Positions 1 to 64,000 of a stretch of 64,000 nucleotides of DNA are shown here, one piece after another. The translations under genes and the position numbers were made by a program. This DNA is from Opitutaceae bacterium (GTDB taxonomy: Bacteria > Verrucomicrobiota > Verrucomicrobiia > Opitutales > Opitutaceae). Under the pieces are notes generated by a model that was not told where the DNA came from, ran no database searches, and was given only the letters and a program-made list of their open reading frames with translations. The stretch lies in contig JACSRI010000150.1 in assembly GCA_014879845.1 (NCBI GenBank), positions 1 through 64,000 on the forward strand, in the 5' to 3' direction. Position 1 is the stretch's first letter. Each line of letters opens with the position of its first letter.

Positions 1-1
1 G

Positions 2-838
2 CTGGCGCTGGCTGCCTGCTCGAAGAAGCAGGAGCCGACCCCGACGCCCGCGACCCCGCCGCCCGCGACGGATACCGCGGCCTCGACCGACTTGGGCACT
101 CCGTCGGCACGGGAGTTTGATTTCTCGGGGAAGTCGTCGAACACCGGTCCGTCCAGCCCGGCGACTCCGGTCAAACCCGGCGAACCTGAGGCCACGCCTT
201 CCGGCACGGTCGAGGTGCGGATGCCGATGATGGTCGAGTATTACCCTCCGTTTTATCCGTTTGAAGACCGCATGAAGGGCACCGAGGGGCGCCTCGTCGT
301 CGGTGTCGTCGTGACCGAGACGGGAGCCGTCGAGTCGGCCGAAATCCTCAGCTCGACGATGCCGTCGTACAAGAACGAGGTGCTCTCGGCCGCCGCCCTC
401 TGGCGCTTCATCCCGGCCATGGCCGAGGGGCGGGCGGTGCGGCTGGGCATCAAGATCCCGGTCAGCTTCGTCTCGGAGTTTGGCAGCGGCGGCATCCCGA
501 CCGGCTCGCCGCTCGAGAATCTCCGGCTGAGCGGGGACACCTATTTCGTGGTCAGCCCGGATGGGAAGTTCACGCCCGCCAACGTCGATGCCGCGCCACT
601 CACGCGCGTCGAGCCGGTGTTCAAGCTCCCCGAGGACATCAAGGAGGCGCGCGTCACCCTCAAGTTCCGGGTCGACGAACAGGGTCGCGTCCATGACCCC
701 GAGATCGTGGAGTCGTCCAAGACGGATTTCGACCAGGCCGCACTCAAGGTGATCCGCTACTGGCAGTTCCTGCCAAGGATCAAGAACGGCAAGCCGGTCT
801 CCGCGTCGGCCAAGCTCCCGCTGCGCGTCTCGCGCTGA
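2..838 (+). CDS. Lipoprotein with two TonB C-terminal-like domains (5' end cut off)
   Basis: The reading frame is open from base 2, so the start codon lies left of the window. The visible N-terminus ends a hydrophobic segment with a lipobox-like LAAC, which marks a lipid-anchored, exported protein. A Pro/Thr-rich linker of about 60 residues follows. Two domains of about 80 residues then resemble the TonB C-terminal fold: each has a Gly-rich beta strand, an acidic turn (TETGAVESAEI; DEQGRVHDPEI) and a terminal W-x-F-x-P motif (LWRFIPA; YWQFLPR). TonB-C domains normally contact TonB-dependent receptors, but stand-alone duplicated versions on lipoproteins have no settled role. No TonB N-terminal membrane anchor is visible. 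Confidence 0.72.
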   Translation: MALAACSKKQEPTPTPATPPPATDTAASTDLGTPSAREFDFSGKSSNTGPSSPATPVKPGEPEATPSGTVEVRMPMMVEYYPPFYPFEDRMKGTEGRLVVGVVVTETGAVESAEILSSTMPSYKNEVLSAAALWRFIPAMAEGRAVRLGIKIPVSFVSEFGSGGIPTGSPLENLRLSGDTYFVVSPDGKFTPANVDAAPLTRVEPVFKLPEDIKEARVTLKFRVDEQGRVHDPEIVESSKTDFDQAALKVIRYWQFLPRIKNGKPVSASAKLPLRVSR

Positions 839-1149
839 GCGGGATCGTGTCGCGATGCCTGGAGGCGTTGTCGCCCGGCCCGCACCTGGGTTCGTTGGCG
901 CGGAGTCGACGGGAAAGCGGGACGAAACGCCCGCGCGCGTGAAGTTCGCCTGATTCGGATCGCGACGAAGAGAATTCGCCCTTGAACTTTACCGGTCGAA
1001 GATTTAGCCCTAAATCTTCAAACGATAGAGTGCCGCCCTGCTTGTTCCCTCGCGACCCGTTCGTCACACACCTGCCTCCCCGTCACATACCCGTCGTCCC
1101 AAACCGAGTCCGTGCCTTTGAACCTGCGTCGCCCCAGTGCCCATGTCCC
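839..1149. other. Intergenic region before the phosphorylase cluster
   Basis: This stretch of about 310 bases has no convincing gene. An open frame from 982 joins the downstream gene but looks like leader, being Pro/Arg-rich with no recognisable domain. The notable content is a perfect 10-bp inverted repeat at 998-1019 with a 2-base centre, described separately as a putative operator. Confidence 0.5.
998..1019. promoter_or_regulatory. Putative LacI-type operator upstream of the DUF4380-like gene
   Basis: The arms gaagatttag and ctaaatcttc form a perfect inverted repeat around a two-base centre. The core TTTAGCCCTAAA (1003-1014) matches 11 of 12 positions of the palindrome TTTAGCGCTAAA, a shape typical of LacI-family operators. 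It lies about 130 bases before the start at 1150. Related cores occur upstream of both GH94 genes. No LacI-type regulator is in the window, so the binding protein is unknown. Confidence 0.45.
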
Positions 1150-2031
1150 ATGACGTTGCCGCCGTCGCCGATTGAAGCCACAGCGACATGGGAACGGACG
1201 GTCTGGCGGGGCGAACCCGCTTGGCAATCGAGACGGGGTTCGGTTGCAGCGATCGTCAGCGAGGCGCGCGCGCGGTTGATCTACCTCGGTGCCGACGACG
1301 GCTCGCACAATCTCCTCAACGCCCCGTGGCCGCAGGTCCTGCCGACCACGGACCATCCCTGGCCGAACCAGGGCGGTCATCGTTTCTGGCTCGGACCGCA
1401 ACACCGTTGGGTCTGGCCGCCGCCGACGGAATGGGAATACGCCGCCGCGAGACTCGCGCGGGCGAAGGGCGGGGTGCTGGTCGTGAACCACGAGCACCGC
1501 GACGCCTCCTATCCGGTCCTGACGCGCGAGTATGCGTGGGAGCGGTCGCGGTTGCGCTGTACCGTGCGCTGGATGGATGACGGGCGGCGCTATTTTGGCC
1601 TGCACGTGGTCGCGGTCGACGCGCCGTGCGCGATCGAGACGCGACTCGATCCGCGCCCGGAGGCGCCGGCAGGGTTTGTCGCTGCCCGGATGATCGACCC
1701 CGAACCGCCCGTCAAGGTGCCGCATCCCGTCCTGGCGATCGACCGCGGCATCGCCACGGTCCGTTCGGGTATCGCGCGCGTGAAACTCGGCTTCTGCGTT
1801 CAGCCGCTCACGGTCGGCCGACCCGGCGGATGGACACTCCGCGTGCTGCCCGGCCCTTGCGCGGAGGCCACGACCGAACTCCCCGACCACGGGTACCTCA
1901 GCCAGGTGTGGGTCGGCGAAGGTGGCTGCGAACTCGCCGAACTCGAACAACTCACCCCGCACCTGCGCGGCGACCCCTCGGGCTCATGTTCGAGCACAAT
2001 CTTCATCGAGGCTGCGCCGCCAAAGCGCTAA
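1150..2031 (+). CDS. DUF4380-like protein of unknown function
   Basis: This encodes 293 residues from the ATG at 1150. The frame stays open upstream to 982, but that part lacks domain character. The N-terminal third has a GGHRFWLGPQ segment, and a WVGEGGCELAELEQL segment lies near the C-terminus. Both recall the DUF4380 family of mutarotase-like beta-sandwich proteins, though the match is from memory. There is no signal peptide. The stop codon lies 33 bases before the cellobiose phosphorylase start, so co-transcription is likely and a role in handling sugars is plausible. A sugar epimerase or non-catalytic sugar binder are alternatives; no catalytic residues can be assigned. Confidence 0.55.
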   Translation: MTLPPSPIEATATWERTVWRGEPAWQSRRGSVAAIVSEARARLIYLGADDGSHNLLNAPWPQVLPTTDHPWPNQGGHRFWLGPQHRWVWPPPTEWEYAAARLARAKGGVLVVNHEHRDASYPVLTREYAWERSRLRCTVRWMDDGRRYFGLHVVAVDAPCAIETRLDPRPEAPAGFVAARMIDPEPPVKVPHPVLAIDRGIATVRSGIARVKLGFCVQPLTVGRPGGWTLRVLPGPCAEATTELPDHGYLSQVWVGEGGCELAELEQLTPHLRGDPSGSCSSTIFIEAAPPKR

Positions 2032-2032
2032 A
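2021..2032. promoter_or_regulatory. Possible LacI-type operator overlapping the upstream stop codon
   Basis: CAAAGCGCTAAA matches 9 of 12 positions of TTTAGCGCTAAA, including the central AGCGCT. It lies 32 bases before the cellobiose phosphorylase start and includes the preceding gene's TAA. On its own it could be chance; it is listed because similar cores sit at 1003 and 4616. Confidence 0.3.
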
Positions 2033-2064
2033 TCATTACCTCTCTTCTATCGGGAACCTTCATC

Positions 2065-4512
2065 ATGGCTAACTACGGTCACTTCGACGACGCCAACCGC
2101 GAATTTGTCATCACGCGCCCGGACACTCCGCTGCCCTGGCTCAACTACCTCGGTCAGGACGAGTACTTCGGCATGGTCACCCAGACCGCCGGCGGGTATT
2201 CGTTCTGGAAGGACGCGAAGCTGCGCCGCCTCACGCGCTATCGCTACAACAACAACCCGATGGATAACGACGGCCGCTTCCTCTACGTGAAGCAGGGCAA
2301 GTCCGTCTGGAACCCGGGCTGGAAGCCCACGCGCACCAAGCTCGACGCCTTCGAGTGCCGCCACGGCCTCGGCTACACGCGCATCAAGGGCCGCAAGGAC
2401 GGCGTGGAGGTCGAGCAGCTCATGTTCGTCCCGCCGCAGGAGAACCTCGAGGTCTGGAAGGTCACCGTCCGCAACAAGACGAAGAAGACCCAGAAACTCA
2501 CGCTCTTCTCGTATGTCGAGTTCTGCTTCTTCGAGGCGCTCAACGACATGACGAATTACCAGCGCACATATTCGATCGGTGAAGTCGAGATCGAGGGCAG
2601 TGCGATCTACCACAAGACCGAGTACCGCGAGCGCCGGAACCACTACACGCTCTTCGCCTGCACGCGCAAGGTCGACGGCTACGACACCTCGCGCGACGCC
2701 TTCGTCGGCGTGCACCACGGCCTGCACGACCCGAAGGCCGTGCTCGCCGGCAGGTGCACGAACAGCCGCGCCTACGGCTGGAATCCGGTCGGTGCGCATC
2801 AGGTCAATCTCACGCTCAAACCCGGCCAGGAGGAGACCTTCGCCTTCATCCTCGCCTACGTCGAGCAGGGCGACCTCCCGAAGTTCGACGCGCCGTTCGT
2901 TATGAACAAGACCAAGGGCCGCGAGATCGTGACGAAATACTCCGACCTCGCCACCGTCGACGCCGCCTTCGCCTCGGTGAAGAAACGCTGGGACGACCTC
3001 CTCTCCGTCTACAGCACGCCGGACGCCCCGAATGAGCATCTGCGCCGCATGGTCAACGTCTGGAACCAGGCGCAATGCATGGCCACCTTCAACCTCTCGC
3101 GCTCGGCCTCCGGCTACGAGACCGGCATCGGCCGCGGCATGGGTTACCGCGATTCGAACCAGGACCTGCTCGGCTTCGTGCACATGCTGCCCGAGCGCGC
3201 GCGCCAGAGGATCCTCGACATCGCGTCGACGCAGCTTTCCGACGGCACGTGCTACCATCAGTATCAGCCGCTCACGAAGAAGGGCAACGCCGACATCGGC
3301 GGCGACTTCAACGACGACCCGCTCTGGCTCATCCTCTCCACCTGCGCCTACATCCGCGAGACCGGCGACGTATCGATCCTGAATGAGCCGTGTGGATACG
3401 CCGACAAGCCGGGCTCGAAGGACACGCTCCTTCACCACCTCGAGACTTCGATCGCGTATACGCTCAATAATCGCGGGCCGCACCGGCTCCCGCTCATCGG
3501 CCACGCCGACTGGAACGACTGCCTCAATCTGAACTGCTTCTCCAAGGAGCCGAACGAGTCGTTCCAGACCATGGGCGACGTCGAGGGCTCGAAGGCGGAG
3601 TCGGTCATGATCGCCGGCCTGTTCCTTTACGCGACCCGCGACATGGCCACGCTCTATCGCTGGATGGGCAAGGAACAGGACGCCACGCGCATGGAGAGCT
3701 ACTACGCCGACATGCTCGACACCGTCGAGACGCAGGCCTGGGACGGCGCCTGGTACACGCGCGCCTTCGATGCCGCGAGCAACCCGGTCGGCTCCAAGGT
3801 CTGCAAGGAGGGCAAGGTCTACATCGAGAGCCAGGCCTGGTGCGTGCTCGGCGGCGCCGGGCAGACCAACGGTCGCGCCAAGAAGGCGCTCCAGGCGGTC
3901 GACAAGTACCTCTACACACCCGACAAGGGCTGCGCACTGCAGTACCCGCCGTATTCGACCTACCACCTCGAGCTCGGCGAAGTCTCGAGCTACCCGCCGG
4001 GCTACAAGGAGAACGCCGGCGTGTTCTCGCACAACAACACCTGGATCCACATCGGCTGGACGCTCTTCGGCGAGGGCGAGAAGGCGCTCGAGTATTACCT
4101 GAGCATCTGCCCGTCGGCCAAGCCCGACCATGATGTGTACCGGTCGGAACCCTACGTCTATGCGCAGATGACGGCGTCGCAGTTCTCGCCTACACCCGGC
4201 GAGGCCAAGAACTCCTGGCTCACCGGCACGGGCGCGTGGTCGCTCGTGACCGCGCAGCAGCACATCCTCGGCGTGCAGCCCGGCTACACCGGCCTGCGCA
4301 TCGACCCGTGCGTGCCGAAGACGTGGAAGGGCTACACCGTGCAGCGCAAGTTCCGCGGCGTGACCTACACGATCGAGGTGAAGAACCCGAAATCCAAGTC
4401 CAAGGGCGTGAAGTCGCTCGTCGTGGACGGCAAGAAGGTCGCAGGCAACATCGTCCCGCTGCCTGCCGCCGGCACGACTGCGGTCAAGGTCGAGGTCACC
4501 CTCGGCGCCTGA
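2065..4512 (+). CDS. Cellobiose phosphorylase (GH94)
   Basis: This 815-residue cytoplasmic enzyme should convert cellobiose plus phosphate into alpha-glucose 1-phosphate and glucose. It starts with the family-typical YGHFDDANREFVITRPDTP and keeps features I recall from characterised cellobiose phosphorylases: GGYSFWKDA, the GIGRGMGYRDSNQDLLGF segment, YHQYQPLTKKGN, and DWNDCLNLNCFS containing the general-acid Asp (residues 482-485). The C-terminus has WLTGTGAW and the terminal beta domain. Length equals the family norm. No signal peptide is present, so cellobiose must be imported first. A second GH94 gene follows after 340 bases. The start at 2065 has no Shine-Dalgarno sequence. Confidence 0.9.
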   Translation: MANYGHFDDANREFVITRPDTPLPWLNYLGQDEYFGMVTQTAGGYSFWKDAKLRRLTRYRYNNNPMDNDGRFLYVKQGKSVWNPGWKPTRTKLDAFECRHGLGYTRIKGRKDGVEVEQLMFVPPQENLEVWKVTVRNKTKKTQKLTLFSYVEFCFFEALNDMTNYQRTYSIGEVEIEGSAIYHKTEYRERRNHYTLFACTRKVDGYDTSRDAFVGVHHGLHDPKAVLAGRCTNSRAYGWNPVGAHQVNLTLKPGQEETFAFILAYVEQGDLPKFDAPFVMNKTKGREIVTKYSDLATVDAAFASVKKRWDDLLSVYSTPDAPNEHLRRMVNVWNQAQCMATFNLSRSASGYETGIGRGMGYRDSNQDLLGFVHMLPERARQRILDIASTQLSDGTCYHQYQPLTKKGNADIGGDFNDDPLWLILSTCAYIRETGDVSILNEPCGYADKPGSKDTLLHHLETSIAYTLNNRGPHRLPLIGHADWNDCLNLNCFSKEPNESFQTMGDVEGSKAESVMIAGLFLYATRDMATLYRWMGKEQDATRMESYYADMLDTVETQAWDGAWYTRAFDAASNPVGSKVCKEGKVYIESQAWCVLGGAGQTNGRAKKALQAVDKYLYTPDKGCALQYPPYSTYHLELGEVSSYPPGYKENAGVFSHNNTWIHIGWTLFGEGEKALEYYLSICPSAKPDHDVYRSEPYVYAQMTASQFSPTPGEAKNSWLTGTGAWSLVTAQQHILGVQPGYTGLRIDPCVPKTWKGYTVQRKFRGVTYTIEVKNPKSKSKGVKSLVVDGKKVAGNIVPLPAAGTTAVKVEVTLGA

Positions 4513-4520
4513 TGTCTTGA

Positions 4521-4603
4521 GGTAGGGCGAGGCCTCCGGCCGAGCCGCGCGTGCCAATCGACGTGCGGAGCGGCTCGGCGAGACGCCACGCCCTACCTTT
4601 TTT
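4521..4603 (+). terminator. Long inverted repeat with T-tract, probable terminator
   Basis: The outer arms begin ggtagggcg (4521) and end cgccctacc (4597). They pair over about 28 positions with 4 mismatches, including gccgagccgc against gcggctcggc. Six T residues (4598-4603) follow at once, so on the + strand this is a rho-independent terminator shape just past the cellobiose phosphorylase stop. The arm sequence looks like a dispersed repeat that may recur elsewhere in the genome. Confidence 0.65.
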
Positions 4604-4615
4604 GTTCATCCAGGC

Positions 4616-4627
4616 TTTAGCATTAAA
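4616..4627. promoter_or_regulatory. Putative LacI-type operator upstream of the second GH94 gene
   Basis: TTTAGCATTAAA matches 10 of 12 positions of TTTAGCGCTAAA and shares TTTAGC-NN-TAAATC exactly with the site at 1003. It lies just after the terminator and about 225 bases before the start at 4853, with a large palindromic element between. Confidence 0.4.
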
Positions 4628-4633
4628 TCAGCC

Positions 4634-4790
4634 ATCGGCCACGGAGGTCACAGAGGAGGCACAGAGTTCACAGAGTGACAGACGCAGCCTGTCCGCATGG
4701 TCTCTTCTCGATCTGCGGCGTAGCATGCGGATGCCAGACCCGAAGACGCGCTCCGTGACCTCTGTGCCCCCTCTGTGATCTCGGTGGTCC
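4634..4790. repeat. Palindromic intergenic element of CACAGAG-type units
   Basis: The left arm lies within 4637-4676 and the right arm within 4751-4790. The reverse complement of the right arm matches the left at about 33 of 40 positions. Each arm is a string of CAC(A/G)GAG units spaced about 10 bases apart. The centre holds a further inverted pair, tccgcatg and catgcgga. No protein-coding character is seen. It resembles dispersed CACGGAG/CACAGAG repeats I recall in Verrucomicrobiota and Planctomycetota, whose mobility and function are unclear. Confidence 0.7.
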
Positions 4791-4852
4791 TCTCCATCCG
4801 GTTGTCCATCCGCTAGCGTATCCATTTTCTCATCTCTTCTTCGTTTCCCGCC

Positions 4853-7243
4853 ATGCAATTCGGCCACTTCGACGACAAAGCCCGCGAGTACGTCATCACT
4901 CGCCCCGACACGCCCCGCCCGTGGGCCAATTACCTCGGCTCGACCGAGTATGGCGCCCTCATCACGAACAACGCCGGCGGCTACTCGTTCTACAAGACCG
5001 CGCTCAACGGCCGCTTCCTGCGCGCCCGCTCCAACGCGGTGCCGATGGACCAGCCCGGCCGCTACTTCTACCTGCGCGACAACGAGACCGCCGACTTCTG
5101 GTCGTCTTCGTGGCAGCCCGTGGGCAAGCCGCTCTCGAAATACAAGAGCACCTGCCGTCACGGCACGGCCTACACGATCATCACCTCGCGCTACTCCGGC
5201 ATCGAGACGGAGAGCACGTACTTTGTGCCGCTGGGCCAGACTTTTGAATACTGGCGCCTGAAGGTGACGAACAAGTCCAAGAAGCCGCGCAAGCTCTCGG
5301 TCACCACCTACTGCGAGTTCGCGAGCTGCTGGAACATGCCCAACGACCTGACGAATCTCCAGTATTCGCAGTTCATCTCCAAGGCCGAGATGGACAACGG
5401 CGTGCTCAGCATGATGTCGCACCCGTACTTCAAGTTCGACCCGAACAACTTCCTCTGCGGCGCTGGCCGCACCTGGATGACGCTCACCGGAGCGCCTATC
5501 GCTGGCTTCGAGACGACGCGCGAGAATTTCTTCGGCTCCATCTACAACACCTACGCCAACCCGCAGGCCGTCATCGATGGGAAGACCTCGAACTTCCTCG
5601 CCGAGGGCGAAAACGGCTGCGGCACGTTCAAGGCCGACCTCGAACTCGCGCCCGGCGAGACGCGCGAACTCATCGTCCTCCTCGGCATGGGCACGCCCGC
5701 CTCGCACGGGCACAAGACCATCGCCGAGTTCGGCAACCCCGCGCGCTGCGAAGATGAGTTGCGCAAGCTCAAGGCCCACTGGCACGGCCTGCTCGAGGGC
5801 GTGAAGGTGCAGACGCCCGACGCCGAGTTCGACTCGATGGCCAACACCTGGGGCGGCTACAACGCGCTCATCACCTACGCGTGGTCGCGCCACGCCTCGA
5901 TGATCTACAACGGCGAGCGCGACGGCCTCGGCTTCCGCGACACCGTGCAGGACTTCCTTGGCGCCATGCCGCACCTCAAGGAAGGCATCCGCGCGCGCCT
6001 CGAGCTCATGCTCACCGGCCAGGTGTCGAACGGCGGCGCCATGCCGGTGGTGCAGCCGTTTAACCATACGCCGGGGAAAATGCCGCCGCCGCGGCGCGAG
6101 GAGTATCGCTCCGACGACTGCCAGTGGTTTTTCCACGCCATCCCCGACTACGTGGCCGAGACCGGTGATTTGGGTTTCTACACGAAGGTGCTGCCTTACG
6201 CCGACCAGGGCGAGGCGACCGTCCTCGGTCACCTGCGCCGCGCCCTCGAGTTCAATCTCGAGCGGGCCGGCAAGAACGGCCTGCCCTGCGGCCTCCATGC
6301 CGACTGGAACGACTGCGTGAAGATGGGCTACGAGGGCGAGTCGGTCATGGTCGCCTTCCAGCTTCGGTATGGGCTCGTCACCTACGCACAGATTGCCGAT
6401 CGCCTCGGTTTGCCGGAGGAGGCTGCCTGGGCTCGCGCCGAGCAGACCAAACTCGAAACCAACATCCAGAAGGCCGCCTGGGATGGCGAATGGTACCTCT
6501 GGGCCATCGGTGCCGACGGACACCGCTATGGGTCCAAGGCTGAGACCGAGGGCCGCGTCTACATCAACACCCAGGTTTTCGCCGTGATGTCCGGCGCTGC
6601 GTCGCCGGAGCAGGGCCGCAGCGCCATGGATGCGCTCAAGCGCGACCTCGCCACGCCGTACGGCATCATGCTCAGCGCACCGCCGTTCACGCACACGCCG
6701 CCGACGGTCATGGGTGGCGTGATCTACAACCACGGCATCAAGGAAAACGCCGGGATCTTCTGCCACACGCAGAGCTGGGCGGTCATCGCCGAGTGCCTGC
6801 TCGGCAATGGCGACCAGGCCTACGAGTACTACCGCGCCTTCATGCCCGCCGCCTACAACACGCGCGCTGAGGTCCGCGAGATCGAGCCCTACGTCCACTG
6901 CCAGACGACCTATGCGACGTGCAACCGCAACGCCGGCAAGTCGCGTGTGGCCTGGCTCTCCGGCACCGCGTCGTGGAGCCACCACACCGCGCTGCAGTGG
7001 ATCCTCGGCGTGCGGCCCGAGCTTGACGGCCTGCGCATTGATCCGTGCATCCCGAAGGCGTGGCCGGGCTTCAAGGTCACGCGCGTCTTCCGCGGCAAGA
7101 CGGTGAAGATCGAGGTGAAGAATCCCGCCAGCGTTTCGAAAGGCGTGAAGTCGCTCACCGTCGACGGCAAGGCGATCGACGGAAACCTCGTCCCGCTCGA
7201 CCGTCTGAAGGACGGGGCGAAAGTCGTCGCCGTGCTTGGCTGA
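4853..7243 (+). CDS. GH94 disaccharide phosphorylase, chitobiose/cellobionate phosphorylase-like
   Basis: This 796-residue protein is a second GH94 enzyme, with start FGHFDDKAREYVITRPDTP, catalytic DWNDCVK (Asp around residue 484), KENAGIFCHTQSW and a C-terminal beta domain ending VSKGVKSLTVDG. It differs from its neighbour where the substrate loops lie. GLGFRDTVQDFLG replaces the RDSNQDLLGF form, and the loop after DWNDC is much shorter (KMGYEGESVMV). These features are nearer to N,N'-diacetylchitobiose phosphorylase as I recall it. Cellobionate or another beta-disaccharide is equally possible. The enzyme is cytoplasmic. A shared cellobiose role with the upstream gene is inference. Confidence 0.82.
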   Translation: MQFGHFDDKAREYVITRPDTPRPWANYLGSTEYGALITNNAGGYSFYKTALNGRFLRARSNAVPMDQPGRYFYLRDNETADFWSSSWQPVGKPLSKYKSTCRHGTAYTIITSRYSGIETESTYFVPLGQTFEYWRLKVTNKSKKPRKLSVTTYCEFASCWNMPNDLTNLQYSQFISKAEMDNGVLSMMSHPYFKFDPNNFLCGAGRTWMTLTGAPIAGFETTRENFFGSIYNTYANPQAVIDGKTSNFLAEGENGCGTFKADLELAPGETRELIVLLGMGTPASHGHKTIAEFGNPARCEDELRKLKAHWHGLLEGVKVQTPDAEFDSMANTWGGYNALITYAWSRHASMIYNGERDGLGFRDTVQDFLGAMPHLKEGIRARLELMLTGQVSNGGAMPVVQPFNHTPGKMPPPRREEYRSDDCQWFFHAIPDYVAETGDLGFYTKVLPYADQGEATVLGHLRRALEFNLERAGKNGLPCGLHADWNDCVKMGYEGESVMVAFQLRYGLVTYAQIADRLGLPEEAAWARAEQTKLETNIQKAAWDGEWYLWAIGADGHRYGSKAETEGRVYINTQVFAVMSGAASPEQGRSAMDALKRDLATPYGIMLSAPPFTHTPPTVMGGVIYNHGIKENAGIFCHTQSWAVIAECLLGNGDQAYEYYRAFMPAAYNTRAEVREIEPYVHCQTTYATCNRNAGKSRVAWLSGTASWSHHTALQWILGVRPELDGLRIDPCIPKAWPGFKVTRVFRGKTVKIEVKNPASVSKGVKSLTVDGKAIDGNLVPLDRLKDGAKVVAVLG

Positions 7244-7272
7244 GTCGGTGCGCTGCATCGACGGCGTGGACG

Positions 7273-7301
7273 CCCCGCACCGCCTTCCGGCGCGTGCGGG
7301 G
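7273..7301 (+). terminator. GC-rich hairpin after the second GH94 gene
   Basis: ccccgcac pairs with gtgcgggg, with an inner cgcc/ggcg helix, 30 bases past the stop codon. No T-tract follows, so it could be a weak terminator or an RNA-stabilising 3' structure. Confidence 0.35.
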
Positions 7302-7761
7302 ATTCCTCATACGGCCGCTTGGCACGCCGAGCTGTGGGCGTGCGACTCCTAAGGGGGAGCCTGAGCCGTGGTCACCTCGAGGTGACCTACGTTAACTAGG
7401 TTCGCCGGCGCCATCTCCTCTCGAAGCGCCATCCCCGCGCCCGGTCGTAACTGACCGGGTACAAAAGAATTGGCGCCAGCCCCCGCTTTCTCAGTTCTTG
7501 CGAACCAAGGGGTGCGGGCGACCAGCGCCAATCCTACTCCCCATACAGTGCTCATTGTATCGGCTGCTTTTTTTCCAACATCAGAAAAAACGCCCGAAAT
7601 CTTTCTAAGAATTTCCCCTATGCCTCGCCGGGGGTCCTGGCCTGATGTTTTTCTAGGGTGAACACCTTGAGGTCTTGGTGACGGCCAAGCGCTTGATGGT
7701 GAAGCAGGTAGTCGGGAGAAAGGTGATCGAGGAGCGAGGGGGCGGCGGCCCGACAGGACGC

Positions 7762-7789
7762 AAAAAGCCCGGTCACAACGACCGGGCTT
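7762..7789 (-). terminator. Intrinsic terminator of the YchJ-family gene
   Basis: The 10-bp perfect stem aagcccggtc/gaccgggctt has a 5-base loop. Read on the minus strand it ends in a run of five T, about 30 bases past the stop codon. This is a classic rho-independent form. Confidence 0.85.
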
Positions 7790-7819
7790 CGTGGAAAACA
7801 GCAGGTGCGTGGAGGGCGG

Positions 7820-8314
7820 CTACCTGCCCGAGCCGCAACACTTCTTGTATTTCTTGCCACTGCCACAGGGGCACGGGTCATTGCGGCCGACCTTGGGGGC
7901 TTCCCGGCGAAACGGCTCCTCGTGTGTCTCGAGCATCCCGGCGTAGAGCCACTCGCCTTCGCTCTTCTCGAACTTGGCGATCTCGACGTGCTCATGCTCC
8001 TGACCGTTGGCCTTGAAGCGTGCGGAGAACTCCACCAGTCCGTTGGTGTCATCCGGTCCGCCGGCCTCGGTGCGCATGACGGTGAGCCCGAGCCACTCGG
8101 AGCTCTCCGACCACTTCTTCGTGTCTTCGGCGGAAAAATCCTTGCGCTGCTCCGCGGTGAGCGTGCGTTCGAGATGCGTGTAGGCGTGTTTGACATACGC
8201 GCTGTAGCGCGAGCGCATCACCGCCTCGGCGGTGGCGGCTTTCTGGGTGCCGTCGATGATCGGGCCGCAGCATGCCTCGTAGGCCTTTCCGGATCCACAG
8301 GGACAATCACTCAT
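7820..8314 (-). CDS. YchJ/UPF0225-family protein with SEC-C motifs at both ends
   Basis: This encodes 164 residues from the ATG at 8314. An in-frame ATG three codons upstream is an alternative. The N-terminus [17 protein letters not shown] is a SEC-C zinc motif. The middle contains the YchJ signature [19 protein letters not shown] and a WLGL strand. The C-terminus [17 protein letters not shown] is a second complete SEC-C motif. SEC-C motifs bind zinc and, in SecA, help contact SecB and ribosomes. YchJ proteins have an NTF2-like core and no established function. An intrinsic terminator follows, so it is probably monocistronic. Confidence 0.82.
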
Positions 8315-8435
8315 CCCCGGCATATCCGCCGTGTGCCGCGCGCTTGGCAACCCGGAAGAGCACGCGCGCACTTCGACATCGCGCCGCCGGCGTGGGTGCG
8401 CCAGCGTGGCCGTCCCCGTGCCTGATCCCATCGTG

Positions 8436-10229
8436 ATGGACTGGACCCTCGACTCCTATTTCCCGGCTTTTGACGGCCCGGAGTATCGCCGTTTCAAAAC
8501 CGACCTCGAGGCCGCCCTCGCCGGCGTGCACGCGCGCATCGAGGCCCAGGAGGAATTTGAGCCGGCGGCATTCGCCGGCTGGGAGGTCATCGTCGTGGGC
8601 TACGAGGACGCGGTCAGGCGCGTCGGGCATCTCACCTCGTACCTCGAGTGCCTGTGCGCGGCCGATGCGGGCAACGAGGAGTTCCGCCGCGAGTTCGCGG
8701 CCCTCGCCGTGCAGGCGGCCGAGCTCAAGAAACTCGAAGTGTCGCTGGTCGATGTCCTCGGCCGCGCGCGTCACGATCAGATCGAGGCGTTTCTCAAGCG
8801 TGATGCGCTCGCCGGTGCGGAGTTTTCCCTGCGCCGCTGGCGCGAGAAGGCGCGCAAGGTCATGCCGCCTGCGGAGGAGGCACTTGCGGCCGACCTCGAG
8901 GTGGACGGCCTCAAGGCGTGGTCGCGCCTCTACGACACGGTTTCAGGCACCCTTGAGTTCACGCTGCGCCATCCGGACGGTCGGGAGGAGCGGGTGCCGG
9001 TCGCACGGCGCCGCGCCCTCATGGCCTCGGCGGACCGCGGGGTGCGGGCGGCGGCCTTCTCCGGTGGCAACGAGGCGTGGGCTTCTGTCGAGCCGATCTG
9101 TGCGGCGGCGCTCAACGCCATGGCGGGTGCGCGCCTCACGCTGGGAGGGCGCCGGGGGGAGCGACATTTTCTTGAGCCCGCGCTCTACGAACATCGCCTG
9201 GGCCTGGCCGCGCTAAGTGCCCTGCAGGAGGCGCTCGTGCAGCGCGCTGAGGTCGCCCGCGCCATGGTCCGCCTGAAGGCCCGGCGGCTCGGCCTGCCGG
9301 CGGTCGCCTGGTACGACCTCGAGGCGCCGACACCGGGCGTCGGTGATGCGGCGGGCGGGGGACTCACGTGGGAGCAGGGTGTGGCGCGGGTCGACGCTGC
9401 GTTCTCGCGCGCCTATCCGGCGCTCGGCGCATTCTTCCGCGCGGCCGTGGAGCGGCGGTGGTTCGACTACGCGTCGCGTCGCGGCAAGCGCCCGGGTGCG
9501 TTCTGCACGAGTTCCGAGATCACGCATGAGTCGCGCGTTTTCATGACCTGGGAGGGCGCGATGAACGACGTGGTCACGCTCGCGCACGAGGTCGGGCACG
9601 CCTGGCACTCCCACGTCCTGCGGGCCGCGCGGCCGCTCGCCTCGGGCTACCCGATGACGCTCGCGGAGTCGGCCTCGACCTTTGGCGAAATGCTGCTGAT
9701 CGATGGCCTGCTCGAGGATCCGGCCGTGCCGGATGGCGTGAAACTCGCACTCCTCGACTCGCAGGCCAGGCAGGCGACGGGGTTCCTGCTCGACGTGCCG
9801 GCGCGCTTCGAGTTTGAGCGCAGTTTCTACGAGGAGCGCGCGCACGGCGAGGTATCGACGGCCCGGTTACGCGAGTTGATGGTCGCGGCGCAACGCCGGC
9901 TCTTCGGCGACGCGCTCGCCCCGGGCGCTGAGGACCCGATGTTCTGGGCCTCCAAGCTGCACTTCTACATCGCCGAGGTCCCGTTCTACAATTTCCCCTA
10001 CACGGTCGGCTTCCTGTTCAGCCGCGCGCTGTTCGCGCGGTTCAAGTCCGAGGGCGCGGCCTTCCTGCCCGTCTACGAGGCGTTTCTCGCCCGTTCGGGC
10101 TCGGCCACCTGCGAGGTGCTCGCGAAGGACGTGCTCGGCATCGATCTGGAAAAGGCCGAATCCTGGGCCGGTGCGATCGACAGCATGATTCCGGCCGGCG
10201 AGCGGTTGCGCGACCTGCTGGGCGGTTGA
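8436..10229 (+). CDS. M3-family oligoendopeptidase (PepF-like)
   Basis: This 597-residue zinc metallopeptidase should cleave short peptides in the cytoplasm; no signal peptide is seen. The active site HEVGH (residues 384-388, in [12 protein letters not shown]) supplies two zinc ligands and the catalytic Glu. The third ligand lies in the following [12 protein letters not shown] helix. The helical N-terminal half and the C-terminal segment [17 protein letters not shown] are family typical. I chose the ATG at 8436; the frame is open upstream to 8331 but that part is Arg-rich and lacks family character, and it would overlap the divergent YchJ start. It converges on the exchanger gene, 14 bases away. 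Confidence 0.87.
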
Positions 10230-10243
10230 TCGGGTGCCTCGGG

Positions 10244-11209
10244 TCAGCCGGCCGGCGTGCGCCCGACGAGGTGCACGATGTAGGCGACGTATCCGGCGAG
10301 CAGCAGCGCGCCCTCCCAGCGCTGCAGGCGGAAGCCGGTTTTCATGAAGGGCAGGAGCAGCAGGGTGAAGCTCACCATCACGCCGAGGTCGACCGCGCGC
10401 AGGTCGTAGGCGCGCAATGGCTCGACCGCGCCGGCGGCGCCGAGAATGCCGAGGATGTTGAAGATGTTCGAGCCGACGATGTTGCCGACGGCGATGTCCG
10501 GCTGTCTCCGGAATGCGGCGACGAGCGAGGCGGAAAACTCCGGCAGGCTCGTGCCGATCGCCACGATGGTGAGCCCGATGACCGCGTCGCTCACGCCGGC
10601 GGCGCGGGCGATCGCCACCGCCCCGTCGACCATCAGGCGTGCACCGAGCATGAGCGCGAGCAGGCCACCGGCGACGAAGGCGATCTCCACGCCGATCGAG
10701 CCGGCAGGCGCCGGCACCGAGGCGGCGTATTCCTCGCGCACCGAAAGCGTCTGCTCGCGCCGGGCCGCGCGGACGGTGAGGGTGGTGTAGGCCACGAGGC
10801 CGGCGAGCAGCAGGACCGCCTCGCCCGTGCCGAGCCTGCCGTCGGAGAGCACGACGGCGGCGACGAGGGCGGCGAGCAGCGCGACGGGCATGTCCACGCG
10901 CAGGATCTGGGTGGAGACGCGCAACGGGAAGATCAGCGCGCACACGGCGAGGATGCAGCCGATGTTGCCGATGTTGGAACCGACGACGTTGCCCACCGCG
11001 ATGTCGCCGCGTCCGGATAGTGCGGCGCCCACGCTCACAAAAAGTTCCGGGCTGCTCGTGCCGAAGGCGACGATGGTGAGGCCGACCACGAGCGGGGTGA
11101 TGCCGAAGCGACGGGCGAGCCGTGAGGACCCGCGCACCAGGCCTTCGCCGCCGATCGTCAGCAGCGCCAACCCTGCGAGCACGAGCAACCAGGGCAGGTT
11201 GGAAGACAT
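10244..11209 (-). CDS. CaCA-family sodium/calcium antiporter (YrbG-like)
   Basis: This 321-residue integral membrane protein has about ten hydrophobic segments in two homologous halves. Each half carries an alpha-repeat: GLTIVAFGTSSPELFVS then GNVVGSNIGNI in the first, and GLTIVAIGTSLPEFSAS then GNIVGSNIFNI in the second. The acidic residues in the two P-E motifs coordinate the transported cation in this family. It should extrude Ca2+ in exchange for Na+ or H+. The ATG at 11209 begins the first membrane helix directly; the frame continues upstream without membrane character. Its start lies 66 bases past the stop of the co-oriented DUF6941 gene. Confidence 0.9.
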   Translation of the reverse strand: MSSNLPWLLVLAGLALLTIGGEGLVRGSSRLARRFGITPLVVGLTIVAFGTSSPELFVSVGAALSGRGDIAVGNVVGSNIGNIGCILAVCALIFPLRVSTQILRVDMPVALLAALVAAVVLSDGRLGTGEAVLLLAGLVAYTTLTVRAARREQTLSVREEYAASVPAPAGSIGVEIAFVAGGLLALMLGARLMVDGAVAIARAAGVSDAVIGLTIVAIGTSLPEFSASLVAAFRRQPDIAVGNIVGSNIFNILGILGAAGAVEPLRAYDLRAVDLGVMVSFTLLLLPFMKTGFRLQRWEGALLLAGYVAYIVHLVGRTPAG

Positions 11210-11274
11210 CGGGAGGGACGCGGGTGGCGCGGGCGCGCGCTGCCGGCTGGAAGTTTCCTGAGGTGTGAGCCGGC

Positions 11275-11688
11275 TCAGGCCTGCGGTGCGCCGTGGGGCG
11301 GCACCTGCACCACGACGAGCGGAAGCGAGGCCTCCTGCCGGCCATCGATGGAAAGGTCGATGGCGTAGTCGTCGAAGCGGTCGAACTTGAGCTGGTGGAT
11401 GTTGAGCACGAGGTTGATCGCCATCGATTCGCGCTGGGGCGGGAGGCGGACCTCGAAGTTGGCTCCGATCGGCGGCACGATGCGGTGTCCGTCGGCGTCG
11501 ATGAGAGCGAGCTGCAGGTTGTGTGCGCCCTCCTCGCCGCGCGCGACGCGCAGGCGGATGGCGATGGCGCACTGAGGGTGGAGGACGGGAGCCTCGCGTG
11601 CGAAGATGCCGTCGAAGGCGCCGAGAAGGCTGAGCTTGCCGGCGTAGTCGACCGCCGCGTCGCAGAGGGCGAAGACCTCGACCTTCAT
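11275..11688 (-). CDS. DUF6941-like protein
   Basis: This 137-residue soluble protein begins MKVEVFALCDAAVDYAGKLSLLGAFDGIFA. That resembles the start I recall for DUF6941 proteins, which have no known function. It looks all-beta, ending in LPLVVVQVPP, with no signal or membrane segment. Its ATG overlaps the stop codon of the upstream phosphatase by four bases (ATGA at 11685-11688), so translation is probably coupled and the two products may act together. Confidence 0.65.
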   Translation of the reverse strand: MKVEVFALCDAAVDYAGKLSLLGAFDGIFAREAPVLHPQCAIAIRLRVARGEEGAHNLQLALIDADGHRIVPPIGANFEVRLPPQRESMAINLVLNIHQLKFDRFDDYAIDLSIDGRQEASLPLVVVQVPPHGAPQA

Positions 11689-12170
11689 GGGCGGGAGGCG
11701 GCCACCGCGTGTGGGTCGGAGGTCGGGTGTGCGGAAAGGTCGGCGACGCAGGCGTCGAGCACGGCGATCACGCGTTGCTCGAGCAGCGGGATGGAGACGT
11801 CGGGCGCGGCGGCGTCGAGATCGTGCACCGCCCAGTATTCGATGCGGTTCTCCCAGTCCGGGAAAAGCTGCTGCATGAGCGGGCGGTGCTCGGCCTCCTT
11901 CACCGCGATCGAGCGGTGGGCGCGTTCGAGGTCACCGCGCGCCAGCTGCACGGGATGAGTGCCCGTGTGATGCAGGGCGATGCCGCGCGCCGCCAGGGCG
12001 AAGCGGGTGTAGAGCGAGATCTCGCCCTCGCCGTGGACGAGGTGGGTGGCCAGGCCGCGGGAGAATGCCCGCACGGGCAGGTGGCGCAGGGTGGCATGGT
12101 GGTTGAACACCGCCTCGGCAAAGCGCGACCGGTAGAAGTTGCCCGAGCAGATGAAGAGGACCTGACGCAT
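11685..12170 (-). CDS. Low-molecular-weight protein tyrosine phosphatase-like protein
   Basis: This 161-residue protein carries the phosphate-binding loop near its N-terminus: VLFICSGNFYRSR, a C-x5-R motif with Cys8 as nucleophile and Arg14. Most relatives have Cys at the position that is Tyr13 here (CxGNxCRS), so the redox-protective second cysteine is absent. The general-acid loop is probably DLDAAAPD rather than the classic DPY form. Substrate is unknown; arsenate reductase-like or phosphotyrosine activity are both possible. It is the first gene of a pair with the DUF6941 gene and is divergent from the DUF748 gene, 144 bases away. Confidence 0.68.
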   Translation of the reverse strand: MRQVLFICSGNFYRSRFAEAVFNHHATLRHLPVRAFSRGLATHLVHGEGEISLYTRFALAARGIALHHTGTHPVQLARGDLERAHRSIAVKEAEHRPLMQQLFPDWENRIEYWAVHDLDAAAPDVSIPLLEQRVIAVLDACVADLSAHPTSDPHAVAASRP

Positions 12171-12314
12171 GGAGAGTTGGGGCGACCAAAACGCGCCGGC
12201 CGACGGAATGGAATCCTGAAATCGCCGTCGGGAATCCATGTGCCGGCGGGTGGTCGGCGCGTGGGCTGTGAATGGATTGCGGTTCTGCGGCCGTTCGTGT
12301 TGGGTGGGTGGACC

Positions 12315-15300
12315 GTGAGCACCCGCGTATCCCGTCTGCGGCGCTGGGCCGTGATCCTGGCCTCGGCGTTCGCGCTCTACAATGTCGTCGGCTTCTTCGT
12401 GCTGCCACCGATCGTGCGCTCCCAGATCGTCAAGCACGCGAGCGCCGCCCTCGACCGCGAGGTGAAGGTCGAGCGCGTGCGCATGAATCCGCTCTCGTGG
12501 ACGCTCTCCGTCCACGGCTTGCACGTGATCGACCGCGACGGGGCCGATCTCGCCTCGTGGAAGCAGATCTACATCAACGCCGACCCGCTCACCTCGCTCT
12601 TCAAGCTCGAGTGGCACCTGAGCGAGTTCCGCCTCGTCGAGCCGCGCAAACGCATCGTGATCGACGAGAAGGGCGTGGCCAACGTGGCCGACCTCATCAC
12701 GAAGTATACGCAGCCGGCCCGTACGGGAGACGAGGCGGCCTCGTCCGGCGGGCTCCCCAAGGCCACGGTCGACGAGGTCCGCATCGAACGTTGGGCGCTG
12801 GAGTTCACCGATCGTTCACGCCGTACGCCGTTCCACACCGTGGTCGGGCCGATGACCTTCACGCTCGACGGATTCACCACCCGACCCGATGCCTCGAGCC
12901 CGTACACGTTCGCCGGTTCGACCGACACGGCCGAGTCGTTCTCCTGGAGCGGACGCCTCTCGGCGTCGCCGATCGGCTCGAGCGGGCATATCGAGTTCGT
13001 CGGATTCTCGATCCCCAAGCACATGCCTTTTGCCGAGCACCTGTTTCCCGGCGCGGTGAAGACCGGGAAAGTCTCGTTCAAGGGCGACTACCGCATCGCG
13101 CTGGGCGCCTCGCCTGTCATCCAACTCGAGAACGCCACGGTCGCGGTCGACGAGCTCAGCGTCGCCGAGAAGGACAGTCCCGCGGCGCTCGTGAAGGTCG
13201 GGCATTGCGAGGTCAACATCGCCCGTGCCGACGCGCTGCAGCGCACGGCCGAGATTTCGAAGATCACGCTCGACGGCCTGGAGGTCTACGCGACGCGCGA
13301 GCCCGGCGGGGCGATCGACATCCTCCGCCTGCTTCCGGCGACGGCCCCCGACGCGGCAGCGCCGGCCGCGGCGGCGGCGGGGCCAGCCGCTGACACGGGG
13401 CCTGCGCCGACCGCGCACATCGCGCAGATCGCCGTCACCAACGGCCGGATATCCATCGTCGACCGCTCCAACTCCCGCACTGCGCGCCTGCTCCTTGATC
13501 AGGTCACGCTCACCGCGACGGACGCCGGCACCGACCTCGACCGCGAGGTCGGCCTCGAGATGAGCGCGCGCTGGAACGAACGCGGCACACTTTCCGCCAG
13601 CGGCACGGTGCGGCCGCTGCCCACCGCCGCGCGACTCCGTGTGAAGGGTGCGCAGATCGACCTCGCCGCGCTCGATCCGCTCGTCGAACCCTTCGCCGAC
13701 GTGCGCATCAAGTCCGGCGACGCCTGGTTCGACGGCACGGTCGAGGCCTCGCTCCCGTCGAGCGGCAAGCCCGCCCTCTCGTGGCAGGGTGACTTCGGGC
13801 TCGATTCGCTCGCCGTCTGCGAGGGTCGGGGCATGAGCGACCTCGCCGGATGGAAGCGCCTGGCCTTCACCGGTACGACTTTTCAGCTCGATCCGCTTGC
13901 CGTCTCCGCCCGGGAGATCGCGCTCGTCGAGCCCACCGCGAACATCGCGCTGGCCGAGGACGGCTCGATCAACGTGCTGGCCGTGCTGCGATCCGAAGGG
14001 GCCGGTCCGACGGCCGCGCCCGCCGCCGAGACGGCCGGCGGTGCCGCGGCGCCGACCAAGACCAGCGAACGCCTCGCCGCCGCCACGCACCAGAAGCTCG
14101 ATTTCGACGCACGCATCGAGGCCATCACGCTTAGTGGCGCGCGCGTGAAGGTGGCCGACCACTCCTTCAAGCCGGGGTTCGCCACCGAGCTGCGCGACTT
14201 CGGCGGCTCCATCCGCGGACTCTCCTCGGAAAACCTCGCGCGCGCGGAGGTCGACCTATCCGGCACGCTCGACGGCGTGGCCCCGCTGCGTGTCTCCGGG
14301 CAAATCAACCCCCTGGCTGACGACCAGTACAGCGACGTCACGATCCTCTTCAGCAACATCGACCTCCTGATGTTCTCGCCCTACTCGGGCCGCTTCGTCG
14401 GGCAGAAGATCCAGAAGGGCAAGCTGCGCGTCGACGTCGCCTACAAGCTCTCCCAGCGCGACCTCTCGGGCGAGAACAAGATCGTCTTCGACCAGTTCTA
14501 CCTCGGCGAGAAAGTCCCGAGCGAGGAGGCGCTCAAGCTGCCCATCGGCCTCGCCCTCGCCCTGCTGCGCGATCGCAACGGCCAGATCAACATCGACGTA
14601 CCCGTGCGCGGCAACCTCGACGATCCAGATTTCAAATACGGCCGTGTCGTCTGGCGCACGATCGGCAACATCGTGGTCAAGGCCGCGACCTCGCCCTTCA
14701 ACATGCTCGGCGGGCTGTTTGGCGGAAAGGACCTCGACCTGAGTTATGTCGACTTCGCCTCCGGCTCGGCCGCGCTCGGCGAGCAGGCGACGAAAAAAAT
14801 CGAGGTCCTCACGAAGGCGCTCTTCGAGCGTCCCGCCCTGCGTCTCGAGTTGACTTCACCGCCATCGCCGTCGACCGACCGCGCCGGCCTCGTTGCGTCC
14901 AAGTTCGCCCAGATGCTGCGCGACGAGAAGCAGCGCCTGGCCGCGCTCGCCGCCGTGGCGGAGGCGACGAAGGCCGGCACACCCGCACCGGCGAGTACGC
15001 CGGTCGTCTCCGAGGTCGCGCCGGAAGAGGTGAATGCGCTCGTCGCGAGCCTGTTCGCGCAAAAGTTCCCGGCCGAGGCCGAGTCGGGCGCGGCGGCGGC
15101 GGCCGCTGCGGGCGTGCAGCCGATTGTCGGCATGGCACCGCCCGAGCCGGAGAAGCAGCCGGGCTTTCTGCGGCGGCAGTGGCGCCGCATCTTCGGTGGC
15201 GGCGAGAACTCCGCGGAGACTTCCGCACCGCCTGTGCCGTCGGCTGAAGTCGCCGGTGCGGCCGCGACGGAGACCGCGCCGCCACCACTCACGCTGGAGG

Positions 15301-15509
15301 CCATGCGCGATCGCCTGCTCGCCGCGGTCGAGGTGAGTGACGCTGAGTTCCTCGCGCTCGCGCAGGCTCGCGCCGTCGCCATCCGCGATGCGCTCCTCGC
15401 GACCGGCAAGATCGAGGCCGAGCGCGTCTTTTTCATCGACTCGACCACCGTGCCCGAGGGCGCGAGTGGTTCGCCCGATGGCGGGCGCGTCTTCTTCAGC
15501 CTGCAGTAG
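12315..15509 (+). CDS. DUF748 (AsmA-like) cell-envelope protein
   Basis: This encodes about 1064 residues from a GTG at 12315. The frame is open much further upstream but that part runs antisense through the phosphatase gene. One N-terminal membrane helix (LRRWAVILASAFALYNVVGFFVLPPIV) is followed by a long beta-rich periplasmic region. The motif LALLRDRNGQINIDVPVRGNLDDP and the block GRVVWRTIGNIVVKAATSPF are diagnostic of DUF748. An Ala/Pro-rich, low-complexity C-terminal part follows. DUF748/AsmA proteins are thought to act in envelope lipid transport, but direct function here is unproven. It converges on pfp across a strong bidirectional terminator. Confidence 0.82.
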   Translation: MSTRVSRLRRWAVILASAFALYNVVGFFVLPPIVRSQIVKHASAALDREVKVERVRMNPLSWTLSVHGLHVIDRDGADLASWKQIYINADPLTSLFKLEWHLSEFRLVEPRKRIVIDEKGVANVADLITKYTQPARTGDEAASSGGLPKATVDEVRIERWALEFTDRSRRTPFHTVVGPMTFTLDGFTTRPDASSPYTFAGSTDTAESFSWSGRLSASPIGSSGHIEFVGFSIPKHMPFAEHLFPGAVKTGKVSFKGDYRIALGASPVIQLENATVAVDELSVAEKDSPAALVKVGHCEVNIARADALQRTAEISKITLDGLEVYATREPGGAIDILRLLPATAPDAAAPAAAAAGPAADTGPAPTAHIAQIAVTNGRISIVDRSNSRTARLLLDQVTLTATDAGTDLDREVGLEMSARWNERGTLSASGTVRPLPTAARLRVKGAQIDLAALDPLVEPFADVRIKSGDAWFDGTVEASLPSSGKPALSWQGDFGLDSLAVCEGRGMSDLAGWKRLAFTGTTFQLDPLAVSAREIALVEPTANIALAEDGSINVLAVLRSEGAGPTAAPAAETAGGAAAPTKTSERLAAATHQKLDFDARIEAITLSGARVKVADHSFKPGFATELRDFGGSIRGLSSENLARAEVDLSGTLDGVAPLRVSGQINPLADDQYSDVTILFSNIDLLMFSPYSGRFVGQKIQKGKLRVDVAYKLSQRDLSGENKIVFDQFYLGEKVPSEEALKLPIGLALALLRDRNGQINIDVPVRGNLDDPDFKYGRVVWRTIGNIVVKAATSPFNMLGGLFGGKDLDLSYVDFASGSAALGEQATKKIEVLTKALFERPALRLELTSPPSPSTDRAGLVASKFAQMLRDEKQRLAALAAVAEATKAGTPAPASTPVVSEVAPEEVNALVASLFAQKFPAEAESGAAAAAAAGVQPIVGMAPPEPEKQPGFLRRQWRRIFGGGENSAETSAPPVPSAEVAGAAATETAPPPLTLEAMRDRLLAAVEVSDAEFLALAQARAVAIRDALLATGKIEAERVFFIDSTTVPEGASGSPDGGRVFFSLQ

Positions 15510-15593
15510 GACGCGCCGCGGCTGAGGTGCCTCGATGGTTGAGGCCCGGCCAGTGGCCTCTACCTACTCTCGGAGCTGAACGGCTCTCTCAAG

Positions 15594-15640
15594 AAACACC
15601 AAGGGCGCTCCGCCGTGCCGCGAAGCGCCCTTGGTGTTTT
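15594..15640. terminator. Bidirectional terminator between the DUF748 gene and pfp
   Basis: A 16-bp perfect stem (aaacaccaagggcgct with its complement at 15624-15639) encloses a 14-base loop. T-runs flank it on both strands, four T on + and three on minus. It lies between two convergent genes, so it should stop both transcripts. Confidence 0.88.
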
Positions 15641-15678
15641 CCGATCGAGCGGGTGGGCCCGGTCGCTCTGTCCCGTGC

Positions 15679-16935
15679 TCAGGTCTCGTAGGGCTGGAGC
15701 ACCTTGTCGACCGGGACCTTGTCGAGGCGGGCGAACATCGGCACGCCGTGATCGTACGGCGGGGTGCTCTCACCCTGAATCAGCGGCGTGGCGTAGCGCA
15801 CGAACTGGTGGTTCATGCTCACGCCGTCTTCGTTGACCCACTCGCGCGGCAGCTTCTTCACCCCGTTGGCGATGTCGGAGAGGTCGGCCAGGCCGGTCTC
15901 GCAGACATAGTGGTCAGCCTCGGCGCGGATGAGCGTCACCATCTTGTCGGTCACGCCGGAAACGGCGGCCTTGACGGCGGCAGCACCGGCCATGAACGCC
16001 TCGTCGACGTCGGCCTTTGAGGCGCAGTGCGCGGCGGCGCGCTGCGGGATGCCGAGCTTGGCCGAGCGGGCCTTGATGCCGAGGTGCTTCTCGACGAGAT
16101 CCTTGAGGTAATCACCGGCGCCACCGAGCTGGGAGTGGCCGAACGCGTCGGTCTGGGCCGACGACGTCGAGACGTAGTTGCCATCCGGATCGACGAGGCC
16201 TTCGCCCACGACGATGAGGCAGTATTTCTCGCGCTTGAGCACGCGGCGGACGTCCTCGACGAACTTCTCGGTCGTGAACGGAACTTCCGGCAGATAGATC
16301 AGGTGCGGCGCGTCGTAGGGATGATCGCGGCGCTTGGCGAGGGCGGCACCGGCGGCGATCCAGCCGGCCGAGCGACCCATCACCTCGAGGATCGAGACGA
16401 GGTCGTGCTGGCCCATCGCCTCGTTGTCGCAGGCGAGTTCCTTCACCGTCGTGCAGATGTATTTCACCACGCTGCCGTAGCCGGGTGTGTGGTCGGTGAT
16501 GGGCAGATCGTTGTCGATGGTCTTGGGGATGCCGATGACGCGGAGCTCATAGCCCTGCTGTTGAGCGAGCTTGGAGATCTTGTCGGCGGTGTCCTGCGAG
16601 TCGTTGCCGCCCGCGTAGAAGAAATAGCGGATATTGTGGGCCTTGAACACCTCGAGGACGCGGTCGAAGTCCTGCTGCTTCTTGAGCTTGTAGCGGCAGG
16701 TGCCGAGGGCGGCGCCGGGGGTGTGCTTGAGGCCGCGGATGGTCTGCTGGGACTCGGCGGCGAGGTCGATGAAGTCCTCGTTGAGGATGCCGAGCACGCC
16801 GTTCACGCAGCCGTAGATCTCCTCGATGCAGGAGTGGTTGAGCGCCTCGCTGACGGCGCCGGCCACGCTGGCGTTGATGACGGCCGTGGGGCCGCCGGAC
16901 TGGCCGATCAGACAATTGCCGGTGAGTTCTGCCAT
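15679..16935 (-). CDS. pfp: Pyrophosphate-dependent 6-phosphofructokinase
   Basis: This 418-residue enzyme phosphorylates fructose 6-phosphate, using pyrophosphate instead of ATP. The phosphate-donor loop is GGNDS (109-113): an Asp stands where ATP-dependent enzymes have Gly, which favours PPi. The catalytic motif is PKTIDND (137-143), the PPi-type form rather than PGTIDND-like ATP forms. GQSGGPTAVINAS at the N-terminus and the MGRSAGWIA segment for sugar-phosphate binding are also present. The reaction is reversible and may serve gluconeogenesis as well. It appears monocistronic. Confidence 0.9.
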   Translation of the reverse strand: MAELTGNCLIGQSGGPTAVINASVAGAVSEALNHSCIEEIYGCVNGVLGILNEDFIDLAAESQQTIRGLKHTPGAALGTCRYKLKKQQDFDRVLEVFKAHNIRYFFYAGGNDSQDTADKISKLAQQQGYELRVIGIPKTIDNDLPITDHTPGYGSVVKYICTTVKELACDNEAMGQHDLVSILEVMGRSAGWIAAGAALAKRRDHPYDAPHLIYLPEVPFTTEKFVEDVRRVLKREKYCLIVVGEGLVDPDGNYVSTSSAQTDAFGHSQLGGAGDYLKDLVEKHLGIKARSAKLGIPQRAAAHCASKADVDEAFMAGAAAVKAAVSGVTDKMVTLIRAEADHYVCETGLADLSDIANGVKKLPREWVNEDGVSMNHQFVRYATPLIQGESTPPYDHGVPMFARLDKVPVDKVLQPYET

Positions 16936-17143
16936 GGTGAAGGATCTTTGGGTGCGACGTGCTGTTTAGGAACGGGAAGGCAAACCGGACCCCCGAAGCT
17001 GTGGCAAACTCTAAATCCCGGCAATTCCCCTCGGACGCGTCTCGTCGATGCCGACGGCGGTGACGGGGTGTTGCCGCCGGGCTTTTCCTTGCCGCGCGAC
17101 CCGGCTCTGTTTCGTTTGCCGGCTTTTTCCGCGCTTCGCCCCC

Positions 17144-17713
17144 ATGTCGTCCCATCATCGCCACTCCGAGTCATTGTTCGAAAAGACCATCTTCGCCAGC
17201 CGCTGGCTGCAGGCGCCGCTTTACGCGGGCCTGATCGTGGCGCAGGGCATCTATGTGTGGCAGTTCTTCGTCGAACTGTGGCACCTCCTGCACTTTGCGA
17301 TCGGGCATCCGGGGCAGGTGCAGGACCCGAGCACGCACATCATGCTCGGTGTGCTCGGCCTGATCGACGTGGTGATGATCGCGAACCTGCTCATCATGGT
17401 CATCGTGGGCGGCTACGAGACGTTTGTCTCCCGGCTTCATCTCGAGGGCCATGAGGACCAGCCGGAATGGCTCAGCCACGTCAACGCCGGCGTCCTCAAG
17501 GTGAAACTGGCCACGGCGCTCATCAGCATCTCCTCGATCCATCTGCTCAAGACCTTCATCGAGGTGCGCTCGCCGGCATTCACGGCGAACTATGATGGCG
17601 TGCTCTGGCAGGTGGTGATCCACGTCGTGTTCGTCGCCTCGGCCATCTTTCTCGCCTGGACCGACAAGGTGATGATGGCCGGCGTGAAGGCGGTGCGCGA
17701 AGGGGCGCACTGA
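17144..17713 (+). CDS. UPF0114 (YqhA-like) membrane protein
   Basis: This 189-residue protein has about four membrane helices. FEKTIFASRWLQAPLYAGL near the start, the ID-VMIANLLIMVIVGGYETFVS segment, and LKVKLATALISISSIHLLKTFI are typical of this widely conserved family of unknown function. The ATG at 17144 is chosen because the upstream in-frame stretch from 17048 is Cys/Arg-rich and unlike the family. No partner is obvious in the neighbouring TPM gene, which starts about 90 bases downstream. Confidence 0.85.
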   Translation: MSSHHRHSESLFEKTIFASRWLQAPLYAGLIVAQGIYVWQFFVELWHLLHFAIGHPGQVQDPSTHIMLGVLGLIDVVMIANLLIMVIVGGYETFVSRLHLEGHEDQPEWLSHVNAGVLKVKLATALISISSIHLLKTFIEVRSPAFTANYDGVLWQVVIHVVFVASAIFLAWTDKVMMAGVKAVREGAH

Positions 17714-17804
17714 GCGCGAGGTGAGTTGGCGCGGGCGGACTGTCCAGATCGTGCCGGGTCGGGATGCGCTGGACCGGCCGGAGCAGACGGTGCATAGCGG
17801 AAGC

Positions 17805-18977
17805 GTGCGAACCCTGCGCCTCCTGTCCGCCTTGGGAGTGGTGTGCCTCGCCGTCGCGTCCATGCGCGCGGCTCTCGATCCTGCGACGATTCCCTCGCCG
17901 CGGCCGGCCGGCTGGGTCGTCGACCAGGCCCACGTGCTCTCCATCGCCCAAATCGCGGAGATCAATCGCCTCGGCGACGCCGTGCACGCCTGCGATGGTG
18001 CCGAGATGGCGATCATCGTGGTGCCGACGATCGGCGGTGGCGACCATCGGGCGTGGGCGGTCCGGCTGTTCAACCGCTGGGAAATTGGCGACCGCGTGCG
18101 AAACAACGGTGTGCTCATCTTCGTCGCCGTCGGGGACCGCGCGGCGGAGATCGTGCTCGGCGCCGGGCTCGATTCCAGCGAGGGGCGGGCCAGGAGCGAT
18201 CGCGTGATGCGCGACGAGATGCTCCCGCGGTTTCGCGAGTCAGAGAACGCCGCTGCGATCGTCGCCGCGGCCCAGGCATGCGCGCGCGAGTTTTTCGACG
18301 TCCACTTCACTCCTGCGGCGCCGACGGCGGCACCCGATCCAGCGATGATGCTGGTCGAGGCCCCCGACCCGGAACGAGCGTCCGGTCCTCCACCGACCCG
18401 GCCCGCGAAACCGACGACGCGTTCCGCTCCGGCATCCACGACGCTGCATGGTTCGAGATCCGGCCTGCCAGTCGCGGTATTTGCCGGGGTGGGGGTGCTC
18501 CTTCTCGGTGGCGTTGGCGCCGGCATCGCGGTGGCGGCGAGCCGCCCGCGGCGCTGCGGCCGGTGCGGCGTGACCATGCAGAAGCTGGACGAAGTCGCGG
18601 ACGACCAGCATCTCTCGCAAGGCGAACGGCTCGAGGAGCGACTCGGCAGTGTGGACTACACGATCTGGATGTGCCCGGGTTGCTCGGCCGTCGAGAAGAG
18701 GCGTTCGGGTCGGTGGTTCACCCGGTTCTCGGCCTGTCCGCAGTGCGGTCAAGTCACCTCGTCGGACCTCAAGACCACGTTACAGCACGCGACCGAATGG
18801 TCGGGCGGTCTGGTCGAGATCCGCGAACATTGTGAACACTGCGGGCGCACACACGTCTATCGGCGATCCACGCCGCGGATCACGCGGTCGTCCAACTCAA
18901 GCGGCAGCGGAGGTCGGTCGTCTTCCGGATTCGGGGGCGGGCGTTCGTCGGGCGGCGGAAGCAGTGGCAAGTGGTGA
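17805..18977 (+). CDS. TPM-domain protein with zinc-ribbon and Gly/Ser-rich tail (YgcG-like)
   Basis: This encodes about 390 residues from the GTG at 17805, which opens a signal peptide (LRLLSALGVVCLAVASMRA). A TPM domain follows (about residues 28-150): VVDQAHVLS, EMAIIVVPTIGG, FNRWEIGDRVRNNGVLIFVA and the regular LGAGLD strand. A Pro/Thr-rich linker leads to one membrane helix near residue 235. After it lie four CxxC pairs forming zinc ribbons, and then a Gly/Ser-rich tail ending GGGSSGKW. TPM proteins are envelope-associated; photosystem repair and phosphatase roles are known for some homologues, but the bacterial role is unsettled. No Shine-Dalgarno is clear. Confidence 0.8.
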   Translation: MRTLRLLSALGVVCLAVASMRAALDPATIPSPRPAGWVVDQAHVLSIAQIAEINRLGDAVHACDGAEMAIIVVPTIGGGDHRAWAVRLFNRWEIGDRVRNNGVLIFVAVGDRAAEIVLGAGLDSSEGRARSDRVMRDEMLPRFRESENAAAIVAAAQACAREFFDVHFTPAAPTAAPDPAMMLVEAPDPERASGPPPTRPAKPTTRSAPASTTLHGSRSGLPVAVFAGVGVLLLGGVGAGIAVAASRPRRCGRCGVTMQKLDEVADDQHLSQGERLEERLGSVDYTIWMCPGCSAVEKRRSGRWFTRFSACPQCGQVTSSDLKTTLQHATEWSGGLVEIREHCEHCGRTHVYRRSTPRITRSSNSSGSGGRSSSGFGGGRSSGGGSSGKW

Positions 18978-18978
18978 G

Positions 18979-19000
18979 CCGCCCCGGGCTGGTGGGGCGG
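18979..19000 (+). terminator. GC-rich hairpin after the TPM gene
   Basis: ccgcccc pairs with ggggcgg around an 8-base loop, starting two bases past the stop codon. No T-tract follows, so termination is only possible, not clear. Confidence 0.35.
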
Positions 19001-19043
19001 AGGGCCATTCCGTGGTGACCCCGGCCGGCCGTCGTTTCCACCC

Positions 19044-19072
19044 TTGACACCGCGAGCGGGCGATTGGCAACC
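19044..19072 (+). promoter_or_regulatory. Possible rpmH promoter
   Basis: A perfect -35-like TTGACA (19044-19049) is followed after 17 bases by GCAACC at the -10 position, which is a poor match to TATAAT. The distance to the rpmH start at 19094 is suitable. The -35 hexamer is the main support. Confidence 0.35.
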
Positions 19073-19093
19073 TCGCACCCTTTTTCGCCCGCC

Positions 19094-19231
19094 ATGCAAC
19101 CGACATTTCGCCCGCATAGAAAGAAACGCGCCCGCAAGATCGGCTACCGCGCTCGCGCCAAGACTCACCACGGCCGCAAGGTCCTGAAGAGCCGCCGCCT
19201 CAAGGGCCGCAAGCGCCTGACCGTCGTCTGA
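19094..19231 (+). CDS. rpmH: 50S ribosomal protein L34
   Basis: This 45-residue, very basic protein starts [20 protein letters not shown] and ends [12 protein letters not shown]. The [19 protein letters not shown] block fits the L34 signature, with Phe-Arg-Met/Lys variations seen in other phyla. It is short but its identity is secured by the following rnpA gene 28 bases downstream, the standard rpmH-rnpA order. The start ATG is preceded by cgcccgcc, without a Shine-Dalgarno sequence. It forms part of the large ribosomal subunit. Confidence 0.93.
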
Positions 19232-19259
19232 TCCGGCCTCCCGCCGGTCTTGCCCGGCC

Positions 19260-19661
19260 ATGCGACTCCGCTCCAGGCAGCATATTCGCCGCCAGGCGGA
19301 CTTCGCCGCCGTGCGCAACGAGGGCCGCCGCCAGTATGGCGCGGCCTTTATTTTTGCCGTCCGTCGGCGCCCGGCGGACGCGAGCAGCGACCTGCCGCGC
19401 TTTGCCGTGGTCGCGTCGCGACGGGTCGGCAACGCCGTGACCCGCAACCTCCTCAAGCGTCGGATGCGCGTGATCTTTCGCGAGAACCAGACGCTCTTTC
19501 CCGGTGACGTGGACGTCATCGTGACCCTCCAGGCGCGCGCCGCCGAGGTGGCATTTGCCGACCTCGAGCGCCATTTCCGCGCTGCCGCTCATCGCGCGGG
19601 ATTTCCGGCTTCGCCGAAACCTCCCGCGACCGGCGGGGCATCGGCGCCGACAACGTCATGA
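19260..19661 (+). CDS. rnpA: Ribonuclease P protein component
   Basis: This 133-residue basic protein binds the RNase P RNA and helps cleave tRNA 5' leaders. The RNR motif [17 protein letters not shown] (about residues 54-70) is the key signature, with [10 protein letters not shown] before it. The C-terminal 20 residues are a Pro/Ala/Ser tail beyond the conserved fold. The final four bases overlap the yidD start (ATGA), so the two are translationally coupled. Confidence 0.95.
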
Positions 19662-19966
19662 CCGAGCCGACGCCCGGACCCGAGGCGAAGCCGCCACCGC
19701 GCGCGCGCCCGATCCTCCTGCGTCTGCCGGCCTTGCTGTTGGAGGGCCTCGTCATCGCCTACCAGCGCGTGCTCTCGCCGGCCCTGCATGCGATCGGGGG
19801 CCCCGGCGCGGGGTGCCGGTTCTCTCCCAGTTGCTCGGACTACGCGCGCCAGGCCCTGCGGACGCATGGGGTGTGGCGCGGGACGTGGCTGGCGGTGCGT
19901 CGTATCGCTCGATGCCATCCCTGGCACCCCGGCGGACACGACCCGGTGCCGCCGCCGCGCCGCTGA
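19658..19966 (+). CDS. yidD: Membrane protein insertion efficiency factor YidD
   Basis: This 102-residue protein has the family core: a hydrophobic helix ([16 protein letters not shown]), then [15 protein letters not shown] with its conserved cysteines, and the [18 protein letters not shown] block. YidD acts with YidC in inserting proteins into the inner membrane, probably from the cytoplasmic face. An N-terminal Pro/Arg-rich stretch of about 18 residues extends beyond the usual start. It overlaps rnpA by four bases and yidC begins 182 bases later. Confidence 0.93.
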
Positions 19967-20148
19967 CTTTTCGCCCGTGTGGCGGGCTGTTCGACGGGCC
20001 TTTCCACCCTGGGTGATTCTTCTTGCTGGGCCTTCGGGCCGGTGTGTATCCCTCCACCCTTTTCCGCGGCCGCCGATGGCTCGCGTCGCAACCGGGGCCC
20101 CTGCTTCGGATCGGCCGGGACGAAGGCACGACCGCGGTGCTCCCGGAC

Positions 20149-22023
20149 ATGGATAAGAAGAACACCATCCTCGGCATCCTTTTCATCGGCGCGGCCATGG
20201 GCCTCATGCTCTTCGGCTCGCGCTGCTCCCCGCAGACGCCGCCACCGCCGCCCGCCGCCGAGCAGGCCGGCCCCGAGTCCACGACGCCGGCCGGTGCGCC
20301 CCCGGCCACCGCACTCGCGCCCGCCACGGGCACGGAGTCGCCGCTCACGCCGACCGCGCTCCCCGCCGTGCCGACCGCCGTAGGCGGCATCGTGCCGCTG
20401 TCGTCCGACGCCAACTACGCGGCGGCCATCCCCGCCGCACCCGAGGAGTCGCTCGTCACGCTGTCCAACGACTTTGTCGACGTGCGCTTCACGCCCATGG
20501 GCGGCGCGATCGCCGAGGTCTCGCTCAAGAAATACCCGAAACATCGCGACGGCGCCGAGCCCTACGTGCTCAACACCCGCCGCGCGGCGCCCGCGCTCGC
20601 ATTGCTCAACTTCCCCGGCGCCGACCGCGCCGCGCGCTACGAGCTCGTCGCCCAGACGGCCAACTCGATCGTGTGGCGCGCCACCGTCGCCGGCCAGGTC
20701 GAGGTGACGCGCACCTACACGCTCCAGTCCGATGCCCAGTCCGGCGAGCCGTACCTGATCCACCACGACACCACATTCCGCAACCTCGCCGCCACGCCGT
20801 TGAGCACGCCGGCCCTGACCTTTGCCTTCGGCGCGGCCGAGCCGACCAGCCCGAGCGACGTCACCGCGCTCAACGTCTCCGCCTGCCGCGGCAAGGACGT
20901 CGAGTTCGCCGGTCTCGGCACGTTCGCCGGTTCCGGCTGGTTCGGTCGCATGCTCGGCCGCAACGAACCCGAGAAGGGCGCGATCCAGCTCGAGACGGCC
21001 GATATCTCCTGGGCGGCGGTCAAGAACCAGTTCTTCACCGCCATACTCATCCCCGAAAAGCCCTCCGGCCGCGTCACCGCCCAGCGCGTGGCGCTCACGG
21101 GCGACCTCGCCGGCCCGATCGGTGTGACCGGTTCGTGGACGCGCGAGGCGTTGACGCTGGCGACCGACCAGCCCGCCTCGGTCAAGGTCGACTACTACGC
21201 CGGCCCGAAGGAGTACAAGCGGCTCAACAACTTCGACCGCGAGCAGTACCGGCTGATGGAGTGGGGCTCGTTCATCGGCATCTTCTCCGCGCTCATCTTC
21301 AAGCTCCTCAACGCCCTCCACGGCCTCGTGGCCGGCTCGGACTGGGCCTGGGGCTGGGCCATCATCCTCACCACCGTGATCATCCGCACGCTCATGTGGC
21401 CGATCACCGCGCAGGCCGCGCGCTCGGCCAAGCGCATGGGCAAGATCCAGGGCCCGCTCAAGGAGATCCAGGAGAAGTACAAGGACAACCGCGTGAAGCA
21501 GCAGGAGGAGACGATCAAGCTCTTCCGCGAGCACAAGATCAACCCCGTCGGCGGCTGCCTCCCGCTCGTCTTCCAGATCCCGATCTTCATCGGCCTGTTC
21601 AACCTCCTGCGCAGCGCCTCGGAGCTGCGCTTCGCCGATTTCCTCTGGATCCACGACCTCTCCGCCGCCGACACGGTGGCGCACATCGCCGGCTTCCCGC
21701 TCAACCCCATGCCGCTGCTCATGGGCGTGACGATGTTCATCCAGATGAAGATGACGCCCACGCCCACGACCGACAACGCATCGGCCAAGATGATGAAGTT
21801 CATGCCGATCTTCGTCACCGTGATGTGCTACGGCTTCTCCTCCGGCCTCGCGGTCTACTGGACGGCGAGCAACTGCTTCTCGATCTTCCAGCAGTGGGTC
21901 ACGAACAAGCGTAAGGATCCCGCGGAGACAGCCGCGGCCGCTCCGGCCAAGCCCGGCGCCGCCGAGCGCGCCAAACCCGTGCGCGATGCGAAGGTGACCA
22001 ACGTGCCCAAGAAGAAGAAGTAA
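20149..22023 (+). CDS. yidC: Membrane protein insertase YidC
   Basis: This 624-residue protein inserts and folds inner-membrane proteins. Residues 1-25 form the N-terminal helix (NTILGILFIGAAMGLMLFG). A Pro/Ala/Thr-rich linker leads to the periplasmic beta-sandwich domain (about 90-360), and the conserved five-helix core fills about 375-600. The core shows GWAIILTTVIIRTLMWPI, the strictly conserved Arg of the groove region within that segment, GGCLPLVFQIPIFIGLF, and YWTASNCFSIFQQ. A Lys-rich cytoplasmic tail (NVPKKKK) may contact ribosomes. The start is ATG at 20149; the upstream open frame has no membrane or conserved character. Confidence 0.95.
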   Translation: MDKKNTILGILFIGAAMGLMLFGSRCSPQTPPPPPAAEQAGPESTTPAGAPPATALAPATGTESPLTPTALPAVPTAVGGIVPLSSDANYAAAIPAAPEESLVTLSNDFVDVRFTPMGGAIAEVSLKKYPKHRDGAEPYVLNTRRAAPALALLNFPGADRAARYELVAQTANSIVWRATVAGQVEVTRTYTLQSDAQSGEPYLIHHDTTFRNLAATPLSTPALTFAFGAAEPTSPSDVTALNVSACRGKDVEFAGLGTFAGSGWFGRMLGRNEPEKGAIQLETADISWAAVKNQFFTAILIPEKPSGRVTAQRVALTGDLAGPIGVTGSWTREALTLATDQPASVKVDYYAGPKEYKRLNNFDREQYRLMEWGSFIGIFSALIFKLLNALHGLVAGSDWAWGWAIILTTVIIRTLMWPITAQAARSAKRMGKIQGPLKEIQEKYKDNRVKQQEETIKLFREHKINPVGGCLPLVFQIPIFIGLFNLLRSASELRFADFLWIHDLSAADTVAHIAGFPLNPMPLLMGVTMFIQMKMTPTPTTDNASAKMMKFMPIFVTVMCYGFSSGLAVYWTASNCFSIFQQWVTNKRKDPAETAAAAPAKPGAAERAKPVRDAKVTNVPKKKK

Positions 22024-22063
22024 GCGCCACGCGCTCCGTCCCCAGCGTCCCGCACTCCCAGCC

Positions 22064-22816
22064 ATGGCCGGGCACAACAAGTGGTCGAAAGTTAAGCGCA
22101 TCAAGGCCGTCGTCGACGCGCGCAAGGGCAAGGCCTTCAGCCGCGTCGCCAAGGAGATCACGCTCGCCGCCCGATCCGGCGGCGGCGACGCGGCGATGAA
22201 CCCCCGCCTGCGCACGCTCCTGCTCAAGGCGCGCGAGGTGAACATGCCCTCCGACAACGTCGAGCGCGCGATCAAGAAGGGCACCGGCGAGCTCGAGGGC
22301 CAGCAGATCGAGGAGTTCACCTACGAGGGCTACGGCCCGGGCGGCATCGCGCTGGTCGTATCGATCGCTACGGACAACAAGAACCGCGCCGCCGCCGACG
22401 TGCGCTCGGTCTTCACCCGCCACGGCGGCAATCTCGCGGGCTCGGGCGCCGTGATGTTCCAGTTTCACCATTGCGGCCAGTTTCTCGTCGGCAAGGGCAG
22501 GACCACCGAGGACGCGCTCATGGAACTCGCGCTCGATGCCGGCGCCGACGACGTGAAGACGAGCGACGAGGGCTACGAGGTGATCTGCGGCATCCACGCC
22601 TTCGACAAGGTGGCGGCCGCCCTCGAGACGAAGGGCATCAAGCCCGAGTCCTCCGAGATCGTGTATCTGCCGACCTCGACGGTGCCGGTCACCGACCTGG
22701 ATCAGGCGAAGTCGTTCTACAAGCTCACTTCCGCGCTCGAGGAACTCGACGACGTGCAGAACGTATTCTCCAACGAGGAGATCGCCGACGCCCTGGCCGA
22801 GCAGGCACAGGGGTAG
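22064..22816 (+). CDS. yebC: YebC/PmpR-family transcriptional or translational regulator
   Basis: This 250-residue protein begins MAGHNKWSKVKRIKAVVDA and contains NMPSDNVERAIKKGTGE and YEGYGPGGIALV, all family signatures. Members bind DNA as regulators in some species, and more recent work links the family to translation of polyproline stretches. It starts 40 bases after yidC and is probably co-transcribed. The leader before ATG is strikingly C-rich (cactcccagcc) and has no Shine-Dalgarno. Confidence 0.93.
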   Translation: MAGHNKWSKVKRIKAVVDARKGKAFSRVAKEITLAARSGGGDAAMNPRLRTLLLKAREVNMPSDNVERAIKKGTGELEGQQIEEFTYEGYGPGGIALVVSIATDNKNRAAADVRSVFTRHGGNLAGSGAVMFQFHHCGQFLVGKGRTTEDALMELALDAGADDVKTSDEGYEVICGIHAFDKVAAALETKGIKPESSEIVYLPTSTVPVTDLDQAKSFYKLTSALEELDDVQNVFSNEEIADALAEQAQG

Positions 22817-22893
22817 AGCCGTTTGTAGGCCGCACGCTGGCGGGCGCCTTGTCCGCGGCGCGGATACATCCGAGACGTCCGCGAACGGACGGA

Positions 22894-23703
22894 CTACCTG
22901 TTCTGTAACGCGGGTGACCAGCAGGTCGTCCGCCCGCCGATCGTCTCGCGCACGAGCGGGGAGCCGGTCCGAGGACATCGTCCCCCGTCGACCCATCGCT
23001 CGTGAAACAACCAGCCGCGCGGCGGATCCGCCCAGTGGCCGTCGACATCGCGCACGATCGAGCGCAGCGCCCCGCGGCACACGAAACGCAGCTCGCGGTG
23101 CAGCGCCGCGCAGTCCACCGCGTCGAGCGAGCCGGCCGCGCGCGCCGGGTGCAGGCCCGCGCGCCAGAGGACCTCGTCGGCCATCCAGTTGCCGATGCCG
23201 GGAAACATCTCCTGCATGAGAAGCACCGCCTTGAGCGGCGATTTCGCCCGGCGTGCGAGAAAGGCCTGCAGCCGCTCGGCGGTAAAGGCGGGCTCCATGA
23301 TTTCCGGCGGACGATCGCGCCACCAGGCCGGCGGCTGCGTGCCCGGCGTCCATTCGACCGTGCCGAACATCCGCGGATCCGCGAACACGAGCGCGCGTGC
23401 GCGCTGCCGCAGCACGAGATGATCGTGCCGATCGATCGGATACGCGGATGCCTCGACCCGCAGTTCGCCGGTCATGCCGAGGTGCAGCCCGAGCCAGCCG
23501 GAATCGCCGCAGGCGAAGAGCATCTGCTTGCCGCTGCGGTGGCTCGAGGTGAGCGTCGCGCCCGTGAGACCGCGGGCGAGCGCAGCGGTGTCGACGCCAC
23601 GGAAGATCCGCGCGCGCGGATGGAGTTCCACCGAGGTCACCGCGTCTTCGAGCGCAGCATCCCAGCGCCGCCGCATGAATTCGACCTCGGCGAGTTCAGG
23701 CAT
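22894..23703 (-). CDS. Fpg/Nei-family DNA glycosylase with degenerate zinc finger
   Basis: This 269-residue base-excision repair enzyme keeps the catalytic features: N-terminal Pro-Glu (MPELAEVE), the RSGKQMLF lysine turn, LGMTGEL, the H2TH helix-turn-helix (PGIGNWMADEVLWRAGLHP) and GGR before the last strand. The C-terminal zinc finger is unusual. The expected CPxCG and CPxCQ pairs read CPRTG and WSPALQ, so three of four zinc cysteines are gone. Zincless fingers that keep the arginine are known in NEIL1 and some plant and viral relatives, so activity is plausible. Oxidised purines are the likely target. Confidence 0.85.
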   Translation of the reverse strand: MPELAEVEFMRRRWDAALEDAVTSVELHPRARIFRGVDTAALARGLTGATLTSSHRSGKQMLFACGDSGWLGLHLGMTGELRVEASAYPIDRHDHLVLRQRARALVFADPRMFGTVEWTPGTQPPAWWRDRPPEIMEPAFTAERLQAFLARRAKSPLKAVLLMQEMFPGIGNWMADEVLWRAGLHPARAAGSLDAVDCAALHRELRFVCRGALRSIVRDVDGHWADPPRGWLFHERWVDGGRCPRTGSPLVRETIGGRTTCWSPALQNR

Positions 23704-23763
23704 GGCGAACGCAGCGGCGCGTTTGGATGGGTGAGCAGGGACCCTGGAGTCGAAGCCCGTGCC

Positions 23764-24918
23764 TCAGCGAATCACCCAGCGGTAGTGATAGTCCGAGAGC
23801 AGCTTCGGCGCGCCCGCCATGACCTGCACGACGTCCTCGATGCGACAGCCACCGAGACCCGGATAGTAGAGGCCGGGTTCGACGGTGACGACTGCGCCCG
23901 TGCGCAGCTTGCTCTCCCGCCGACCGAGGCTCGGGCCCTCGTGCACCTCGAGGCCGAGGCCGTGGCCCGTGCCGTGGAAGAAGCCGATCGCGCCTTTTGC
24001 GCCGCGCTTGGTCTCGTAGCCGAGTTTCTTGAAATGCTCGACCACACCGTCGTGCACAGTGCGGCCATCGATGCCGGCGCGCACGGCCTCAATCGCCTCG
24101 CCGTGGGCGGCGCGCACGGCGGCGACGAGCTTGCGCTGCGCGTCGGAGGGCGAGCCCTTGAGAAACGTGCGCGTCATGTCGCCGTGGTAGCCGGTCGCGA
24201 TCACGCGCGGGAAGATGTCGACGATGATCAGCTCATGGGCGCGCAACGGCCCGTGGCCGACGCAATGCGGATCACACGCCTGGTCGCCGCCGGCGGCGAT
24301 GGTGTTGAGCGAGACGGCGCCGGCGCGCAGGCAGGCGACCTCGATCTCCTCGCGCAGCCGCTCGCTCGTGAGCGGGCGACGGTCGAGCAGGAGCTGACCG
24401 TTGCGCGCGATCGTCGCACGTTTCAGGAGCTTCTCCACGGCGGCAAAGCCGACCGCGCTGCAGCGGTTGCCCTCGGCGATGGCACGCGCTTCGGCTGGGG
24501 ACTTGATCTCTCGTTGTGGGAAAAGCGCGCCGTCGGCCGGTTCGAGCTTCACCCGAAGCTTCTGCAGCTTGAGCGCGAGCCCGAGTGGAAAGTCCGCGGC
24601 GACGCGAAGGGCCGGGATCTTGAAGGCGCGCGTCAGCGTCGCGATCACCTCGGCCGGACCAGCCTGCCCGACCTTGAGCTCCCGCTTCGACTTCTCGGTC
24701 CAGTCCTCGAGCGACAGCACGCGATCGAGCGCGGACTCCTTGCGCGCGCGGCCGAACTCGAGCGCGTTGAGCACGCCGAAGCGCTGACCGCGCCAGGCGA
24801 AGGTGATGAATGGATCGCCGACGCGGAAACCAGCGAAATAGAGTTGGTCGGCGCCGTGCTCGCTCTCGGCATAGAGCAGCGTGGCCGCCTTGCGGGACGG
24901 GGAGGTCTGACGTGACAT
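23764..24918 (-). CDS. M24-family Xaa-Pro aminopeptidase or dipeptidase
   Basis: This protein of about 384 residues belongs to the pita-bread metallopeptidases. The five metal ligands are visible: Asp in IIVDIFP, Asp in GYHGDMTRTF, His in GTGHGLGLEVHE, Glu in VVTVEPGLYY and Glu in GGCRIEDVV. The N-terminal 150 residues form the creatinase-like domain. It removes N-terminal residues before proline, or cleaves X-Pro dipeptides; the two cannot be separated here. ATG 24918 is used because the upstream open frame is not conserved in character. It is divergent from the DUF192 gene at 25014. Confidence 0.87.
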   Translation of the reverse strand: MSRQTSPSRKAATLLYAESEHGADQLYFAGFRVGDPFITFAWRGQRFGVLNALEFGRARKESALDRVLSLEDWTEKSKRELKVGQAGPAEVIATLTRAFKIPALRVAADFPLGLALKLQKLRVKLEPADGALFPQREIKSPAEARAIAEGNRCSAVGFAAVEKLLKRATIARNGQLLLDRRPLTSERLREEIEVACLRAGAVSLNTIAAGGDQACDPHCVGHGPLRAHELIIVDIFPRVIATGYHGDMTRTFLKGSPSDAQRKLVAAVRAAHGEAIEAVRAGIDGRTVHDGVVEHFKKLGYETKRGAKGAIGFFHGTGHGLGLEVHEGPSLGRRESKLRTGAVVTVEPGLYYPGLGGCRIEDVVQVMAGAPKLLSDYHYRWVIR

Positions 24919-25013
24919 GCGCCCGATTGAGCCGGCCGGGGCGGCAAAGGCACGACCAATCCCCGTGGGCAAAAGGCTTGCCTGGGGCGCGCTCCGCCGC
25001 GAATCAGCACACC

Positions 25014-25556
25014 ATGGTTTCGCGGCGTCTGCTCGTTCAAGTGTCCGTTTTCGTCGTCCTCGCGCTGCTGGGTTTGGCCGGCTGCGACCGGGGGGGCGAG
25101 AGCGCCGCGCGTCCGGCGGCGGTGGCGGCCGTCCCGCCCGACCACCGCTTCACCATCGACGTGGGCGGGCATCCCGTACGCATGCGCCTCGCCGTGCTCG
25201 AGCACGAGCGCAACCGCGGCCTCATGCACGTGCCTTCCATGCCCGAGGACGAGGGCATGCTCTTCGTCTTCCCGCAGCCGCAGCGCATGAGCTTCTACAT
25301 GCGCAATACGCTCATCCCGCTGGATATCGGCTACTTCACGGCCGACGGAGTGCTGCAGGAGGTCTATCCCATGTATCCGGGTATCGAGGACGGCGTGCTC
25401 TCGGGCAGCTCGTCCATCCAGCTCGCCCTCGAGATGAACCAGGGCTGGTATATCCGCCATGGCGTGAGGCCGGGGGCGAAAATCGACCTGGCGGCGGTGC
25501 GCACGGCGCTCGAGCGGCGTGGTTTTCCCACGGGACGGTATTTCGGCGGACACTGA
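25014..25556 (+). CDS. DUF192-family lipoprotein
   Basis: This 180-residue protein has a signal peptide ending in the lipobox LLGLAGC, so Cys24 should be lipid-modified. The DUF192 domain (about 48-170) shows VLEHERNRGLMHVPSMPEDEGMLFVF, then MSFYMRNTLIPLDIGYF, and EMNQGWYIRHGVRPGA. Family members are small secreted or anchored beta-barrel proteins of unknown activity. It seems monocistronic and divergent from the M24 gene. Confidence 0.87.
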   Translation: MVSRRLLVQVSVFVVLALLGLAGCDRGGESAARPAAVAAVPPDHRFTIDVGGHPVRMRLAVLEHERNRGLMHVPSMPEDEGMLFVFPQPQRMSFYMRNTLIPLDIGYFTADGVLQEVYPMYPGIEDGVLSGSSSIQLALEMNQGWYIRHGVRPGAKIDLAAVRTALERRGFPTGRYFGGH

Positions 25557-25593
25557 GGTCGCCGGGAGGCTCCGCCTCGCCTGCGGGTGCCGG

Positions 25594-25631
25594 AAAAGAA
25601 AAAGCGGCCGCGATCAGGCGATCGCGGCCGC
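25594..25631 (-). terminator. Intrinsic terminator of the unknown membrane-protein gene
   Basis: A 12-bp perfect stem gcggccgcgatc/gatcgcggccgc with a 4-base loop lies about 30 bases beyond the leftward gene's stop. On the minus strand it is followed by a T-rich tail. It lies between convergent genes and may also affect the + strand. Confidence 0.85.
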
Positions 25632-25663
25632 GGTGTGAACCCAATCCTGCAGAAACGAGCCGC

Positions 25664-26812
25664 TCAGGCGAGCGGCAGCACCATGCGCAGTCGGCGCATG
25701 GAGAATTTCAGGTTGCCCAGGTGTGCGAGCTGCTCGCGCAGGTCGGTGAGCTGGTTCTCGACGTAGCTCGCGGTCTTGGCGAGGTTGTCGCGCTCGGTCT
25801 CGAGCTTGATCAGGTGCTTGGTGCGACGCACGCGCAGGCCGGAGCGGACGCGGGCCATCAGCACGACGGCGGGCAGCACGCGCCGCACGCGCCAGAAGTT
25901 GAGAAACCGCGCCGAGGTGCCGGCGGTGATGCGCCAGCCGAGCGCGCCGATGAGCGGCGGCAGCATGGCGGACACGCCATTGAAGAACGCCGTCGGCAGC
26001 GTCAGGCCGCGTTCGTGCACGACCGCGCCGGCGAGGATGGTCGCCATCACGTAGGTGCCTGCGCCCGCGAGGTCGGCCTCCATGTCGGGCGAGAGCGCCG
26101 GGACGTGGGCGGTGAGGCTGTCGCGGTGCTCGTTGCCGAAGTCGTGCCACACGGCCAGGACCTTGTCGCGCTCGTCGGGCTGGAGCAGGGCGAGGCGCGC
26201 CGAGAAGATGCGGCGCATGAGCGCGGCCTCGAGTTCGGCCTGGGCGTAGCCCTTGTCCGTGGCGACGTCCATCGCGCTGGCGGCGTTGCGCACCACGACC
26301 TCGTAGTCGCGGTAGGGCGAGACGCCCCGGAAGCGGCGGACCCATTCCTCCCAGATCGGTGTGCCGAGCTGGCGGATACGCGTCTCGAGGTCCTTCACCC
26401 CGGTGCCGCGGGCGAGCGTGAGGGTCTGCATCGCGCCGCGCTCCTGTTCGGTGGCCATGTCGAGCACCTGCTTCACCTCGAGCTCGAGCGGGCGCACCTC
26501 GGTCCAGCGCACGCGATCCTGCTCGGCCTTGCCGAGGTTTTCAGCGATCTCGGTGAGCAGCGCCTCGCGGCGGCGGATCTGGCGCTTGAGGCGGAAGATC
26601 GTCCACACGCGCACGGCGTGCGAGGAGGTGAGGAAATAGATCGCGGTGGCGAGCAGGGCCACGCCGGCGGCGATCGAGGCTGGTCCGGTGAACTGGGCCT
26701 GGCCTCCCTCACCGGCGAGCGCGACCAGGACGGCCGCGGTCACGGCCCAGGTCAGGGCTGACATCGTGACGATGAACCACCAGCGGTGTTGGTCGAGGAA
26801 GTTGAAGATCAT
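25664..26812 (-). CDS. Unknown membrane protein with coiled-coil segments
   Basis: I do not recognise this 382-residue protein. Two hydrophobic helices lie near the N-terminus (about residues 14-36 and 47-66), followed by an Arg/Glu-rich predicted coiled coil (about 75-120). A mixed, mostly helical middle domain leads to another hydrophobic region (ATILAGAVVH... and NGVSAMLPPLIGALGW, about 265-310). A last coiled coil (about 330-375) precedes the basic C-terminus. The ATG at 26812 begins just before the first membrane helix. It is divergent from the TerC gene (260-base gap) and has its own terminator. No enzymatic motif is visible, so a scaffold or membrane-remodelling role is only a guess. 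Confidence 0.7.
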   Translation of the reverse strand: MIFNFLDQHRWWFIVTMSALTWAVTAAVLVALAGEGGQAQFTGPASIAAGVALLATAIYFLTSSHAVRVWTIFRLKRQIRRREALLTEIAENLGKAEQDRVRWTEVRPLELEVKQVLDMATEQERGAMQTLTLARGTGVKDLETRIRQLGTPIWEEWVRRFRGVSPYRDYEVVVRNAASAMDVATDKGYAQAELEAALMRRIFSARLALLQPDERDKVLAVWHDFGNEHRDSLTAHVPALSPDMEADLAGAGTYVMATILAGAVVHERGLTLPTAFFNGVSAMLPPLIGALGWRITAGTSARFLNFWRVRRVLPAVVLMARVRSGLRVRRTKHLIKLETERDNLAKTASYVENQLTDLREQLAHLGNLKFSMRRLRMVLPLA

Positions 26813-27072
26813 GACGGGCTTTCGTGGTTTGTGTGGGCGAGGGTGATAATGAAGAAGGATGGACCCTCGGTTTCGGTATCGGCCGATCGCCCCGCCAGCC
26901 AAGCGGACGAGCCTCCGCGCGAAGCGTGGCTGCCCGGTTGAACGGCAATTGACGTCTGTTTGAAACGCCGTCGTCGCCCGGGTGGTAAGAATCGTGTCAA
27001 GCGAACGCGACCGGCGGCGTGCTTTCACGTCGCCAACGGCGCGCCGGGCGCCACTCATGGCGGCTTCCACCC

Positions 27073-27813
27073 ATGAGCTTTGACTGGATCGCCAATCCCG
27101 ACGTCTGGATCTCCCTCTTCACCCTGACCGCCCTCGAGATCGTGCTGGGCATCGACAACGTGATCTTCATCTCGATCCTCGCCGGCAAGCTGCCCGTCGA
27201 GCAGCAGGATCGCGCGCGCAAGCTCGGTCTTTCCCTCGCCCTCATCACCCGCATCGCGCTGCTATGCTCGCTCGCGTGGATGATGCGGCTGACCGAGCCG
27301 CTGGTCACCTTCTTCAACCACGGCATCTCCGGCCGCGATCTGATCCTTCTGCTGGGCGGACTCTTTCTCATCGGCAAGAGCACGCACGAGATCCACGGCA
27401 AGCTCGAGGGCGAGGACGGCGCGGCCACGGCGCGCACGGCGCCGTCGTTTGTCTCGGTCATCGTGCAGATCCTCATCCTCGACATCGTCTTCTCGCTCGA
27501 CTCGGTCATCACGGCGGTCGGCATGGCCAGCATGCTCGGCGTGATGATCGCGGCGGTGATCATCGCGATCCTCGTGATGCTCGCATTCGCCGGGCCGATC
27601 AGCGCGTTCGTCGACCGGCACCCGACGATCAAGATGCTCGCGCTTTCGTTCCTGCTGCTCATCGGTGTGACGCTCGTGGCCGACGGCCTCGGTCACCATA
27701 TCCCGAAGGGCTACATCTACTTCTCCATGGCGTTTTCGCTCGGCGTCGAGATGCTCAATCTCCGCATGCGCTCGAGGCGTAAGCCGGTGGAACTCCACCA
27801 GCCGTATCGCTGA
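27073..27813 (+). CDS. TerC-family integral membrane protein
   Basis: This 246-residue protein has about seven membrane helices. The two conserved family motifs are EIVLGIDNVIFIS and DIVFSLDSVITAVGM, whose Asp residues lie inside helices and probably bind metal. TerC relatives include tellurite-resistance proteins and manganese exporters that help metallate secreted proteins, so metal export is the best guess. No ter genes lie nearby. ATG 27073 has a cttccaccc leader without Shine-Dalgarno. Confidence 0.88.
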   Translation: MSFDWIANPDVWISLFTLTALEIVLGIDNVIFISILAGKLPVEQQDRARKLGLSLALITRIALLCSLAWMMRLTEPLVTFFNHGISGRDLILLLGGLFLIGKSTHEIHGKLEGEDGAATARTAPSFVSVIVQILILDIVFSLDSVITAVGMASMLGVMIAAVIIAILVMLAFAGPISAFVDRHPTIKMLALSFLLLIGVTLVADGLGHHIPKGYIYFSMAFSLGVEMLNLRMRSRRKPVELHQPYR

Positions 27814-27866
27814 ACACGCGCATCGCCGCCCCTCACTCGTCCGCAACCCACAGCCTCGGAGCCCGC

Positions 27867-28409
27867 ATGAAACCCTATGTCACCTACGGAATCGGTATCG
27901 CTGTCGCCGGCGCGCTGCTCACGCTCGCGCTGTTTTTCATGGGCGTGCACAACGACGTCGAGAAGATGCAGTCGACCGGCTCGATCGCAGGCTGGCTGAC
28001 CTTCGCGATCGCGATCATCGGTGTCGTCCTGGCCATCCGCGCGACACGTAACGGCTCGCCCGACGGCGGGTTGACCTACGGCCGGGGCGTGCTCACCGCG
28101 CTGCTGGTCGGCGTGGTGGCGGGTGTGCTCGGTGCGGTATTCAACTACGTCTACACGGCCATCATCAACCCGGGGATGGTCGAGACGCTGCGCGAGATGC
28201 AGGTGGCTGCGCTCGAGGGCAAGGGACTCAATCAGCAGCAGATCGATGCGGCCGAAGGCGTGATGAAGATCATGACCAGCCCGGTCGTCACCTCGGCCAT
28301 GGCGCTGCTCATGACGCCGATCTTCTACACCATCGTCGGGCTCATCGCATCGATCTTTCTCAAGCGCGAACCGGTCGCGCCGCCCGCGGTCCCGCCCGCC
28401 GCCGCGTGA
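27867..28409 (+). CDS. DUF4199-like membrane protein
   Basis: This 180-residue protein has four hydrophobic helices (residues about 5-27, 45-62, 75-95 and 150-172). The organisation fits DUF4199, including GLTYGRGVLTALLVGVVAGVLGAVFNYVYTAIINPGM, a long hydrophilic helix (about 105-135) and a Pro/Ala tail. Function is unknown. It follows the TerC gene by 53 bases and may be in its operon, and it converges on the M20 gene 18 bases away. Confidence 0.78.
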   Translation: MKPYVTYGIGIAVAGALLTLALFFMGVHNDVEKMQSTGSIAGWLTFAIAIIGVVLAIRATRNGSPDGGLTYGRGVLTALLVGVVAGVLGAVFNYVYTAIINPGMVETLREMQVAALEGKGLNQQQIDAAEGVMKIMTSPVVTSAMALLMTPIFYTIVGLIASIFLKREPVAPPAVPPAAA

Positions 28410-28427
28410 GCGCCGGCCGTCGCGGCC

Positions 28428-29669
28428 TCAGCCCGCGAAGGTCGTGACAAACTCCGCGTAGGTCTGCGCGGCTTCGACGAGTTCGGCCACGCGCACGCGC
28501 TCGTCGGTGCCGTGGCAGGCCTCGCCGCCCGGCCCCCAGCCGATCGTCGGCAGGCCTCCCTCGCCGGCGAAGAAGTGCGAGTCGTTGAAGCCCGTCGAGA
28601 CGGTGAACCGTGCGCTCTGCCCGCGCACGCGCGAGAGCGCCGCGCCGAACGCGCGCGGGAACGGGCCCTCGGGATCGGAGAACGTCGCGGTGTGCTGGTT
28701 GATCTTGCGCACCGTCACGCGCAGGCGCGGGATACGTCGCGCGGCGCCGCGGATGAACGCACGGAGGTGCCGCTCGGCCTCGGTGAGATTTTCGTTGGGA
28801 AGCACGCGCCGGTCGAGCGTGAGCGTGACCGCGCCGGGCACGGTGTTGATCTTGCCGCCCGGCTGCGTGGCGGTGACACCACCGACGTTGAGCGTGGCCG
28901 AGCGGATACGGCCATCGGGATTGCGAAAGGTGCGGCGGGCGAGCTGCTGCTGGTATTTCTTCAGCTCAAGCACGAGCGCGCTCATCTGCTCGACCGCGTT
29001 GAGCCCGCGATGCGGCTCGGAGCCGTGCGCAGCGCGGCCGTGCACGTCGACCTCGAACCAAAGCACGCCGTTGTGGCCGCAGCCGACATGGCGTCCGCTG
29101 CCGCCCTCGCAGACGATGGCGTAGTCGGCCTCGAGGAGCTTCTTCTGGACGAGCCACTGCACGCCGAAGGTGCTGTCCGTCTCCTCGTCGGGCGTCCAGG
29201 AGACCTCGATGTTGACCGAAGGCGTGATGTCCAGGCGCCGCATGGTCGCGAGGGCGTGGAGCACGCAGGCGATCGAGCCCTTCATGTCGGCCGAGCCGCG
29301 ACCGTAGAGCCAGCCGCCGCTCACGCGCGGTTCGAACGGGCCGAATCGCCAGCCCGTGGGCGCGGCGGGCACGACGTCGTAGTGGGCGTTGAAATGCACC
29401 GTGCGTGGTGCGCCGACATCCCAGCGGCCGATCACGATGGCCCGCGGGCAATCGACGGCGTCGGGCAGGCTCTTCACGACTCGCGCGTGCGGGATGCGGA
29501 CCACGCGCGTCGCGAGTCCGGCGCGGCGGCTTAGCGTGTCCAGGGTCGCCACACAGGCCGCGTAGTGCGAGCCCGGCGGGTTGACTGTGGGGATGCGAAT
29601 GAGTTCCGCGGCGAGGTCGACGAGGTGGCGGCGATCGCGGGCGATGGCGGATCGGAGGGAGGCCGACAT
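28428..29669 (-). CDS. M20-family metallopeptidase (ArgE/DapE/acetylornithine-deacetylase type)
   Basis: This protein of about 413 residues has the M20 dizinc site: [29 protein letters not shown], and Hx[10 protein letters not shown] near the C-terminus. A lid domain (about 185-300) lies between. Substrates could be N-acyl amino acids or dipeptides. I used the ATG at 29669; a GTG six codons upstream (29687) is an alternative and neither has a clear ribosome-binding site. The gene is divergent from pdxH. Confidence 0.87.
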
Positions 29670-29799
29670 GGCGGTTGATGGCGGCACCCGGGTGTGCTGG
29701 AGTCAAGGGAGTTGGACGACGCCCATGCGCCCGCAGACCCGCAGCCGCCTGCAGAGTTTCCTTTTCTACATCCCGTTTGCCCTCCCGCTCTGGAAGGCC

Positions 29800-30453
29800 A
29801 TGACGGGCGGCGGGCGCGCGGTCGCGGACATGCGTCGCTCTTACAAGCTCTCGCACCTGCTCGAGGGCGAGGTGGCCGGCGATCCGCTCGCGCAGTTTGA
29901 GAGGTGGTTTGGCGAGGCGGTGGCTGCCGAGGTGCTTGAGCCCAACGCCATGACACTCGCCACCGCTGGCCGAGACGGCCGCCCGTCCGCGCGCACCGTC
30001 CTGCTGAAGGGCTATGATGCGCGCGGTTTTGTCTTCTACACCAATTACGAAAGCCGCAAGGGCGCGGAACTGGCCGCCAACCCGCAGGCGTCGCTGCTGT
30101 TCACCTGGCTGCCGCTCGAGCGGCAGATCGAGATCCGCGGCGCCGTCACGAAGGTGTCGCGCGAGGAGACCGAGGCCTACTTCTACAAGCGCCCGATCGA
30201 CAGCCAGCTCGGCGCATGGGCGTCGCAGCAGAGCCGCGTGCTCGCCGGGCGCGAGGAGCTGGAGCGGCGCATCGAGGCGCTGATGGCGGAATACCGCGGC
30301 AAGACTGTGCCGGTACCGCCACATTGGGGCGGGTATCGTCTCGCGCCCGAGACGGTCGAGTTCTGGCAGGGCCGGCCGAGCCGCCTGCACGACCGGCTCC
30401 GCTACACGCGCCTGCCCGGGGGCGGGTGGACGCTCGAGCGGCTTTCGCCGTAG
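29800..30453 (+). CDS. pdxH: Pyridoxamine 5'-phosphate oxidase
   Basis: This encodes 217 residues, the usual length. It oxidises pyridoxamine or pyridoxine phosphate to pyridoxal 5'-phosphate using FMN. Family motifs include [66 protein letters not shown] and the C-terminal [12 protein letters not shown]. The start is uncertain. Besides 29800, the ATG at 29830 gives a compact form. The frame is open from 29725 and would add 25 residues with a hydrophobic segment. Confidence 0.92.
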
Positions 30454-30491
30454 TCGTACCGCGGACACGCAACCATCGAGGAGGCCGACCG

Positions 30492-30995
30492 ATGAGCGAT
30501 GATATCAAGATCTACCTGATGCGCCACGCGCACGCCGTCCCCGAGGAGGAGGATCCGGTGCGCCCCCTCAGCGAGCGCGGCCGCGCGCAGGTGCGTGCGA
30601 TGGCGGATTTCCTGCGGCCGCGCGGTGGCATCGAGGTGGAGCGCGTGTGGCACAGTCCGCTCCTGCGGGCCCGGGAGACCGCCGACCTGCTCTGTGACCG
30701 GCTCGAGATCGCGGCGACGCGGCGCGAGATCGACGGCCTCCTGCCCTACGACGATCACCGCGGCATCGCGCGCCGGCTGAGCGGCTTCGGCTACCCGCTG
30801 CTCGTCGTCGGCCACGAGCCGCACCTCGGACGCCTGACCTCGATGCTTGTCTGTGGCAACGTCGACCAGGAGGTGGTGGACTTCAAGAAGGGCGCGATCG
30901 TCTGCCTCGAGCGCGAGCGCACTAAATCGCAGGCCATCCTCTGGCGTATCGGCTGGTTCGTGACACCCGCGCTCATCGGCGACGAGGAGACCTGA
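30492..30995 (+). CDS. SixA-like phosphohistidine phosphatase
   Basis: This 167-residue histidine-phosphatase-superfamily protein carries the RHG-type catalytic motif as LMRHAHA (Arg11, His12), then RPLSERGRAQ, HSPLLRARETAD and VVGHEPHLGRL. SixA removes phosphate from histidine, often on HPt domains, which is notable as a large HPt-containing signalling cluster starts 2.6 kb away. The start has one of the few clear Shine-Dalgarno sequences here (gaggagg, 8 bases before ATG). It follows pdxH by 38 bases, so co-transcription is likely. Confidence 0.82.
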   Translation: MSDDIKIYLMRHAHAVPEEEDPVRPLSERGRAQVRAMADFLRPRGGIEVERVWHSPLLRARETADLLCDRLEIAATRREIDGLLPYDDHRGIARRLSGFGYPLLVVGHEPHLGRLTSMLVCGNVDQEVVDFKKGAIVCLERERTKSQAILWRIGWFVTPALIGDEET

Positions 30996-31032
30996 CGCGG
31001 GGCGCATCGCGCTTCCCCGCGCCGGGGTGCGA

Positions 31033-32100
31033 TCAGGCGCGGGCGTATTGCCTGGGGAGCACCTTCACCTCGACGCCGAGCGCGGCGGCGGCCCGGCGCG
31101 GCCACTGCGGATCGCGCAGGAACTCGCGCGCGAGGTAGACGAGATCGGCCCGGCCCTCGGCGACGATCGCGTCGGCGTGGGCCGGCTCGGTGATGAGGCC
31201 GACGGCGGCGGTCGCGATCCCGGCTTCGCGCCGGATCCGCTCGGCGAACGGAACCTGGTAGCCGGGGCGCAGCACGTCGCGCGAAAGGCCCGTGGTGTTG
31301 CCTCCGGAGCTGCAGTCGACGAGATCGACGCCCTCGGCCTTGAGGAGACGGGCCAATTCGACCGACTCATCGAGCGTCCAGCCGCCCGCGACCCAGTCGG
31401 TCGTCGAGAGGCGGATGGTCAGCGGCAGGTGCTCGGGCCAGACCGCACGCACCGCCCGCGCGGTCTCGACGACGAAGCGCGTGCGATTCTCGAACGAGCC
31501 GCCGTAGGTGTCGGTGCGGTGGTTGCTGAGCGGCGACAGAAAGCTGTGCATGAGGTACCCGTGTGCGCCGTGAAGTTCGAGCCACTCGTAGCCGGCGGCG
31601 AGTGCGCGGCGGGCGCCGCTCACGAATGCCGCCTGCACGGTCCGGATGTCCTCTGGCGTCATCGCGGCCGGGACCTTCGTGAGCGAGCCGCCGAAGGCGA
31701 CGGCGCTGGGTCCGATTACCGGCCAGCCGCCGGCGTCGTCGGCGAGATGGCCGCCGCCGTCCCACGGCCGGGCCGAACTCGCCTTGCGCCCGGCATGGGC
31801 AATCTGGATACCGGGGACGGCGCCGTGTTGTTTCTCGAATGCGGTGATGCGCGCGTGCGCCTCGATGTGCGCGTCGTCCCAAAGCCCGGGACACCCCGGG
31901 CTGATGCGACCGCGCGGCTCGACCGCCGTGGCCTCGGTGATGATCAGCCCGGCTCCACCAATGGCGCGGGCACCGAGATGGACGAGGTGCCAGTCGGTCA
32001 GGAAGCCGTCCTCGGCGGTATACTGGCACATCGGCGAGACGCCGATGCGGTTGCGCAGCGTGACGCCGCGAAGCGAAAACGGATCGAAGAGACGTGGCAT
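31033..32100 (-). CDS. Old yellow enzyme-type NADH:flavin oxidoreductase (YqjM-like)
   Basis: This 355-residue FMN TIM-barrel enzyme reduces activated alkenes such as alpha,beta-unsaturated carbonyls with NAD(P)H. Cys25 in VSPMCQYTA is the YqjM-subclass thiol that tunes FMN, GAHGYLMHSFLSPLSN carries the conserved His, and the C-terminus has GRADLVYLAREFLRDPQW. It lies downstream of thioredoxin and the TetR gene on the same strand (47-base gap to thioredoxin), and probably belongs to that regulated unit, suggesting an electrophile or redox response. Confidence 0.9.
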   Translation of the reverse strand: MPRLFDPFSLRGVTLRNRIGVSPMCQYTAEDGFLTDWHLVHLGARAIGGAGLIITEATAVEPRGRISPGCPGLWDDAHIEAHARITAFEKQHGAVPGIQIAHAGRKASSARPWDGGGHLADDAGGWPVIGPSAVAFGGSLTKVPAAMTPEDIRTVQAAFVSGARRALAAGYEWLELHGAHGYLMHSFLSPLSNHRTDTYGGSFENRTRFVVETARAVRAVWPEHLPLTIRLSTTDWVAGGWTLDESVELARLLKAEGVDLVDCSSGGNTTGLSRDVLRPGYQVPFAERIRREAGIATAAVGLITEPAHADAIVAEGRADLVYLAREFLRDPQWPRRAAAALGVEVKVLPRQYARA

Positions 32101-32147
32101 GATCGGAGGAGGCGGAGTGGCTGGATGCGGTCGGCCGACGGGCAGGC

Positions 32148-32495
32148 TCAGCGCAGGTTCTGAAGCTCGTTTGCGAGTGTGGCCTTGGCGGCGAGACCGA
32201 CGAGGGTGTGGCGCAACTCGCCCCCCTTGAAGAAGGCGAGGGTCGGCAGCGAGCGGATGCCAAAGCGGGCGGCCAGCTCCGGCTCCGCATCCACGTCGAC
32301 CGCGGCGATACGCGCCTGGCCGGCGAACTCACGGGCCAGTTCCTTCAGGATCGGTGCCTGCATCCGGCACGGACCGCACCATTCGGCGCCGAACTCGACC
32401 AGCGCGGGCTTGCCGTCGCGGGCGAGAAACGCGTCGAAATCGTCGGCGCGGACGTGGACGAGGGCGGCGGAGGGGGAGACGGTTGTGTCTTGCAT
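32148..32495 (-). CDS. Thioredoxin
   Basis: This 115-residue protein has the active site WCGPC (residues 39-43) and the cis-proline loop SLPTLAFFKGG. It is a cytoplasmic thioredoxin with a slightly long N-terminus. It should reduce disulfides with help from a thioredoxin reductase not in this window. A TTGAC...GTCAA palindrome lies 38-53 bases upstream of its start, so it is probably controlled by the adjacent TetR regulator. Confidence 0.92.
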   Translation of the reverse strand: MQDTTVSPSAALVHVRADDFDAFLARDGKPALVEFGAEWCGPCRMQAPILKELAREFAGQARIAAVDVDAEPELAARFGIRSLPTLAFFKGGELRHTLVGLAAKATLANELQNLR

Positions 32496-32532
32496 GATTG
32501 TTCGGGTGGTGGAGGTGCGGAATCTGTAATAG

Positions 32533-32548
32533 TTGACTATATAGTCAA
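32533..32548. promoter_or_regulatory. Operator for the TetR regulator upstream of thioredoxin
   Basis: TTGACTATATAGTCAA is a perfect 16-bp palindrome. On the minus strand a -10-like TATTAC follows after one base. It shares ATAGTTGAC with the site at 33214-33229 upstream of the TetR gene. Confidence 0.72.
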
Positions 32549-32587
32549 GAAACGGCGATCGATTCCGCGGGGCCTGAGGTGGCGTGG

Positions 32588-33199
32588 TCAGGCGGCGTGT
32601 GGCACGGGCTTGAGCCCGAGCACGCCGAATACCTGGGCGGGCAGTTCCCGGAGGATTTCCGCATCGTTGGCGATGCGCGCTTGGGTGATCGCGCCCTGAA
32701 TCAGCGAGAAGATGCAGCGCGCCTTGGCGTCTGGGTCGGTCACGTCGACCTTCTGCGCCGCGGAGGCATCGCGGATCGCCGAGCTGAAATAGGCGAGGTA
32801 GTCGCCGAGCGCTGCGTTGATGTGTTCGCGCAGCCTCGCTTCCTGGGTGCAGATCTCCGCGCCGAGGGTGAACAGCGGACAGCCCGGGACATGGCCGCTC
32901 CGGGCGGCGGCCTCGCGCTGCCGGGTGTAGACACGCTCGCAATAGACCTGCAGGCGACTCAGGGGCGGCCGGGTGGGTGAAAACACCGCATCCAGCGACT
33001 CCCGGCGCGACGCGCGATCGAGTTCGAGGGCGGCGACGGCGAGGTCCTCCTTGGAGGCAAAGAAATGATAGAACGTGCCCTTGCGCACGCCGGCCCTCAG
33101 GCAAATCGCGTCGATCGTCGTGCCGTGGTAGCCGCTCTCGAGAAACAGTTCTCCCACGGCGGTGATCAGGCGTTCGCGCGCGTCACTGGTGCGTCCCAT
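32588..33199 (-). CDS. TetR-family transcriptional regulator
   Basis: This 203-residue repressor has an N-terminal helix-turn-helix (about residues 27-47: TTIDAICLRAGVRKGTFYHFF) and a C-terminal ligand domain containing GCPLFTLGAEICTQEARLREHI, a form seen in TetR proteins that respond to electrophiles or drugs. ATG 33199 is chosen over an in-frame start 12 codons upstream, which would overlap the operator. It sits upstream of thioredoxin and the OYE gene in the same direction, with matching palindromes before itself and before thioredoxin, so autoregulation and control of those genes is likely. Confidence 0.9.
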   Translation of the reverse strand: MGRTSDARERLITAVGELFLESGYHGTTIDAICLRAGVRKGTFYHFFASKEDLAVAALELDRASRRESLDAVFSPTRPPLSRLQVYCERVYTRQREAAARSGHVPGCPLFTLGAEICTQEARLREHINAALGDYLAYFSSAIRDASAAQKVDVTDPDAKARCIFSLIQGAITQARIANDAEILRELPAQVFGVLGLKPVPHAA

Positions 33200-33213
33200 C
33201 GCAGCCACGATAG

Positions 33214-33229
33214 TTGACCGCCTGGTCAA
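33214..33229. promoter_or_regulatory. Autoregulatory operator before the TetR gene
   Basis: TTGACCGCCTGGTCAA has palindromic outer halves (TTGACC/GGTCAA) around an asymmetric four-base centre. On the minus strand it occupies a 17-base spacer between TTGCCC (-35-like) and TATCGT (-10-like), so bound repressor would block the promoter. It lies 15 bases before the start. Confidence 0.7.
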
Positions 33230-33251
33230 GGGCAAGTCTCGCCCTTGCCGC

Positions 33252-33329
33252 TGGCGTCCCCTGCGGGATTCGAACCCGCGTTCTCACCGTGAAAGGGTGG
33301 TGTCCTGGACCGGGCTAGACGAAGGGGAC
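33252..33329 (-). tRNA. tRNA-Glu (anticodon TTC)
   Basis: Read on the minus strand, this gives a full cloverleaf: acceptor stem gtcccct/aggggac, D-loop region TAG...CCGG, anticodon loop ctttcac with anticodon TTC, and the T arm ggttcgaatcc. The discriminator base G is followed by an encoded CCA (33252-33254). The basal anticodon-stem pair is a C-A mismatch, which may be tolerated. It stands alone between the TetR gene and the sensor kinase. Confidence 0.93.
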
Positions 33330-33635
33330 TTCGGCCGGCGAAAGGGCGGGACGGTAGGTTTCACCCTGTGCGGCGCAAGGAGAATTTTCGCGGCGCCGGC
33401 GACCGACATCACCCGGCAAAGCGGGATGGCGGCAGCGGGGCGGCGGGTGGTTTGCCGTTCGCGCAAGCAGTCCTGGCCCGACCCGCCGACGGGCCCTTCC
33501 GGAGATCACCGTAAAATCGCCGTGGCGGTGCCTTCAGCAGCCACGACCGTGGACGATGAAGGGAAGACAATCTGAAACGCTCCTCACGGATCGTGACGTG
33601 TGGGGATCTCCCTGCGCACGCGCCTCCCAGTCACC
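33330..33635. other. Intergenic region between tRNA-Glu and the hybrid kinase
   Basis: About 305 bases with no credible gene and no strong repeat. It should contain the leftward tRNA promoter and the rightward promoter of the signalling genes, but I cannot place either with confidence. Confidence 0.5.
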
Positions 33636-37628
<3,993 letters not shown>

Positions 37629-37645
37629 CACCCGCCCGCACAACC

Positions 37646-38017
37646 ATGAATTCCGCCATGCTCATCAACTGGGAGCAACTTTCGCTGGTCGTCGGCGACG
37701 AACTCAGCCCGGCCGACGAGGAGATGAAGGACCTCTTCCGCCTCTTCGTCGACGACGCGGGCCGTCGTCTCGACACGCTTTGCTCGGGCGCGAACCCGTT
37801 CGACCGCACCTTTATCGCCAAGGAGGCGCACAAGATCCGTGGCGCCGCCTCGAGCTTTGGCTTCGAGCAGATGGCCGGTCTGCTCAAGGACGTGGAGATG
37901 CAGGCGCAGACCGTCGCCCAGGCCCAGCTCGAGGGGCTCGTGCGTGAGGCCCGGTCCCTCTTTGAACAATCCGTGCGTGAGGTGCGCGACCGCTATCCCG
38001 GGCTGACTGCGACCTGA
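37646..38017 (+). CDS. HPt phosphotransfer protein
   Basis: This 123-residue helical protein carries the HPt motif AHKIRGAASSFGF, with His62 as the phosphoacceptor. It is the likely partner of the upstream hybrid kinase (start 17 bases after its stop) and may relay phosphate to the REC-HDOD protein 47 bases downstream. Dephosphorylation by the SixA-like phosphatase at 30.5 kb is a possible link. Confidence 0.88.
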   Translation: MNSAMLINWEQLSLVVGDELSPADEEMKDLFRLFVDDAGRRLDTLCSGANPFDRTFIAKEAHKIRGAASSFGFEQMAGLLKDVEMQAQTVAQAQLEGLVREARSLFEQSVREVRDRYPGLTAT

Positions 38018-38064
38018 CCGTCGAACCGAGCCGCGCATCTGTCATCTCCCATCTCCCCGGGACC

Positions 38065-39270
38065 ATGCCCGCAAAACACATTCTCTTCGTCGACGACGAG
38101 GTCCGCGTGCGCGAATCGTTGCAGCGCCAGCTGCGGGCGTACGCCGACACCTGGCAGATGACCTTCGTCGGCAGCGGCCAGGAGGCCCTGGCGGCGCTCG
38201 ACCGCGGCGGTATCGATGTCCTGGTGACGGACCTCGGCATGCCCGGCATGACCGGCCCGGAGTTGCTCAAGATCGCGATGGACCGGCACCCGAAGGTGGC
38301 GCGCCTCGTCCTCGCGCCGCCGAGCGACCAGCCGTATGTGATGACCTGCGCCGCAGCCACCCACCAGTTTCTCAACCGCCCGTGCGATCCCGAGGTCCTG
38401 CGCACCGCGATCCTGCGCGCGTGCGACGTCGAGGCCTCGCTGCGCCGCGAGCAGATCGGCCGCCTCGTCGCGCGCATGGACCGCCTGCCGAGCCTGCCCG
38501 ATCTCTACGTCGAACTCGTCGACAAGATGGCCGATCCCGAGTGTGGCATCGACGATGTGGCCGCCATCGTGGCGCGCGACATCAGCATGACCGCGCGCAT
38601 TCTCAAGCTGGTCAACTCGGCCTTCTTCGGCCTGCGCCAGCAGGTGGCGAATCCGTCGGAGGCGGTCAACTACCTCGGCCTCGACACGATCAAGGCGCTC
38701 GTTCTCTCGATCAACGCGTTCGCGCAGTTCGAGAAGGTGCCGCTCGGCGCCATCTCGCTCGAGGCCCTGTGGAACCACAGCCTGCTCACGGCGGGCTGCG
38801 CCAAGCTCGTGGCCGAGATCGAGGGGGTCAACGCCCGCCTTCTCGACGAGACCTTCGTCGCCGGCATGCTGCACGACACCGGCAAACTCGCGCTCGCGGC
38901 CAATTTTCCGAAGGAGTACACGCGAGCGGCGGCCGAGGCCGCGAAGTCGCCCGGTGGCCTGCTCGCGGCCGAGGAGGTTGTCTTCGGCGCGACGCACGCC
39001 GAGGTCGGTGGCTACATGCTCGGCTTGTGGGGCCTGCCCGGCGGGATCGTCGATGCCGTCACCTGGCATCATGCACCGGCCGCCTGCGTCGAGCCGCACT
39101 TCAGTCCGCTGACGTGCGTGCACGTCGGCGACGTGTGGGCCCACGATGGCAGCAGCGAGGCTTCGGCGCCGATCGACAAGGGCTACATCGACCGCATCGG
39201 CATGACCAACCGCATGCCGGAGTGGCATCGCGCCTGCCTCGAGACGCACATCAGCGGCGTGGGGGCTTGA
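38065..39270 (+). CDS. Response regulator with HDOD output domain
   Basis: This 401-residue protein joins a receiver (residues 1-125, Asp56 in VLVTDLGMPGMTG) to an HDOD domain (about 145-350). HDOD features include LPSLPDLYVELVDKM, LKLVNSAFFGLRQQV, EAVNYLGLDTIKALVLS, and AGMLHDTGKLAL, which looks HD-like. HDOD proteins occur in chemotaxis, motility and second-messenger signalling but often lack known enzyme activity. It is third in the probable kinase-HPt-regulator operon. Confidence 0.87.
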   Translation: MPAKHILFVDDEVRVRESLQRQLRAYADTWQMTFVGSGQEALAALDRGGIDVLVTDLGMPGMTGPELLKIAMDRHPKVARLVLAPPSDQPYVMTCAAATHQFLNRPCDPEVLRTAILRACDVEASLRREQIGRLVARMDRLPSLPDLYVELVDKMADPECGIDDVAAIVARDISMTARILKLVNSAFFGLRQQVANPSEAVNYLGLDTIKALVLSINAFAQFEKVPLGAISLEALWNHSLLTAGCAKLVAEIEGVNARLLDETFVAGMLHDTGKLALAANFPKEYTRAAAEAAKSPGGLLAAEEVVFGATHAEVGGYMLGLWGLPGGIVDAVTWHHAPAACVEPHFSPLTCVHVGDVWAHDGSSEASAPIDKGYIDRIGMTNRMPEWHRACLETHISGVGA

Positions 39271-39404
39271 GGCCCCGCCTGTCGCCCATGGCACACGGGT
39301 GCCGGTCGCTCGTCTTCATGCCGCGGCGAGCACTCCGCCATCGCGGACGGGCGCGAGGCCGGGATCCGGCCGGGCGAGGGCGCGAGAGGATATCCTGAAT
39401 CCGA

Positions 39405-40523
39405 CTACGCGCCGACTGGCAGGTTGACCTCGACGGTGATGCCGCGGTCCGTGTTGCGGCGGATGCTCAGTTCGCCTTCGTAGCGGCGGGCGAGCAACCG
39501 TGCGATCTGCAGCCCGAGGCCGACGCCCGACTGCACGAGGTGCTGCCGGTCGAATTGCACCATCGGGGCCGTGGATGCGATCTGCTCCGACGTCATGCCG
39601 CGGCCGTGGTCGGCCACGCGCAGGACGTAGCGGTCGTCCTGCACGACACCCGTGACCGAGAGCCACTCGCCGGCTCGGGAGAACTTAATGGCGTTGTCGA
39701 GCAGCTCGATGACGAGTTTCTCGAGGTGCTCCTGCCGGATGCGCAGCGGGCACCGCGCGAAGGAGTAGTGCAGGTCCTTGGTGCGCTGGCGCTGCATGGC
39801 GTGCTTGCGCACAGCCGCGGAGAGCGCGGGTTCCCAGGCGTCGGGTGCGAGCGCGGGCGCCGCCGGGTGGGCGAGGTCCTCCTGCGAGGAGAGTTGCGCG
39901 AAGAGCACGTAGTTGCTCGCGATGCGGAAGAGCTGCTCGCCCGCCTCGTGGATGCCGGTGAGCGAGTCCTCGAGATCGTCGCGGCTGATCTCCATGCCCG
40001 TGCGGAGATTGTCGAGCAGGAGCATGGAGAAGCCGAGCACGGCATTGAGCGGCGTGAAGAACTCCGCCGGCACCGCGCGCACGAGGCTGCCGCGGAGCTG
40101 GTCGAGCTTGGCGGTGACGATCCGCTGCCGCTCCATGCGCGCGCGGATCGAGGCGAACAGCTGCTCGGGCAGGAACGGCTTGGCCAGATAGTCGTCGGCA
40201 CCCAGGCCCATGCCCTGGCGCACGAAGTCCTCATCGAGGTGGCCGCTCAGGAAGATGAAAGGGATCGCCGCGGTGGCAAGGTTGCGCTTGAGCGCACGCA
40301 GCACGTCGTAGCCGTCGATCCCGGGCATCGTGACGTCGCAGATGATCAGGTCGGGCAGCAGCGACTGGGCGCGCTCGATGCCTGACGCGCCATCGCCTGC
40401 GTCGAAGGTCTGGTGTCCGCCGGCGCGGAGCACGGCACCCACAGTCGAGAGTGTGGCTGGATCGTCGTCGATGACGAGGATGCGGAGAGCCTGGGAGCGC
40501 GAGCCCGGGAGGGACGAATCCAT
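39405..40523 (-). CDS. REC-linked histidine-kinase-like protein lacking the phosphoacceptor His
   Basis: This 372-residue protein has an intact N-terminal receiver (Asp63 in LIICDVTMPGIDG; Lys in DDYLAKPF). A HisKA-like helix then reads VPAEFFTPLNAVLGFS, where relatives have a P-H-E-L-R-T-P form. Ala153 stands in place of His (codon at 40065-40067), so autophosphorylation in the usual way is not possible. The ATP-binding domain keeps LLDNAIKFS, ADHGRGM and GVGLGLQIA. It is likely a receiver-controlled ATPase, a phosphatase or a pseudokinase scaffold. It is divergent from the REC/pseudo-HPt gene across a 244-base gap. Confidence 0.85.
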   Translation of the reverse strand: MDSSLPGSRSQALRILVIDDDPATLSTVGAVLRAGGHQTFDAGDGASGIERAQSLLPDLIICDVTMPGIDGYDVLRALKRNLATAAIPFIFLSGHLDEDFVRQGMGLGADDYLAKPFLPEQLFASIRARMERQRIVTAKLDQLRGSLVRAVPAEFFTPLNAVLGFSMLLLDNLRTGMEISRDDLEDSLTGIHEAGEQLFRIASNYVLFAQLSSQEDLAHPAAPALAPDAWEPALSAAVRKHAMQRQRTKDLHYSFARCPLRIRQEHLEKLVIELLDNAIKFSRAGEWLSVTGVVQDDRYVLRVADHGRGMTSEQIASTAPMVQFDRQHLVQSGVGLGLQIARLLARRYEGELSIRRNTDRGITVEVNLPVGA

Positions 40524-40767
40524 GAAATGGCGGCGGCTGGTGGCGGAGAGGCGTGGCCAGCGAGAGGGACGGGCCTAGGATATCGGCGCCGGGCTGCCGG
40601 GATTGAGGGGGGATTCCCCAGCCTCGGACCGCGAGCGGCGGCCGCGCCCGGGGGAATCTGCCTAAAACAACCGGCACCTGCGCCGATGACAGAAAGGGAC
40701 GCGCCACGCCCGCCTTCGTCCATCGGAGGCTGCGGGCAGGTCCGCGCGCCACCGACTCCTGCCATCC

Positions 40768-41547
40768 ATGCCCTGCAGAATTCTTGTTCTCGAAGACGAC
40801 GAGGTCTCCGCCCAGGTGTTGACTGGGATGCTTGAGCCACTCGGCCACGACGTGGCGGTGGCGGCGCGCTCCGCCCAAGCTTGGGAGGCGCTGCGCAAGA
40901 AGCCGACTGACATGCTCGTCCTCGACACCAATCTCAACGGCGAACACGGCTGGGAATTCCTCGACACCGTCCGCCAGCATCCGCTCTTCGGGCCGCTGCC
41001 GACCGTCGTCTATTCCGGCGTGTCCGAGCGCGGCGTGGTGCAGAAATACATGCGCCTCGGCGTGCAGGGCATGCTGGTGAAACCCTATTCCGCCGACCGC
41101 CTCACCGCCGAGGTCGTGCGCCTCACGCAGGCCTGCTGGCGCGACAAGCTCTTCGAGCCGCTCGATGCCGTGCGCGCGCGCACCGGCCTGGGCGATCCCA
41201 AGCTCGCCGAGCTCTACCGTTCCGCGGCCAAGGAGATCGACCGCGTGCTCGCCGAGGTCGCCCCCGTGCTCACGCGCGATCCCGGCGACACGACCGCGAT
41301 CAAACGCGTGACCTCGCTGCGCAGCAGCGCACGCAACATCGGCTTCGCGGCGCTCGAGAAGATGGCCAACGACGCCGAACGCGGCGCGATCAACTTCGAG
41401 AACGACCGCGTGCTGCGCCTGCTCACCGACCTGCCCGCGGCGATCGGCATGCTGCGCGAGCGCGCCCTGCGGCTCGCGCCCGAGCCCGAGGAGCCTGCCC
41501 CGGCCGACAAGCCCGCGGTGCCGGCCATCGAGGGCGAGAAACCGTAG
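40768..41547 (+). CDS. Receiver protein with a degenerate HPt-like domain
   Basis: This 259-residue protein has a receiver (residues 1-118, Asp53 in MLVLDTNLNGEHG and Lys in MLVKPYS). A helical C-terminal domain follows (about 130-235). Its motif RVTSLRSSARNIGF aligns with the HPt motif AHKIRGAASSFGF of the protein encoded at 37646, but Thr182 replaces the phosphoacceptor His. A Pro/Ala/Glu-rich tail ends the protein. It is divergent from the REC-kinase-like gene, which has also lost its His. A non-phosphorylatable HPt could act as a binding module or competitor. The HPt identity is from motif alignment only. Confidence 0.75.
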   Translation: MPCRILVLEDDEVSAQVLTGMLEPLGHDVAVAARSAQAWEALRKKPTDMLVLDTNLNGEHGWEFLDTVRQHPLFGPLPTVVYSGVSERGVVQKYMRLGVQGMLVKPYSADRLTAEVVRLTQACWRDKLFEPLDAVRARTGLGDPKLAELYRSAAKEIDRVLAEVAPVLTRDPGDTTAIKRVTSLRSSARNIGFAALEKMANDAERGAINFENDRVLRLLTDLPAAIGMLRERALRLAPEPEEPAPADKPAVPAIEGEKP

Positions 41548-41555
41548 CGGCCGAT

Positions 41556-41571
41556 CCGGCCTGAAGGCCGG
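41556..41571. terminator. Hairpin between convergent signalling genes
   Basis: ccggcct and aggccgg form a perfect 7-bp stem with a 2-base centre between convergent genes. Flanking sequence is GC-rich and has no T-tract, so this is a weak candidate. Confidence 0.3.
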
Positions 41572-41586
41572 AGGCGGAGTCCCGCC

Positions 41587-43265
41587 CTAGGCGACTGCCG
41601 GGGTCGCGTGTATCCGTGCACCGGCGACCGGGAGATCGAGCGTGAACACCGCGCCCTGGCCCGGGCCTTCGCTGTGCCCGGCGAGGTGGCCGCCGAGCTC
41701 GCGCGCGGCGTTGGCGCTGGAGTGCAGGCCGAAGCCGTGGCCGTCCTTGCGCGTGGTGAAGCCGAAGCCGAAGATCTTGGTCAGGTTCTCGGCCGCGATG
41801 CCCACGCCCTCGTCGCGCACGGAGATGCGCACCAGGCCGTCGGTGTGCGGCGCGATGGTGATGGTCATCGGCTTGTCCGCCCGGCCGGTCTCGTCCATCG
41901 CGTACTTCGCGTTGCGGATCAGGTTGACGAGGATCTGCAGCACCTTGTGTCGCGTCACGTGGATGTTGGGCACGGGCTTGAAGTCGCGCACGACGGTGAT
42001 GCCGTGGCGGCTCAGCGAGATCGCGCTGATGTGCAGCGACTCCTCGACGAGCTCCGCGGCCTGGCAATCCTCCGCGAGGCTCGAGCCGCGCGCGTAGTTC
42101 TGCTGCATGGCCACCACCTCGCTCATGTGCTCCACGTTGCGGCGGAGCTGGGCCAGCTCGCCGAGCATCTGCTCGCGCTCGGCCGCGAGCGCCGCGGCCA
42201 GCTGGATGAAATAGGCGGGCAGCTGCCTGCCGCGCGCGTCGGCGGTGAGGAAGGCCGCGAGGTCCGACGAGTGCTGCTCGAGCATCTGGGCGGCTTTCGC
42301 CAGATTCTGGATACGCGACCGGCCGAATTGCTCGGTCAGGATCGCCGCCGAGGTGCCCACGCTGTTGAGGGCGTTGCCGAGGTTGTGCAGCACACCGCTG
42401 GCGATCTCCGCCATGCCGGCGAGGCGCGAGGCGGCGAGGAGCTCCTTCTGCGTGGTCTTGAGTTTCTCCTCCGCCACCTTGCGGGCCGTGATGTCGCGCG
42501 AGACGCCGAAGGTGCCGATGACGCGGCCCTTGGGATCCTGCAGGGGCAGCTTGGACGTGGAGACCCACGTGACCCGGCCGTCCGGCCAGACCTCGCGCTC
42601 CTCCTTGTCGATCACGGGCTCGCCGGTGCGGATGATGCGCTGCTCGTCGTCGAAGGCGTTCTGGGCGTGTTCGGCGGCGAAGACGTCGAAGTCGGTCTTG
42701 CCGATGAGCTCGTCGGCGTTTCGGAACTTCTTCTTGCGCACCTGCGAGTCGCTCACGCGCAGGAAGCGGCTCTGCAGGTCCTTGAAGTAGATCGAGTCCG
42801 GCACGTGCTTGAGCAGCGCGCGCAGGAACATCTGCTCCTGCATGAGCGACTGGCGCGCTTCCCGCGTGGCGTTTGTGTCGATCGCGGCGATGGCGAGCTG
42901 GTCGCCGTGGTCGTCGCGCGCGGGCAGGCCCGAGACGTAGAGCTTGACCGCGCACTCGGAGCCGCCGACGGCCCGCAGCACGGCCTCCCCGCACCAGTCC
43001 CGCCCGGCCAGCGCCGCGGGGCCGACGTCGTAGAGCAGGCTCGTGAGCAGGTCATGCGCGAGGAACTCGGTGCAGTTGATCGCGTCCAGATTGCCTTCGG
43101 GACCGATGCCCAGGAGCGCGCGGCCCTCGTCGTTGAGGTGGCGGAAACGCAGCGCCGGGAAGTCGATCACTGCAAAAAGGTCGATGGCCCTGCGGGCGAG
43201 GAGACGGAAAGCCTGGCTGGCGTCGCCACCGATTTCCTCGGCGGTCGGGGCTGGTTCGATCGGGT

Positions 43266-43269
<4 letters not shown>
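41587..43269 (-). CDS. PAS-domain sensor histidine kinase (HNLGN type)
   Basis: This 560-residue soluble kinase has an N-terminal PAS-like region (about 20-135), and a better PAS/PAC domain (about 150-265, ending GVSRDITARK). The phosphoacceptor is His295 in ASGVLHNLGNALNSV, a non-classical HisKA form. A long helical insert follows, then an ATPase domain with NLIRNAKYAMDE, RDEGVGI and HGFGLHSSANAARELGG. No receiver is fused. Its ATG overlaps the stop of the upstream hybrid kinase by four bases, so it is translationally coupled and both probably act in one relay. Confidence 0.88.
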
Positions 43270-45476
<2,207 letters not shown>

Positions 45477-45845
45477 GGCGGATGAGGGCGCAGGCGCGGC
45501 GCGGGGTGGCGGCACGAATGAATGGCGTGCGGGACATCGGAGTGTTCCGAGGGTTCGGACGATGAAAGCGGTTGTGCGTGGGATCGCGGCGGGGCGGTGG
45601 AGGGGTCCGCCGGGAGCCCGCTGGGACTCCATCAACTGTCTTTTACTTCGGAAAAATGCCGGCCGGCTGAACCCTTCCCTCCACCTCTCCTTGGGGGGAT
45701 CGCTGGAAGACCTGAGGGTGTGACGAGCGTTCGAGTCGACGAAGCCGGGATGGCGCGGCGCCCCCGGGCAGGCCGGGTCGTGCGCCAACGACGCTCGTGC
45801 AACGATTTTATGCCGCCGTGTGACGCGGCCGGCCCGGTCGTCGGC
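45477..45845. other. Intergenic region between the hybrid kinase and polA
   Basis: About 370 bases with no credible gene, tRNA or strong repeat. It must contain the promoter of the leftward kinase operon and the 3' end of polA transcription; no clear terminator or consensus promoter is visible. Confidence 0.5.
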
Positions 45846-48677
45846 TCAGTGCGCCTCGAGCCAGTTGGCTCCCACGCCTGTCTCGACCACGATCGGGACC
45901 GCGAGGGGGAGGGCGTTTTTCATGCATTTTTCAACGAGCGCCCGGACCTCGTCGACCTCGTCGTGTGGGACTTCGAGCAGGAGTTCGTCATGCACCTGCA
46001 GCAGCAGGCGGGAGCGCAGCCGGCGGCCGCGCAGTTCGCCGTGCACGCGCGTCATGGCCAGCTTGATCATGTCGGCGGCGGTGCCCTGAATCGGGGTATT
46101 GATGGCGTTGCGCTCGGCGCCGGCGCGCGTCGTGGCGTTGGCCGAGTGGATGTCCGGCAGCGCGCGGCGGCGGCCGGTCACGGTCTCGACAAAACCGTGG
46201 CGGTGGGCGAAGGCGATGGTGCGGTCGATGTAGCCCCGGATGCCGGAGAATTTGTCGAAGTATCCATCGATCAATGCGGCCGCTTCGCTGCGCGGGATGT
46301 TCAGCCGCTGCGCGAGCCCGAAGGCGGAGATGCCATAGGGGATGCCGAAGTTGACCATCTTGGCGCGGGCCCGCATCTCGCGCGTGACGGCGGCGGGCTC
46401 GACGCCGTAGACCTTGGCGGCCGTCGCGGTGTGGATGTCGTCGCCGCGGGCGAACGCCTCGAGCATGCCGGGATCCTCGCTGAGCGCGGCGATGATGCGC
46501 AGCTCGATCTGCGAGTAATCGGCGGAGAGCAGCATCCAGTCCGGTCCGCGTGCGACGAAGGCGCGGCGGATCTCGCGGCCCTGTTCGGTGCGGATGGGGA
46601 TGTTCTGGAGGTTGGGGTTGTCCGAGTTGAGGCGTCCAGTCGCGGTGCGGATCTGGCCGAAATGCGTGTGTACGCGGCCGGTCGCGGGATCGACGCTCGC
46701 AGGCAGCGCGTCGACATACGTGCCCTTGAGCTTCACCAGCTCGCGGTAGTCGAGAATCGCCTGCACGATCGGGTGGGCGCCGGCGAGGGTGACGAGCGTC
46801 TGCTCGTTGGTCGCGTACTGACCGGTGCGCGTCTTCTTCGGTTTGTCCGCGAGCTTGAGCTCGTCGAAGAGGATCTCGCCGAGTTGCTTGGGGGAATTGA
46901 GGTTGAAGGGGCGGCCGGCGAGTTCGTTGATCCGGGCCTCGAGCAGTTGTGCCTGCTCTTCGAGGGTGCGGCCGAAGGTGGCGAGCACCGTCGTGTCGAG
47001 GGTGATGCCCTCGTGCTCCATGTCGACGAGCACGCGCACGAGCGGCGCCTCGACCTCGCGGAATACGCGTTCCTGCCCGCGCTCGCCCAGCATCGGATCG
47101 AGGCGCGCGCGCAGCTGCCACGTCACGTCGGCGTCCTCGGCCGAGTATTCGGCCAGCGCGGCGGGATCGACTTCGGAGACCTTCTTCTGCGGGCCGGCGG
47201 CCTCGTCGCCGATCAGGCGCGTGAGCGGGATCGGCGTGTAGTCGAGCAGCACCTCGCTGAGGTAGTCCATGCCGTGGCGCTGGTCGGGCTCAAGCAACGC
47301 GTGCGCGAGCATGGTGTCGACGAGCGGACCTTCGACCTCGAGGCCGTGGGCCTTGAGCACGGCGAGGTCGAACTTGAGATTGTGGCCGACCTTCTCGATC
47401 GCGGGATCGGCGAAGGCGGGGCGAAACACCTCCAGCGCCGCGCGCGCCTCGGCCGGATCGGCGGGCAGTCGCACGAAGCAGCCGCGATGTGCCTCCCACG
47501 AGAAGGCGAGGCCGACGAGCGCGGCGTGGCGCGGCTCGAGACCGTCGGTCTCGGTGTCGAAGCAGAACGAGCGCAGGCTGCGAAGCTGCGCGGCGAGCGC
47601 GGCTCGTGCATCCGCTGTGGTGATGTGTTCGTAGGTGTGCGCGACGTCGGTGATGGTCCGGTGTGTCGCGGGCATGCCGAGGTTCAGCTGGGCGTCGGGA
47701 GCGCCGCCGGGTGCCGCGGGCGCGGCGGCGAAAAGGTCGCCCTGGCCGCCGGCGTCGGCCGGGGTGGGCGCGCCGGAGGCAGTCGCGGGTGCGGGCGGCT
47801 CGGCGGCGGCGCCAAGCGCGCGTTTGGCCAGGCTGCGAAACTCGAACTCGGCGAGCAGCGCCTGCAGCGCCGCGGTGTCCGGCGCGCCGAGCGCGAGTGC
47901 ATCGGGCCCGGAGGAGAGCGGCACCTCGCGGTTGATCGTCGCGAGCGTCTTCGACAGGCGCGCCTGCTCGGCAAACTGCTCGAGCTTCTCGCGCATCTTG
48001 CCCTTCACCTCGGCCGTGCGCGCGAGCAGCGCTTCGAGCGAGCCGAACTCGGCGATGAGTTTCTGCGCGGTCTTCGGGCCGACTCCGGGCACGCCGGGGA
48101 TGTTGTCCGCCGTGTCGCCGACCAGCCCGAGCATGTCGATCACCTGGTCGACGCGCGTGATCTCCCAGCGTGCCAGGACTTCGGGTACGCCGAGGATCTC
48201 CGGCGCCTCACCCTTGAGGCCGGGCTTGTAGATGAGCACACGCTCCGAGACGAGCTGGCCGAAATCCTTGTCGGGCGTGACCATGTAGGTCGTGAAGCCC
48301 GCGGGCTCGGCGCGCGTTGCGAGCGTGCCGATCACGTCGTCGGCCTCGTATCCATCCATCGCCAGCACGGGGATGCCGAAGGCCGTGGCGAAGGTACGCA
48401 GGTGCGGCAGTGCGAAGGCGAGATCCTCCGGCATGGCCTCGCGGTGCCCCTTGTAGTCGGGATAGAGCGTATGCCGCGCGGTCGGCACCGGCGTGTCGAA
48501 GACGACGGCCATGTGCGTCGGCTTCTCGCGGTCGATCAGGTCGAGCAGGGTGGAGGCGAAACCAAAAAGGGCCGAGGTGTTCACGCCCTTCGACGTGCGG
48601 ATGGGGCGGGCGATGAAGGCGAAGTGCGCGCGGTAGGCCAGCGCCATGCCGTCGAGGAGGAAGAGGCGTTTCTCCAT
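45846..48677 (-). CDS. polA: DNA polymerase I
   Basis: This 943-residue protein has all three activities. The 5'-nuclease domain (1 to about 290) includes MAVVFDTP, DGYEADDVIGTLA and DNIPGVPGVGPKTAQKL. A Pro/Ala linker leads to a 3'-5' exonuclease domain (about 345-540) that keeps the DxE motif in CFDTETDGLEP, so proofreading seems intact. The polymerase domain carries LLSADYSQIELRI (motif A), KMVNFGIPYGIS (motif B region) and LQVHDELLLEV (motif C). ATG 48677 is preferred over one 12 codons upstream. It functions in gap filling and repair. Confidence 0.96.
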   Translation of the reverse strand: MEKRLFLLDGMALAYRAHFAFIARPIRTSKGVNTSALFGFASTLLDLIDREKPTHMAVVFDTPVPTARHTLYPDYKGHREAMPEDLAFALPHLRTFATAFGIPVLAMDGYEADDVIGTLATRAEPAGFTTYMVTPDKDFGQLVSERVLIYKPGLKGEAPEILGVPEVLARWEITRVDQVIDMLGLVGDTADNIPGVPGVGPKTAQKLIAEFGSLEALLARTAEVKGKMREKLEQFAEQARLSKTLATINREVPLSSGPDALALGAPDTAALQALLAEFEFRSLAKRALGAAAEPPAPATASGAPTPADAGGQGDLFAAAPAAPGGAPDAQLNLGMPATHRTITDVAHTYEHITTADARAALAAQLRSLRSFCFDTETDGLEPRHAALVGLAFSWEAHRGCFVRLPADPAEARAALEVFRPAFADPAIEKVGHNLKFDLAVLKAHGLEVEGPLVDTMLAHALLEPDQRHGMDYLSEVLLDYTPIPLTRLIGDEAAGPQKKVSEVDPAALAEYSAEDADVTWQLRARLDPMLGERGQERVFREVEAPLVRVLVDMEHEGITLDTTVLATFGRTLEEQAQLLEARINELAGRPFNLNSPKQLGEILFDELKLADKPKKTRTGQYATNEQTLVTLAGAHPIVQAILDYRELVKLKGTYVDALPASVDPATGRVHTHFGQIRTATGRLNSDNPNLQNIPIRTEQGREIRRAFVARGPDWMLLSADYSQIELRIIAALSEDPGMLEAFARGDDIHTATAAKVYGVEPAAVTREMRARAKMVNFGIPYGISAFGLAQRLNIPRSEAAALIDGYFDKFSGIRGYIDRTIAFAHRHGFVETVTGRRRALPDIHSANATTRAGAERNAINTPIQGTAADMIKLAMTRVHGELRGRRLRSRLLLQVHDELLLEVPHDEVDEVRALVEKCMKNALPLAVPIVVETGVGANWLEAH

Positions 48678-48809
48678 GGGCGCGCACCGTAGCGGCGCGG
48701 GCGCGGCATGCAATGGGAGAAAGCGCGACGGCGGCGGCCCGGCCTGGCGCGGCTCGCACGCAGGTCGGCTCGGGCGGGCAGAGCGTCCCGCGTCGCGCGG
48801 GCCGGAGAG

Positions 48810-50228
48810 CTACGGGAAGATACCCGCCGCCTTGTAGGTCTCGGCCACGCGCACGATCGCGAGGGCGAAAGCCGCGGTGCGCAGATCCGGGATCTTCATC
48901 GTGCGCGCGGTCTTCCGGATGTCCTCGTAGGCGGAGATCATCGTGTCGGCCAGACCGGAGCGGACGAAGTCGATCTCGCGCGCCCCGTGGATGAGTCCGG
49001 CGCGCTCCTCGTCCGGCACCTGCTTGCCCGTGAGCCGCTCGATCGTGCCGAGGAAGCGGCGGTGCGAGGTCTCCTCGTGGTAGGCGGTGATGCGGCCGAA
49101 GCGCACGTGCGAGAGGTTCTTCAGCCACTCGAAGTAGGAGACCGTCACGCCTCCAGCATTCAAATACACGTCCGGGATGATGAGCCGGTCGCGGGCCAGC
49201 AGGATGCGCTCGCCCTCGGTGTCGATCGGGCCGTTGGCCGCCTCGGCGATGACGCGCGCCCGGATGGCGCCGGCGTTGGCCGCGGTGATCTGGTTCTCCA
49301 GCGCCGCGGGCACGAGGATGTCGCAGTCGAGCTCGAGCGCCGCCGCCGTCCCGGCGAGCGTGGTGGCGCGCGGGTAGTTGAGGATCGAGCCGGTCTGCTG
49401 GCGGAACTCCATCACCGCGTCGACGTCGAGGCCGTTGGGGTTGGCGATCGCGCCCTCGATCTCGGCGAGGCCGACGATGATCGCCTTGCCCTGGTGCTGG
49501 AGGAACTTGGCCGCGTGGTAGCCGACATTGCCCAGGCCCTGGACGACCACGCGCTTGCCCTCGATGCCGGCGGTGAGCCCGTGGGCCTTGAGCTCGTCGC
49601 CGCGGCTGAGCGCCTCCTGGATGCCGTAGTACACACCGAGGCCGGTGGCCTCCTTGCGGCCGTGGATGCCGTGCAGGCTCAGGGGCTTGCCCGTGACGCA
49701 GGCGGCGCTGTGCAGCTGACCCGGGCTGAGCGAGCGGAACGTGTCGGCGATCCACGCCATCTCGCGTTCGCCCGTGCCGTAGTCGGGCGCGGGCACGTCG
49801 ACGGCCGGGCCGATGAAGTTTTTCGCCACCAGCTCGGCCGCGTAGCGGCGCGTGAGGCGCTCGCGGAAGCCGTCGGAGATTTTGTGCGGGTCGATGCGGA
49901 CACCGCCCTTGGCGCCGCCGAAGGGCACGCCGGTGATCGCGCACTTGTAGGTCATGAGCGCGGCCAGCGCGATGACCTCGTCCTGCGTGAGATCGGGGCT
50001 GAAGCGGATGCCGCCCTTCGTCGGCAGGCGATGGTGGCTGTGCTCCGCGCGGAAGGCCTCGACCACCTCAATCGTGCCGTCGTCGTGCTTCACCGGGAAG
50101 CGCATCCGCAGCACGCTGTTGCAGGCCTTGATCTCGGCCAGCAACCCGGGGGGCAGTCCGGTGTAGGCCGCGGCGCGGTCGTAGAAATCCGAAACGCTTT
50201 CCCAAAGCGAACGCCTCGAGTGCGACAT
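48810..50228 (-). CDS. Glutamate dehydrogenase family (Glu/Leu/Phe/Val) enzyme
   Basis: This 472-residue oxidoreductase interconverts an amino acid and its 2-oxoacid plus ammonia using NAD(P). The N-terminal domain has LPTKGGIRFSPDLT and MTYKCAITGVPFGGAKGGVR, containing the catalytic Lys and substrate-binding residues. The Rossmann domain carries VVVQGLGNVGYHAAKFL. NYPRATTLAG and AEAANGPID are also conserved. Glutamate is the likely substrate, but a branched-chain amino acid cannot be excluded by motif alone. It is divergent from the PilT-like gene (141-base gap). Confidence 0.9.
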   Translation of the reverse strand: MSHSRRSLWESVSDFYDRAAAYTGLPPGLLAEIKACNSVLRMRFPVKHDDGTIEVVEAFRAEHSHHRLPTKGGIRFSPDLTQDEVIALAALMTYKCAITGVPFGGAKGGVRIDPHKISDGFRERLTRRYAAELVAKNFIGPAVDVPAPDYGTGEREMAWIADTFRSLSPGQLHSAACVTGKPLSLHGIHGRKEATGLGVYYGIQEALSRGDELKAHGLTAGIEGKRVVVQGLGNVGYHAAKFLQHQGKAIIVGLAEIEGAIANPNGLDVDAVMEFRQQTGSILNYPRATTLAGTAAALELDCDILVPAALENQITAANAGAIRARVIAEAANGPIDTEGERILLARDRLIIPDVYLNAGGVTVSYFEWLKNLSHVRFGRITAYHEETSHRRFLGTIERLTGKQVPDEERAGLIHGAREIDFVRSGLADTMISAYEDIRKTARTMKIPDLRTAAFALAIVRVAETYKAAGIFP

Positions 50229-50369
50229 GCGCCGGAGTGCAGCACAACCACCCGTGGGAGGCAATCAGCGAGCGGGCGATCCGCGATTCACCGCAGGCGC
50301 GGCGAGGCAAACGTCCGTCTGGAAACTCCGGATTCGACTCGCGCGGGCTTTGGCGTTTGTTCGCCGATC

Positions 50370-51506
50370 ATGGCGCGTGATCCGAACCGGCCGGTCTATC
50401 CCTGTGAGGGCAGGCTCGTCAGCATCCACGACCTGCTTGCGATCTTCCTGCGCCCGGAGTTTCTCGTCGGCGACGTGCCGCGCGTCTCCGACCTGCACCT
50501 GCGCATCGGTGCGACGGTGCGCCTGCGTCTCGACGGCGATCTGGTCCCGCTCGAGGGCGGTGCGCCGCTGACGCGCCCGGTGTTCGAGGATCTCGTCCAC
50601 CCGTTGCTCAGCGACGCGCAGATCCGGCGCCTCGGGGCGACGCCGCCCGACGACATCGATGCGGCCTACGACTGGACTGAGCGCGCGGTGAGTTTTCGCA
50701 TCAACGCGTTCGTTGACCGCGACGGCCCGGCCTGCGTGATCCGCGTGCTGCCGCGCGCCGTGCCGCCGCCCCAGCGCATCGGGTTCCCGGAGGAGCGCAT
50801 TTGGCGCGACATCACCGAGGCGCACCAGGGCCTGGTCATCATCACCGGCATCACGGGCAGTGGAAAATCCACGACCATCGCCAGCCTCCTGCAGCACATC
50901 AACCGCACGCGGCCCGTGCGCATGATCACGCTCGAGGACCCGATCGAGTACGTGCTCGCCGACGATCGCGCCCTCATCTCGCAGCGGCAGGTGGGCGTGC
51001 ACGTCGAGTCGTTCGCCTCCGGCCTGCGCAGCGCGCTGCGCGAGGACCCGGACATCATCTTCGTCGGCGAGATGCGCGACCGCGAGACCGCGGGCCTCGC
51101 GCTCACCGCGGCCGAGACCGGGCACCTCGTCGTCTCCACGCTGCACACACGCGACGCGCGCGGGGCCCTGCCGCGCATCGTCGACCTCTTCCCGTCCGAG
51201 CGCTTCAAGGAGCTGTGCTCGCAGCTCTCCTTCAGCCTTGCCTGGGTCATCGGCCAGAAGCTCGTCACCCGCGCCGACGGCGGCGGCCGCGCCGTGGCCA
51301 TGGAGGTGATGCGCAACAACACCGCCATCGCCAACCTCATCCGCACCGGCGCCTGGCAGCAGCTTCAGTCGATGATCGAGACGCAGACCAAGGACGGCAT
51401 GTATTCGCTCGAGCGACACCTCCTTGAACTCGTGCGCCGCGGCGTGATCTCGCGCGACGAGGCCATCCGCCACGCCAACGATCCCTCCATCGCGCAGCGC
51501 CTGTGA
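50370..51506 (+). CDS. PilT-like type IV pilus retraction ATPase
   Basis: This 378-residue secretion-superfamily ATPase has Walker A GITGSGKST (residues 160-168), the Asp box LEDPIEYV, Walker B DIIFVGEMRD, and the His box GHLVVSTLHT. The C-terminal sequence ARGALPRIVDLFPSERF fits PilT/PilU rather than the assembly ATPase PilB. PilT powers pilus retraction and twitching. The N-terminal 45 residues are slightly longer than usual. No other pil genes are close, so its pilus partners must lie elsewhere. Confidence 0.88.
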   Translation: MARDPNRPVYPCEGRLVSIHDLLAIFLRPEFLVGDVPRVSDLHLRIGATVRLRLDGDLVPLEGGAPLTRPVFEDLVHPLLSDAQIRRLGATPPDDIDAAYDWTERAVSFRINAFVDRDGPACVIRVLPRAVPPPQRIGFPEERIWRDITEAHQGLVIITGITGSGKSTTIASLLQHINRTRPVRMITLEDPIEYVLADDRALISQRQVGVHVESFASGLRSALREDPDIIFVGEMRDRETAGLALTAAETGHLVVSTLHTRDARGALPRIVDLFPSERFKELCSQLSFSLAWVIGQKLVTRADGGGRAVAMEVMRNNTAIANLIRTGAWQQLQSMIETQTKDGMYSLERHLLELVRRGVISRDEAIRHANDPSIAQRL

Positions 51507-51543
51507 GGCGCGTCGCGCGACCGGCGGACCCGGCTTTCCCCTC

Positions 51544-52080
51544 ATGAAGATCCTCATCCTGAGCAGCAGCCTCAATTCTCGCAGCAAGAGCCACACGCTC
51601 GCCCTCCGCGCCGAGGAGCACCTCGAGGCCGAGGGTGCCGAGACGGTCGTGATCGACCTCGGCGAACTCGCCCTGCCGATGTGCGGCACGCCCGGCTCGT
51701 TCGACCACCCGCAGGCCCTGCAGCTGACCGAGCGCATCCGCGAGGCCGACGGCGTGCTCATCGCGTCACCTGTCTACAACTACGACGTCAACGCCGCTTG
51801 CAAGAACGCGATCGAGCTCACCGGCGGCGGCTGGGAGAACAAGGCCGTGGGCTTCATCCTGGCCGCGGGCGGGCAGGCGAGCTACATGTCCGTCATGAGC
51901 CTGGCCAACAGCCTGATGCTCGACTTCCGGTGCGTGATCGTGCCGCGTTTCGTCTACGCCACCGGCGACGCCTTCCGCGACGGCGCGCTGGTGGACCCGA
52001 AGATCGACGAGCGCCTCGGCCGCCTCGCCCGAGACATCATCCGCCTGGGGGAGGCCTGGTCGGGTGCCCGGGAGGAGTGA
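51544..52080 (+). CDS. NADPH-dependent FMN reductase family protein
   Basis: This 178-residue flavodoxin-fold protein has an FMN-phosphate loop near its start (SSSLNSRSKSHTLA), the second loop SPVYNYDVNAACKNAIEL, and AAGGQASYMSVMSLANSL. It may reduce FMN, quinones or chromate. It is 37 bases after the PilT gene. Its last 44 bases overlap the 3' end of the convergent APP1-domain gene, a tail-to-tail overlap. Confidence 0.85.
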   Translation: MKILILSSSLNSRSKSHTLALRAEEHLEAEGAETVVIDLGELALPMCGTPGSFDHPQALQLTERIREADGVLIASPVYNYDVNAACKNAIELTGGGWENKAVGFILAAGGQASYMSVMSLANSLMLDFRCVIVPRFVYATGDAFRDGALVDPKIDERLGRLARDIIRLGEAWSGAREE

Positions 52081-53173
52081 CGTTCGCGCCCGCGCCGGCT
52101 GCACCGGCGAGCGTGAGGCCGGCCGGCTCGGTGAAGAGCGACCACCGCTCCGGCGGCACGTCGCGAAATGCCCCCGCGTAGCGGGCCGCCTCGCGCGGCT
52201 CCCCCGTCACGTCGCGTATGTGAATCGCCGTGACGAGCGCCGGGAACTGGCGCGCGATCTCGCCGTAGACCTCGGGGTCCTTCTCCCCCGAGTCGCCCAC
52301 GAGCACATAGCGCCGGCGCGGGAACTCGCGCATGAGGCCGCCGATGGTCGCGAGCTTGTGCGAGAAGGTGCTCGTGCCCTCGCCGAAGACCTCCTTGTGC
52401 AGGTCGATCATGCGCAGATGCACGGAGCCTTCGGGGAAACCACCCTCGCGCAGGAACCCGTCGAGCATCGGCCAGAGCTGGTGTGGCCCGCCGGAGACGT
52501 AGTGAAACCGCGTCGTCGCGCCCACAGCCGCCTCCGTGCGCTGAAAGAGCTCCGCCATGCCGGGCACCGGCCGCAGCGGCCGCGCGAAGGTGTTGAGCAG
52601 CATCTCGCGCCGGTCGAGCACCTGCGTTTGTTTGATCGTGTCGTCGATGTCCGAGACGATCGACAAGCCCTCGGCGGGCATGAGCAGGGCCCGGCCGCGG
52701 AAGGTCTTCCCGGGGCCGGCCGTCTCGAACTCGATCCACTGCGCGGCCGGATCGCGCGGCGCCGGCACGATGAAACACGCCGATGACCGGCCGTTCATCG
52801 GCGTCGTGGGCAGCCCGAGCGACATCGGCTCCTCGACCAGCGGCGTGGTGATGGTGATGGGCACGCGCTTGCCGCCCTCGGAGTCGGTGAGAAACAGCCG
52901 CACGCGCCGGCGAAACTCCGCGTACTCGTCGGCGCCAAGCGTGTCGGGATCGAGCTTGAGGTAGTGGCGGAACGCCGTGGTCACGCCCGGCCGGCGCTCG
53001 ATCTCGTAGACCCACGCCTCGACGCCGACCTCGATCGTCGCGTCGGAGACCCAGCGCGCGGTGGACTGAAAGAACATCACCTCCTCGTCCGCGCTGAGCG
53101 GACGTCCGAAGAGCTGGCTGATCCAGGAGGTGATGAGCATGCCGGAGACGAAGATGATGCGCGCCGAGGGCAT
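52037..53173 (-). CDS. APP1/DUF2183-domain phosphatase
   Basis: This 378-residue protein has the HAD-like catalytic motif DIDDTIKQT, then HYVSGGPHQLWPML, FSHKLATIGGLM and LVGDSGEKDPEVY, the set seen in APP1 phosphatidate-phosphatase domains. The N-terminal 165 residues form a beta-rich region. The Ala/Gly/Pro-rich tail runs into the overlap with the FMN-reductase gene. A hydrophobic stretch near residues 6-20 may be a weak membrane segment. Substrate could be phosphatidate or another phospholipid head group; this is by family only. ATG 53173 is used although the frame is open far upstream through the PutA region. Confidence 0.83.
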   Translation of the reverse strand: MPSARIIFVSGMLITSWISQLFGRPLSADEEVMFFQSTARWVSDATIEVGVEAWVYEIERRPGVTTAFRHYLKLDPDTLGADEYAEFRRRVRLFLTDSEGGKRVPITITTPLVEEPMSLGLPTTPMNGRSSACFIVPAPRDPAAQWIEFETAGPGKTFRGRALLMPAEGLSIVSDIDDTIKQTQVLDRREMLLNTFARPLRPVPGMAELFQRTEAAVGATTRFHYVSGGPHQLWPMLDGFLREGGFPEGSVHLRMIDLHKEVFGEGTSTFSHKLATIGGLMREFPRRRYVLVGDSGEKDPEVYGEIARQFPALVTAIHIRDVTGEPREAARYAGAFRDVPPERWSLFTEPAGLTLAGAAGAGANVTPPGHPTRPPPGG

Positions 53174-53268
53174 CGTGGGTGCGCACCAACCCAACCGGAT
53201 CGCGCCGCGTGTCGACGCTGTTTTTGCATCGCCCACCCGACGGGGAAAGCCGGGTGGTCTCCGGTGCC

Positions 53269-56262
53269 CTACGCTTCCTCCACCTCCGGCGCGAAGCCGC
53301 GGCGCAGGACGTTTTCGGCGATCGCGCGCGGCACCATGAAGTGCTGCAGGTAGTCCGTGCCGCCGGCCTTGGTGCCGCCGCCTGACATCTTGAATCCACC
53401 GAATGGATGCCGACCGACGAGCGCGCCGGTGATGCCGCGGTTGATGTAGATGTTGCCGGCCACGAGTTCGTCGCGTGCGCGGGCGATGTGCGCGGGACTG
53501 CGGGAAAACAGTCCGGCGGTGAGCGCGTACTCGCCGTCGTTGGCCAGCGCGAGCGCCTCGTCGAAATCCGCGGCGCGAAACACCGCGAGGACCGGGCCGA
53601 AGTGTTCCTCGCGCGCGAGACGCGAGTCGCGCGGTACGTCGGTGAAGATCGCGGGCGGCACGAAATAACCTTCGCCGGCCGGCACGGTGCCGCGCCAGAG
53701 GAGTTTTGCGGTCCGGGCACCCTCGTCGATCGTGGCCAGGAGTCGGCGGTGCGCCGTCGCATCGATGACGGGGCCGAGGTGCGTGTGCGCGACCTCGGGT
53801 CGGTCGACATGCAGCGTGGCCGCGCAGCCGGCGAGGCGCTCGAGCACGCGTTCGTAGACGGAGTCGACCACGATGAGCCGCGACAGCGCCGAGCATTTCT
53901 GCCCGGCGAAACCGAAAGCGGAGTGGATGATCGCGGGCAGGGCCTCATCGAGATCGGCACCGCCGTCGACAACGAGCGCGTTCTTTCCGCCCATCTCGCA
54001 GATCACCTTCTTGAGCTCGGGCTGTCCCGCGGCCGTGCGTGCGGCCGTCTCCCAGATCTTGAGCCCGACCTCGCGCGAGCCGGTGAAGGCGATGAGCGTC
54101 ACCTGGGGATGGGCGACCAGGCGCGCGCCGACCTCCTCGCCCGGTCCTGGCAGAAAATGGATCGCGCCCGCGGGCACGCCGGCCTCGAGCAGCACTTCGA
54201 AGAACCGCGCGGCGATGACGGGCGACTGCTCGGCCGGCTTCATCACCACGGTGTTGCCGGTCACGAGCGCGGCGACAGTCATGCCGCAGAGGATCGCGAG
54301 CGGGAAGTTCCACGGCGCGATCACCACTGCCACGCCGCGTGCCCGATAGCGGGTGACACTGGACTCGCCGGGCACGGCGACGTTGCGGTGTTCACCGGCG
54401 AGCCGGCGCATTTCCGCGGCGTAGAACACGCAGAAGTCGATCGCCTCGGTCACGTCGCCGTCGGCCTCGGCCCAGGGCTTGCCCACCTCCAGGACCTCGA
54501 GGGCGGCGAGTTCGTGCCGCCGGCGCCGCAGGATCGCGGCGGCGCGCTCGAGGATCGCGGCGCGCTCGGCCGCGGGGCGGCGTGCCCAGGCCGGCTGCGC
54601 GCGGGCCGCCGCGACCACGGCGGCATCGGCGTCGGCGGCCGTCGCCGAGCCGGCCCGGCCGACGAGCTCCGCGGGGTTGGCCGGGTTGACCGAGTCAATC
54701 CAGGCGGCTGTCTTGATGCGCCGGCCGTCGATGACGGGCGGATGGTCGCGGCCGAGTGCGCTGCGGACCTCCTGCAGGGCGATGGCGAACTCGCGACGCA
54801 TGTTGTCGCGAGTGAAGTCCAGGGGAGGTTCGTTGCGAAACGCCGCCGCGGCCTCGGGTGCAGACGGCGTGGGCGCCCGGTCCGCGATCGTGGCCGCCAC
54901 CGCACCCGGATCGGCGAGGAGCTGGGTGCGCGCGACGCCATCGACGAAGGTGTGGCGCAGGAAACCCTCGTTGGACGTGTTCTCAAGCAACCGCCGTACG
55001 AAATACGCCATGCCGGGCAGCAGGTCGCCGCACGGGCAGTACTCGCGGATGCGGAAGCCGAGCGAGCGCAGCGCGCGTTTCACCGGCTCGGCCATGCCGA
55101 AGAGCATCTGGAACTCGATCGCGCGCAGATCGAGGCCGCGGCGCTGTGCCTGCACCGCCGCGTGCGCGATGCTGCGGACGTTATGCGTGCCGAACGCGGC
55201 CGAGACGACGTCGGCGTGGTCGAGCAGGATGGTCGTCATGCGCTCGAAGCACGCGTCGCTCTCGTGCTTGCGCGACCACACCGGCTGCGGCCAGCCGCGC
55301 TGGCGCGCGAGGATCGTCTCGTAGTCCCAATACGCGCCCTTCACCAGGCGCACGGTGAACTTGCGGCCGAGGCGGCGCGCCTCGGCGATGAGCGCCTTGA
55401 GGTCGGCCTCGCTGTCGCGCAGGTAGGCCTGGATCGCGATGCCGAGCGACGGGCCCGCGGCGAGTCCGGGGTGGCGCAGCAGCTCGGTGAAGAGCCGCAG
55501 CGTGAGGTCCTTGAACGCGTAGCTCTCCATGTCGAGGTTCACGAGCGCGCCATGGTGGGCCGCGCGTGCGAGGATCGGCTGGAGCCGCGCGACGAGCCGC
55601 GGCACCGATTCCTCCGGCGCGATCGTCTGGATGCGCGCGTCGAGCGCGGAGATCTTGACCGACAGGTTCAGGCGCGGGAGCGGTCCGCCGGCCGAGAGAT
55701 CGCTCGCGCATGGCGGGCCGAAGCCCGGGATCGCCGCGGCGAGGGCGTCGAGCACCGCGAGGTTGCGCTGGATGTAGTGGTCGGCTTCGGCGTCGGTGAT
55801 CACCACCTCGCCGAGGAGATCGACCGTCGCCGCATGGCCGAGGCCGTGCAGGCGGCGCACGCTGACGACGAGGTCTTCCGGTGTGGCGCCGGCGATGAAT
55901 TGGCGCGCGAGCGAGGTGATGTTGGCTCGGACGGCTGGTGCGACCAGACCCGACGCGATGCCGGAGATCGCGAGCCCGCCCTTGAGCACAGGCGAGAGCT
56001 CGGCCGCGACGTCGCCGAGGTATTCCTGCATGTGCCGGACAAACTCGGCGTTCGACGTCAGCGCGGGCACGACGTCGACGAAGCGGAAGAGCTGCGTCTT
56101 GAACGCCTCGTTGCGCATGGCGCGATCCATCAGGCGCGCGTACACGCCCTCGGCGCTGAAGAGCGGTGCCGTCGCGCCGTCGATCGCCGTGAAGATGCGC
56201 AGACCGAGTTCCTCGATCGACGGTTGCAGGGATCCGACCGCGCCGCTTGGGGTAACAGGCAT
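53269..56262 (-). CDS. putA: Bifunctional proline dehydrogenase/glutamate-semialdehyde dehydrogenase
   Basis: This 997-residue enzyme oxidises proline to glutamate. The FAD-dependent proline dehydrogenase barrel (about 85-430) contains NLSVKISALDARI, VNLDMESYAFKDLT, RLVKGAYWDYE and FRIREYCPCGDL. The NAD-dependent aldehyde dehydrogenase (about 500-990) has APWNFPLAI, the Glu in CEMGGKNAL and the catalytic Cys in GFAGQKCSALS. The N-terminus lacks the ribbon-helix-helix repressor domain of E. coli PutA, so it should not regulate transcription. The start has GGAGG 11 bases upstream. Product glutamate could feed the glutamate dehydrogenase encoded at 48.8 kb. Confidence 0.95.
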   Translation of the reverse strand: MPVTPSGAVGSLQPSIEELGLRIFTAIDGATAPLFSAEGVYARLMDRAMRNEAFKTQLFRFVDVVPALTSNAEFVRHMQEYLGDVAAELSPVLKGGLAISGIASGLVAPAVRANITSLARQFIAGATPEDLVVSVRRLHGLGHAATVDLLGEVVITDAEADHYIQRNLAVLDALAAAIPGFGPPCASDLSAGGPLPRLNLSVKISALDARIQTIAPEESVPRLVARLQPILARAAHHGALVNLDMESYAFKDLTLRLFTELLRHPGLAAGPSLGIAIQAYLRDSEADLKALIAEARRLGRKFTVRLVKGAYWDYETILARQRGWPQPVWSRKHESDACFERMTTILLDHADVVSAAFGTHNVRSIAHAAVQAQRRGLDLRAIEFQMLFGMAEPVKRALRSLGFRIREYCPCGDLLPGMAYFVRRLLENTSNEGFLRHTFVDGVARTQLLADPGAVAATIADRAPTPSAPEAAAAFRNEPPLDFTRDNMRREFAIALQEVRSALGRDHPPVIDGRRIKTAAWIDSVNPANPAELVGRAGSATAADADAAVVAAARAQPAWARRPAAERAAILERAAAILRRRRHELAALEVLEVGKPWAEADGDVTEAIDFCVFYAAEMRRLAGEHRNVAVPGESSVTRYRARGVAVVIAPWNFPLAILCGMTVAALVTGNTVVMKPAEQSPVIAARFFEVLLEAGVPAGAIHFLPGPGEEVGARLVAHPQVTLIAFTGSREVGLKIWETAARTAAGQPELKKVICEMGGKNALVVDGGADLDEALPAIIHSAFGFAGQKCSALSRLIVVDSVYERVLERLAGCAATLHVDRPEVAHTHLGPVIDATAHRRLLATIDEGARTAKLLWRGTVPAGEGYFVPPAIFTDVPRDSRLAREEHFGPVLAVFRAADFDEALALANDGEYALTAGLFSRSPAHIARARDELVAGNIYINRGITGALVGRHPFGGFKMSGGGTKAGGTDYLQHFMVPRAIAENVLRRGFAPEVEEA

Positions 56263-56388
56263 GGGGCTGAAGTCCTCCTGCGCCGTATCCTGCGGCGCGC
56301 GCCGCGCGACGCGAGCGAGTTACGGCGCGCGGGCCGCCCCTACACGATCAACTCGACCTTCCTCGCGCGTTCGTTCGAACGCGCGAGT

Positions 56389-56871
56389 TCAGCGCCCGAA
56401 GCGCACCAGGGCGTCTCCAGTCAACCGGCACACGCGCCAGTCGGGCAGCACGGTCGCGCCGAGCGATTCGTAGAACTCGATGGCCGGTTTGTTCCACTCG
56501 AGTACCGTCCACTCGAAGCGACCACAGCCCCGGCGGTTGGCCTCGCGCGCCAGATACTGCAACAGCGCCTTCGCATACCCGCGGCGTCGATGGGCCGGCC
56601 GTACGAACAGATCCTCAAGATAGAGCCCGGGGCGCGCGAGGAACGTGGAGAAGTTCTGGAAGAACACCGCAAACGCCGCGGGCTCGCCGTCGGCGAAGCC
56701 GAGCAGCGCCTCCGCGCACGGCCGCGGCCCGAACATCGCGGCGCGCAGCTTCGTCTCGTCGGCCACGCACTCGTGCGCGAGTTTCTCGTAGTCGGCAAGG
56801 TCGCGGATGAACTGCAGCAGCAGCGGCAGATCGCTTTCGATCGCGGGACGGATGGTGAAGGGCGAAGGCAT
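56389..56871 (-). CDS. GNAT-family N-acetyltransferase
   Basis: This 160-residue enzyme has the acetyl-CoA loop RRRGYAKALLQYLAREA and LEDLFVRPAHRR before it, and ends near FYESLGATVLPDWRVCRLTGDALVRFG. It resembles diamine/spermidine-type and related N-acetyltransferases (LYLEDLFV), but substrate is uncertain. ATG 56871 is chosen. The frame continues upstream into the palindromic repeat, giving a spurious IRVHP-type extension. Confidence 0.87.
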   Translation of the reverse strand: MPSPFTIRPAIESDLPLLLQFIRDLADYEKLAHECVADETKLRAAMFGPRPCAEALLGFADGEPAAFAVFFQNFSTFLARPGLYLEDLFVRPAHRRRGYAKALLQYLAREANRRGCGRFEWTVLEWNKPAIEFYESLGATVLPDWRVCRLTGDALVRFGR

Positions 56872-56877
56872 GCGAGT

Positions 56878-57068
56878 AACCACGGATGGACACGGATGAA
56901 CACGGATTCTCAAGGAGGGAACCGCTGAATTGCGCTTATTGGCGCTGACGAGATGAGGACGGTCCGGTTGTCGGGAGCCGCCTCGTGTGTTCGTGTTTGG
57001 CGAGCGTCAATCAGCGCAGATCTGCGGTTCTCGTCACGATTGGGTCGGATCCGTGTTCATCCGTGGTT
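56878..57068. repeat. Nested palindromic element with 10-bp CACGGAT units
   Basis: Outer arms 56878-56908 and 57049-57068 match in inverted orientation at 19 of 20 positions. The left arm has three CACGGAT units at exactly 10-base steps. Inner arms 56919-56946 and 57003-57030 pair at 23 of 28. The whole element thus nearly folds on itself. The right arm includes the stop and last codons of the M20D gene, and the left arm lies just before the GNAT start. It looks MITE-like; transposition has not been shown. Confidence 0.78.
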
Positions 57069-58256
57069 CCACCTCTCCGCGAAACGCCGCGCGAGTTCGC
57101 AGTGCATCTCGATCGCGACCGGGAGAACGTCGTCGTTGTAGTCGTACTTCGGATGGTGACAGAACGGCACCGTCGGCTTGTCCGCCGGGCGCGTGCCGAC
57201 GAAGTAGTAGCAGCCCGTCCGCGCCTGCAGGAAGTAGGCGAAGTCCTCGGCGCCGAGGATCGGCGCGTAGTCGGCCTGCACATGGTCGGCCCCCGCCACG
57301 CCACGAGCGACCTCGGCCACGTAGGCCGCGGCCCGCGCGTCGTTGACTGTGACTGGGTAGCCGGGAAAGAGCTTCACCTCGGCGCGCGCGCCGTGGGCCT
57401 CGGCGATCGACCGGGCCAGGGCGGCAAGGCGCTCGGGCGCGGTCTTCAGCACCTCGGGTGAGAGCGAGCGGATCGTGCCCTCGAGCTCGGCGGAGTCCGG
57501 GATGATGTTCGTGGCCGTGCCGGCGTGGAACTTGCCGACGGTGATGACGAGCGTGTCGACGGGGTTGCTCCCGCGCGACACGAGCGATTGCAGGGCGTTG
57601 ACGATCTGGGCGCCGACGTAGATCGGGTCGACCGTCTGGTGCGGCGCCGCGGCGTGGCCGCCGCGGCCGCGCACCTCGATGGCGAAGTCGCAGGTGCCGC
57701 CCATGAACGAGCCGGGGCGCAGCGCGATGTCGCCGAGGACGAGATCCGCCCCGGGCATGTTGTGGTGGCCGAAGATCGCCTCGACGCGCGGGTTCTCGAG
57801 CGCGCCCTCCTCGGTCATGCGGCGTCCGCCGCCGCCGCCCTCCTCGGCGGGCTGGAAGATGAACTTCACCGGCCCGCGCAACTCCTCGCGCACCTGCGCG
57901 AGCACGAGCGCGGCCCCGACCAGCGCCGCCGTGTGGCCGTCATGGCCGCAGGCGTGCATGAGGCCCGGCTTGGTCGAGGCGTAGGGCAGGCCGGTCTCCT
58001 CGGTGATCGGAAGGCAGTCCATGTCGGCGCGCAGCGCGACGCACGGCCCGGGCTTGTTCGCCCCGAGCGTGGCGACGAGGCCGGTCACGGCGACATGGCG
58101 CCGGAGGGTGAAGTCCGGGAGCGACTCGATCATCGCCGCGACACGCGCGACGGTGGCGACCTCCTTGTATCCGGGTTCCGGTTGCGCGTGCAGCTCGCGG
58201 CGCAGCTGGCGGATGCGCGGGACGATGCGGGCGATGATCGGCTTGAGATCGGTCAT
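57057..58256 (-). CDS. M20D-family amidohydrolase
   Basis: This 399-residue dizinc hydrolase starts LKPIIARIVPRIRQLRRELHAQPEPGYKE. Metal-site motifs include ACGHDGHTA, FQPAEEGGGGGRRM, EAIFGHHNMPG and a C-terminal PFCHHPKYDYNDD. The dimerisation lid has RGRGGHAAAPHQTVDPI. Relatives hydrolyse N-acyl amino acids, hippurate or indole-3-acetyl conjugates. The last four codons and stop lie in or next to the right arm of the palindromic element. The start has a cccacc leader without Shine-Dalgarno. Confidence 0.92.
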   Translation of the reverse strand: MTDLKPIIARIVPRIRQLRRELHAQPEPGYKEVATVARVAAMIESLPDFTLRRHVAVTGLVATLGANKPGPCVALRADMDCLPITEETGLPYASTKPGLMHACGHDGHTAALVGAALVLAQVREELRGPVKFIFQPAEEGGGGGRRMTEEGALENPRVEAIFGHHNMPGADLVLGDIALRPGSFMGGTCDFAIEVRGRGGHAAAPHQTVDPIYVGAQIVNALQSLVSRGSNPVDTLVITVGKFHAGTATNIIPDSAELEGTIRSLSPEVLKTAPERLAALARSIAEAHGARAEVKLFPGYPVTVNDARAAAYVAEVARGVAGADHVQADYAPILGAEDFAYFLQARTGCYYFVGTRPADKPTVPFCHHPKYDYNDDVLPVAIEMHCELARRFAERWNHG

Positions 58257-58335
58257 GGTGGGCGCGCGCCACGCGGCGGCGCGGCCCGATCATCGGTCCC
58301 TGGGGCGTCTGCGCAAGGTAATGGTGCCCGGCTGC

Positions 58336-60765
58336 TCAGGGCATGAGGTAGACCTCGACCAGGGCCACGCCGGTCCCGGAGTCCTTGCCCTTGGCATTGA
58401 CCGTGTAGGAGCCCGGCGGGAGCGTCACGACGAGGGCGGCGTCGGTGCTGCCGTCGTTGAGGCGGAAGGCGCGCACGGTGAGCGCGGCCTGGCGGAGGGT
58501 CTCGGTATCGCCGTTCTCGCCCCAGGTGTCGTTGGTCAGGAGGAGGTCGTCCGTGGCGGTGCCGGGGCGGCGCTTGTAGATCTCGAACCAGGGATCGGGC
58601 AGGAAGCCGGTGATGCCGAAGCGCGCGAGCGTCGGGCCGACGGCGCGTACAAGGAACGTGCGCGGGCCGGAGTCGGAGACGACGAAGCCGGGGATCATGA
58701 TCTCGCTGCCGACGCCGACGAAGCCGCGGTTGGAGATGTTGACCAGGCGCGTGGCCTCGGCGTCGCCGTTGGCCTCGTAGAGCTCCACGATGGAGACCCC
58801 GGTGGAGTCGCCCTTGCCCGAGGCGACGATGGTGTAGCCGCCGGCGGACAGGTCCATGAGCAGGGCGGCCGAGTTGCTCCCGGTCGTGAGGCTGAAGGCG
58901 TAGAGCGAGGCGGCGGTGTCGCGGATCTCCTGCCAGTTGGCGTTGTCGCCCCAGTTGTCGTTGGTCGCGACATCGACGTAGGCGTCGGCGGTGGCGTCGA
59001 ACCGCTTGAGGACCATGACCGGGTCGGGCAGGGGACTGGCCACGCCGAAGCGCGTGAGTTCGGGACCGACCGCGCGCATGAGGAGTCGCTTCGTGCCGGC
59101 GCCCTCGATGTAGAAGCCGGGGATGAGGACGTTGTCGCCGGTCTGGCAGAGGGCGCGCGTGGAGAGATTGAGCAGGCGCGCGTCGGAGAGTGCGGCGGCG
59201 TCGACCGTGAGCGTGGCGGCGTCGCTCGTGACCGTGCCGAAGGTGTTGGTCACCGTCACGGTGTAGGCGCCGGCGTGCCAGGCCTGCACGCTCGGGATCG
59301 TCAGGGTGGCGGCCATGGCACCGGCGACGGCCACGCCGTCCTTCTTCCATTGATACGTTAGCTCGGCGCCGGTAGCGGCGACGGCAAAGGTGGCGGAGCC
59401 GCCGGCGGTCTGTGTCGTCGACGCGGGCTGGCCGGTGATGACGGGTGGCTCGTTGACCGTGAGCGTCGCCGGGTACGGGGTGGTGAGCGTACCCGAGGTG
59501 TTCGTGCCGCTGAGGCGGAAGCGGTGCCCGTTCATCGCGGCGGTGGTGGTGCCAATGGTGAGCGTCGCGGTCGTGGTGCCGGAGTAGGTGGCGTCGTCGG
59601 CGAGGTCGTTCCAGGAGGTGCCGTTGGTCGAGACCTGCCAGCGCAGGGTCGGAGCGGGGTTGCCCAGGACCGGGACGGAGAAGGTGGCGGACTGGCCGGC
59701 ATTGCGCGTGAGGCTGGCGGGAGAGCGCACAAATGTCGGCCGCAGCGGCGGGTTCGAATCCGCCACGTAGGAGCGCAGCCACGTCATGGCGGAACGATCG
59801 GTGCCGTCGGAGAGCACGAGCACGGCGTTGGCCCGCCACATGCCCGGGCGATAGCCCCATGTCGTGATGCCCATCACGGCGGGATGCTCCCAGAGTGCCG
59901 GGAAGAGGCGCTGGTAGCGATCGAGCTGCGTGGTGTCGTTGACCGTCGTGGAGTCGGCGCCGTCGATATCCATCTCGGTGATCATGATGGGCAGGCCGGC
60001 CGAGGCCATGAGGGTGAGGTTGGTCGTGAGCGTGTTGGCCTGCATGGTGGCGATGGTGAAGCTGTGGGCCTGCTCGCCGATGATGTCGACCAGCCCCTCG
60101 GCCTTGAGCAGGGTGACGATCTCGAGGAAGCGGTTGAGCGTGGTCGTGTTGTTCACGAGGCTGTAGTCGTGCATCACGAGCGGCGTGTTCGGGAAGGCGG
60201 CGCGGGCCAGGCGGAAGGCGTTGAGCACCCAGTCCCAGCCGGTCGTGCCGGCACCGCCGAGCGCGGCGATGTAGGCGCCGTCGTTCGGGTCGACGGAGCC
60301 GGGTGCGTCGAACCGGCCGGGCAGGCCGTCGGGCGCGTCGCTGATCGGCTCGTTGACCACTTCAAGGTAGTCGATGTCCGGATACCGGACGGCCACGGCG
60401 GCGTACCATTCCTGGATCTCCTCGAGCTGCTCGGCGGCCGGGAGCGAGGCGATCCAAGCCGGCTGCTGGTTGCCCCAGATGAGGATGTGGAAGCGGAAGG
60501 GCAGGCCGTTGTCCTTCGCGAGGGCGTAGGCCGCGTCGAGTTGCGTCCAGTTCATGACGTCGCGCGTGGACTCGACGCTGCCCCATTTGCCGGCGTTTTC
60601 CGGTGTGATCTGGTTCCAGGTGTCGAGCAGGCCGACGGCCTGGGCAGTGCTGTGGATGCCGCCGAGGAACTTGGGTTTGCCGGCGGCGAGCGGCGCGGCG
60701 GACAGGGCGGGGCCGGTCGCGACGGCGGCGAGAAGGAGGGCGAGGCTGCGGGAGAGGAGGCGCAT
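58336..60765 (-). CDS. Secreted GH10 glycoside hydrolase with Ig-like domains and duplicated C-terminal module
   Basis: This 809-residue protein has a signal peptide (1 to about 23). The GH10 domain (about 30-335) carries acid/base Glu139 in VVNEP and nucleophile Glu264 in MITEMDIDG, with TPENAGKWG and FRFHILIWG as family blocks. Two Ig-like domains (about 345-437 and 440-522) follow, then two copies of a module of about 140 residues (529-668; 669-809) sharing IPGF...RAVGP.LARFG..LPDP and N.NWG/DTWGENG. GH10 enzymes are mostly endo-beta-1,4-xylanases. The short GH10 domain and the Gly where the second His of HxLxWH usually stands may alter specificity. No sorting motif is seen. Confidence 0.86.
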   Translation of the reverse strand: MRLLSRSLALLLAAVATGPALSAAPLAAGKPKFLGGIHSTAQAVGLLDTWNQITPENAGKWGSVESTRDVMNWTQLDAAYALAKDNGLPFRFHILIWGNQQPAWIASLPAAEQLEEIQEWYAAVAVRYPDIDYLEVVNEPISDAPDGLPGRFDAPGSVDPNDGAYIAALGGAGTTGWDWVLNAFRLARAAFPNTPLVMHDYSLVNNTTTLNRFLEIVTLLKAEGLVDIIGEQAHSFTIATMQANTLTTNLTLMASAGLPIMITEMDIDGADSTTVNDTTQLDRYQRLFPALWEHPAVMGITTWGYRPGMWRANAVLVLSDGTDRSAMTWLRSYVADSNPPLRPTFVRSPASLTRNAGQSATFSVPVLGNPAPTLRWQVSTNGTSWNDLADDATYSGTTTATLTIGTTTAAMNGHRFRLSGTNTSGTLTTPYPATLTVNEPPVITGQPASTTQTAGGSATFAVAATGAELTYQWKKDGVAVAGAMAATLTIPSVQAWHAGAYTVTVTNTFGTVTSDAATLTVDAAALSDARLLNLSTRALCQTGDNVLIPGFYIEGAGTKRLLMRAVGPELTRFGVASPLPDPVMVLKRFDATADAYVDVATNDNWGDNANWQEIRDTAASLYAFSLTTGSNSAALLMDLSAGGYTIVASGKGDSTGVSIVELYEANGDAEATRLVNISNRGFVGVGSEIMIPGFVVSDSGPRTFLVRAVGPTLARFGITGFLPDPWFEIYKRRPGTATDDLLLTNDTWGENGDTETLRQAALTVRAFRLNDGSTDAALVVTLPPGSYTVNAKGKDSGTGVALVEVYLMP

Positions 60766-60965
60766 GGATCGGAAAGGGGGTCGAGGTGGGATGGTTCGCG
60801 CGGTACGACGGGTGGCAGGGGTGCGGGTCAACCTGCCCGGCCCGGGCCGTCGCGCGAATCGCGCCGCATTCAATCTATTGACGATCGCCCGCCGCGCACG
60901 CGCGCAGGTCGTGATGTGGCCGAACCCGGTGGACCTCCCGCGGGTTTGCGCCACAGTCTCGCGCG

Positions 60966-63152
<2,187 letters not shown>

Positions 63153-63167
63153 GGCGCCTCAACGTGC

Positions 63168-63190
63168 GCCGCGCGCTCAGAGCGCGCGGC
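63168..63190 (+). terminator. GC-rich hairpin after the DUF255 gene
   Basis: gccgcgcgct and agcgcgcggc form a perfect 10-bp stem with a 3-base loop 16 bases past the stop. The stem is strong but no T-tract follows, so termination is uncertain. Confidence 0.4.
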
Positions 63191-63289
63191 CTGCCCCGGC
63201 CCGCACAGCGGCGTTGACAGCGGCGAACGCGCCCGGATTTGTTGCGCGCGGGTGTCGCGTGTCGCGCCCCGTCCAACCCGTTTCCTCCC

Positions 63290-64000
63290 ATGTTGTCCTA
63301 CTCCGAAATCGTCGCCCGCATGCCTCGCGAGGCCCTTACGAAGATCGACTCGTCCCTCGTCGGCTATCCTCACGTGGCTTCGGGCAAGGTGCGCGATATC
63401 TTCGACCTCGGCGACCGCCTCCTGCTCGTCGCGAGTGATCGCATCTCCGCCTTCGACGTGGTGCTGCCCGATGGTGTGCCCGGCAAGGGAATCGTGCTTA
63501 CCCAGATCAGCCGCTTCTGGTTCGAGCAGACCAAGGGCATGGTGCCCGACCATCTTCTGCCGGACCAGGAGAAGGTCATGGCCGACGAGCTCAAGCTCCC
63601 GGCCGAGCTGCACCTGCGCAGCATGGTGGTGAGAAAGCTCAAGCCGCTCGCGATGGAGTGCGTGGCCCGCGGCTACCTCGCCGGCAGCGGCTGGTCCTCC
63701 TACAAGAAGAACGGCACGGTCTGCGGCCACAAGCTGCCGCCTGGGCTCGGCGAGGCGCAGGAACTGCCCGAGCCGATCTTCACCCCGACGACGAAAGCCT
63801 CAGTCGGCCACGATATGCCGCTCGACGAGGCCGGCGCCCGCGCGCTCGTCGGCGACGCGACCTACGAACTCACGCGCAAGCTCACCCTCGGCATCTACCG
63901 GATGGGCCAGGCCCGCGCCCGCAAGGCCGGCATCCTTCTGGCGGATACAAAGTTCGAGTTCGGCACCGACGACAAGGGCGTGCTCCATCTCATCGACGAG
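63290..64000 (+). CDS. purC: SAICAR synthetase, phosphoribosylaminoimidazole-succinocarboxamide synthase (3' end cut off)
   Basis: The first 237 codons are in the window and the frame runs off the right edge. The enzyme joins aspartate to CAIR in purine synthesis. VASGKVRDIFDLGDRLLLVASDRISAFD is the ATP-site signature, followed by MECVARGYLAGSGW, TPTTKA and ADTKFEFG. The long form starting with an extra leader (MLSYSEIVARMPREALTKI) resembles the larger eukaryote-like PurC of several bacterial groups. The start at 63290 is preceded by tttcctccc, with no Shine-Dalgarno. Confidence 0.95.
   Translation, partial: MLSYSEIVARMPREALTKIDSSLVGYPHVASGKVRDIFDLGDRLLLVASDRISAFDVVLPDGVPGKGIVLTQISRFWFEQTKGMVPDHLLPDQEKVMADELKLPAELHLRSMVVRKLKPLAMECVARGYLAGSGWSSYKKNGTVCGHKLPPGLGEAQELPEPIFTPTTKASVGHDMPLDEAGARALVGDATYELTRKLTLGIYRMGQARARKAGILLADTKFEFGTDDKGVLHLIDE

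Follow-up and report, generated by a model that had tools for sequence, protein, structure and literature searches.

C-terminal address tags such as the CTD of type IX secretion (T9SS) have helped to reveal whole secretion systems, and type IX secretion handles many diverse CTD cargo proteins per genome. To our knowledge, outer-membrane export and the surface attachment of polysaccharide enzymes are poorly known in Verrucomicrobiota. The PEP-CTERM/exosortase and GlyGly-CTERM/rhombosortase systems likewise rely on many-to-one C-terminal tags with a sporadic distribution, two properties shared by the module pair described here. According to PMC3237569, other tails may be found on homologous cargo, and one GlyGly-CTERM protein is given for Opitutus terrae. 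The pair ends a GH10 protein of an Opitutaceae bacterium. We read it as a portable, lineage-amplified localisation tag, most probably one that fixes exported proteins on the surface of the cell or in its matrix, and give this reading a probability of about one in two.

The GH10 protein and its terminal modules

The window is the whole stretch of DNA that was analysed (64,000 nucleotides, contig JACSRI010000150.1). Its GH10 ORF spans 58336–60954 on the minus strand, with a probable start at 60765, and has the following organization:

58336..60765, minus strand: GH10 gene from the likely start codon (placed by eye at MRLLSRSLALLLAAVATGPALSA) to the stop, 809 aa
60700..60765, minus strand: signal-peptide-like N-terminus, about residues 1–22 (home-made hydrophobicity rule)
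59803..60630, minus strand: GH10 catalytic domain, residues 46–321 (PF00331, E 3e-51)
59197..59727, minus strand: Ig-like region before the pair (PF13927; outer limits by eye)
58771..59178, minus strand: first module of the C-terminal pair (module 1), 136 aa, a PPC-like jelly roll by prediction
58339..58749, minus strand: module 2 of the pair, 137 aa, ending VEVYLMP and then the stop

PF13927 matches two stretches of the protein, the best being residues 440–507. The pair makes up the final 280 residues (58336–59178, minus strand), in which neither Pfam nor NCBIfam names a family. From their translations, we take the genes around GH10 (53269–63999) to code for proline/aldehyde dehydrogenase-like, amidohydrolase-like, thioredoxin-domain DUF255-like and purC-like proteins; on these tentative identities they resemble housekeeping genes rather than a polysaccharide locus.

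The landmarks of module 1 (59178–58771) are IPGF, RAVGPELTRFGVASPLPDP and VELY, and those of module 2 (58749–58339) are IPGF, RAVGPTLARFGITGFLPDP and VEVY, followed by LMP and the stop; the HMM boundary of module 2 falls two residues before the stop. The modules are identical at 57 of 134 positions (43%; 108 bits, E 3e-36, BLASTP), a likeness that lies far beyond chance and bears out the two tandem C-terminal modules proposed in an earlier note on this DNA. The interval assigned to them there, 58336–60010, is about twice as wide as the modules themselves, which occupy 58339–59178, while 59179–60010 covers the Ig-like stretch and the last part of GH10.

A tree of 194 modules, 181 of them from two-module ORFs, was computed from 130 columns and is poorly resolved. 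Only 8 of the 181 modules have their own partner as nearest neighbour, so a fresh duplication inside the GH10 gene is unlikely and the modules were probably inherited as a pair. For 128 of 181 modules the nearest neighbour occupies the same place in its own pair, and the tree has 41 position changes versus at least 52 in 200 shuffles. A clean split between first and second modules is absent, the best split leaving 68 errors.

Copies, position and cargo of the pair

The tandem sequence as query gave 60 matches in the source genome and a 41-row pair profile gave 55, while an iterated HMM seeded with the two GH10 modules found 97 domains in the sequence around these matches. The profile search and genome count that the earlier note had proposed thus yielded 54 module ORFs after removal of one duplicate. 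Two modules joined by a linker of 5–10 residues are present in 41 of these, and a single module in 13, some of them cut by contig ends. Two ORFs end with their contig or stretch. Among the 50 ORFs closed at the 3' end, a module lies no more than six residues from the stop in 46, the distance being exactly 2 in 35; two others lie at 7–10 residues and two, both single modules (L081 and L083), further away. On longer stretches the ORFs of L055 and L070 have the pair near the N-terminus, hence 46 of 52 source-genome ORFs are C-terminal. A set from elsewhere (40 stretches from 14 genomes and 6 MAG loci), drawn for the most part from top-scoring matches and not randomly, behaves similarly: 46 of 52 closed module ORFs end within six residues of the module, or 46 of 54 when two further ORFs, internal on a longer reading, are counted.

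The GH10 protein, with its VEVYLMP end, lacks the VPEP-transmembrane-Arg tail of PEP-CTERM proteins, and no GlyGly-CTERM tail (GG, hydrophobic stretch, Arg-rich end) follows its pair. The pair differs from both tags in that most copies, as in those 46 of 50 closed ORFs, leave no room after them for a transmembrane stretch and Arg tail. Note that a terminal proline is found at 57 of 92 near-terminal module ends, compared with 21 of 137 further genes in the secretin clusters described below.

The pair need not be C-terminal. It is found near the N-terminus of long DUF1800 proteins at L139, L140, L142 (two proteins, one cut by the locus end) and L089 (by eye), and of other DUF1800 proteins at G013:C13, G206:C17 and G310:C24, where the match coordinates fall in one open frame. 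CHRD lies between the N-terminal pair and DUF1800 in all four scanned proteins. A Calx-beta protein (L141) also carries the pair near its N-terminus and a Kelch protein (L144) has it 119 residues before the end. In genomes G270 and G284 (loci L121 and L122) the only pair found sits on a delta-60-repeat protein (L121) and is followed by a tail of 56–57 residues, Gly/Ser-rich, then hydrophobic, then Arg-rich. By eye, this tail may be a conventional anchor, a GlyGly-CTERM look-alike; NCBIfam searched with L121 at E up to 0.01 returned no GlyGly-CTERM model.

Signal-peptide-like starts were scored by a strict home-made rule in 26 of 45 source-genome and 25 of 45 other-genome ORFs closed at the 5' end, compared with 2 of 183 and 1 of 224 windows inside the same proteins, respectively. 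The cargo was scanned outside the modules in 47 of the 54 source-genome ORFs, the seven shortest remainders being omitted. Polysaccharide-enzyme domains are found in 15 of them, three weakly, and include GH10, GH26, GH43, GH44, GH53, glycoamylase, RGL11 and pectinesterase. Other enzyme domains (subtilases, M10, M11, GSDH, metallo-beta-lactamase fold) are present in 6, propeller or RCC1 repeats in 4, Ig/Big/fn3 domains alone in 9, PA14 in 2 (each a DUF1800 protein), and fasciclin, beta-helix and CBM4_9 in 1 each; 2 have weak DUF matches and 6 no match. An Ig-like domain frequently directly precedes the pair. In 14 of the 41 best matches between pairs the relation extends over the preceding 400 residues, so some copies spread with neighbouring domains.

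Distribution, tail replacement and the secretin-linked giant protein

In a sample of the phylum, 7 of 145 genomes gave a match to the pair profile (best 17 or fewer candidates per genome scored), and in one of the class 15 of 236 did so (best 10 or fewer). Thirteen genomes have from 11 to at least 141 matches each, some of them single modules or fragments; the best 150 of 226 candidates were scored in G310, so its count is a lower bound. There is a single match in G270 (27 of 27 candidates scored) and one among 10 of the 21 candidates of G284. Among the genomes listed for this family, 13 that represent 7 genera have no match in the best 10 or fewer candidates of each. A scan of genome contigs with two narrow peptide patterns gave 6 pair loci, all in verrucomicrobial MAGs, and a search of plasmids, phages and viral contigs found no relatives. 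The distribution is very patchy and amplified by lineage. The suggestion of the earlier note that such modules end many verrucomicrobial secreted proteins therefore stands as to their number and signal-peptide-like starts, but not as to breadth, given 15 of 236 class genomes. Among the papers listed on protein sorting, C-terminal domains and type IX secretion in Verrucomicrobia, on PPC domains and on DVUA0089, none describes the pair in its title or the opening of its abstract; a description may exist elsewhere.

A dependence of the pair on exosortase was considered and rejected: PF09721 is present in 35 of 35 genomes regardless of the pair. PEP-CTERM match counts are somewhat lower in the 13 pair-rich genomes than in the remaining 22 (p 0.088 two-sided, 0.044 one-sided), a contrast that is not convincing. 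Secretins also occur in all 35 genomes, with or without the pair. PF14349 (SprA_N) has no match in any of the 35, an absence that is uninformative as 14 control genomes are equally silent.

GH10 matches with an E-value no higher than 1e-10 were obtained in 9 of 35 genomes searched, with close relatives (55–63% identical) in three besides the source genome. The four genes are presumed orthologs on the basis of sequence. The G143 protein (56% identical) ends in Ig and pair; the G108 protein (55%) has neither tail, and no pair match is found in that genome. In the protein of G099 (63%), a genome of a sister genus, the Ig region is followed by an unrelated domain of 287 residues. A search with this G099 tag gave 71 segments in G099, or about 40 places once merged (G099:C1; loci L199, L154, L181 and L211–L240) and no match in 34 other genomes. 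All 25 distinct ends that were read have it at the C-terminus. Neither HMM cross-searches nor hhalign (probability 0.1) relate it in sequence to the pair, and a sequence search of the PDB gave no significant match. G099 keeps 11 pair-profile matches. This tail swap is the strongest evidence for a portable tag; it amounts to a natural experiment in which matching xylanases carry two unrelated tags. By eye, 18 of 25 G099 tag ends have a terminal proline; that a frequent final proline is common to pair and G099 tag is suggestive only.

A second protein shows the same replacement. A conserved gene cluster ends in a secretin gene followed directly 3' by the gene of F10, a large Ig-rich protein, in six Opitutaceae genomes (L147, L148, L150, L154, L156, L157). 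F10 ends in the pair in G010, G018, G260, G091 and G322. The G099 F10 is homologous to that of G018 (49% identity over 803 residues) and ends in the same unrelated domain as the G099 GH10 protein. Pfam finds no enzyme domain in the G091 F10. Gene clustering did not find F10 at the secretin locus of the pair-rich G000, G143 and G304 or at that of four pairless genomes (G088, G317, G122 and G327), and G270 and G284 likewise gave none there; the secretin cluster was not seen in the stretches read from G206, G310, G013 and G181. The linkage of F10 to secretin is one syntenic arrangement common to related genera. The four genes before secretin have no Pfam match and, judged by their order and size, may be pilMNOP-like.

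In a second group of secretin genes, the giants encoded downstream in pairless genomes (3136, 4602 and 3154 aa; L189, L190, L191) are without the pair, and those of G018 and G260 (1358 and 2818 aa; L149, L182) carry it. A swap of the pair for a PEP-CTERM tail was examined in pairless secretin-linked giants of G085, G317 and G140 and rejected, as no PEP-CTERM-like tail was seen by eye.

Predicted fold, readings of the pair and known systems

AlphaFold models have pLDDT 88.3 and pTM 0.84 for the pair (9-row alignment), and pLDDT 89.0 and pTM 0.85 for module 2 (18-row alignment). A single module aligned by VIA-align is closest to LipL32 (Z 9.0, rmsd 3.0, 116 aligned), Tk-SP (Z 8.9, rmsd 2.6, 95 aligned), the ColG collagen-binding domain 1nqj (Z 8.9, rmsd 2.5, 91 aligned) and the PPC domain of B. 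anthracis 5sv5 (Z 8.2, rmsd 2.7, 93 aligned), nearly tied with the C. perfringens enterotoxin C-terminal domain (Z 7.9) and calpain (Z 7.8). Z values of 8–9 are modest in these model-based comparisons, little above those that unrelated folds can reach, and several jelly rolls are nearly tied. Foldseek places the enterotoxin domain first (E 1.4e-4) and a PPC domain twelfth (E 1.9e-3). The VIA-align ranking is preferred, and in the predicted model the module resembles a PPC/collagen-binding-like jelly roll. A sequence-profile search of the PDB with the pair gave no match.

The predicted jelly roll of the pair has a modest likeness to that of PPC (PF04151) and the ColG/ColH collagen-binding domains, and its tandem arrangement is also found in ColG s3a-s3b (entry 5iku) and in the PPC domains of protease E495 (PMC3327674). 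The module differs in being longer than the solved domains compared, with predicted helices, and the pair in riding on many kinds of cargo. PF04151 matches 1 of 41 pairs (E 0.0071), with no match in the GH10 pair. No CBM family is among the 15 Pfam families listed for the 41 pairs at an E-value of 0.1 or less, and no type IX CTD family is among the Pfam and NCBIfam families listed for them at this limit. Under the same limit NF038127 (FDP_fam, DVUA0089 family) matches 20 of the 41 source-genome pairs, with 1.7e-10 as the best value, although its best stretches cover only about 56–104 of 150 profile positions. Its 29-bit cut-off is passed by 5 of 10 proteins (L041, L049, L086, L088, L089) and missed by L087, L084, L044 and L121; the GH10 pair is unlisted. 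The absence of a known function claimed in the earlier note thus holds for Pfam cover and is weakened by NF038127 and by the PPC/collagen-binding-like fold.

Since unlike proteins share the pair and a G099 counterpart differs, the end of the xylanase resembles an address tag more than a part of the enzyme. The shared pair, its usual place at the C-terminus, the enrichment of signal peptides, the diversity of cargo, the copy number, the patchiness and the confident predicted fold are computed results, as is the unrelated C-terminal domain in place of the pair in two G099 counterpart proteins. That the pair localises its carrier at all, and by attachment, is what we infer from them. Carriers would enter the periplasm via their signal peptides and then cross the outer membrane by a putative route. 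Once folded, and in many cases projected outwards by Ig-like spacers, the pair would bind a common putative ligand and thereby retain carriers on the cell surface or within the extracellular matrix. The predicted likeness to PPC, collagen-binding and LipL32 domains suggests such a binding role. The anchoring or sorting role raised in the earlier note fits the C-terminal position, the cargo diversity and the tail swap.

Alternatively, the pair could be an export signal read, and perhaps trimmed off, by an outer-membrane translocon as is the type IX CTD. The short and near-constant distance to the stop in most ORFs would agree with this, as would an Ig domain before the terminal beta-sandwich, an arrangement that PMC4804311 gives for RgpB. 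Lineage amplification and the non-homologous G099 replacement would suit a joint change of signal and receptor, and pair-bearing giants are encoded directly 3' of secretin genes in five pair-rich genomes, with a second one in G018 and G260. Secretins occur in all 35 genomes irrespective of the pair, however, and N-terminal pairs in DUF1800 proteins and one Calx-beta protein are better explained by attachment than by a C-terminal export signal, which leaves this alternative doubtful.

A module steering each enzyme to its carbohydrate or protein substrate is unlikely. The predicted fold is like that of collagen-binding and PPC domains, the tandem PPC domains of E495 bind protein substrates (PMC3327674), and polysaccharide enzymes make up 15 of 47 scanned cargo proteins. 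With this last fraction, general polysaccharide binding, one of the options raised in the earlier note, finds no support; the same kind of pair is carried by proteases, beta-propellers, Ig-only and DUF1800 proteins, and G099 uses one unrelated domain on both a xylanase and its F10 counterpart. Least probable is that the pair passively caps its carriers, making them more stable or protease-resistant without addressing them, with copies that spread through duplication and recombination: the C-terminus may simply be a landing place for late additions and the upstream 400 residues are also related in 14 of 41 best matches, but dozens of copies are kept at one short distance from the stop, presence and absence differ sharply between genera and another shared tag takes the place of the pair in G099.

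Beyond attachment by a localisation tag, we raise with considerable reserve an Opitutaceae export or display system in which receptor and C-terminal tag shift with the lineage, with F10 as a part or a dedicated client. Most pair-rich genera would then, equally tentatively, use the double jelly roll and G099 largely its non-homologous tag. The two tag profiles can be used in genome screens for the missing receptor, and the pair, which reaches at least 141 profile matches in a single genome, has no Pfam model.

The nearest working models would be, by analogy, the T9SS CTDs and the E495 PPC domains (PMC4804311 and PMC3327674). As described in PMC4804311, the type IX CTD is, like the pair, a C-terminal beta-sandwich that follows an Ig-like domain, with the signal peptide at the opposite end. 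The two differ in that the pair is PPC-like and the type IX CTD Ig-like, there is no sequence match between them among the families listed at E up to 0.1, and the pair occurs in Verrucomicrobia and sometimes near the N-terminus of its carrier. In addition to these differences, which we draw from the analysis above, there is one of dimension. The pair is much larger than the CTD of type IX secretion.
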